This document shows positions 1 to 35,406 of a stretch of 35,406 nucleotides of DNA, in pieces; positions within the stretch are counted from its first letter, which is position 1; every line of letters starts with the position of its first letter. This DNA comes from Thermogemmatispora onikobensis. GTDB lineage: Bacteria; Chloroflexota; Ktedonobacteria; Ktedonobacterales; Ktedonobacteraceae. The DNA lies in assembly GCF_001748285.1 (NCBI RefSeq), contig NZ_BDGT01000046.1, forward strand, positions 1-35,406. Direction: 5' to 3'. Made by a program: the position numbers and the translations under genes. The notes under the pieces were generated by a model that made no database searches, was not told the DNA's origin, and worked only from the letters and a program-made list of their open reading frames with translations.

Positions 1-860
1 ATCCGTCTCTGCGGAGCTGCTCCTCCGCCAGCGGGGCCAGCAGGGGCGAGAGCCTGCCCCGGGTTCCCCATGCCGCCGAAATTGCCCGCGCTACCCATGT
101 TACCCATGATGCCAGTATTACCTCCGCTTATGTTGCCCGGCGCGGCAGGGCCGGCGACCGGGCTACCAGTGAAAGAAGCCTCCTGACCCGCGTATCCCTC
201 CTCGCTGGAGAGCGCACCCGCCTGGGCCTCGCCGGCCAGCGAGCCTGCCGAGCCTGCAGGCTGCTGCGACAGGCCAGCCGCGAGCTGCGCCAGAAGAGAC
301 CGCGCCTCAGCGTTGGAGACATCGATACGCAGGACCTCTTCACATTGAGCGCGGGCCGCCGCCAGGTCATTTCGGAGCAGATAGCCCCTGGCGGCAGCCA
401 GACGCTCCTGTATCATCAACGACAGATCTTTCTTCTCTGCGTAGTAGTTTGCGAGCCGCTCGTGAGGTTCAGGGCTAGCAGGTGAGAACTGAAGCGCCTT
501 CTGCCAGGCGGCCTCTGCCCGTGCTCCCTGGCCAGCCTGGGCGTAAAGATCAGCAAGCTGCAGATAAGCGTTGTAAGCCTCCTCCCGCCTGCCCAACCAG
601 CCATACAGCTCGGCGACCTTGCTTAGCACAATGATATCATGAGGCTTGCGCTTCAGCAGATACTCATATTCATCCAGCGCCTGCTGCCACTGCTTGGTCT
701 GCATATAGCAGAAGCCCAGGCCCTCATGCGCCGCTGTGTCGTCTGGGAACTCTACCAGCGCCCGCTGATACTCGCGGGCTGCCTCCGTCCACTTGCTATC
801 CCAACGGTAGCGGTCGGCGGCATCCATTGCTGTCTTGAAAACCTGTCTGTTCCCAGGCAT
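1..860 (-). CDS. TPR-repeat protein with Gly/Ala-rich tail, C-terminus cut by window edge
   Basis: This is an open frame of 286 codons that runs off the left edge without a stop. It starts at an ATG (858-860) with a purine-rich GGAAG stretch upstream; a second in-frame ATG at codon 12 has no ribosome site. The first ~190 residues are a chain of helix-turn-helix repeats typical of TPR units (AAREYQRALVEFPDDTAAHE, QALDEYEYLLKRKPHD, AWQKALQFSPASPEPHERLA). After these comes a low-complexity Ala/Gly/Ser/Asn region with Met-Gly-Asn and Gly-Gly-Met motifs. TPR domains act as protein-protein scaffolds. No signal peptide or membrane segment is visible, so it is probably cytoplasmic. The specific role is unknown; the neighbouring MFS gene points the other way and gives no hint. 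The TPR call is firm, the function open. Confidence 0.8.
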   Translation of the reverse strand, partial: MPGNRQVFKTAMDAADRYRWDSKWTEAAREYQRALVEFPDDTAAHEGLGFCYMQTKQWQQALDEYEYLLKRKPHDIIVLSKVAELYGWLGRREEAYNAYLQLADLYAQAGQGARAEAAWQKALQFSPASPEPHERLANYYAEKKDLSLMIQERLAAARGYLLRNDLAAARAQCEEVLRIDVSNAEARSLLAQLAAGLSQQPAGSAGSLAGEAQAGALSSEEGYAGQEASFTGSPVAGPAAPGNISGGNTGIMGNMGSAGNFGGMGNPGQALAPAGPAGGGAAPQRR

Positions 861-1257
861 GTGGGCTTCGCTTTCTTCCTTCTCTCTTCTCTACTCAGAA
901 TGGGCACCTGCCAACAAGTTCACCTTCATTTTGTCACTAGGTTACTACAATCCTGCATTGAAGCTCTCTTTTTGGTACTAAAGTACTTAGCCCTCCTCTC
1001 CCAGTCCCCAGGCCCGGCTTGCCGCCGATCCCTCCCCCCCTCCCTGGGAAAGAGGCCGCCCGACACAAAAAGAGCGAACAATACCGCTTGCTTGTTATAG
1101 ATAAAGACAAATATTTGCATTTTGGAGTATACTAAATAGTAGCGAGAAAATTCTAGCTATGAGTAGCGTGTAGTAGGGGCAACAGCATTGACTGGCAGCA
1201 GGGTCACGCGGGATCTGTCTGCCCTGCCCGCAGCCAGACAGCCAGGAAGGAGGTCTC
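861..1257. other. divergent intergenic region (TPR gene / MFS gene)
   Basis: This is the promoter region for two diverging genes. It contains a -10-like TATACT on the + strand at 1128-1133 without a good -35 box, which could serve the MFS gene with a leader of about 120 nt. A GTACT-AA-AGTAC inverted repeat lies at 975-986 on the TPR side. I see no convincing coding frame here; the open frames present overlap each other and have no ribosome sites. Confidence 0.4.
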
Positions 1258-2466
1258 ATGCTCTTCACACGGGCCTTCTCGGGCCGCCTCTCTCTTTCTC
1301 CGTTGCGCCTGACGCTTTTTGGTATTACGCTGTTAGAGGAGATGCTCTCGGGCATTCCCACTATTGGCTTACCCCTGCTGCGTCACCAGGTACCGATGTC
1401 CTACACGCAGATCGGTCTGCTTTTTACCCTGGGGGCGGCAATGTCGATGGTGCTGGAGCCTTTGAGTAACGTGTTGAGCGACCTGGGGAAGACGAAGAAA
1501 CTTTGGGTGATCGGTGGTCTGCTGGTGCTCTCCGGTGCGTTCGTGCTGGCCGGTCTCGCTCGCTCATTCGCGGTGATCCTGGTAGCGTTCGCTTTGCTCT
1601 ATCCCTCTAACGACATCGCCTTGGGAGCGGCGCAGTCTTCGCTCATCGATGAGAATCCCCACCGCAGCACACGGACGATGCTGCGCCTGGCCTTCATTGG
1701 GAATTTGGGGGATTTTCTGACTCCGCTGACGGTGACCATTATCGCCCTTCTGGCTCTGGGTTGGGCGAGTCTCTGCTGGTTGGCCGCCGCGATTTGGTTG
1801 GTAGTGGCTTTGCTTTCTTGCGCCTTGCGCTTCCCTCAAGTGGAGCGTGGCGAGGGACGGCGCTCGCGTCTGGGCCTCCTGGTGGAGGGCTTCGTGGCGG
1901 CGCTGCGCAATCCCCTCATGCTTGGCTGGGTAGTGATCGCCACTCTGCCAGTGATGCTCGATGAAGTCTATCGGTCATTCGTTTCTCTCTATCTACAGGA
2001 CACGCTCCATTTATCGGACGATGCGGTGGAGAGTCTGATTACATTCGAGAGCGCTTCGGGATTCGCTGGTCTGGTGATCTGCGAGCTGCTGCTGGCCCTG
2101 GGGCTGACAGTGCGCCAGGTCCTGGCTGGTTCGGCGCTGGTGGCTCTGATTGGAATGACTGCCTTGCTGTTGACCCGCTCGTTCTGGCTGGCAGGTTTAC
2201 TGCTCTGTGTGGTTGGAGCCAGCTCGATTGCCTGGTTCCCGCTGGCGCGGGCCCAGGTCTATGAGCGCCTGCCAGGCCGTTCGGGCACGGGTCGAGCATT
2301 GTTGAGCCTGGGCACACCTTTCTCCGTGATCTTGCCCAGTATTGTAGGACTCATTGCCGGTCGCCTGGGCATCGCAGCAGGTGTGGCCTTCCTGGAGCTG
2401 GCGCCGCTCGGCATCCTCTTGCTGCTGGTGTTGCAACGCGCAGAGTCGCGGCCAACCCTGGCCTGA
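1258..2466 (+). CDS. MFS transporter, 12 TM, substrate unknown
   Basis: This 402-residue hydrophobic protein has about twelve membrane helices in two halves, joined by a central charged loop around residues 195-205 (VERGEGRRSR). That is the size and layout of the major facilitator superfamily. The start is well supported: an AGGAAGGAGG ribosome site ends five bases before the ATG. After TM2 lies the sequence LSNVLSDLGKTKKLW, resembling the MFS loop 2-3 motif (D-x-x-G-R/K). Such proteins are secondary transporters or drug-efflux pumps in the cytoplasmic membrane; the sequence does not show which substrate is moved. It lies 154 bp upstream of the folD-like gene on the same strand, but that gene has its own extended -10 box, so co-transcription is uncertain. 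Confidence 0.85.
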   Translation: MLFTRAFSGRLSLSPLRLTLFGITLLEEMLSGIPTIGLPLLRHQVPMSYTQIGLLFTLGAAMSMVLEPLSNVLSDLGKTKKLWVIGGLLVLSGAFVLAGLARSFAVILVAFALLYPSNDIALGAAQSSLIDENPHRSTRTMLRLAFIGNLGDFLTPLTVTIIALLALGWASLCWLAAAIWLVVALLSCALRFPQVERGEGRRSRLGLLVEGFVAALRNPLMLGWVVIATLPVMLDEVYRSFVSLYLQDTLHLSDDAVESLITFESASGFAGLVICELLLALGLTVRQVLAGSALVALIGMTALLLTRSFWLAGLLLCVVGASSIAWFPLARAQVYERLPGRSGTGRALLSLGTPFSVILPSIVGLIAGRLGIAAGVAFLELAPLGILLLLVLQRAESRPTLA

Positions 2467-2567
2467 CGGTTCCTTCTTCTCTTCCTTCCTCTCAACCGCA
2501 CTGTTGATGGTCGTTCTCCTTTGCGGCCTGACCACAGGGGAGAACGACGCAGCGCCGCATTCCTGGC

Positions 2568-2578
2568 TATGGTATGAT
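2568..2578 (+). promoter_or_regulatory. extended -10 promoter of the folD-like gene
   Basis: TATGGTATGAT contains TG-N-TATGAT, an extended -10 element, about 43 bp before the folD-like start codon. No -35 hexamer is recognisable at the right distance. The same TATGGTAnnAT form occurs before ispH and before the phosphatidyltransferase gene in this window. Confidence 0.45.
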
Positions 2579-2620
2579 GGACGCCAGGAGATTTCGCCTG
2601 TGGAGGAAGGAGGCTTCTTG

Positions 2621-3463
2621 ATGATGTCTGCTACGATCTTCGACAGCCGCCCCCTGGCGGCGCGCATGATGGCTGAGCTACAGCAGGAGGCAGCCGAGTT
2701 TCGCAAACAGCATCGTCGCTCAGCGCGCCTGGCGCAAATTCTCATTGGCCGCGACCCCGCGGCGGAGGTCTACAGTCGCCAGCTTGTTCGCTCCTGCCGT
2801 CGCCTCGGTCTGAGCTGCGTGACGTTGGCCTATCCATTCGAGGTAGATGAGGAGGAGATCCGCTCAGAGGTCGCGATGCTAAGCGAGGCCCCCACAACCG
2901 ACGGGATCGTACTGCTGTTGCCATTGCCGGAGCACATCCGGCAGCGTGTGGTGACCGAAGTGCTGCGCCCCGAAAAGGATGTCGATGGCCTCGGGCCACG
3001 CAATGCCGGCAATCTCCTGCTGGGTTTTCCTAGCTTTATCCCCTCGACTGCCGCTGTAGTGCTGACCGTGCTACGGGAGGCCGGCATCCGCGTGGCGGGG
3101 CAGCATGCGGTCATTGTGGGACGGAGCAATATCGGAGGCAAGCCGATCGCGCTGGCACTGATGCGGGAGGATGCCACGGTGACGATCTGCCACTCGCACA
3201 CCCGCAATCTGGCGGAGATCACCCGCAGTGCGGATATCCTGGTAGTGAGCACGGGCAGGCCGGGCCTGATTACGGGCGAGATGGTGAAACCTGGGGCGGT
3301 GGTGCTGGATGCCGGTATTACCACGGTCGATGGGAAGGTCGTTGGCGACGTCGACAGAGAGAGCGTGGCCCGCGTGGCCTCATTCCTGACGCCGGTCCCC
3401 GGTGGTCTCGGCCCTCTGACTCACCTGATGCTAATCCGCCATACCCTGCTTGGGCCCCAGTGA
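2621..3463 (+). CDS. FolD-like methylenetetrahydrofolate dehydrogenase/cyclohydrolase paralogue with altered active site
   Basis: This 280-residue protein matches FolD over its whole length. FolD oxidises 5,10-methylene-THF with NADP and then hydrolyses methenyl-THF to 10-formyl-THF in the cytoplasm. Family hallmarks seen are PLP (101-103), KDVDG (119-123), the Rossmann stretch VIVGRSNIGGKP (~165-175) and TPVPGGLGPLT near the C-terminus. By alignment from memory to E. coli FolD, the catalytic Lys54 (four residues after the conserved Tyr) is Leu55, Gln98 is Leu99, and the PCTP motif reads PSTA; the essential Asp121 is kept (Asp122). Cyclohydrolase activity is therefore doubtful, while NADP binding looks intact. 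The start is the ATG seven bases after AGGAAGGAGG; a longer frame reaching back into the MFS gene is rejected. It could be a dehydrogenase-only enzyme or a diverged paralogue. Confidence 0.85.
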   Translation: MMSATIFDSRPLAARMMAELQQEAAEFRKQHRRSARLAQILIGRDPAAEVYSRQLVRSCRRLGLSCVTLAYPFEVDEEEIRSEVAMLSEAPTTDGIVLLLPLPEHIRQRVVTEVLRPEKDVDGLGPRNAGNLLLGFPSFIPSTAAVVLTVLREAGIRVAGQHAVIVGRSNIGGKPIALALMREDATVTICHSHTRNLAEITRSADILVVSTGRPGLITGEMVKPGAVVLDAGITTVDGKVVGDVDRESVARVASFLTPVPGGLGPLTHLMLIRHTLLGPQ

Positions 3464-3576
3464 AGCATGCCGCCGGAGAAGGAAGGAAGGAAGGAGGGCA
3501 AGAAGGACGCAAAGGAGCGGAGAGATCGATTCCTAGGTCTGGGATTGCTGGCGTAGTGCGTGCGGTCACCGCGATT

Positions 3577-3612
3577 GGTCCGGGCCTGAGCCTCGTCACC
3601 GAGGCCCGGGCC
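3577..3612. terminator. GC-rich hairpin between convergent folD-like and ispH genes
   Basis: Two nested stems are present: GGTCCGGG with CCCGGGCC (one G-U pair) outside, and CCTCG-TCAC-CGAGG inside, with a six-base bulge on the left arm. It sits in the 319-bp gap between converging genes, where a bidirectional terminator is expected, but no T-run follows on either strand. The rest of the gap holds a purine-rich tract with GGAA/GGAG repeats (3478-3520) and no credible gene. Confidence 0.45.
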
Positions 3613-3782
3613 AGGTCCTGCGCCAGGCAGGCTTTCAGCTCAGGTCTGCGTGGAAAGCTAGACAGCTCACCAAGACAACCAGGCGGCTGACGGCCCTTCG
3701 ACGAGCTGCGGCGCGAGTCCGATGCCTGCGCCTGCTTCGTCTGTGGGGTCTCTCGCGGGCCATGCTCGGGTCGGGGCTGCTG

Positions 3783-4667
3783 CTAGGCTTCTGGCTCGTA
3801 TTGCTCAAGAAAGCGGATTACTTCGCGTGTGATCTGGCTGGGAGTCGAGGCGCCCGCCGTCACCGCAACGCGCTTCTTGCCTTTGAGCCAGTCCAGTTTC
3901 AACTCGGAGAGATCTTCGATACGGACCGCGGGAACGCCGGCCAGCTCTTCTGAGACCTGCACCAGACGGTTGGTGTTGTTGCTGCGGGGATCGCCTACCA
4001 CGATCGTGAGGTCGGCCCCTTTGGCCTGCCGTACGACGGCCTCTTGCCTGAGCTGCGTAGCGGCGCAGATATCGATGTAGACCTTGACGTGAGGATAGCG
4101 GGCCTGGATGTAGTTGATGAGGCGCTGCGTGTCCCACTGCGAGAGCGTGGTCTGGGTTGAGATGGCCAGTTTCTGCTCTTGCTCCGGCGTGAGCTGCAGG
4201 GCATCGACGTCAGCCTCGCTCTCGATGAGGCTGATATGGCCCGGGACTTCGCCCATGACCCCTTCAGGCTCGGGATGCCCTTTCTTGCCAATGTAGAGAA
4301 TATAGTAGCCCTCCGCCACCAGCTCGCGCACCAGCTCATGGGTCTTGGTCACATCAGGACAGGTAGCATCGATACAGTAGAGGCCGCGCTCACGCGCACG
4401 CTCCTTGACCAGGGGCGAGACGCCATGCGCGGTAAAGATTACTGTTCCTTCTTTGACCTGCTCAAGGATCGCCGCGCGATTCGGCCCATCGAGGGTAATG
4501 ATGCCGAGGGCGGTCAGCTCTTCAATGGCATGCCGATTGTGAACGATCTGGCCAATGATATAGATTGGACGGGGCAGCGTTGGATCTTTGGCAGCGCGAC
4601 GAGCAATCTGCAAGGCGTCAACGACGCCATAGCAGTAGCCGCGGGGAGAGATCTTGATCACTTCCAT
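3783..4667 (-). CDS. ispH: 4-hydroxy-3-methylbut-2-enyl diphosphate reductase (IspH)
   Basis: IspH performs the last step of the MEP isoprenoid pathway, reducing HMBPP to IPP and DMAPP with a [4Fe-4S] cluster. The 294-residue protein has the expected size. It shows three cluster cysteines in GYCYGVV near the N-terminus, [12 protein letters not shown], and [12 protein letters not shown], the substrate histidines in GQIVHN and TAHGVSP, the HPE of [14 protein letters not shown], and [14 protein letters not shown] chose the ATG at 4665-4667 because GAGGA lies seven bases upstream and it puts the cluster motif at the usual position; a longer frame to 4766 has no ribosome site and a non-homologous leader. 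An extended -10 box at 4782-4792 would give it its own transcript with a leader of about 100 nt. Its product DMAPP is also the substrate of MiaA encoded at 28058. Confidence 0.96.
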
Positions 4668-4780
4668 AACGTCCTCGTTCGTTCCCTGCGCCTGGAAGCA
4701 GGCAGATAGACAGCCTTCTCGACAGAAGGGCCGCCAGGACCAGGAGACCGTGCCTGCCGTGGCCATTCTGCGGTCATTCT

Positions 4781-4792
4781 TATGGTACCATA
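4781..4792 (-). promoter_or_regulatory. palindromic extended -10 promoter of ispH
   Basis: TATGGTACCATA is a perfect 12-bp palindrome that on the minus strand contains TG-G-TACCAT, an extended -10 element. It lies just downstream of the stop of the HemA-like gene and about 115 bp before the ispH start, so ispH is probably transcribed separately. No -35 box is visible. Confidence 0.4.
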
Positions 4793-4795
4793 AAA

Positions 4796-5209
4796 TCAGC
4801 TCGCTTTAGCACGGCTGTTGCAGAGAATACGCTGGAGGTCGGCGGGCGTGTAGAGGCAGACGAAAGGTAACAGGCCGACCATTTCTTCAACGGAAGGGCT
4901 ACGCGCCAGGTCGAGAATGATCAACGGGACCTGGCGATTGCCGCACCCCTGGGCAATGGCTGCCGCGGAAATGAGCGGGGCTGCGGGCGTCACAGCCGGG
5001 ATGCTGATCAGCAACTGCACTTGCGGCAGCAGCCTGTCCAGTTGATTTACGCTCTCTTCCTCATAGATAGACTGCATGCCCGCTTGCTTTAGCAACTGCA
5101 CAAAGGGTCGCCGTAGCTCCTCGGGTCCGATGAGCAGGGCGGAACGACCGTGCAAGCCGCCCAGGCACGCATCAGCAATTGATACAACCTGTGGCGCGAG
5201 ATTCTGCAT
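4796..5209 (-). CDS. stand-alone HemA-like (glutamyl-tRNA reductase) Rossmann-domain protein
   Basis: This 137-residue protein resembles only the NAD(P)-binding middle domain of glutamyl-tRNA reductase. [16 protein letters not shown] lines up with the domain's GDL-x5-L-IGAG-x-MG start, [18 protein letters not shown] with its ADI-ISSTGA stretch, and [19 protein letters not shown] with RP-x-IIDLAVPRDIDP, followed by [13 protein letters not shown] for the usual LYDIDDL. The catalytic N-terminal domain (Cys nucleophile) and the dimerisation domain are absent, and the glycine-rich nucleotide loop is altered (IGPEEL for IGAGEM). It therefore cannot be a full reductase. It may be a regulatory or scaffold relic; the function is unknown. 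The start has GGAGGAGA eight bases upstream. Recognition rests on order and spacing of motifs, not on a database search. Confidence 0.7.
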
Positions 5210-5257
5210 GCGCTTCTCTCTCCTCCAGAAACATCCTCTTGATCACGAGTGCCAGAT

Positions 5258-5278
5258 GCCATGCTCTGACAGCATGGC
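5258..5278 (-). promoter_or_regulatory. perfect hairpin in the leader of the HemA-like gene
   Basis: GCCATGCT-CTGAC-AGCATGGC is a perfect 8-bp stem with a five-base loop, 49 bp upstream of the HemA-like start codon. It may be an operator or an RNA leader hairpin; no U-run follows, so it is not a terminator. Confidence 0.35.
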
Positions 5279-5322
5279 TCAAGATGTTCCTGTTTATCGT
5301 AGCGTATGGCAAAGAGTCAGAC

Positions 5323-5340
5323 ATCAGGTAATCACCTGAT
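5323..5340. promoter_or_regulatory. operator-like inverted repeat in divergent region
   Basis: ATCAGGT-AATC-ACCTGAT is a perfect inverted repeat of two 7-bp arms in the 382-bp divergent gap between the HemA-like gene and tatD. Length and symmetry suit a dimeric repressor site. No regulator is encoded next to it. Confidence 0.4.
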
Positions 5341-5478
5341 TTTGCCTGGGGCCTCCCCGCGTATTTTTTTCTAAGGTTCTGATCCGGCCTGACTTGCTCA
5401 CCTGCGGGCCGCCTCGCGCAAAACTCAGCCGCAGCAGGGAGGCTCGCGCCCGGCCCGCCTATCATCACTGCCGCCTTG

Positions 5479-5508
5479 TTGACATCCATTTCAGCGATAG
5501 ACTATACT
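5479..5508 (+). promoter_or_regulatory. sigma-70-type promoter of tatD-cysS
   Basis: TTGACA (5479-5484) and TATACT (5503-5508) are separated by 18 bp, the clearest consensus promoter in the window. Transcription would start near 5515 and give a leader of about 75 nt before tatD. Confidence 0.75.
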
Positions 5509-5591
5509 AAAGAAAGCTCTTGAACAGAGATAGAACAAGCCAGCGTTGACCCTTCTTTTTTTTGCGTGTCTTCCTGTTCACAGAGGAAAGG

Positions 5592-6386
5592 ATGCAGCGG
5601 TTGCTTGTCGATAGCCACGCCCACGTCGATGCTCCCCGTTTTCAGAAAGATCGCGATGCGGTGCTGCGTGCCGCATTTGCGGGGGGGATCGGCTACATCG
5701 TTGATCCCGGCTGCGATCTGGAGTCGAGCCGTGCAGCGCTAGCTTTGGCCCAGAGCTACCGTGGCCAGGTTTTCGCCGCTGTTGGCGTGCATCCTCACGA
5801 GGCCACCTCTTACAATGAGGAGGTAGAGGCTCAACTGCGCAGTCTGGCGCACGCGCCCGAGGTGGTGGCCATTGGCGAATTTGGGCTTGATTACTTTCGC
5901 ATGCTTTCGCCGCGCGATGTGCAGCGGGCGGTCTTCTGTGCCCATCTGGAGCTTGCTCGTAGCTGCGACCTCCCCTGCATCATCCATGTGCGCGACGCTC
6001 ACGAAGACGTGATTGAGCTGCTGCGCGCGCATGGTCGCGGGCTGCGCGGGGTCTTCCACTGCTTCTCGGGCAATGTGGCCCAGGCTGAGGAATGCCTTTC
6101 CTTCGAGGGCTTCATGCTCTCCTTCGCTGGCCCATTGACCCGCCCGGGTAACGCCCTGCCCGCAGTCGCCAGCATGGCTCCTCTCGATCGCGTGCTGGTC
6201 GAGACCGACAGCCCCTATCTTGTTCCCTTGCCCCTACGCGCCAGACGCAACGAGCCGCTCTTCGTGAAGCATGTGGCCCAGAAGCTAGCCGAGATCCGGG
6301 GCCTGACGCTGGACGAAATCGCTCAGATCACTACAGCGAACGCCACGCGCCTGTTCGGTCTTGGAGAACGCCATGAAGCTATTTAA
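5592..6386 (+). CDS. tatD: TatD-family metal-dependent hydrolase (putative DNase)
   Basis: This 264-residue TIM-barrel hydrolase is of full family length. TatD proteins are divalent-metal nucleases with 3'-5' exonuclease activity implicated in DNA repair and turnover. Metal-site motifs in order are SHAHVD near residue 10, VGVHPHE, AIGEFGLDYF, IIHVRDAH, GVFHCFSG and VETDSPYL. I chose the ATG at 5592, preceded by AGAGGAAAGG, because it places HAHVD at the family's usual distance; an upstream TTG at 5562 has no ribosome site. The stop overlaps the next gene by 14 bp, so the two are translationally coupled and share the promoter at 5479-5508. Confidence 0.93.
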   Translation: MQRLLVDSHAHVDAPRFQKDRDAVLRAAFAGGIGYIVDPGCDLESSRAALALAQSYRGQVFAAVGVHPHEATSYNEEVEAQLRSLAHAPEVVAIGEFGLDYFRMLSPRDVQRAVFCAHLELARSCDLPCIIHVRDAHEDVIELLRAHGRGLRGVFHCFSGNVAQAEECLSFEGFMLSFAGPLTRPGNALPAVASMAPLDRVLVETDSPYLVPLPLRARRNEPLFVKHVAQKLAEIRGLTLDEIAQITTANATRLFGLGERHEAI

Positions 6387-7572
6387 TACGCTCACCCAGA
6401 GAGTGGAGCCATTCGTCCCCCTCGAAGGGAACAATGTGCGTATCTACGTGTGTGGAGTGACTCCCTACGATACTACTCACCTGGGTCATGCCTTCACCTA
6501 CGCCTCTTTCGATACGCTCATTCGCTATCTGGAATTCCGTGGCTATTCTGTGCGCTATGTACAGAACGTCACGGACATCGATGACGATATTTTGCGCAAG
6601 GCGCGCGAACTGGGTGTGCCCTGGGACGAGCTGGGCAGGCGCGAGACCGAGAGGTTTCTGCGCGATATGGATGCGCTCAATGTCCGCCGTCCGACTTTCT
6701 ACGTGCGCGCAACTGATGAGATTCCTCACATCATCGAGATGGTACAGAAGCTGATCGAGCGCGGCTATGCCTACGTGAGCGATGGCTGCGTCTACTACAA
6801 TGTGCGCCAAGACCCCGACTTCGGGGTCTTGGGACGCGCCATCGGCCTCCAGGACTACGCCGCCATGCTGGCGGTGGCCAACGAGCGCGGCAACTATCCC
6901 GATGACCGGCGCAAACGCGATCCGCTGGATTTTGTGCTCTGGCAGGCTCAGGCTCCCGGTGAGCCGGCCTGGCCCAGCCCTTGGGGGCCGGGACGCCCGG
7001 GGTGGCATATCGAATGTAGCGCCATGGCCCTCCACTATCTGGGGGACCAGCTCGATATCCACGGCGGTGGGGCCGACCTGGCTTTCCCTCACCATACCTG
7101 CGAGATCGCCCAATCCGAGCACTACACGGGCAAGAGGCCTTTTGTCCGCTACTGGCTGCATACCGGCATGGTCTATCAGCAGGGAGAGAAGATGAGCAAG
7201 TCGCTGGGCAACCTGATCCTGGTGAGCGACCTGCTGAAGCAGTACAGCGCCAATGCGATCCGCCTCCTGCTCCTGAACCACCATTATCGCCAACCCTGGG
7301 AGTGCTTCCCTGCCGACCTGCAGCTGGCTACCGAGCAGGCTACCCTCTTCGAGGAGGTGGCGGCCCTGGCAGCTCGCTGCCCAACAACGGCGACAGCGGA
7401 GAGCAGCAGCGAGCTGCGCGCTCGCTTCGAGTCGCTCTTAGACGACGATTTGAAGACGCCCGAGGCGCTGCAGCTCCTACAGGAGACCGGCCAGGCTGCA
7501 CTGGCCAGCCACGATGCCTGTCGCGCCAGCGACGTTGTTCGTCTTTTACGTGTGCTGGGCCTGCGTTGCTAG
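6373..7572 (+). CDS. short cysteinyl-tRNA synthetase / MshC-family class I ligase
   Basis: This 399-residue protein belongs to the CysRS/MshC family. It has the HLGH form of the HIGH motif (36-39), KMSKS (~275), and all four zinc ligands: Cys27, Cys215 in GWHIECSAM, His240 and Glu244 in FPHHTCE. CysRS joins cysteine to tRNA-Cys; MshC joins cysteine to GlcN-inositol in actinobacterial mycothiol synthesis. TPYDTTHLGHA and NLILVSDLL look MshC-like, whereas EIAQSE after the zinc histidine is CysRS-like. Usual bacterial CysRS has about 460 residues, so the C-terminal anticodon-binding part is short or missing here. It may be the cell's CysRS with a trimmed C-terminus, or a paralogue. The start ATG lies inside the tatD end; a TTG at 6361 is less likely. 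Confidence 0.85.
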   Translation: MKLFNTLTQRVEPFVPLEGNNVRIYVCGVTPYDTTHLGHAFTYASFDTLIRYLEFRGYSVRYVQNVTDIDDDILRKARELGVPWDELGRRETERFLRDMDALNVRRPTFYVRATDEIPHIIEMVQKLIERGYAYVSDGCVYYNVRQDPDFGVLGRAIGLQDYAAMLAVANERGNYPDDRRKRDPLDFVLWQAQAPGEPAWPSPWGPGRPGWHIECSAMALHYLGDQLDIHGGGADLAFPHHTCEIAQSEHYTGKRPFVRYWLHTGMVYQQGEKMSKSLGNLILVSDLLKQYSANAIRLLLLNHHYRQPWECFPADLQLATEQATLFEEVAALAARCPTTATAESSSELRARFESLLDDDLKTPEALQLLQETGQAALASHDACRASDVVRLLRVLGLRC

Positions 7573-7617
7573 AGCCTGCCTCTCCCCCGCCCTTCCAGAC
7601 TGAAAACGAGGCTGAGA

Positions 7618-7645
7618 GCCGCGGGAACAGGAGCAGTACCGCGGC
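7618..7645. terminator. weak hairpin between convergent cysS-like and ABC transporter genes
   Basis: GCCGCGG and CCGCGGC form a 7-bp perfect GC stem with a 14-base loop in the 89-bp gap between converging genes. A short CTCTGTTT follows on the + strand. The position suggests a terminator; the loop is long. Confidence 0.35.
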
Positions 7646-7661
7646 CCACCTCTGTTTATGC

Positions 7662-9302
7662 TCACGAGTCGCCCGTCGTCTGCGCCCGCTCCTCCCGGGA
7701 AGCCTCCGACGGGCGCCCGCCTGTCATGAGCAGCCCCAGCTCCTCCTCGCTGGCCTCCGGCGTGACGATATCGACAATCCGCCCTTCGTACATTACCGCA
7801 ATGCGATCGGAGAGTGAGCGGATCTCGTCTAGCTCGGCAGAAACAAGCAAGATCGCCTTGCCCGCGTCCCGCTGCTCAACCAGGCGCCGATGAATGAACT
7901 CAATGGCCCCAATATCGACGCCGCGCGTGGGCTGGGCCGCGATCAGCAGCTGCGGGTCAGCGGCAAATTCGCGCGCCACAATCACTTTCTGCTGGTTACC
8001 ACCGGAGAGGGCACGCACTGGCAGCCTGGTGCTCGGTGTGCGAACGTCGAATTCGCGCACCAGGCGGCGCGCCCATTGAGCAATCTCGCGCAAACGCAGA
8101 ATGAAACGAGCCCAGGCAAAGCGCGGCCAGCGCTCACGCCCCAAAACGGTGTTATTTTCAATGGTATCGCTGAGCACCAGACCACTACCGCGCCGATCTT
8201 CGGGAATGTGTGCTATGCCGACGAGACGCACCTCGCGCGCACTCATGCCGGTAATATCGTAGGTTTTGCCAGCCTGCTCACCGCTGCTATGAGTGATAGT
8301 CATGCGGCCAGCCGTGGCGCGGCGCATCCCAGTCAGGACCTCGACCAGCTCGCTTTGACCGTTGCCCTCCACGCCAGCAATGCCGAGAATCTCGCCAGCG
8401 TGCACCTCAAAGCTGACCCCTTGCAGCGCTTCCAGCCCACGATCGGATCTGGCATGCAGATTCTCCACCCGCAGCACCACTGGCCCAGTCCGCGCCGGAC
8501 GCTTCTCGACCCGCAGCAGCACCTCGCGCCCTACCATCAGCCGCGCGATCTCAGCCTGATTCGTCTCGCGAGTCACCAGCTCGCCGACGTTGCGCCCACG
8601 ACGCAGGACCGTCACGCGGTCAGTAAGATCGAGCACCTCGCGCAGCTTGTGAGTAATGAATATGATCGTCTTCCCCTGACGAGACAGGGCACGGAGCACA
8701 TCGAACAGCTCGTAGGTCTCCTGGGGCGTCAGGACGCCGGTCGGCTCATCCAGAATGAGGATGTCGGCGGCCCGATAGAGGGCCTTGAGGATCTCAACAC
8801 GCTGCTGCAAGCCGACAGAGAGCTTCTCGATGCGGGCATCGGGATCGATAGGCAGACCATAACGAGCACTGAGCTGGAGCACCAGCTCACGGGCACGCCG
8901 TCGATCGTAGACGGCCACCGGCCCCCCTGGCTCCTGGCCCAGCACAATATTTTCGGCCACCGTCAGCGGCGGAATGAGCATGAAATGCTGATGGACCATG
9001 CCGATATGGAGGCGAATAGCATCGCGGGGACCGCTAATATGGACGCGCTCGCCGTTGACAGAGATCTCCCCACTGTCGGGGCGCACCAGTCCATAGAGAA
9101 TATTCATGAGGGTCGTCTTGCCGGCCCCATTTTCTCCAACCAGAGCATGAATCTCGCCCCGCCGGACGCGCAAGTTCACGTGATCGTTCGCCACCACGCC
9201 AGGCCAGGCTTTGCAGATATCGCGCATCTCTACGGCATAGGGCGAGGCCGCCAGGTTTGGACCTGCCTCCTGAGCGAGAGGCGCTTTCTCCTGTTCGTGC
9301 AT
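7662..9302 (-). CDS. BMP-type nucleoside/sugar ABC transporter, double ATPase subunit
   Basis: This 546-residue protein carries two ABC domains in tandem, as in NupA/YufO and RbsA-type ATPases. It energises uptake through the two permeases encoded just upstream. Domain 1 has Walker A GENGAGKTTL, signature LSVGLQQRVEIL and Walker B ILILDEPTGVLTP. Domain 2 has a degenerate Walker A (GVEGNGQSEL), signature LSGGNQQKVIVAREFA and a changed Walker B (LLIAAQPTRGVD), the usual asymmetry of this group. The start ATG follows an AAGGAAG ribosome site. It is the last gene of the order lipoprotein - permease - permease - ATPase, 35 bp after the second permease. Substrate is most likely a purine nucleoside, by family. 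Confidence 0.93.
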   Translation of the reverse strand: MHEQEKAPLAQEAGPNLAASPYAVEMRDICKAWPGVVANDHVNLRVRRGEIHALVGENGAGKTTLMNILYGLVRPDSGEISVNGERVHISGPRDAIRLHIGMVHQHFMLIPPLTVAENIVLGQEPGGPVAVYDRRRARELVLQLSARYGLPIDPDARIEKLSVGLQQRVEILKALYRAADILILDEPTGVLTPQETYELFDVLRALSRQGKTIIFITHKLREVLDLTDRVTVLRRGRNVGELVTRETNQAEIARLMVGREVLLRVEKRPARTGPVVLRVENLHARSDRGLEALQGVSFEVHAGEILGIAGVEGNGQSELVEVLTGMRRATAGRMTITHSSGEQAGKTYDITGMSAREVRLVGIAHIPEDRRGSGLVLSDTIENNTVLGRERWPRFAWARFILRLREIAQWARRLVREFDVRTPSTRLPVRALSGGNQQKVIVAREFAADPQLLIAAQPTRGVDIGAIEFIHRRLVEQRDAGKAILLVSAELDEIRSLSDRIAVMYEGRIVDIVTPEASEEELGLLMTGGRPSEASREERAQTTGDS

Positions 9303-9337
9303 GCTTCCTTGACCTCCTCGGGCGCTTGCGCTGCCTG

Positions 9338-10288
9338 CTATTCGGCGCTGCCCGGCTCGTAGGGCACGCCATCGGCAGCCGGGGCCACAGTGCGCCCGAC
9401 CAGTCCGATCAGCGCAATAATGGTAAGAATATATGGCAAGGTCGCCAGCAAATTGGAATCGATGCCCGTATCCTGCAGGCGCACGCTCAAGGCCAGGCCC
9501 AGACCAAAGATCAGACAGGCCCCGGCGGCCCCCAGCGGCGTATATTTGCCAAAGACCACCGCTGCCAGCGCGATGAAGCCACGTCCGGCGGTCATGTTCG
9601 GATTAAAAGTGCCAGCCACACCCAAAGCAAGAAAGGCCCCCGCCAGTCCCGAGAGCAGACCACTGGCGACAACACAGGCATAGCGAATCAGGCGCACGGG
9701 GATGCCGGCAGTGTCCGCAGCCTGCGGATGCTCTCCCACAGCCCGAATGCGCAGGCCCAGATTCGTTCTGAAGAGCAGAAACTGCAGACCTAACAGGATG
9801 ATGATCGCCAGGTAGAAGACGACATTCTGCTGAAAAAGTACTTGACCAAGGAAAGGAAGCTGCGCCAGTGGCCCCCAGCTCAGCACCGGAAGACGCAGAT
9901 TAAAGGGCAGACTGGGAATACCCTGGCCACCGGTCTGCACAATATTGAGATAATTGGTCAGCCCCAGAGCGGCCACGTTGATCGCGATACCACTGATAAT
10001 CTGATCGGCCTTGAGGTGAATCGAGACCACGCCATGCACCAGGGCCAGCAAGCCGCCGGCGCCGATCGCCGCCAGCACCCCGACGAGGACGCTATGGCTG
10101 GCCAGGGTGACCACCACTCCAACATAGCAGCCGATCAACATCATACCTTCCATCGCGATGTTCACCACGCCGCTGCGCTCCGAGATGACGCCACCCAGAG
10201 CTGGCAGCAGCAGGAGAGCGGCAAACTGCAGAGAAGCCTGCCAGAGATCGCCAGAAGTAATTACCCGCAAAAAGATAGGCCAGAACAC
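9338..10288 (-). CDS. BMP-type ABC transporter permease (NupQ/YufQ-like)
   Basis: This 316-residue permease has eight to ten hydrophobic segments and begins with the family-typical LPALGGVISERSGVVNIAMEGMMLIG. It forms half of the membrane channel of the nucleoside-type importer with the next-upstream permease. It starts at GTG, eight bases after GGGGAGG, only three bases past the stop of that permease, so translation is coupled. BPD_transp_2 family assignment is from the N-terminal SERSG-VNIA-EG signature and position. Confidence 0.92.
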   Translation of the reverse strand: MFWPIFLRVITSGDLWQASLQFAALLLLPALGGVISERSGVVNIAMEGMMLIGCYVGVVVTLASHSVLVGVLAAIGAGGLLALVHGVVSIHLKADQIISGIAINVAALGLTNYLNIVQTGGQGIPSLPFNLRLPVLSWGPLAQLPFLGQVLFQQNVVFYLAIIILLGLQFLLFRTNLGLRIRAVGEHPQAADTAGIPVRLIRYACVVASGLLSGLAGAFLALGVAGTFNPNMTAGRGFIALAAVVFGKYTPLGAAGACLIFGLGLALSVRLQDTGIDSNLLATLPYILTIIALIGLVGRTVAPAADGVPYEPGSAE

Positions 10289-10291
10289 GCT

Positions 10292-11686
10292 TCACGCCTC
10301 CCCGTTCTGCTGATGTTGACGCTCCTGCACTGGGATCTGAGCCTGCCCTGATCCATCATCGGCCAGAGCGGCCTTCCCAGGCTCAGACAGCGGCTGATCA
10401 TTCATCGTTGGAGCCTCCGCTCCGTTGGCGGGCGCCTGATCCAGATCGACCACCCCACCGGCGAGCGCGGCCACCACCGTTGGCTGGCGCGCCGCCGAGA
10501 AGCGCTTCACGAGAGCCTGTCGGATCACAGGGAGGAACTGGACAGCGATGCTAAAGAGGACCAGCGCCTCGATAATATAGACCAGGTCGCCAGGCACATT
10601 GGCCTTCAGCTGCATCAGAGAGCCACCCTGGCGCATCCCCCCAAAGAGCAAGGCCCCCAGGAAGATACCGATGGCCGTCATGCGACCCAGCAAGGCCACG
10701 CCAATGGCATCGAAGCCTGTCGTATCATTGCGAAAGACCTGGCCGATGACCTCATAGGGGTACTGCCCCATGAGCTGCAGCGTCCCGCCCAGACCGGCAA
10801 AGAGGCCAGCCAGCGTCATCACCAGCACCACATTGCGCTTGACCGAGATCCCGGCGTACTGGGCGGCGCGAGGATTCTCCCCCACCACGCGCGTCTCGTA
10901 GCCAAAGGTCGTGCGCGACATCAAGAACCAGTAGACTACCAGGGCCACAAGTGCAAAGAGGAAGCCGACGTCCACAATATACTGCTCAGGCTGACTGATG
11001 GTGGGAAGGAAATGGCCCAGCGTTTGATTATAGAGGACCGAGAGCTTTGGAAGATTCGTCTGGGGGGGCATAGAGGGTGTCTGATCAGCCTGACCGGGGG
11101 CCTGCAGCGGTCCCGAAACGAGCCAATCGCTGACATAGAAAATAATCCAGTTGAGCATAATTGTCGTCACCACCTCATGAGCGCCCCGCCAGGCCTTGAG
11201 CAGGCCGACAATTCCTCCCCAGAGCGCCCCGGCCAGGGCCCCGGCCACAATCATCAGCGGGGTCAGTAACCAACCGGGCCACGTCGAGCACTTAATGCCG
11301 ACGAACGCCGCCAGGATCGCCCCGGCAGCAAACTGGCCCTCGGCCCCGATATTAAAGAGGCGCGCCCGATAGGCGATAGCCACCGAGAGGCCCGTAAAAA
11401 TAAGGGGGGTGACATTGACCAGCGAAAAGGAGAGATTGGCGGCGCTGCCGAAGGCTCCTGAGAAGAGGTAACCGTAGGCCAGCAAAGCGGCGTTGAAACG
11501 ATCGAAGAGAGAGCCGGAAGCAGTGATCATGATCACAATCAGGCCGGCGATCAGGGCCAGAGCCAGGGCCAGCAGCGGACGCCCTAGTCCGGAGCCAACT
11601 CTGCGCAGCCAGAGCAGCAAGGTTGTTGACCTCGTCTCCAAGGCTGGGGGAGTAGGTGAGCGCGGTTGAGCAGTCTGCAAGGCCAT
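10292..11686 (-). CDS. BMP-type ABC transporter permease (NupP/YufP-like)
   Basis: This is the larger, 464-residue permease of the pair. It has a soluble N-terminal tail of about 30 residues, roughly ten membrane helices, the family stretch LFNIGAEGQFAAGAI, and a long loop around residues 190-230 rich in Pro and Gln. The C-terminal ~70 residues are hydrophilic (PANGAEAPTMNDQPLS) and extend beyond the usual family end. GGGAGG precedes the ATG. It pairs with the following permease to carry the solute delivered by the lipoprotein encoded upstream. Confidence 0.92.
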   Translation of the reverse strand: MALQTAQPRSPTPPALETRSTTLLLWLRRVGSGLGRPLLALALALIAGLIVIMITASGSLFDRFNAALLAYGYLFSGAFGSAANLSFSLVNVTPLIFTGLSVAIAYRARLFNIGAEGQFAAGAILAAFVGIKCSTWPGWLLTPLMIVAGALAGALWGGIVGLLKAWRGAHEVVTTIMLNWIIFYVSDWLVSGPLQAPGQADQTPSMPPQTNLPKLSVLYNQTLGHFLPTISQPEQYIVDVGFLFALVALVVYWFLMSRTTFGYETRVVGENPRAAQYAGISVKRNVVLVMTLAGLFAGLGGTLQLMGQYPYEVIGQVFRNDTTGFDAIGVALLGRMTAIGIFLGALLFGGMRQGGSLMQLKANVPGDLVYIIEALVLFSIAVQFLPVIRQALVKRFSAARQPTVVAALAGGVVDLDQAPANGAEAPTMNDQPLSEPGKAALADDGSGQAQIPVQERQHQQNGEA

Positions 11687-11904
11687 AGAGCGAATCCTCC
11701 CAGATCAGCAGTCACCAGGCAGGAAGGAGAAGCGGCCAGCCTTCTGCCAGGCTCTATGCTCGGTTATGACACACAAAAAACTGACTTGTAATAATAGCAT
11801 TGCTACAGGGCAGAGACAAGCAGCGTCTGAGGAAGACAAAGGACAGGCTGCGCCAGTGAGTTCCTGGCAGGTGCAACTCAGCCGCCAGTGGTGAGAGAAG
11901 AAAG

Positions 11905-11942
11905 GACCAGATCGAGCTATCAGAGGACAGCTCGATCTGGTC
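11905..11942 (-). terminator. strong intra-operon terminator after the bmp lipoprotein gene
   Basis: GACCAGATCGAGCT and its exact complement form a perfect 14-bp stem with a ten-base loop. On the minus strand it is followed by the pyrimidine tract CTTTCTTCTCTC. It lies 30 bp past the lipoprotein stop and 219 bp before the first permease. Partial termination here would give more binding protein than permease, a common arrangement in ABC importer operons. Confidence 0.75.
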
Positions 11943-11971
11943 ATGCCCGGGCCATTCACTCACTACGCAGG

Positions 11972-13057
11972 TCAGGAAGGAATATTCTCAGGGACCGCGA
12001 GCGTACCGGCCCTGATCTGGTCGGCGAGCTGGTCAGCCTTGTTCTTGGCATCAGCGGGCACCACGCTGCTCAGCGTACCGTAACCGACACCGTCATGAGC
12101 CAGATCAAAGCGCGGGGGATTATTCGTGAACTTGCCGTGAGCGTAGTCGCTGATCGTATCATAGACGGCCACATCCACCTTCTTCAGGGCGCTGGTGATG
12201 ACGCTCTTCGGGTGGAGATAGTTCTGATCGGCATCAACGCCGATGCCAAAGACCCCAGCCTGGTCGGCAGCATCGAGAGCGCCCACACCGCAGCCACCTG
12301 CCACCTGGAAGATGATATCAGCATTGTGCTGATTGATCTGGCTGAGAGCGGCGTCCTTACACTTATCGGTGGCCGCGAAATCCTGGGAGTAATTAATCAC
12401 CACCGTAATGCTCGGATCAACCTTCTTGGCACAGAACTTGTAGCCGGCGATATAGCGAGTGACGGGAGGAATAGGCAGTCCGCCAACAGCGCCAATCGTA
12501 TTATGGCCGCGCAGCTGCGAGATCTTGGCCTTGCCGTCAACCTCCATCTGGGCGGCAATGGCGCCAACCAGACAGCCCGCCTCCTGCTCTTTGAAGAAGA
12601 GCGGGGCCACGTTGGGCAGCGATTCGCAGTCTTGCTTGCCTGCAGGAACAGCGCAGCCATCGATGATGGCGAATTTCTTGGTGGGGAACTGGTGCGCCAC
12701 CTGATCGACAGCGTTCTGCATCAGGAAGCCGACAGCGAAGACCAGGTCAGCGCTGCGGGCTGCCAGCGTCAGGTTTTTCACATAATCGGCCTGGTTTTTC
12801 GACTCGATCACCTGGCGGGTAAAATGGAACTCGTTCATGGCCTTGGTATAGCCGACGTAGGCCAGGTGGTTGAAACTGCGATCGTTCAAGCCGCCGATAT
12901 CAGTGACCAGGGCCACCGAAATCGGCGTCTGAGCTGTCGGCGTGGTCGAGCTTCCTCCTCCCGAGCTGCCTGTGTTGCTTCCTCCACAAGCAGCCAGCAG
13001 GACACAAAATAAGGCGAGCAGTGCCACGATACGGGCTGATATGCCACCGTTTCGCAT
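11972..13057 (-). CDS. BMP-family substrate-binding lipoprotein
   Basis: This 361-residue lipoprotein is the solute receptor of the importer. A signal peptide with lipobox LLAAC places Cys about residue 24, followed by a Gly/Ser/Thr linker. The mature part has Bmp-family landmarks: VALVTDIGGLNDRSFN, DLVFAVGFLMQNAV, the PNVAPLFFKEQEAGCLVGAIA stretch split around Phe-Lys-Glu, GIGVDADQNYLHP and SVITSALKKVDVAVYD. Members bind purine nucleosides or related ligands. AAAGGAA lies before the ATG. It is followed by a terminator hairpin and then the permease and ATPase genes. Confidence 0.94.
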   Translation of the reverse strand: MRNGGISARIVALLALFCVLLAACGGSNTGSSGGGSSTTPTAQTPISVALVTDIGGLNDRSFNHLAYVGYTKAMNEFHFTRQVIESKNQADYVKNLTLAARSADLVFAVGFLMQNAVDQVAHQFPTKKFAIIDGCAVPAGKQDCESLPNVAPLFFKEQEAGCLVGAIAAQMEVDGKAKISQLRGHNTIGAVGGLPIPPVTRYIAGYKFCAKKVDPSITVVINYSQDFAATDKCKDAALSQINQHNADIIFQVAGGCGVGALDAADQAGVFGIGVDADQNYLHPKSVITSALKKVDVAVYDTISDYAHGKFTNNPPRFDLAHDGVGYGTLSSVVPADAKNKADQLADQIRAGTLAVPENIPS

Positions 13058-13617
13058 ACGCGCGTTCCTTTCTTCTCTCCCCGGAGAACCTGGTGTATCC
13101 TTAGAAAGGATCTCTTGCAGTAATTGTAGTGGTGCTCTACAAACAAATAAGACGCTCTGCTATTGTCTTTGGCGTAGCAGACAGAAAGCAGATCAGCGAT
13201 CCAGAGACAAGCAGAGCCTCAAGCGACCAGGACAGCACCGCCTGACTGTTCTGGTGGGATAGCACCCGGGCAGGGAACGGACCTCGCAGCGGTTCCATGT
13301 CAATTATACGCTGCAGGCTGGCGACATCTCACAAAAGCCAGGTCCAGGCAGGCGCTCAGCCAGGCGGGCAAGTGGTTGTCGAGCGCCTGGTGAGTGGAGG
13401 GGAGAAGGAGAAGAAGAGCGGCGAGGAGAGAGAGCAAACTATCGTGTTCGTTCTCTGGCTCCTCGCCGCATTGCTGGTGTGCAGTGTTATGCTTGCTGTG
13501 CGAGCCAGGCTAGCTAGCCAGCCAGCCAGCTAGCTAGCTATTGATTGTAGGAACGTTCTTCCAGAGGAAGCAGGCGGTCAAGACTATGGCCATGCAGAGC
13601 TTCACTCAAAGGTCTGC
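13058..13617. other. intergenic region upstream of the BMP operon
   Basis: This 560-bp stretch separates the NYN gene from the BMP operon, both on the minus strand. A TACAAT -10-like box on the minus strand (13123-13128) is the best promoter candidate for the BMP operon, without a good -35. A GCTA/GCCA simple repeat sits at 13509-13540. No purine-riboswitch core was recognised. Small open frames here lack ribosome sites and homology. Confidence 0.4.
13509..13540. repeat. GCTA/GCCA tetranucleotide repeat forming a hairpin
   Basis: Two GCTA units, three to four GCCA units, then three GCTA units follow each other. TAGCTAGC (13511-13518) and GCTAGCTA (13529-13536) are exact complements, so the tract can fold on itself. 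It lies downstream of the NYN gene but lacks the U-run of a terminator. Tetranucleotide tracts may change length between strains. Confidence 0.6.
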
Positions 13618-16197
13618 TCAGGCTCGGATCTCCTCCAGCACAGAGAGATTGATGAACAGGTCGCAGCTTTGGCGCAGCGTGGCCGACATTGCCTCGTCGA
13701 AGGCGGCCACCTCGACGCGCACGCCGTGATCCGAGCAGTAATCAAGCATCGGCATAAAATCGCTATCGCCGCTGACCAGAACAATACAGTCGACGGCCCG
13801 GCTTTCCACAAGCCGCACCACGTCCATACACAGATCCAGATCGAGATCGGCCTTCTTTGCACCACTGGAGAACGTCTTATAGTTCTTCGTCGTAATGCGG
13901 TACCCCAGGCCCTTGACGGCCTGCAGAAACATTTGCTCATCGCCGGGCTGGGGGCTGGTTGGGCAATAGGCATGGGCTCGCACCAGGCGGCGGTTGCCGC
14001 GCAGGAAGTCGAGCAACTTGCCAAAGTCAATAGTCAGCCGTAACGTGCGCGCGGAGTAGAGCAAATTAGCCACATCGACGAAGACGCCCACCCGCTCCGT
14101 CGAAGGCGGAGGGGGGATTGAGACCGACACATTGGTCGGCGACTGATGAGTGCGGCGCAGTTCGGCCACAATGCGGTCGGTCTGCGACTGGATAGCCTGC
14201 ACGACCGTATTGGCGAACTGAACCATCGGGTCATTCCCGCGGTTATTAGGATAGACGAGATTGTTCCGCTGCACATCGGAGCGTGAAGGGCGCACACCAG
14301 CTTCGCGCACAGCCACGCTGCCGCGTGCGGGCGAAGGTTCTGGCGCCATGAAAGGACCTCCGAACTCGTTGCCCAGATTCATCTGGTTCATAGTAGTGCC
14401 GGAGATAATATGATAGGTTCCGGCAGGAGCGGTCGGCTGCGAGGCCGGTACCGACGTCGGCTGGGTCACAGGCGGCACAGTGACCGGAGAGACCGGCGTG
14501 GGCGGCGGAGCGATTGGGGGAGGCGTCGGCTCAGTGGCCGGCGCGGGCGCGGCAGAGGCAGCCGCTGACTTGGAACGGCGGCGGCGGCGCCGGCGCGAGG
14601 TAGCCGCCTGAATCTCAGAGTACTCCAGAGGAGGCAGATCTTCAGGGGCAGGAACCTGGGTCTCCTGAGCCGCCGGCCTGGCGCCGTTGGCCGTCGGCTG
14701 CACTGGCAATGCCACAGAGGCAGCCGGCTGTTCCTGTTCTTTTGCTTTCTCTTGTTGTCGATTATCCTTACTGCTTTGCGGCTGCTGCTTACTCCGCTGC
14801 TCTTCCGCCGTCGGCTCGCTCAGCATCTCGCGAGACGAGAGCGCGTGAATCTCCTGGGGGTGCTCGCCAGGGCTGGGAGCGGCCACTATCGGAGCCTGGA
14901 GCTGCTCGCTCTCGGGCCGACGCTCCTCCTGGACGGCAGAGGCGCCAGCAGCAGCGAGCTTCTCCCCCGTCTCGCGCTGCTCAGGTGGCGCCGACTGCTG
15001 AGAGGAATTGACCAGGAACATCGCGCTATTGACCGCTGTTGCCGGGCGATCGAAGCGATAGCGGCGTGCGGGGCGGGTGGCCTGTCCCTCCTCGCTGGTG
15101 GATGGAGTGGTCTCGCTCGTGCCGCCACTCTCGCCTGCGCCAGGGCCAGAAGAGGCGGCGGTTGACTCACCGCCGACCTGAGAGCTGGCAGTGGCGGCAG
15201 GCTGGCCCTCTTCTTCAGGGCTTTTTTCTCCCTCGGAGGCGGGGCGCTCCTCGACAAACGGCTCGCGCAGGCGCCCATAGCGAGGCAACCGAATGCGCGT
15301 AGCTGGGCGCAGCAGCGGGGAGGGAGGGCGCTCTGCAGGCTTTTCAGGTGCCGCTGGAGCCTGAGCAGTCTGCGCTATCTGATCAGCTGACTGCTGTGGC
15401 TCCTCCTGAGCCTTGGCCGGGCGCTCTTCCACGGGCGGGGAGGCCGGTTCAGGCTGTTCCTGACCAGCGCCAGCTTCCGCGTCACGGGCAGCCTCGGTGG
15501 ACGCTGCCGGCGTCAGGGCCTCGGCCTGCCCCTCACTCTCCGCAAGTGAGCTGGTAGTGATAGTGCTACTGCTGCCGCTCTCCACGAACGAGAGGCGTCC
15601 GGGGATAGGCACCGTAGGGAGCGGCGAAAGTGGTCTGGCGGCTGACAGAGCAGCAGACGGGCCGCTTTCATTTTCAGCAGGTGGAACCAGGCTGCCCAGG
15701 GTATGCAAGGTACTCAGGGCATCTAGAGCCTCATGCACGGCTTCGAAGGTAGCGGCCTGGCGGGCCTCTTCAGCCTGACGGAACTCCTCAATAAACTCAC
15801 TGAAGGGGCGAACATTCCCCTCGCTGAACGGCAGGAAGTCCTCCATGAGCGGGGAAGGCTCCACATCCCGCGCCGTCAAGGCCTCCTGTGCAGATGGTGT
15901 AGAGGGAGTGGAAAAGGCGGAAAGGAGTTCAGTGGGCGAGTAGGCCGCGACGCTTTCCTGGATGCGTTGCGAAGAGGCCTCCGTCTGAGACGGAAGCTCA
16001 TAGCCAGGGACGGCGTCCGCACTCTCCCATGCAGGTGGTTGCTTCTGCCCTTCCACGGTACCCTCCGATAGCTGCGTCCCGGGGGGCGCAGCAGGCTCTA
16101 GAGAAGCAGGAGTTGTTGCGTCTTCGGAGGCAAATGCTTCCTTTGCGACGGACACATCAACGTCGCTCTTCTCTGGCTGCGAATGTTCTCTTGTCAC
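13618..16197 (-). CDS. large NYN-domain (PIN-like, LabA/DUF88) protein with long disordered N-terminus
   Basis: This 859-residue protein is built of two unequal parts. Residues 1 to about 690 are low-complexity, rich in Glu, Ala, Pro, Ser and Gln, with a run of eight Arg in a row of basic residues near 535. Residues ~700-858 form an NYN domain of the PIN-like RNase fold: VGVFVDVANLL, then KADLDLDLCMDVVRL, then CIVLVSGDSDFMPML, giving the acidic residues that bind metal in this fold, and VEVAAFDEAMSATLRQSCD. NYN proteins are thought to be RNases or RNA-binding factors. It starts at GTG, eight bases after a GGAG site. Most family members are 160-300 residues, so the extension is unusual. It may be a scaffold that gathers RNA-processing partners; that is inference. 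Confidence 0.85.
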   Translation of the reverse strand: MTREHSQPEKSDVDVSVAKEAFASEDATTPASLEPAAPPGTQLSEGTVEGQKQPPAWESADAVPGYELPSQTEASSQRIQESVAAYSPTELLSAFSTPSTPSAQEALTARDVEPSPLMEDFLPFSEGNVRPFSEFIEEFRQAEEARQAATFEAVHEALDALSTLHTLGSLVPPAENESGPSAALSAARPLSPLPTVPIPGRLSFVESGSSSTITTSSLAESEGQAEALTPAASTEAARDAEAGAGQEQPEPASPPVEERPAKAQEEPQQSADQIAQTAQAPAAPEKPAERPPSPLLRPATRIRLPRYGRLREPFVEERPASEGEKSPEEEGQPAATASSQVGGESTAASSGPGAGESGGTSETTPSTSEEGQATRPARRYRFDRPATAVNSAMFLVNSSQQSAPPEQRETGEKLAAAGASAVQEERRPESEQLQAPIVAAPSPGEHPQEIHALSSREMLSEPTAEEQRSKQQPQSSKDNRQQEKAKEQEQPAASVALPVQPTANGARPAAQETQVPAPEDLPPLEYSEIQAATSRRRRRRRSKSAAASAAPAPATEPTPPPIAPPPTPVSPVTVPPVTQPTSVPASQPTAPAGTYHIISGTTMNQMNLGNEFGGPFMAPEPSPARGSVAVREAGVRPSRSDVQRNNLVYPNNRGNDPMVQFANTVVQAIQSQTDRIVAELRRTHQSPTNVSVSIPPPPSTERVGVFVDVANLLYSARTLRLTIDFGKLLDFLRGNRRLVRAHAYCPTSPQPGDEQMFLQAVKGLGYRITTKNYKTFSSGAKKADLDLDLCMDVVRLVESRAVDCIVLVSGDSDFMPMLDYCSDHGVRVEVAAFDEAMSATLRQSCDLFINLSVLEEIRA

Positions 16198-16526
16198 AAA
16201 AAGATCTCCAGTCTCACTAATTCGGGACCGGAGCGCAGGCGATCGTGTGGAGAGGTACTTGACGCACAGAACCGTCAGGGCGAATGGACGCCGTCATTGC
16301 TCGCCTATCGTCTGCTCTACCTCAACGGGTGCTCGGGAAAAGGCAAGACAACAAAGAGTAAGCATATAGGAAGCACGCCGTACTTTCACCGATCCGCGTT
16401 GCAAAGATGGGCGGATGCGCGCCACCATCTATCCGCCCTGCCTGTCCTTTCCTGCTTGCGACAGGCACCTCACGCTACATGCACGTCCGATCCCGATCTC
16501 CTCTACACCGTTCGCAAAGCTTCGAT
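16198..16526. other. intergenic region between NYN and phosphatidyltransferase genes
   Basis: These 329 bp lie upstream of the NYN gene and downstream of the phosphatidyltransferase stop, both on the minus strand. Nothing convincing is seen apart from the GGAG ribosome site of the NYN gene. The open frames on the + strand (16183-16796) overlap each other and known genes and are not supported. Confidence 0.4.
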
Positions 16527-17354
16527 TCACTCTTTTTGCTGCATACCGCCACTGAGGGGCGGAACATGGCTGGGGACGGGGCGAGCGGATGCTTCTTGAG
16601 CCTCGGCGGTTCGGCCCCGGCCCCGGCCCAGGAACCGCGCGCGGCGCTCGCGATCGCGGCTGAGGCGGGCACCGCTCTCCTGATCACTGGCGAGCGTTGT
16701 GGGGGCAGGAGCCAGTTGGGGCGCGGGGCGCCCGCGCTCCTGTCGGCGTGTGATGCGCCAGACATAGAACATGCGCTCGAGGGCGGTCACTTGTGAGAAA
16801 ACCGCCAGCAGAACCAGTGCCCAGATCTCAATGCCCGCAATCAGGCCAATGGCCAGAATGACGACACGTTCGGGGCGGGCAAGCAATCCTGTTTTACATT
16901 CCAGCCCCAGACCTTCGGCGCGCGCCTTAGTATAGCTAACCATCAGAGAGCCGACGACAGCGACAAACACCAGGACAATCATCCAGAGCTGCTCATGGCC
17001 AAAGGGCCAGAGCTGCTCATGGAGATCTGGACGTTGCAAGACGTACCAGAGCAGCCCAAAGAGAATGATGCTTTCCGAATAGCGGTCGAGAGTCGAGTCG
17101 AAGAAAGCGCCAAAGGTCGTAGCGGCCTGGCGAACGCGAGCCACAGCCCCATCGAACATGTCGAAAATGCCAGCAAACAACACCAGCAAACCGCCTGCCA
17201 CCAGGTACCCCTGCGCAATCACCAGGGCTGTTAAGCCGCTAAGCAACAGCCCGACGAGCGTCAACATATTTGGAGTCACGCCAAGGTTGGCTAGCGGTCT
17301 GATAATGAAAGCCACCAGGAGTCGAACTTGTTGCTGGATGCGTCTGCTTAACAT
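16527..17354 (-). CDS. CDP-alcohol phosphatidyltransferase (phosphatidylinositol-phosphate-synthase-like)
   Basis: This 275-residue membrane enzyme moves a phosphatidyl group from CDP-diacylglycerol to a small alcohol at the inner membrane. The full catalytic signature is present: DG-x2-AR-x8-G-x3-D-x3-D in FDMFDGAVARVRQ followed by FGAFFDSTLDRYSE. About six hydrophobic segments span residues 10-205; the last ~70 residues are charged and Arg/Ala-rich. DSTLDRYSE is common in PgsA-like enzymes of actinobacteria and archaea that make phosphatidylinositol phosphate, and the neighbours (PimA-type transferase, two acyltransferases) support an inositol substrate, but glycerol phosphate cannot be excluded. 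The ATG has no ribosome site and sits six bases after a TACAAT box, suggesting a leaderless mRNA. Confidence 0.88.
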   Translation of the reverse strand: MLSRRIQQQVRLLVAFIIRPLANLGVTPNMLTLVGLLLSGLTALVIAQGYLVAGGLLVLFAGIFDMFDGAVARVRQAATTFGAFFDSTLDRYSESIILFGLLWYVLQRPDLHEQLWPFGHEQLWMIVLVFVAVVGSLMVSYTKARAEGLGLECKTGLLARPERVVILAIGLIAGIEIWALVLLAVFSQVTALERMFYVWRITRRQERGRPAPQLAPAPTTLASDQESGARLSRDRERRARFLGRGRGRTAEAQEASARPVPSHVPPLSGGMQQKE

Positions 17355-17360
17355 ATCTTT

Positions 17361-17369
17361 ATTGTACCA
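17361..17369 (-). promoter_or_regulatory. extended -10 box placed for a leaderless transcript
   Basis: On the minus strand TATGGTACAAT (TG-G-TACAAT) ends six bases before the ATG of the phosphatidyltransferase gene. Transcription would then begin at or next to the start codon, which fits the absence of a ribosome site. No -35 box is visible. Confidence 0.5.
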
Positions 17370-17847
17370 TACCTGGCCCTCTTCGGACTAGCTCTTTTTT
17401 GCGGCGAGCCTGCCGGCGAGGGCTGATCGCACTACTGGAGATACGCACTACCAGACGAAACAAAACGAACAGAGTCGTCCCTGCCTCCGGCCTCCTCTCA
17501 CGACCAGGGCAAGGCCAGAACAGAGCGAAGGGAGCAAGCGAGGGCGACGCAGTGCATGTCACCAGTGCGGTGCAACATTGCACAGCGCAGAGCGCGGGTC
17601 ATCCAGCGGTGAGGAGCGTCGCCAATCAGCATTCCAGGTCGACAGTGAGCGAGTGCCGGGTCCAGGAACAGCCGCCTTGCTGCCTGTGCCCCAAGACAGT
17701 CCTGGCCGCTTCTCCCTGGCAAGCGGCCCAGTGATCGATTGGCGGGGCAGCTCTTCGGACCAGAGATCTGACCGGCCCCAGCCAGGGCCGACTACCTGCC
17801 AGCGCTACCTGGTTGCGCTCTACCGGAGGAGAAGAGGCCCGCCCCGA
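17370..17847. other. intergenic region between glycosyltransferase and phosphatidyltransferase genes
   Basis: About 480 bp without a supported gene. A near-perfect palindrome GTGCAA-CA-TTGCAC lies at 17570-17583 and looks like an operator. A 6-bp hairpin CGGCCC/GGGCCG (17773-17790) downstream of the glycosyltransferase could be a weak terminator; it lacks a U-run. Confidence 0.4.
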
Positions 17848-19017
17848 CTAAACCGGTTCCCGCTCGCGCAGAGTATAGAGCAGCTGGCGCTCCTCCAGCA
17901 GCTCCTGATAGTAGTCCACCACACGGCGAGCGATCCGCGGCCAGGCATATTGCTGGCTCGTTTGTAGGCCAGTCTCAACCAGGCGGCGCCGCAATGGCTC
18001 ATCTTCTAACAGGCGGCAAATGGCCATGCTCAGCGCGAGGCTATCGCGTGGGGGCGCTAAGAGGCCATTGAGACCGTGAGTGATCACTGTGGCATAGCCC
18101 TCGATGTTGCTGGCCACCACGGGCACGCCGGAGGCCATCGCTTCGAGCAAGACCACCCCCAGGCTCTCGCCGCCGATCGAGGGCGCACAGAAGACATGAG
18201 CACTGGCAAAGTAGCGTGGCAGCTCTTCCGCCGAGACACGGCCCACAAAAACCACGTCCTGCCAGCCTTGCTTCTCAACAAAGCGTTCGAAACCGCGCTT
18301 CAACCCGCCTTCGCCCACGAGAATAAACCGCGTGTCGGGATGGTGTTCACGGATCGTGGGGATAGCGCGTAACAGGTACTTGGCGCCCTTGCGCTTCTCA
18401 AACCGCCCAACAAAGAGGATGTTCCGCTTCCCATCCATGAACCAGGGCAAAGGCTGGTTCCAGATGTTGAAGCGCTCGAGATCGACCCCATTTGGGATCA
18501 GGCGATAGTCCGCCGGAAAGTAGCGCGAGACAAACTGGTAGGCCGCCGGTGAAACGGCGATGCGCCCGGCCAGCCGGCGAAAGTAAGGGCGCAGGAAAGG
18601 ATGCAGCGATGCATAGGCCAGATAGGGTGTGGAGGTGATCCTGGCAGCAGCAAAGGCGTGAAATGTCCCGACATTGATCGCACGTGAGAAACGCAGCACG
18701 GCTAGCGGCAAACCGGGAATCAACGGCTCGTGGAGGTGAATGATATCAAAGCGCTCGTGCTGTAGCACCGAGCGCACGCGCCGCCCGAGATAGGGGTTGA
18801 GCGCCACGCGCGCAATCGAACCATTAAAAGGAACGGGCGAAGCCCCGGCCATCTTATAAACCTGCTCCTCTGCCAGCTGCTCATCATCGCGCGAGACCGG
18901 GGCAAGGATGCGCACCTCCAGACCCATTTTGCGAAATTCATGCGCCAAATGGCGGACATGTTCACGCACTCCACCAGGATAGCTCCAGTCATATGGAGTC
19001 ACGAGACCTATTTTCAC
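17848..19017 (-). CDS. GT4-family glycosyltransferase (PimA-like)
   Basis: This 389-residue GT-B glycosyltransferase starts KIGLVTPYDWSYPGGVREHV, close in form to the start of mycobacterial PimA, which moves mannose from GDP-mannose to phosphatidylinositol at the inner leaflet. The C-terminal nucleotide-sugar domain has ILFVGRFEKRKGAKYL and the EX7E motif in GGESLGVVLLEAMASGVP. No signal peptide is present; it should be a peripheral membrane enzyme. GTG start with AGGGAG seven bases upstream. It lies 160 bp after the PHP gene in a minus-strand cluster with two acyltransferases and a phosphatidyltransferase. The sugar and acceptor are not visible in the sequence; a PimA-like role is inferred from N-terminal likeness and neighbours. 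Confidence 0.88.
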   Translation of the reverse strand: MKIGLVTPYDWSYPGGVREHVRHLAHEFRKMGLEVRILAPVSRDDEQLAEEQVYKMAGASPVPFNGSIARVALNPYLGRRVRSVLQHERFDIIHLHEPLIPGLPLAVLRFSRAINVGTFHAFAAARITSTPYLAYASLHPFLRPYFRRLAGRIAVSPAAYQFVSRYFPADYRLIPNGVDLERFNIWNQPLPWFMDGKRNILFVGRFEKRKGAKYLLRAIPTIREHHPDTRFILVGEGGLKRGFERFVEKQGWQDVVFVGRVSAEELPRYFASAHVFCAPSIGGESLGVVLLEAMASGVPVVASNIEGYATVITHGLNGLLAPPRDSLALSMAICRLLEDEPLRRRLVETGLQTSQQYAWPRIARRVVDYYQELLEERQLLYTLREREPV

Positions 19018-19177
19018 GAGTCGCTCCCTGCCTTACAATGTTGTAGAGACGCGACTATCCCCTGGACCTTACGCAAGCCCGGCCACGGTCCCCTCCTACT
19101 CAGCCAAAGGCGCCATACAACATTTTACCAGACTTTCGCAAGAGCTTGCCTCTTCCAAAAGGAAGGCTCTGCGCGCT

Positions 19178-19999
19178 TCACGCCGCAAAGACGCGACGAT
19201 TCCGCTGATTTCGCTTGCTAAAGTGATACTGAGCCAGTTGCAGATAATCGTACATCTGCCAGAGCTTTCCGCCGGGGGCTGTGGTTCCGGCCTGTAGCGA
19301 CCGGCGCAGGTCCTGGGCGGTCTTCCCCTCAAACCAGGTACAGCCGCGCCCAATGGCATTGAGCGTATGGGCATCGCTGTTGCCCACCTCGGGCAGGCGG
19401 TAAACACGGCGGTTGGTGCGCATGGCCACCTGATTGGCGTAGATGCCGCAGAAGCTGGCGTTCCAGGTCTCGATGCCATCGAGGCGCACACTCTTTGAGC
19501 CGACCAGACGGTCAAGTACCTCACGCTGGCAGCTGTGGCGGAAGAGCCGGTGGAGCGGGTGGGCGACGATGGCCAGGCCACCTTGCTCATGGATCAGGGC
19601 AATGCTCTCTTCCATGCTTAGCCCGGGTGGAATGCGCTGCTCGATAAAGAGGGCCAACAGGTGCCCCTCGCGTGTGCTGACTTCCTCGCCAACAATGTAG
19701 TCAAAGCGGTAGTGGCCTCTGGCCCACAGGTCGCGTGCACGTAGCGAGCCTTCAATGGCGTCGTGATCGGTGATGGCGATGACGTCCAGGTCGCTAAAGC
19801 GCTCGACGTAGGCGAGAATCTCTTCAATAGTTGCCGTCCCATCGCTGTAGGTACTGTGAATATGGAGATCAGCCCGGCCCAACTTGCCGGCCAGAGAGGC
19901 CTCGGCGGCTGTCATCTGTCGATGACGGCCCAGCAAGCGCCTGGCCAGGCTGGCGGGTCGTAATTCCTCAGTCATCCTGTTGCTCATACGTCTAGCCAT
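19178..19999 (-). CDS. PHP-domain metal-dependent phosphoesterase
   Basis: This 273-residue protein has a PHP domain after a ~40-residue basic leader. Metal-binding motifs are DLHIHSTYSDGT (His46, His48), ITDHD (78-80), GEEVSTREGH, IVAHPLHR and GNSDAH. PHP proteins hydrolyse phosphoesters, for example in TrpH/YciV-type nucleases, histidinol phosphatase and polymerase proofreading domains. Here the gene sits inside a lipid cluster, so it might dephosphorylate an inositol phosphate or lipid intermediate, but this is only a guess. The ATG at 19997-19999 follows AAGGAG and lies one base past the stop of the upstream acyltransferase, indicating coupled translation; the longer frame to 20449 overlaps that gene and is rejected. 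Confidence 0.86.
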   Translation of the reverse strand: MARRMSNRMTEELRPASLARRLLGRHRQMTAAEASLAGKLGRADLHIHSTYSDGTATIEEILAYVERFSDLDVIAITDHDAIEGSLRARDLWARGHYRFDYIVGEEVSTREGHLLALFIEQRIPPGLSMEESIALIHEQGGLAIVAHPLHRLFRHSCQREVLDRLVGSKSVRLDGIETWNASFCGIYANQVAMRTNRRVYRLPEVGNSDAHTLNAIGRGCTWFEGKTAQDLRRSLQAGTTAPGGKLWQMYDYLQLAQYHFSKRNQRNRRVFAA

Positions 20000-20000
20000 A

Positions 20001-21137
20001 CTACTCCTTCGGAAGTGAGAAGGTGGGCTCCTCTCCACTTTCCTCGGCCCTGATCTGGTGCCCTTGATCCTCTGGGCTGGCAGCAGGGTGATCCAGCCAG
20101 ACAGGGGCGAAGACGAGCCACTGCTCGGGATGGGCCCGGATGTAGCGTTCCATGACTTGCACGATTGAGCGCATGAGGGCCTCGGGATTCTGCTGCTCTT
20201 CTTCAGGAAGCGCCAGAGAGATCGGCGTAAATTCGCCCTGCATACGCCTGCCTTCCAGCCGCCAGCCGAAGGCGCCAACGAGAGCTGCGCCTGTGCGTTG
20301 CGCCAGCATAGCTGGTCCTCCAGGCAGGCGAGCGGTGGCACCAAAGAAAGGCATCTCGACACTCTGGCCCACGACGGCCCGGTCAGCGGTAATGAGTACC
20401 AGTTGATTCTGGCGCAATGTGCGCAGAATGGCGCGCATGGCTGTGCCATTCCCCACCGGGAGATATTTGATGCCGTGGCTACAGCGCAGGCTCAGCATCA
20501 GTTCGAGCATGCGTCGATCTTTGAGCTGCTCGACCGGGATCACCAGCTCGTAGCCTCTGGCAACCAGCCACTGGCTCAGATAGTCGAACGGGCCAAAGTG
20601 GGCGGAGACTATCAGGACGCCCTTGCCCCGGGCCAGAGCGGCGGCCAGATGCTCCTCGCCCCCGGGAATGATATTACTGGCGATCTCTTCGACCGGTACG
20701 TAGGGTAAACAGAAGCCTTCGAGATAGTTGCGTGCGTTGTTGATAAACATCCGACGCACTGTGCGTCTGAGACGCCGGCGTCCGAGACGTGTGGCTTGGA
20801 CCTCTGGCCCCAGCACATGCAGCATGTTGATGGTGGCCTGCCGACGTGCCCTGATGGCAACCATCCAGGCAAGCCAGCCCAGTAGAGCGCTGAGCGGCGG
20901 CAGCCAGCGACGTGGCAGGCGCGGAACGATGACAGCGGCAAGGCGAAATAGCAGATACATCGTCGTCGTTTTCAGGCTCCAGGAGCGCTGCTTATGATGT
21001 CGTGGCCCATTGCTTTGCGGCGCCTTCTTGCCCAGGTGCCTGGCTCTCTGGAATGGCTGCACAGCCCCTGCCTTCTGAGAGTCGCGCTGGCTCTTCGCCA
21101 GCCAGCTCCCTGGGCCGCTATAACGTTCTCTCTGCAT
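20001..21137 (-). CDS. LpxL/PatA-like lysophospholipid acyltransferase (second copy)
   Basis: This 378-residue member of the lauroyl/PatA acyltransferase group transfers acyl chains to lipid intermediates at the membrane. The catalytic H-x4-D motif is SAHFGPFD; other landmarks are ITADRAVVGQ, MPFFGATARLPGGPAMLAQRTGAALV and the C-terminal HPEQWLVF. Residues 60-90 are a hydrophobic anchor region. The first 59 residues are very basic and lack homology; a start at the internal ATG (20960) would remove them, but its ribosome site is poor, whereas GGGGA lies seven bases before the long start. The tail is acidic. In mycobacteria PatA acylates PIM; in proteobacteria LpxL acylates lipid A. No other lipid A gene is seen here. 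Confidence 0.88.
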   Translation of the reverse strand: MQRERYSGPGSWLAKSQRDSQKAGAVQPFQRARHLGKKAPQSNGPRHHKQRSWSLKTTTMYLLFRLAAVIVPRLPRRWLPPLSALLGWLAWMVAIRARRQATINMLHVLGPEVQATRLGRRRLRRTVRRMFINNARNYLEGFCLPYVPVEEIASNIIPGGEEHLAAALARGKGVLIVSAHFGPFDYLSQWLVARGYELVIPVEQLKDRRMLELMLSLRCSHGIKYLPVGNGTAMRAILRTLRQNQLVLITADRAVVGQSVEMPFFGATARLPGGPAMLAQRTGAALVGAFGWRLEGRRMQGEFTPISLALPEEEQQNPEALMRSIVQVMERYIRAHPEQWLVFAPVWLDHPAASPEDQGHQIRAEESGEEPTFSLPKE

Positions 21138-21290
21138 TCCGTCGTCCCCGGCGCTGGTGAGGCGTCCGACCTGCCACTGGAGCAGGACCAGGCAGGTCCC
21201 TGCGCCCTGGCTATGACGTCGCCCGTGCTGCCTCGCTATCTATGGCCGCTCTCACGAATGCAGAGAGCAGTCAGATTGCTTCCTCCATAG

Positions 21291-22181
21291 CTAGGGATCA
21301 GCAGTCGGCCAGAATGGGCGAAACATGTACCACTGATCGGGATAGCTACGGACCATCTCCTCTAGCGCATCAAAGATAGACTGGGTCAGGCGCACGACTT
21401 CGGCCTCGCGATCCTCTTCGGGTTGGGGAAAGACAGGGGGAAAAGCGCGCATGTAGCACTGCCCCCTCCTGCCATACCAGACGAAACCGGACATGATGGC
21501 GGCGCCTGTTCTTACTGCCAGCCTTGCCGCACCAGCGGGCACATACGTTGTGCGCCCGAAGAATTTCACTGGCACGCCCTCGCTCTCCGCTAAGGGGCGA
21601 TCGATGACGATGGCCAGCATCTGATTTTGCTGCAGAACACGCAAAATTGGTCGGGTCGAGCGCTCCATTGGAATGATGCCGATTCCTTTGTCCTGACGCT
21701 GCTTTTGCACCAGGGCGTTCAGCTGGGGATCGGCGAAGGTTTCGGCGATGGCTGAGAAAGGCACCTCGCGGGCGATGATGGCGCCGGCCAGGTCCCAGTT
21801 GCCAAAATGAGCGGTGGTGAGAATCACGCCGCGACCGGGCCGGAGCGCCTGCTGAAGATACTCGCGCCAGGAGGAGGCTCCCCGGGTCAGGTCGCGCCCC
21901 TGTCGTTCGATGGCCTCGATATCGAGGTGGGCAAAACTCAAGAAGTCTGAGGCGTAGCGCCCGTAATTGCTCCAGGAGGCGCGCGCCAGCCGGCGCACAG
22001 CGCGATCGCTGGGAGAACGACCCAGGACCTGAGCCATGTTGCGCTGCGTCACCCGGCGCTTGGAGCGCCAGGCCAGATAACTTGCTGTTCCGACCGCCGC
22101 CCCGAGAGCGTGGCGCAAGGGCCGGGGTGTACGCCCCGCAAGCGTACTTGTACCTCGTGCCAGCCAGTAGATGACAGACAC
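21291..22181 (-). CDS. LpxL/PatA-like acyltransferase (first copy)
   Basis: This 296-residue acyltransferase of the LpxL/PatA family is of standard length. It has the H-x4-D catalytic motif in TTAHFGNWD, the stretch AIVIDRPLAESEGVPVKFFG typical of the family, PAGAARLAVRTGAAI, and ends with YPDQWYMFRPFW. It starts at GTG with GGAGGAG six bases upstream, three bases past the arsR stop, so it is coupled to the regulator. It and the copy at 20001 share motif order but are clearly diverged, as expected for two enzymes acylating different positions of one lipid. Confidence 0.9.
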   Translation of the reverse strand: MSVIYWLARGTSTLAGRTPRPLRHALGAAVGTASYLAWRSKRRVTQRNMAQVLGRSPSDRAVRRLARASWSNYGRYASDFLSFAHLDIEAIERQGRDLTRGASSWREYLQQALRPGRGVILTTAHFGNWDLAGAIIAREVPFSAIAETFADPQLNALVQKQRQDKGIGIIPMERSTRPILRVLQQNQMLAIVIDRPLAESEGVPVKFFGRTTYVPAGAARLAVRTGAAIMSGFVWYGRRGQCYMRAFPPVFPQPEEDREAEVVRLTQSIFDALEEMVRSYPDQWYMFRPFWPTADP

Positions 22182-22184
22182 CGG

Positions 22185-22547
22185 TTACTCCTCCAGGTTG
22201 ACTTCAGCCGCCGCCTCCATCTTGGGCAGACTCCCGACGGGCAGCGTTGCCAGCACGAACCCGGGATCGACCAGTTGCTGTAGCCGCTGCAGGCAATACT
22301 GAAAGCGCTCTTTATCCAGTGAACAGTAGACCTGACGTCCGGCGCGACGCATGCGCGTCAGTCCAGCGCGCTGCAGCTTCCGTAGATGCCAGGAAACCAG
22401 CGGTTGGCTGATTTCCAGGGCGTCTGTGAGCGCTGTGACCGTCATTTCCGGCTTCCGCGCCAGATGGTAAATGATGGTCAGGCGCACAACGTCTGCCAGC
22501 GCTTTCATCATCGTTTTCAGTTCACGCCAGTCATTCGATCTGTCCAA
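22185..22547 (-). CDS. ArsR-family winged-helix regulator, non-metal type
   Basis: This 120-residue DNA-binding protein has the ArsR winged helix: ALADVVRLTIIYHLARKP, then recognition helix ISQPLVSWHLRKLQRAGL, then wing MRRAGRQVYCSL. The Cys-x-Cys metal site of arsenic/cadmium sensors is absent; only two scattered cysteines occur, so the signal is something else. The start is TTG with GAAGGAT four bases upstream; the first internal ATG pair (codons 13-14) has no ribosome site. It is the first gene of the lipid cluster and lies just behind an inverted repeat at 22581-22598, so it probably represses itself and the genes after it. Confidence 0.88.
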   Translation of the reverse strand: MDRSNDWRELKTMMKALADVVRLTIIYHLARKPEMTVTALTDALEISQPLVSWHLRKLQRAGLTRMRRAGRQVYCSLDKERFQYCLQRLQQLVDPGFVLATLPVGSLPKMEAAAEVNLEE

Positions 22548-22580
22548 GTCGATCCTTCTTTGCGTGCGCAGACGATTTTG

Positions 22581-22598
22581 TATAAATCTTTGTTTATA
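22581..22598 (-). promoter_or_regulatory. ArsR-type operator overlapping the promoter of the lipid cluster
   Basis: TATAAA-TCTTTG-TTTATA is a perfect inverted repeat with a six-base spacer in an AT-rich island (22577-22602), 34 bp upstream of the TTG start. Size, spacing and overlap with -10-like TATA boxes match known ArsR-family operators. No better -10 is seen. Confidence 0.6.
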
Positions 22599-22821
22599 TA
22601 CTAACGCGCATCGGCGAGGCTGTCAAGATGGGAATGGAGAGCGCAGAGCTGTCAGAACGCTCAAGAAGGGCTTGGCCGCGGCAGAGATTGCGCGACTCTG
22701 CTGTAAGCAGTGTAAGCAGGTCCGCTGGCGAGGGTCGCAGCGGGCAAGGTTGCCGGGGCGAGAAAGGAGATCGAGGGCTTCCTTCAGAGGCCCAGATGGA
22801 CCTGAGCGGCGGCAGAGAGGA

Positions 22822-22867
22822 GGAGAAAAAGAGCCGGAAGTGGAGCTTCATCATCGCCACTTCCGGC
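22822..22867 (-). terminator. intrinsic terminator downstream of tRNA-Lys
   Basis: GCCGGAAGTGG (22833-22843) and its exact complement (22857-22867) form an 11-bp perfect stem with a 13-base loop. On the minus strand it is followed by TCTTTTTCTCC, the U-rich tail of an intrinsic terminator, about 107 bp past the tRNA 3' end. The remainder of 22599-22973 shows no gene; a weaker nested hairpin (GTGAGC/GCTCAC) lies at 22921-22948. Confidence 0.8.
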
Positions 22868-23008
22868 TTGCTTTATCCATGAGCATTTTTCCTGACGATC
22901 CTGGCTGGGCAGGGTAGGCCGTGAGCTAACCAATCCAGACAGGCTCACGAACTGACGGCCCAGCTAACAGAAGTGGGTGACCAGGGACTCGAACCCTGAA
23001 CCTAGCGA

Positions 23009-23657
23009 GTGAAGCAGACAGCCAGCACAGCCTTACGACGAGAGTCGCCAGCCGAGGCCGAATCTGGCCCGGCCTGGGCCATGCCAGTTATCCCCTCCCG
23101 AACCGGACGTGCACCTTTCGATGCATCCGGCTCTCCAGAGAAGCGCCTCACGCACTTCTCCTGCGCCCCTTCCCCGTGTATCAGCCATTACGCTGATCGT
23201 TTGAGTACTATGGGCGCTCCGTCACCATGAGCTACAGGGGACGAGAGAGAAACCCTGTAACTTTTAGGCGATCCCGCAGTTCCCACGGCGCCCCGCTCCG
23301 TACGTAGGTCTCCCTTCATGCACAGGTGCCTTCTGGCGGGAGCATTCGCCAGCCCTCCTAATCACAGCTGACGACACCAGGGCAGGCCATCGAGGGATTC
23401 AACCCCTGGCGGGCTTGACCATATACGGCCTAGCTGCCGCTATCGGGAGCTGACAGCAACGAGTCTCGGCTCGTCACTCCATCGTCGCTGGCGGACGAGC
23501 GCGGCCATCAGCTGCTGGAGACTCCCTATACCGACTTTTCCATCATGCTGTTGTCCCCCGCAACCTTTCGGCGCGAGGTAAGATGGTGCTTTAGCCACGT
23601 CTGCTCCAGTGGCGTCGGGTCTTTCCCGACAGGGACGCTGTGAGCACAACGGCGCAC
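23009..23657 (-). mobile_element. ORF-less group II intron inserted in tRNA-Lys
   Basis: The 649-nt insertion begins GTGCGCC, matching the group II 5' consensus GUGYG, and ends in AC, matching the 3' AY rule. It contains a canonical domain V (23100-23133). TTAGGAG (23355-23361), nucleotide 297 of the intron, can pair with all seven bases of the anticodon loop CTCTTAA (one G-U), the position and behaviour of EBS1; the base before it (A) can pair with the first exon-2 base (T) as delta-delta'. TCGTT at 23458-23462 can pair with AGCGA of the anticodon stem as a tentative EBS2. No reverse-transcriptase/maturase frame exists inside, so splicing would need ribozyme activity alone or a maturase from elsewhere. 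The 3' part after domain V is 91 nt, longer than usual. Confidence 0.93.
23100..23133 (-). ncRNA. group II intron domain V
   Basis: This is a 34-nt hairpin starting GAGCCGGATGCATC, with a GAAA tetraloop, then GGTGCA, the two-base CG bulge and TCCGGTTC. The lower helix is eight pairs and the upper six, with the AGC catalytic triad in place. This is the most conserved part of group II ribozymes. Confidence 0.95.
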
Positions 23658-23758
23658 TTAAGAGTCGCTTGCTCTACCGATTGAGCTAGTCACCCAGCTT
23701 GACAGTGAAGCCGTAGCCCCGAGCTTGCTTCGGGTGCTGCGGTGGCACTGCACAGTGA

Positions 23759-23787
23759 AGGATAGCATATCTGGCGTTTCCCGTCAA
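23759..23787 (-). promoter_or_regulatory. promoter of the tRNA-Lys gene
   Basis: On the minus strand TTGACG and TATCCT are separated by exactly 17 bp, 64 bp before the tRNA 5' end. A small hairpin (CCCGAAGC/GCTTCGGG-type, 23717-23736) occupies the leader. Confidence 0.65.
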
Positions 23788-23897
23788 GTAGGGAAGAGGC
23801 TGATGGCTAAAGTTTGCCAGCGATTGCCTCTTCCTGTCCCTGTCCCTGGGAGTGGGCGAGAGCGAGCAGTGGGTGCTGCGCCGGGTTGTCCGTCCCA

Positions 23898-25211
23898 TCA
23901 ACTCGACTCGGGGGGAGCTGCCAGCGGGTTAGAGGGCAGCTGGTGGCCTGAGCCATAACGGCTCAAGAGGCCGCTGCCCGGGCCTGTGCTTCGTCCGACG
24001 AGCAAAGGAGCAGCGACTGGAGCTGGCCGGACGGTAGCAAGCGAGGGTGCCGCACCTGCGGGAACGGGCTGCCGCTCTGGCAGGTGGGAGAAGGAGTCAG
24101 GCCAGGGCCAGGTCTGGCTGCCAGCGGTCAAGGCCGTCTCCTGGGTTTCGGATCTGGCTGACAGGCTCCAGAGTGACAAAGCGTCCGTATCGCGGCCAGA
24201 GAGGGAACCAACCAGACTGGCGGGGGATGTGTCTGAGGCAGTCTGGACGGGCACGGCGGCGGAGAGCACCAGGGTATCGGTGACCGGTTCTGGCTCTGCT
24301 CCCGCTCCTGCCGGTGCGGCGCTCAGCGGCGTAACCAGGAAGCGCTGGCGGCGACGCAGCCAGGCAGCCCCCAGAGCCAGGGCAAGCGCGGAGATCAGGC
24401 CGAAGGCTATCAGGGCAAAGTTCTGTTTACCCGGCTTGCCCGCTACGCCTGCGGGGGAGGTCGCTGTGGTCACAGGAGAGGCGGAAGAAGAGAGCGCCGG
24501 CTGAGGCTGGCCATCCTCTTGCTCGGTACGGGCCTGCTGCTCGCTTTTGTGCTGCAGAGTGGAGGCGATCTTATATTTCAGCGTTGCCGGCGTTGGGGTT
24601 GGCGTTGGCGTTGGAGGCGGGGCCTGATTGCGATAGATGGTCATCAGATTCATGACCTTGGCAGCCCACGAACCGGAGCTAGAGGTTCCAACATAAGGGC
24701 CTGCGATCAGATAAACGGTCGTCAGCCCGCGAGCAATATAGCGCTGCTGGACGATAGAAAACCAGTCCTGGATGGCCGCGGCATAAGAGGGATAGATAGT
24801 ATAGCCGCCGGCATCGCTGGGATAGCTGGCACTGGCGCGGACGCCCCCCGGATTGCGGTCGCCCAGGCCAACCCCTGCCGCTCCCTGGTTGGTTTCGACG
24901 TACCAGACGGCCAGAGCAAAGGCATCATCGATATTGGTCTGGCGGGCCGCCTGCTCAACCACCTCACCGGTGTCAGCCATAGGGGTTGATGCCAGAATAG
25001 TATTGACGGTCTCTGCTGGCAGTGTTGGCGGTCCCAGCACGCTGGCGCCGCTGGCCTGGCTTCCGGTGCTGCCGTTCGTGATTTGCCACGTCAGAACCAG
25101 CGCCCCGACGAGTAGCAGCACCAGGCTGATCAGCATGGCCTGCAGCGAACGCCGGAGGTGTGGCAGCGGCAACGCCGGCTGAACAGTCTGAGTGATCAGC
25201 TTGCTCTTCAT
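23898..25211 (-). CDS. membrane-anchored glucosaminidase-domain protein
   Basis: This 437-residue protein has an N-terminal membrane segment at about residues 24-45 (SLVLLLVGALVLTW), an outer domain to about residue 195, a Pro-Thr linker (PTPTPTPTPA), a second membrane segment near residues 268-288 (LIAFGLISALALALGAAW) and a ~150-residue Pro/Ala/Ser-rich cytoplasmic tail. The outer domain resembles the Glucosaminidase (lysozyme-like) family: ALAVWYVETNQGAAGVG gives the candidate catalytic Glu, followed by DRNPGGVRA, YPSYAAAIQDWF and LTTVYLIAGPYVG. It may trim peptidoglycan. Starts at the second of two tandem ATGs, four bases after AGGAG. The divergent neighbour is a membrane kinase, but a functional link is not shown. 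Confidence 0.78.
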   Translation of the reverse strand: MKSKLITQTVQPALPLPHLRRSLQAMLISLVLLLVGALVLTWQITNGSTGSQASGASVLGPPTLPAETVNTILASTPMADTGEVVEQAARQTNIDDAFALAVWYVETNQGAAGVGLGDRNPGGVRASASYPSDAGGYTIYPSYAAAIQDWFSIVQQRYIARGLTTVYLIAGPYVGTSSSGSWAAKVMNLMTIYRNQAPPPTPTPTPTPATLKYKIASTLQHKSEQQARTEQEDGQPQPALSSSASPVTTATSPAGVAGKPGKQNFALIAFGLISALALALGAAWLRRRQRFLVTPLSAAPAGAGAEPEPVTDTLVLSAAVPVQTASDTSPASLVGSLSGRDTDALSLWSLSARSETQETALTAGSQTWPWPDSFSHLPERQPVPAGAAPSLATVRPAPVAAPLLVGRSTGPGSGLLSRYGSGHQLPSNPLAAPPESS

Positions 25212-25590
25212 CATACTCCTGTTATCGCTGAAGCCAGCAAGGCGAGCCACCTCCCCGCCACCTTTCCGCCGTGCCTCACTGCAGATTCCAGCTCGATCAG
25301 ATCGCTGAGGTTAGTCTCCTGCTTCTTTTCCCTGTTCTGAAACTGTATCTATGACAGTGGACTTCCCTGTCTTCTGGTGGGCATTTCTCAGGATGATCTT
25401 GTGATCTTCTTTACCAGAGTTCGCAGCTCTCAAGCGTTGTAGAGTAGGACAGGTACCCGGCGCCTTTCTCCTTTCCTACGCCAGAAGGAATGGCTGGAAG
25501 GCCGAGAGCGTCTATGCTGATTGTACCATGCAGCGCGAATTTACTTGTATCAATAGCATCCAGCATAGGTAGTATCTCCCATAAATGGTA

Positions 25591-25599
25591 TGCTATACT
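25591..25599 (+). promoter_or_regulatory. extended -10 promoter of the kinase gene
   Basis: TGCTATACT is an extended -10 element, 120 bp before the kinase start codon; a weak TTGTAT lies further up. The preceding bases ATGGTATG resemble the TATGGTA form seen at other promoters here. The rest of the 507-bp divergent gap (25212-25718) shows no gene. Confidence 0.5.
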
Positions 25600-25718
25600 G
25601 GAATGCACGAGAGCTACGAAGGCGCTGCAGGCCCTCTGCCTGGCCGGGTCTTGCTGGTCAAGAGAGGCAGCGAGTTTGGACCGGCCCGGCGGCGCCGGCG
25701 GTGGACCGAGGAGCTTTG

Positions 25719-28037
25719 ATGTCCGTGAGGAGAGACAGGGGGTTCACCATCAGTCCCATCAGTCCACAAAACGATCAGGGAAATGCCCAGACGGGACGCC
25801 TGGGACGCAATACTCTGCTCCACAAGCGCTACATCATCTTGCGGGTGATCGGCCAGGGGGGCATGGGAGCAGTCTATCAGGCGCGCGATACGAAGCGGGG
25901 CGAGATCTGCGCGGTGAAGGAGATGAGTCTCTCTTCCGTGCCACCTAGCGAACAGGGCAAGGCACTGGAGAATTTTCTGGCCGAGGCGACTATTTTGTCG
26001 CGACTCAGCCACCCCAACCTTCCCGCCTTTACCGACTTCTTCAGCGAGGGTGAGCGCCATTTCCTGGTGATGGAGTATATCGATGGGAAGACGCTGGAAG
26101 AGCTGCTGGAGGAGAATGGCGGGCCCTTCTCTGAGCGGCGCGTGCTGGGCTGGGCCCGGCAGATCTGCGACGTCCTGGAGTATTTACATGGCCAGCAGCC
26201 GCCGGTGATTTTCCGCGATCTCAAGCCAGGCAATATTATGCTGCGTCGGGATGGACGCATCAAGTTGATCGATTTCGGTATTGCCCGGCTGGTGCGTCGC
26301 TCTTCTTCACAGGACACTCAGCTGCTGGGCACTCCTGGTTTTGCTCCTCCAGAGCAGTATGGCAGCGCTCAAACAGATCAGCGCTCTGACATCTACTCGT
26401 TGGCGGTGACGCTCTTTCAGCTTTTGACAGGGACGCTGCCAGAGAAGGGCTTTGGCCTGCCAGATGCGCGTACGCTGAATCCTGCAATCTCGCCAACGGT
26501 GGCGCGGGCTTTGGAGAAAGCAGCCTCTCTTGATCCCAATGACCGCTATCCAAGTGTGGCCGTGTTCCGTCGGGCGCTCTTCCGCGTGGGAACACTCCCG
26601 TTCGAGAACGGGCAGGAGGCCACAACACCAGAAGAGCTGGCCGAGTTGTGTGCCCGCTTCCCCGAGGAGGGGGCTGACTACCTGTTCAGCGGGGAGATCG
26701 AGTCGTGGCTGGAGGAGATCGGCGAGAGCGATCTGGCGCGCAAGGTGCGCCGCTTACGGACGACGACCGGCGATCCTGAGCTGGGCGTTGAACGACTGAT
26801 CCAACTGATTATGGGGCCAGACGCTCACCTGCGCACGAAAGCGCAGAGGTCCGTCAATGCTACAGCTTCCGCGGCCTCTGAGGCGGCTCGAGGGCGCGCC
26901 CCTGCCCGCCCTCGCAAGGCACCGCTGATGATTGTGCGCCCGGCCACGATTCATTTTGGCCAGGTCTACCCGGGCCTGTCAGCCCCTATGTTGCTCACGA
27001 TCACAGGGAATCAGGGTTCGATTGTTCAGGGCACCATTCAGCCTGTGGAGCCGTGGATTATTGTGGATCAGACCCGCTTCGATGGGATGAGCACGCTGGT
27101 GCGTGTGCGCGTGGATAGCAGCCAGCTTGCAGGCTCGCAGCGCTATAGCGGCACTATCGTGATTACGCCCCTCGGCGAGACCGCGGGGAAGCCGGTGGAG
27201 GTGAAAGTGGAGGTGGAGGTGATGGACTATACCGCCACGGGACCGATAACGGCTAGCGGGACAAGAGCAGGCAGCGGCCCGGTCTCTTCTGGTAGCGTTG
27301 GCACCGGCGCCGGTCAACGCTTGCTGCCTCCCAGCCAGCGCTCTGGCTCGATGGCTCCAGCGCTGCCCGCCTATATCAATCCCCAGGATGAGGCCTATAA
27401 GGCGAAGTATGGCCAACCAGGCGGCTGGGACCCGCTACGGGCAAGTCCCGCTGAGCGCCGCCGGCTCTATTGGCTCCAGGTCTTTGCTGCGGCTTTACTT
27501 AGCCCCTCTCTGTTTTATGAGTTATATTCGCAGTTGCCTTTCTTTTCACATGCGCCCTTACCACCCGATCCAGCCTTTCTACCGGTGCTGCTGGCGATGC
27601 TTCCACTGGCTCCACTGGGAGCCTTGTTGCTGAATGCCGATCACGGCTGGCAGCTTCCTGTGTTACTGAACCGTTTCTGTACGGGGCTGGCCACCACCCT
27701 GGCGGCCCTCGGCCTGCTGGAACCCGCCTGGCACAGCGGATTTCAGGATGGGGCGTCTCCGCTCCATGCCTTGACATTGCTCATTCTGGCCGCCCTGGCC
27801 GGCACTCTGGGCAGTAGTCAGTTCATCAGCAGTCGCTTGCTGGCCGGAGCGACCTGGGCGATGAAGCGCTTCCGCTTGCCGACCCTGGCCCTGTTGATGG
27901 TTACCGGGGTTAGCCTTGGTCTGAGTCTGGCTCTGGGGACCAGCCTGAGTCTGCTGACGCCGCTGGCCGTGGCTGCGGGGGCTGCTGTGGCGTTAGCGTT
28001 AATCTTCCGTATCGATCGACTGATTGGGCATCCATAG
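25719..28037 (+). CDS. membrane Ser/Thr protein kinase with Ig-like domain and C-terminal TM bundle
   Basis: This 772-residue protein begins with a PknB-type kinase domain (~38-288): glycine loop GQGGMG (45-50), Lys67 in CAVKEM, catalytic loop FRDLKPGN (Asp167), DFG (185-187) and activation segment LGTPGFAPPEQYG. FRD instead of HRD is frequent in kinases of Chloroflexota and cyanobacteria. Next come a helical segment (~302-357, ELAELCARFPEEGADYLFSG), a beta-rich Ig-like domain (~402-503, IHFGQVYPGLSAPMLLTITG), a Ser/Gly linker and five to six membrane helices (~582-765). It probably senses a membrane or wall signal and phosphorylates cytoplasmic targets. ATG chosen five bases after GAGGAG; a longer frame from 25590 overlaps the promoter. 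miaA follows at once. Confidence 0.92.
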   Translation: MSVRRDRGFTISPISPQNDQGNAQTGRLGRNTLLHKRYIILRVIGQGGMGAVYQARDTKRGEICAVKEMSLSSVPPSEQGKALENFLAEATILSRLSHPNLPAFTDFFSEGERHFLVMEYIDGKTLEELLEENGGPFSERRVLGWARQICDVLEYLHGQQPPVIFRDLKPGNIMLRRDGRIKLIDFGIARLVRRSSSQDTQLLGTPGFAPPEQYGSAQTDQRSDIYSLAVTLFQLLTGTLPEKGFGLPDARTLNPAISPTVARALEKAASLDPNDRYPSVAVFRRALFRVGTLPFENGQEATTPEELAELCARFPEEGADYLFSGEIESWLEEIGESDLARKVRRLRTTTGDPELGVERLIQLIMGPDAHLRTKAQRSVNATASAASEAARGRAPARPRKAPLMIVRPATIHFGQVYPGLSAPMLLTITGNQGSIVQGTIQPVEPWIIVDQTRFDGMSTLVRVRVDSSQLAGSQRYSGTIVITPLGETAGKPVEVKVEVEVMDYTATGPITASGTRAGSGPVSSGSVGTGAGQRLLPPSQRSGSMAPALPAYINPQDEAYKAKYGQPGGWDPLRASPAERRRLYWLQVFAAALLSPSLFYELYSQLPFFSHAPLPPDPAFLPVLLAMLPLAPLGALLLNADHGWQLPVLLNRFCTGLATTLAALGLLEPAWHSGFQDGASPLHALTLLILAALAGTLGSSQFISSRLLAGATWAMKRFRLPTLALLMVTGVSLGLSLALGTSLSLLTPLAVAAGAAVALALIFRIDRLIGHP

Positions 28038-28057
28038 CTGTGGATGAGAAAGAGCCG

Positions 28058-28993
28058 ATGAGACCCGCTGAGAGGGTGCAATCAGTGCGGAAAGGGAAGG
28101 TGGTTGTGGTCCTGGGGCCGACCGCTTCGGGCAAGAGTGCCCTTGGCATCCAGCTCGCTCAGCGCTTCAACGGTGAAATCGTCTCTGCCGATTCGCGCCA
28201 GGTTTACCGTGGTTTGGATCTTGGCACGGCCAAGGTAACTCCAGAGGAGCGGGCGCTGGTTCCTCACCACTTGCTTGATGTGGCCGATCCGGGCGAGGTT
28301 TACAGCGCAGCTCGCTTTCGGGAGGAGGCCCTGGCAGCGATTGAGGCCATCGTAAGTCGTGGGAGACTGCCTCTGCTGGTCGGTGGTTCTCCGCACTATA
28401 TTCAGCTGGTAGTAGACAACGTGCAGGTCCCCCAGGTGCCTCCCGACATGGAGCTGCGCCGGCAGCTTGAGCAGCGTCCACTTGCAGAATTGGTCGCTGA
28501 GCTGGAGAGACGTGATCCGAGGGCCGCGGCCCATATCGACCGTCGCAATCCGCGACGAGTGATTCGCGCCCTGGAGGTCTGCCTTCTGACCGGCAGGCCC
28601 TTCTCCGAGCAGCAGGGGGCGCCTGCTCCCCTTTACGAGAGCCTTCTCTTGGGCATTCATTGGCCGCGGGCGGAGCTGTATCGTCGCATCGATCAGCGTC
28701 TCGATGAGCGTCTGCGCCAGGGTATGGTCGATGAGGTGCGTCGCTTGCTGGCTCAGGGGATCAGTCACGAGCGTCTGGAAGCCCTGGGGTTAGAGTACCG
28801 TTTTATCAGTCGCTTATTGCGTGGCGAATATGCGAACGAGGCGGAGATGGCAGAACAGCTGAAGGGCGCGATCCATGATTTTGCTCGCCGTCAGCTGAGC
28901 TGGTTTCGCCGTGATCAGCGCATTCTCTGGCTGGAAGGTCCTGACCTGGCGCGAGCCGAGGCTGAAGTGGAGCGCTTTCTCGGGGGGTCGTAA
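28058..28993 (+). CDS. miaA: tRNA dimethylallyltransferase (MiaA)
   Basis: MiaA transfers the dimethylallyl group of DMAPP to N6 of A37 in tRNAs that read UNN codons. The ~311-residue protein has P-loop GPTASGKS, VSADSRQVYRGLDLGTAKV, HHLLDVADPGEVYSAA, VGGSPHYIQLV, RRVIRALEVCLLTGRPFSEQQ, and the C-terminal FARRQLSWFRRD. The family's GGTGLY-like stretch reads GGSPHYIQ and is slightly altered. I prefer the ATG at 28058; a GTG at 28040, two bases after the kinase stop, is possible, and neither has a strong ribosome site. Co-transcribed with the kinase by position. A long hairpin follows at 29055-29099. Confidence 0.93.
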   Translation: MRPAERVQSVRKGKVVVVLGPTASGKSALGIQLAQRFNGEIVSADSRQVYRGLDLGTAKVTPEERALVPHHLLDVADPGEVYSAARFREEALAAIEAIVSRGRLPLLVGGSPHYIQLVVDNVQVPQVPPDMELRRQLEQRPLAELVAELERRDPRAAAHIDRRNPRRVIRALEVCLLTGRPFSEQQGAPAPLYESLLLGIHWPRAELYRRIDQRLDERLRQGMVDEVRRLLAQGISHERLEALGLEYRFISRLLRGEYANEAEMAEQLKGAIHDFARRQLSWFRRDQRILWLEGPDLARAEAEVERFLGGS

Positions 28994-29054
28994 TGACGGC
29001 GGATGTCTTTGCCAGGAGCAGAGCGGTAGGCGGCAGCGGCCTGCTCCCGGCATT

Positions 29055-29099
29055 CAGGAGGAAAGGGCCTGCTCGCTGGGAGCAGGTTCCTTCCTCCTG
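29055..29099. terminator. long bipartite hairpin between convergent miaA and SbcC-like genes
   Basis: An outer 9-bp stem CAGGAGGAA/TTCCTCCTG encloses an inner stem CCTGCTC/GAGCAGG. It occupies the gap of two converging genes and is followed by a second small hairpin, GGCGC/GCGCC (29100-29115). No U-run on either side, so it may act as a bidirectional barrier rather than a classic intrinsic terminator. Confidence 0.6.
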
Positions 29100-29135
29100 G
29101 GCGCAGGTTTGCGCCGGGCAGCGGGGCTGACCGCC

Positions 29136-32100
29136 CTAGGCGACGATCGAGGTTGCTTCCGAACTGGTTTCGGGTCCTTCCTCTGACGAGGGGCGGCTGC
29201 CATTGCCATTGAGCGAGCTGCGCGGCGTCACCACAGGCAGATTGCTCTCGACCACCTGTCCCCCATCGATCAAGAGATAGTAGGGGAACTGAGCGGGATC
29301 AAAAGCACCGCTGTGCGAGATAAAGAAGACCTGCTCGAAGTGCTGACCCAGCATCTCACCGGTCACTACTTCGACCACAGCCTGTGTGCGCCGCTGATCG
29401 AAGGAGCTTAGCGGCTCGTCGAGGAGCAAAAAGCCTGGAGCGGCATTGAGCTCGCGAGGCAGGGCCGCGATGGCAAAGGCCAGACGCAGGGCGAAGGAAA
29501 TCTGATCTGCCGCCCCACTGGAGAGCGCTTCACGCGGGATATACTCGCCAGCCGCCGAATCCCAGACTCGCCAGCGCAGCGGTCCGCCGCTGGCGCTGCC
29601 CTCCTCTGGCTCGGTCACCAGTTGCACATCGTGATAACGGCCACTGGTCAAGAGCGGCAGAATCTGCTGCATGTAGTATTCGGTGCGCGGGACCATCTTG
29701 CGCATCAGGCGTTCGATGGCCGCCGCGATCAGCATACTGCCACGCTTCTTGGTTTGATAGCTGCGTTCCTGCTGCTCCATGCGCTTGCGAGTCTGCTCCA
29801 GATCGAGCCGTTCGCCGCCGGTTCCCAGCTGCTGGCTCAGCTCCAGCTCCTCCTTCTCACGCAGCTGGAGCTCTTGTTCCAGCTGCTCGCGCTCTTCCTC
29901 TAAGCGCTGACGACCGGCGACGCCATACTCGCCAACGAGAGGCCAGACGGCCACAATTTCTTCGCGCTGGTAGCCCTGGGGAGCGGGGCGCCCACGCAGC
30001 TCAAGCAGGGAACGAATCCGCTCGTGGATTTCCTCGATTTCCTGCCGACACAACTCGATCTTGGCCCGCGAAGCGCCCTCTTGCATCTGCAACTGCTCCA
30101 GCTCCTGCAGAATGCTTTCTTCGCTGGCAGCCTGCAATTCCTGCTGACAGCGAGCGCGGAGGCCGTTGAGGGTCTCGGCAAAGGGATTGGGCGGGATAAT
30201 CCAGCTACCGAGCACTGTGCTGAACTTTGCCAGCTGCTGATAGTAGCCAGAGAGAGACTGCTGACGCTCTTTGAGGAGGGCAGCGTAGTGCTCGCGGCGC
30301 CCCTGCAGTTCGATGCGGCGCCCGAGCGTAATATGGAGTGCCTCCAGCTCGCGGCGCGCCGCGCTCTCTGCACTGCTGACCTGGGCCTGACCGAACTGCA
30401 GGCCGAGGGGCTTGACGCGCTGGCGCAAGGAATCTGTCAGTTTCTGCAAGGCCTCCCTGAGAGCGGCCTGTTGCTCGCGGGCGCGAGCCAGCTGTTGGAG
30501 GGGATCGCCTGTCTGAAAGCGTTCGAGGCGCCCAAGGAGCACCTGTTTGCGGGTCTGGAGACCTTCCAGCTCCTGCTCACAGCTCTTGATCTGCTCCTGC
30601 AGCTCGGTGATCGCATCGATTTTGCCGTCGAGGGCGGCGATCTCCAGCTCAGCAGTTTTGAGCGCCCCCTCAATGATGGCTTTTAGCTCGGCATGTTTCG
30701 CGGGGGAATTGAAAACATTGGCCTCGAAGGTCGGAATTGGTAGGCCCTCTTGACCCATCAAAGTCGCCAGCTCATGGCGAGCCTGATCCACGGCCACCAG
30801 ATCGCTACGGAGCTTGCTGTGGATATCATCCAAATCTTTCGCGCGTGCCTCCTCCTCCAGCTCGCTCACCTGCTTGCGCAGAGCGGTGACCGTCTCGGCA
30901 CTCTGAGTCACCTGAGCACGCAGAGTAGCCAGGCGCTCACGAGCTTCAGCCAGGGCCTGCTGCTCATTGAGAGAAGAGCGCTCGGCCTGGGCCTGCTCAA
31001 TCAGGCGCCGGGCCTCATCAGGCGAAGCCGGGACCTCGGCCCCGAGAGCGCGAATCTCTTCTTCGACGCGAGCCAGGGCCTCTTGACCACCATTGGCCCG
31101 GGCCGCCGCCTCACGAGCAGCCACCATTGCCCGGACATGATTGAGAGCGTCCTGCTCGCGCTGTAGGGCCTGCTGGACGGAGACCCGTGCGCGACTATAG
31201 CGGATAAAGATGACGACGAAAGCGGCAACGCAGGCAGCCGCCAGCACAATGCCGATGACCGCCGGGACCAGGAGCTGCGAGAGCGCCCAGATGAAGCTCA
31301 GGAGAGCAGCGATCCCGAAGCCGATGCCGGCCACAATGAGAAAGGCGAGCAAGTGGCGCATCACGCTGAGAGCGGCGGCAACCTCCTGATGGCAGCGCTC
31401 GTGTTGTTGATAGGCGGCACGAACCTGTCGCTCCGCCTCTGTCAAGCCGCGCAACTTATCGCGCAGGCGCAGCCACTCCTCTAGCTGGCGCGCCAGATTC
31501 TGACGACGCCAGCGCTCCTCATAGGTCACGACCTGCTGCTCGGTCTGGCGCACCTCCTGCTCAGAGCGAGCCTGTTGCTGCTCAGCCTCGCGCAGGCGGC
31601 GGCGTGCATCCTCAATGCGGTTTTCCAGCTGCTCAGCCTGCTCACGCGCCGCCAGGCGCTGGGCATAGCGCTCCTCAGCCTGACGCAGCGTCTCTAAACG
31701 GGAGGCCAAATGACGCAGGCGCCGCAGCCGCTCCTCCAGGGAGGGCCGTCCGGCCCGGCGGCGCTCTTCCAGCTCGCTGCGAGTCAACCGGGCCTGATCG
31801 AGGCGTGCCTGAGCGCGACTGATCTGTGTCTCTAGCTGTTCAAGGCTCTCCTCAAAGGTCGTGCGCTCCTGAGCCTCCTGCTCCAGTTCCTTAATGGTAC
31901 TGACCGTAGCCAGGAGGTCGGTAGCCATGCGCTCCAGAGTACCGAAGGAGCGCGAGAGATCTTCAAGCTCGCGCACCCGCTTCTCCAAAGCCGGCAGCTC
32001 CTCGCGCTCGCGCAGCTCCAGATCGGCGATCTGGCGGTCCAGCTCTGGCAACTCGCGGCGGGCCTCAGCCATCTCATCGTAGGCAGTAATCAGCTCAGCG

Positions 32101-32918
32101 AGGATCGTCTCAGCCTTCTTCAGCTGCTGCACGCGAGCCTGGCGGCTCTTCAGCTCGGAACGCTTCTGCTGGATAGTTGAGAGATTGCTCTCCTGCTCAG
32201 CAATCTCCGCCTCTTGCTGCTCGATCTCGGCCAGATACTCATTGACGGTCACAGCATCCAGGGCCTCCTCGACCTGGCCCAGCCTGGCGCTTAGCTCAGG
32301 AATGCGAGCCTGCAGCTCGGCCAGCCGCAAGCGAGCAGAGCACTCGCGCAGCTGCTCCTCATCCTCGGGGGTCAGGCGAAACTGCTCAGCCAGGCGCGTC
32401 AGCTTCTCCAGACCCAAGAGGCGGCGCAGAGCAAGCTCGCGTTCATGGCCACTGATCTGCTCAAGACGTTGGAGGCCCTTCTGCTCGATCAGGCAAGAAT
32501 TACGCAGCGTCTCGCCATCGAGGCGCCCCAACTCAGCAATGATGCGCTCATTAGCGGCACGCAACTGAGTGATTGGCTCGCTCTCGGGCATGCCGAGGCG
32601 GCGGACCACAAGCGAGACGCGCTGGCCGCTGCCGCGCTCAATCGTGCGCGTAATAGCCAGTTCAGTGGCGCCCACGGAGAGGGTCAGCTTGACGGAAGCC
32701 TCGGTCTCTCCGTACATAATCAGATCGTCCAGCGCCCGTTTCTCCCGATGCGTAGTGAGTGGCTCGCCAAAGAGAGCAAAGTAGATACATTCAAAGAGGG
32801 TTGACTTACCAGCCTCGTTCGGCCCCTGGATCAGGATACTTCCGCGCTGGGGAAAGTGCAGATCTATTTCTCGCAAGAGCCTGAAACGCTCGACTGTCAG
32901 ATGTTTCAGAATAATCAT
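29136..32918 (-). CDS. SbcC/Rad50-like AAA ATPase with two TM helices in the coiled coil (YhaN-like)
   Basis: This 1260-residue SMC-type ATPase has its nucleotide site split between the ends: Walker A GPNEAGKSTLFE (~32-43) and, at the C-terminus, signature LSSGAADQISFALRLA (~1133) and Walker B/D-loop FLLLDEPLSSFDQ (~1163). Between them run long Glu/Arg/Leu/Gln coiled coils. Instead of the Cys-x-x-Cys zinc hook of Rad50, residues ~519-572 form two membrane helices (LLAFLIVAGIGFGIAALL and VPAVIGIVLAAACVAAFVVI). This layout is known in YhaN of Firmicutes. It should form a membrane-tethered DNA-end or DNA-processing complex with the SbcD-like partner encoded upstream. ATG at 32918 chosen with GGAG ten bases before; a longer frame to 33035 lacks support. 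Confidence 0.87.
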   Translation of the reverse strand: MIILKHLTVERFRLLREIDLHFPQRGSILIQGPNEAGKSTLFECIYFALFGEPLTTHREKRALDDLIMYGETEASVKLTLSVGATELAITRTIERGSGQRVSLVVRRLGMPESEPITQLRAANERIIAELGRLDGETLRNSCLIEQKGLQRLEQISGHERELALRRLLGLEKLTRLAEQFRLTPEDEEQLRECSARLRLAELQARIPELSARLGQVEEALDAVTVNEYLAEIEQQEAEIAEQESNLSTIQQKRSELKSRQARVQQLKKAETILAELITAYDEMAEARRELPELDRQIADLELREREELPALEKRVRELEDLSRSFGTLERMATDLLATVSTIKELEQEAQERTTFEESLEQLETQISRAQARLDQARLTRSELEERRRAGRPSLEERLRRLRHLASRLETLRQAEERYAQRLAAREQAEQLENRIEDARRRLREAEQQQARSEQEVRQTEQQVVTYEERWRRQNLARQLEEWLRLRDKLRGLTEAERQVRAAYQQHERCHQEVAAALSVMRHLLAFLIVAGIGFGIAALLSFIWALSQLLVPAVIGIVLAAACVAAFVVIFIRYSRARVSVQQALQREQDALNHVRAMVAAREAAARANGGQEALARVEEEIRALGAEVPASPDEARRLIEQAQAERSSLNEQQALAEARERLATLRAQVTQSAETVTALRKQVSELEEEARAKDLDDIHSKLRSDLVAVDQARHELATLMGQEGLPIPTFEANVFNSPAKHAELKAIIEGALKTAELEIAALDGKIDAITELQEQIKSCEQELEGLQTRKQVLLGRLERFQTGDPLQQLARAREQQAALREALQKLTDSLRQRVKPLGLQFGQAQVSSAESAARRELEALHITLGRRIELQGRREHYAALLKERQQSLSGYYQQLAKFSTVLGSWIIPPNPFAETLNGLRARCQQELQAASEESILQELEQLQMQEGASRAKIELCRQEIEEIHERIRSLLELRGRPAPQGYQREEIVAVWPLVGEYGVAGRQRLEEEREQLEQELQLREKEELELSQQLGTGGERLDLEQTRKRMEQQERSYQTKKRGSMLIAAAIERLMRKMVPRTEYYMQQILPLLTSGRYHDVQLVTEPEEGSASGGPLRWRVWDSAAGEYIPREALSSGAADQISFALRLAFAIAALPRELNAAPGFLLLDEPLSSFDQRRTQAVVEVVTGEMLGQHFEQVFFISHSGAFDPAQFPYYLLIDGGQVVESNLPVVTPRSSLNGNGSRPSSEEGPETSSEATSIVA

Positions 32919-33126
32919 TTCTGCTTCACTCCGTTCACACTCCTCTCGGGAGATGCGAGCGCTCTCCGCCGTTGTTTCAAGAGAGTCGAGCAGAGAGGCC
33001 AGCATGCTCGCCGCGACCCGCCCTTTCGCTACCACATCTCCTTCACATAGCTCAGCGGTGCAGAGCCTCCGACCAGCGAGCGCACCGATCAGGCGTCACA
33101 GGAGCGGGCGCTCAGAGCGCTTCGCG

Positions 33127-34572
33127 CTAATGGATCTCATCCAGAGCATTCAGCAACACTTCTTTTGTCACCAACAGAGCTTTTTTTTCTTGTTCATCAG
33201 AGGCGGCAGCGATCCACTCATCGGCCAGAGCAGCCAGCTCCTCGCGAGGAGAGAAGCGCTCGGTGGCCTCAGTCGGGCCGGCACTGCTGGAAGCCTCATG
33301 GTCAGGTACCAGGGTCAGGGCCGTGTCGTCAATGGCCAGCGAGAAAGCGTGCTGCTCGCCGTAACGGCGGATCTGGTTCAGATCGAGCTGATGATATTGC
33401 TGGCGCGTCAGCTCGCCCTCCAGCTTCAGCTGAACCATCGTCTGTTGATCACAGAGAGGGCGCAGACGTTCCAGAATAACAGCCGTGGGAGAGCCAGCGG
33501 TAGAAGCAGCAGAGGCCGCAGCCCCGGTCTCGCCGCCGGGCGTCCCTGCCGGTGGAGCTGGCCAGAGCGCGCTGGTTGGTACAACCAGGCGACGCAGGTG
33601 TACAGCTTCGACAGCGATATGCTTGCACCAGCGAACGCCATCGCTCGCCAGACCGAGAAAGACAAAGCCAGGTTCGGCATCAGGGTCATTGAAATCAATA
33701 TGCTGAGTTGGGCCCGCCACGATCAGCTCGCACTGGCCAATGCGCAGCTGCTGAAAGGCGTGGTGATAGCCGGCCAGGACATACTGGAACTCTGTCTGCC
33801 GTGCCAATGTCGAGCGGCTCACCAGAGCCTGGGCCTGGGCCTGGGCTTCAGCAGGGGCGGGTTCGGCGCTCAGGCCCTCAATAGGGGCATGGAGAATCAA
33901 AATACGGATCTGGGCGCGCTCAAGCTCAGCAGCGGGACGAACGTAGGCCAGCGGATCACCTTCCTGGCCAGCGCGCACACTCAGACCACAGAGGCCGACC
34001 CGTATCGGCCCAATCTCACAGAAAGCCGGCGCTAATTCGATCAGAGGTTGCCCGCTTCCCAGATTGGTCCCCGACACTGTCACAGCCGACAGATGGGAAG
34101 GGGGAGAGAGCGGCTCAAAATAATGGAGGGCGCCGAGGCGGGCAAAGCTCAAGTGAGGCGCGGGCAACGCCCCCTCAGCGAGGGCCCGGCCCAGCGGCGG
34201 CGTATCGTGCAGCCCACCGACCATAAACGTGCGCACACCCGCCTGACGGAGCTGAACCAGACGCTCGGCTACAAAGCTACGCTCATGCTCAGCCGGATTC
34301 AACGAATCGAAAAGATCCCCGGCCTGGATGAAAAGATCGACGCCCTGACCAATCGCGAAATCGACCGCCTGTTGAAAGGCATGCCGTAGCTGGCGTGCTC
34401 GCTCCTCGCGGCGGCGCATCGGCTGGCCAGCGGCTGCGCCCAGATGGTTATCCGCCGTCAGGACCACCGTGATCACATCGCGCGGGCGCGACGCCGCATC
34501 CTGCCCCTCATTCGCCTGCTGCTCAGGGTCCAGCTTCTTTTCTGAACCCTCCTCCACAAGTTCTTCTGTCAT
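33127..34572 (-). CDS. SbcD/Mre11-like metallophosphoesterase (YhaO-like), variant metal site
   Basis: This 481-residue protein is the likely nuclease partner of the ATPase that follows it by 208 bp. Calcineurin-like motifs are LTADNHLG (Asp41, His43) and QAGDLFDSL (Asp86). The next motif, usually GNHD, reads GGLHD (119-123): the metal-binding Asn is replaced by Leu while the catalytic His122 stays. Later motifs ILILHAPIEG and YVLAGYHHAFQQ replace the usual HG and GHIH blocks with variants. An acidic ~30-residue leader precedes the fold, and a C-terminal ~180 residues hold an Ala/Gly-rich linker and a helical tail. GGAAG lies nine bases before the ATG. Either metal binding is adapted or the enzyme has lost part of its activity. 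Confidence 0.84.
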   Translation of the reverse strand: MTEELVEEGSEKKLDPEQQANEGQDAASRPRDVITVVLTADNHLGAAAGQPMRRREERARQLRHAFQQAVDFAIGQGVDLFIQAGDLFDSLNPAEHERSFVAERLVQLRQAGVRTFMVGGLHDTPPLGRALAEGALPAPHLSFARLGALHYFEPLSPPSHLSAVTVSGTNLGSGQPLIELAPAFCEIGPIRVGLCGLSVRAGQEGDPLAYVRPAAELERAQIRILILHAPIEGLSAEPAPAEAQAQAQALVSRSTLARQTEFQYVLAGYHHAFQQLRIGQCELIVAGPTQHIDFNDPDAEPGFVFLGLASDGVRWCKHIAVEAVHLRRLVVPTSALWPAPPAGTPGGETGAAASAASTAGSPTAVILERLRPLCDQQTMVQLKLEGELTRQQYHQLDLNQIRRYGEQHAFSLAIDDTALTLVPDHEASSSAGPTEATERFSPREELAALADEWIAAASDEQEKKALLVTKEVLLNALDEIH

Positions 34573-34967
34573 CGCAAGCTACTTCCAACTGAACTGAGAG
34601 ACGATCTTACTGCCGTGCAACAAGTCGCAGTGATCTTTCCTGCACACAGAATTGATGGTAAGAGGAGTCTATCATAAATTATGACGATTAAAAAACAGGC
34701 GGCCCGGAAAGAGGGACCATTTGGGGGATGAGCAGGCAGGCCACGTTCCTTTAGGGAGGCTACCCTTGCCCTTTCAGACAACCGATCAGACAGGCTAGCG
34801 GGGCTTCCAGGAAGAGACAAATAGAGGACGAGTGACACAAAAGTACTGCCTGAAAACAAGAGCTTGGGCAGACAGCAAGTGAAAACATTACTATATTATA
34901 TGATTCATCGTCTTGCACTCATCCTCTTTACCGTCATCCATTGTGGGCTTAGAGGGAGTAGAGCAGA
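34573..34967. other. divergent intergenic region (SbcD-like / HD-GYP)
   Basis: In 395 bp I see an operator-like palindrome TCATAA-A-TTATGA at 34672-34684 overlapping AT-rich -10-like sequence for the SbcD-like gene, and an AT-rich stretch at 34889-34903 (TATATTATATGAT) that can supply the -10 box of the HD-GYP gene. A frame at 34569-34859 on the minus strand has no ribosome site or homology and is not called. Confidence 0.4.
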
Positions 34968-35406
34968 GTGGTGGCAGTCAAAACCTTGAAGGATGGCAGG
35001 GAGAGCAGAGAGATCCTGCTCGCCTTTGCCAGGAGCATAAAGGAGCGCGATCTCGTGACCTACGAGCATTCGCGCCGTGTTGCTGTCTACGCCTATCGAT
35101 TGGCGAGTAAGCTGGGGTGGGAGCACAGCCAGGCCCATGATCTGGCCCTGGCGGCTCTGGTTCACGATCTAGGGAAAACCTGGATAGCCAACGAGATTTT
35201 GCACAAATCCGCCGCCCTCTCCGCAGAGGAACGGCGCAAGATGCAGCGTCATCCAGTGATCGGCGCTCGTATCTTGCTTGGGTGCGATGTGGACCCGTTT
35301 TATGTTGAAACGGTCTTATACCATCATGAGCGCTGGGACGGCCAGGGCTATCCTTCTGGATTGCGCGGCGAGGCCATTCCTTTGAGTGCGCGCATTTTGA
35401 CGGTGG
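34968..35406 (+). CDS. HD-GYP domain protein (putative c-di-GMP phosphodiesterase), C-terminus cut by window edge
   Basis: These 146 codons open at a GTG (or the next GTG at 34971) nine bases after AGGGAG, with an in-frame stop just upstream. The HD-GYP domain starts almost at once: THR-like helix LVTYEHSRRVAVYAYRLA, metal site ALVHDLGK, KMQRHPVIGARIL, and HHERWDGQGYPSGLRG with the GYP signature, then IPLSARILTV. HD-GYP proteins hydrolyse cyclic di-GMP or related cyclic dinucleotides. The short N-terminus has no receiver or membrane domain; any partner domain would be beyond the edge. Confidence 0.92.
   Translation, partial: MVAVKTLKDGRESREILLAFARSIKERDLVTYEHSRRVAVYAYRLASKLGWEHSQAHDLALAALVHDLGKTWIANEILHKSAALSAEERRKMQRHPVIGARILLGCDVDPFYVETVLYHHERWDGQGYPSGLRGEAIPLSARILTV

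Follow-up and report, generated by a model that had tools for sequence, protein, structure and literature searches.

A probable group II intron in a bacterial tRNA-Lys(CUU) gene of Thermogemmatispora, with sister introns in tRNA-Trp and putative tRNA-Ile2 genes

Introduction

The tRNA genes of chloroplasts frequently hold group II introns (PMC8393795), which in plants mostly lack an open reading frame (ORF) and are vertically inherited (PMC4424553); splicing of the plastid group IIA introns is thought to require MatK as well as nuclear factors (PMC13172542). The introns of bacterial tRNA genes have been described as group I, such as those of cyanobacterial tRNA-Leu(UAA) and Azoarcus tRNA-Ile (PMC4033280, PMC3984707), and the interrupted tRNAs of Thiomargarita and Beggiatoa were termed putative group I (PMC4853749). 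Most bacterial group II introns are found outside housekeeping genes, with exceptions (PMC4424553). It is thought that a step in which selfish group II introns became obligatory and host-dependent preceded spliceosomal splicing.

The preliminary description of the locus studied here had considered a group II intron in a tRNA gene to be rare or undescribed in bacteria, and no report of one was indeed found in the open-access literature searched, supplements not covered. Two review sentences are ambiguous in this regard. One, with reference to Vogel and Hess 2001, has group I and group II introns in bacterial pre-tRNA at position 37/38, although its own table row for bacteria lists group I (PMC4033280), and the cited work is reportedly a chloroplast study; the other notes that group I and group II introns are present in Bacteria (PMC4390854). 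A prokaryote-wide survey of group II introns (PMC8919778) contained no bacterial tRNA case in the sections bearing on it, and a paper on circularly permuted group II introns (PMC8637638) did not mention tRNA. What appears to be new here is the presence of group II introns in bacterial tRNA genes; the arrangement itself is already familiar from chloroplasts.

Like the chloroplast introns of trnK/matK, trnV and others, those of Thermogemmatispora are group II introns located in tRNA genes, and they are ORF-less, as are most of the plant ones; however, their hosts are free-living bacteria, the insertion site is 38/39, and neither a MatK-like protein nor any other maturase could be detected in the genus. 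They share with the bacterial tRNA group I introns the (here presumed) self-splicing ribozyme type and the residence in bacterial tRNA genes, but the ribozyme is group II. Lastly, bacterial group IIA introns with an LtrA-type protein (Ll.LtrB; ML lineage) are resembled by the ORF-bearing relatives, which encode RVT_1 and Intron_maturas2 domains; IIA and ML are the names that we take to apply to the tRNA-sited introns. Unlike the Ll.LtrB type, the target is a tRNA anticodon loop, the genus introns have neither an ORF nor the branch A, and some relatives carry a tRNA.

Results and discussion

Anatomy of the split tRNA-Lys(CUU) gene

The window, i.e., the whole stretch of DNA that was analysed, comprises 35,406 nucleotides of Thermogemmatispora onikobensis. 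An ORF-less group II intron of 649 nt interrupts a tRNA-Lys(CUU) gene on its minus strand, directly behind nucleotide 38, and the anatomy shown by the analysis is as follows.

23658 to 23695, minus strand: 5' exon, nucleotides 1-38 of tRNA-Lys(CUU) (38 nt), ending with the complete anticodon loop CUCUUAA
23658 to 23664, minus strand: IBS1, which is the anticodon loop and the final 7 nt of the 5' exon
23009 to 23657, minus strand: ORF-less group II intron, 649 nt, GTGCG...AC
23528 to 23657, minus strand: 5' part of domain I (aligned 130 nt), with helices that show compensatory changes over 23 introns
23362, minus strand: A, a possible pairing partner of the U that opens the 3' exon (delta-delta' contact as in IIA)
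23355 to 23361, minus strand: EBS1 (UUAGGAG), forming six Watson-Crick pairs and one G-U with the anticodon loop
23203 to 23223, minus strand: domain III 5' strand, where GCGCCC could pair with GGGCGC
23100 to 23135, minus strand: domain V
23009 to 23099, minus strand: domain VI, with G rather than the branch A at position -7
22974 to 23008, minus strand: 3' exon (35 nt), consisting of the 3' anticodon strand, T arm, acceptor and discriminator A

In its default mode, ARAGORN detected no tRNA in the window; in intron mode, it called a tRNA-Lys(ctt) and placed an intron of 649 nt at its nucleotide 39. The only Rfam family to reach its gathering score in the window was RF00029, with a match at 23135-23009 (50.3 bits, gathering 40, E 3.7e-07) that covers domain V and the ends of domain VI; no group I intron family did so. 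Both intron ends, GTGCG (5') and AC (3'), satisfy the GUGYG / AY rule.

The preliminary description had claimed two tRNA halves 649 nt apart at 22974-23695, an insert that starts with GTGCG and ends with AC, and a canonical domain V; all three held, with the gene now assigned to the minus strand and with the refinement that domain VI is non-canonical. Its claim that excision leaves a 73-nt tRNA-Lys(CUU) held for the sequence (38 + 35 nt), whereas splicing itself is inferred in the absence of RNA data. The insert that it had placed in the anticodon loop is, more precisely, at 38/39, the loop/stem junction behind the last loop base. Its central claim of a group II intron in a bacterial tRNA gene is supported, the host being a Ktedonobacterium. 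Elsewhere in the window, an ORF at 28040-28993 (plus strand) resembles, by eye, MiaA, a tRNA anticodon-loop modification enzyme.

Sister introns and their conservation in the genus

Three RF00029 matches were obtained in the T. onikobensis genome (150 of 213 first-look candidates scored), all of them in tRNA genes split at 38/39; apart from Lys, the identical site is interrupted in a tRNA-Trp(CCA) gene and in a CAU tRNA gene. The latter is likely tRNA-Ile2, as inferred by elimination from sequence alone: the other CAU genes of this genome, assigned by eye, are two identical initiators and one elongator Met. The split CAU tRNA is one that we take to resemble E. coli ileX, and the lysidine synthetase TilS scored over cut-off in all six Thermogemmatispora genomes.

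Conservation of the arrangement is shown by the same six genomes, each of which had exactly three RF00029 matches (150 candidates scored per genome), and all 18 matches were in split tRNAs (six each of Lys, Trp and Ile2). The preliminary description had proposed an Rfam check, met by the score given above, and a search for the same split gene in related Ktedonobacteria, which found it in every one of the six genus genomes examined; the split Trp and Ile2 genes, their presence throughout these genomes, the lack of a detected reverse transcriptase (RT) and the wider tRNA-sited set go beyond what it contained. The exons were identical in 6/6 genomes for Lys and Ile2 and in 5/6 for Trp, while introns of one type diverge by up to 19%. 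All 18 introns finish with AC and 17 begin with GTGCG, the exception being the Trp intron of T. onikobensis itself, which begins with GCGCG (L002:2101-2115, minus strand). In the tree, the Lys, Trp and Ile2 introns of the genus each form one supported clade, and the Ile2 introns join a Lys(UUU) intron from another genus; deeper joins are uncertain owing to long branches.

The decoding need was assessed in a Thermogemmatispora genome assembled as one contig of 5,607,959 bases (G039), in which the same split genes are present. Trp, Lys(CUU) and Ile2 are all missing from its 46 intact tRNAs, its three intact CAT genes being, as read by eye, two identical initiators and one elongator. The codons UGG and AUA occur 44 times and 4 times, respectively, in six long ORFs of the window judged by eye to be genes. 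Since no intact Trp or Ile2 gene was found in this complete genome, decoding of UGG and AUA appears to depend on splicing. The preliminary description had argued that splicing is obligatory if the tRNA is used; this argument is strong for Trp and Ile2 but weak for Lys(CUU), because an intact tRNA-Lys(UUU) gene is present and could read AAG.

Two other candidates were rejected. A fourth split tRNA, Gly(TCC), had been suspected from a fragment on contig C6, but G039 has intact Gly(TCC) and Pro(TGG) genes; the fragment is thus a separate piece from the 3' part of a tRNA, with Gly(TCC) and Pro(TGG) probably missing from the draft. Such a 3' fragment of tRNA-Gly(UCC), without a D arm, occurs in two genomes (L076:869-930; L113, around G039:C1:2934889-2934943), and the minus strand close by looks, by eye, like the C-terminal end of an integrase, which makes an element attachment site conceivable. 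At a tRNA-like match at C64:19171 (35.7 bits), ARAGORN called no tRNA.

Co-variation of EBS1 with the anticodon loop and of domain I

The set used for EBS1, position -7 and the tree consisted of 29 introns: 18 from the genus, five from the family, and those of L118, L121, L126, L132, L160 and L161; L124, where no 3' part was found, and L115, of 78 nt, were left out. In 28 of the 29, covering seven different loops, an EBS1 at the homologous place, sought by script at intron positions 120-480, forms a 7-nt pairing with the anticodon loop, with Watson-Crick pairs throughout in 20 and a single G-U in eight; in the remaining one, L023, six pairs were seen by eye. In L035, L036, L038, L126 and L161, EBS1 was chosen among several matches by its place. 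The Lys EBS1 includes a G-U, and since 11% of shuffled Lys introns also contain a match over 7 nt with no more than one G-U, this match is weak on its own. Nonetheless, the six Ile2 and six Trp introns each match their own loop with a perfect 7-mer, and no intron among the 18 of the genus does so for the loop of another type; with G-U allowed, Ile2 introns gave six matches to the Lys loop and Lys introns three to the Ile2 loop. The strength of the EBS1 evidence thus rests on co-variation with the loops, which is shown, and not on single matches.

In 21 of the 29 introns, the base preceding EBS1 could form a pair with the base that opens the 3' exon, as in subgroup IIA (Ll.LtrB), and this delta-delta' pair is A-U in the Lys intron of the window. 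It is absent from all six Trp introns, where an A precedes EBS1 and the first 3'-exon base is also A; it was undetermined for L160 and fits by eye only for L023.

A model of domain I, not a full six-domain model, was derived from the first 130 nt of 23 ORF-less introns. Its 24 pairs were paired in 98.2% of cells and 14 of them changed on both sides; cells with such two-sided changes numbered 101, where shuffles averaged 31.4 and slid partners gave no more than 16. Covariation by further pair types was reached in 43 of 500 shuffles. It is to be noted that the shuffles ignore relatedness, and that the model has an advantage over its slid versions, having been derived from the same alignment. The preliminary description had held that the lack of a conserved group II fold, together with an absence of spliced tRNA from RNA data, would refute it; domain V and the co-variation of EBS1 and domain I instead support the fold.

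Probable loss of mobility and the possible splicing pathway

None of the six genus genomes had a match to RVT_1, Intron_maturas2 (PF01348) or GIIM. The claim that no RT is detected, which is shown, is carried by the RVT_1 result, because PF01348 was also silent in all 14 control genomes and GIIM scores this type of protein poorly. In domain VI, position -7 is G in all 18 genus introns and A in 10 of the 11 others, the exception being L160 with C. The Trp introns have an A at -8 (6/6); the Lys and Ile2 introns have no A at either position (12/12). Given the G in place of the branch A and the lack of any detected RT or maturase in the genus, the introns are probably immobile and would be vertically inherited, an inference that we consider likely.

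Without the branch A, efficient splicing is harder to argue for. First-step hydrolysis has been reported for organellar introns without the usual branch nucleotide, chloroplast trnV being the first (PMC4513849), and, in the absence of RNA data, we lean slightly towards this pathway. The alternative, which does not exclude the main explanation, is that the introns splice by branching into a lariat, with the G at -7 as branch point or, for the Trp introns, the A at -8. In its favor are the A at -8 of every Trp intron and the plant organelle introns with odd domain VI that sometimes still make lariats (PMC4513849); against it are the Lys and Ile2 introns devoid of A at both positions and the organellar precedent for hydrolysis. 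Branching is the less favored of the two and, on balance, less likely than not.

tRNA-sited relatives outside Thermogemmatispora

Across the order, RF00029 was matched in at least 26 of 47 genomes (stricter filters), all within Ktedonobacteraceae, the family of the window. ARAGORN was applied to 39 RF00029 loci, of which the 15 from the genus were all split tRNAs and the 24 others, representing at most a few per genome, contained five (L007, L013, L014, L017, L023). Most group II introns of the family are therefore not shown to sit in tRNAs. Long-intron calls with odd anticodon positions at L024 and L032 were not counted. At L008 and L029, an intact tRNA-Val was seen by ARAGORN, and domain V lies immediately upstream of this tRNA-Val(CAC) (L029:1073-1640; L008:1357-1595, minus strand); L029 also has a second domain V followed by a tRNA-Val 3' half, perhaps another tRNA-sited intron arrangement.

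A pattern search of 29 family genomes returned 23 places, against two for the reversed control pattern: 17 in the genus, three at known tRNAs (L136, L137, L147), and L138-L140, where ARAGORN found no tRNA. A scan of 84,980 species returned 22 loci, 14 in five Thermogemmatispora assemblies and eight elsewhere, six of the eight with a group II match nearby, one (Burkholderia) with none found, and one a 78-base stub. The pattern fixes several bases, so that the loci found may not reflect the full spread. Duplicates were dropped by coordinates and sequence (L116=L023=L137; L134=L014=L147; L136=L132, identical over the 600 nt tested), as were repeat Thermogemmatispora loci from both pattern scans before counting.

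Relatives inserted at the identical tRNA site are present in other Ktedonobacteria and in Proteobacteria. The ORF-less members in Ktedonobacteraceae interrupt Ile2, Arg(CCU) and Lys(UUU) genes. Two extra bases separate the anticodon loop from the intron start in the Ile2 gene of G029 (AA before CTGCG; L007:1112-1122, minus strand) and in the Lys(UUU) gene of G028 (AT before GTGCG; L013:727-737, minus strand). Members with an RT/maturase were found in Ile2 genes of Pseudomonas fragi and Psychrobacter, in Arg(CCU) of Dictyobacter vulcani, and, on two Pseudomonas plasmids, in Leu(UAA) (L160) and Leu(UAG) (L161). RVT_1 and Intron_maturas2 were over cut-off in all five ORF-bearing relatives tested (L121, L126, L132, L160, L161), and an AI2M-like HNH in three of them; with the NCBIfam group II RT model, three tested proteins scored 263-279 bits, below the curated cut-off of 300. 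The nearest solved structure to the Dictyobacter protein was LtrA (318.5 bits over 593/620 aa). MatK_N (cut-off 31.4) matched L132 at 42.1 bits and, below cut-off, L121 at 30.5 and L126 at 26.9; it matched neither L160, L161 nor any of five comparison proteins, and the genus introns have no MatK-like protein. These matches may offer a lead toward a chloroplast link, but they are not a phylogeny. The intron of L118, from a metagenome-assembled genome (MAG) labelled Acidobacteria, clusters with the Ktedonobacteria introns, for which reason the MAG may have been mis-binned.

Spare tRNAs carried by relatives

Five relatives (L121, L124, L132, L160, L161) carry an intact spare tRNA with the anticodon of the host tRNA. 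Intron domain III is its location in P. fragi, Dictyobacter, Burkholderia sp. Bp8963 and, as placed by eye because the script match there was not domain III, the Leu(UAA) plasmid; the Leu(UAG) plasmid has it between the protein gene and domain V. The spacing of the two domain III motifs is 31 nt in all 24 ORF-less introns, and 163, 194 and 130 nt in P. fragi, Dictyobacter and Burkholderia, respectively. The loop that houses the spare tRNA in certain relatives is the same as the domain III loop of the Lys intron; this loop is short in all 18 genus introns, inside which ARAGORN called no intact tRNA. Spare and host tRNAs are identical in 52/76 aligned columns in Dictyobacter and 55/76 in P. fragi.

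The host gene of the Leu(UAA) plasmid (L160), spliced at the chosen junction, gave no tRNA that ARAGORN regarded as complete, and neither domain V nor a 3' tRNA half was found in Burkholderia (L124). Such decay would fit a spare tRNA having taken over, although this remains tentative. No spare tRNA was present in the Psychrobacter intron, and the other CAT tRNAs of that genome were one initiator and one elongator; this rests on 150 scored candidates out of 189 and covers at least 38 of the 41 tRNAs over cut-off, the remainder being 84-88 nt long.

Proposed explanation and its rivals

The explanation that we consider very likely for the whole is that tRNA-Lys(CUU) is interrupted after nucleotide 38 by a domesticated, IIA-like group II intron, splicing being inferred without RNA data. 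In the inferred pathway, the split gene would be transcribed as a single precursor; the intron would fold such that EBS1 pairs with the whole anticodon loop and one base with the first base of the 3' exon; and domain V would catalyse both steps, the first by hydrolysis or branching, with or without a host protein, so that exon ligation restores the anticodon arm of an ordinary tRNA. Splicing of the sister introns is probably essential, an inference made because no other gene for Trp or Ile2 was found in the complete genome. By inference, too, these introns probably descend from mobile group II introns that had an LtrA-like protein and whose targets were tRNA anticodon loops.

It could be argued that the split genes are dead relics and that UGG, AUA and AAG are decoded by other tRNAs. 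The intact tRNA-Lys(UUU) could indeed read AAG, and in some relatives the host gene looks dead beside an intact spare tRNA (L160, L124). Nevertheless, no further Trp or Ile2 gene was found in G039, both UGG and AUA are used in the window ORFs taken for genes, the exons remain nearly invariant where the introns diverge, and the genus introns, with their short domain III loops, hold no intact tRNA; the relic view is thus very unlikely. Excision of the insert by a protein tRNA-splicing endonuclease of the archaeal type has in its favor that the insert adjoins the canonical archaeal/eukaryotic tRNA intron site, 37/38 (PMC4033280), but domain V, the co-variation of EBS1-IBS1 and domain I, and the GUGCG start are group II features, and on the strength of these features alone we give this alternative very little credence. 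An artefact of assembly or binning, which the preliminary description had named as a possible refutation, might be raised since the genome of the window is a draft of 112 contigs; however, the same junctions recur in all six genus genomes, one of them a one-contig assembly, which all but rules it out.

If the preferred explanation of a domesticated group II intron is accepted, the bacterium is apparently unable to make its sole tRNA-Trp and tRNA-Ile2 without group II splicing, with no RT detected, which parallels chloroplasts and makes it a bacterial system in which to study how selfish group II introns turn obligatory and host-dependent. A bolder reading, no more than a possibility, is that a bacterial lineage of group IIA retroelements is specialised for tRNA anticodon loops, and that the host survives either by splicing or by a spare tRNA of the same anticodon, carried in domain III or next to the RT gene, the interrupted gene then being free to decay; three members would have been domesticated in the Lys, Trp and Ile2 genes of Thermogemmatispora. 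As EBS1 reads the whole anticodon loop, few base changes could shift such an element to another tRNA. If true, the relatives with spare tRNAs would represent one more strategy by which a mobile element can persist in a gene that the host needs, and these elements are perhaps more novel than the split tRNAs themselves.

Related proteins in Pseudomonadota, phages and plasmids

When 398 Pseudomonadota genomes were compared with the P. fragi protein, two matches at E<=1e-100 were obtained, Psychrobacter itself and G283, and no tRNA was seen at the G283 locus. The viral contigs gave no pattern matches; six phage records had a related protein, at 36.3% identity or less, and one of these served only as a comparison protein. 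Plasmid records with a related protein numbered 598, and tRNA context was examined in the best four only: L160 and L161 are in tRNAs, L159 is not (ARAGORN), and L162 looks nested. In this last locus, on a plasmid of Microvirga lotononidis (L162:4557-4720), an RT gene and a CAU tRNA are followed by an interrupted domain V that runs into the apparent start of another intron, and nested introns are one possible interpretation. In the P. silesiensis plasmid stretch of L161, ARAGORN called nine tRNA genes, one of which is the spare tRNA inside the group II intron.
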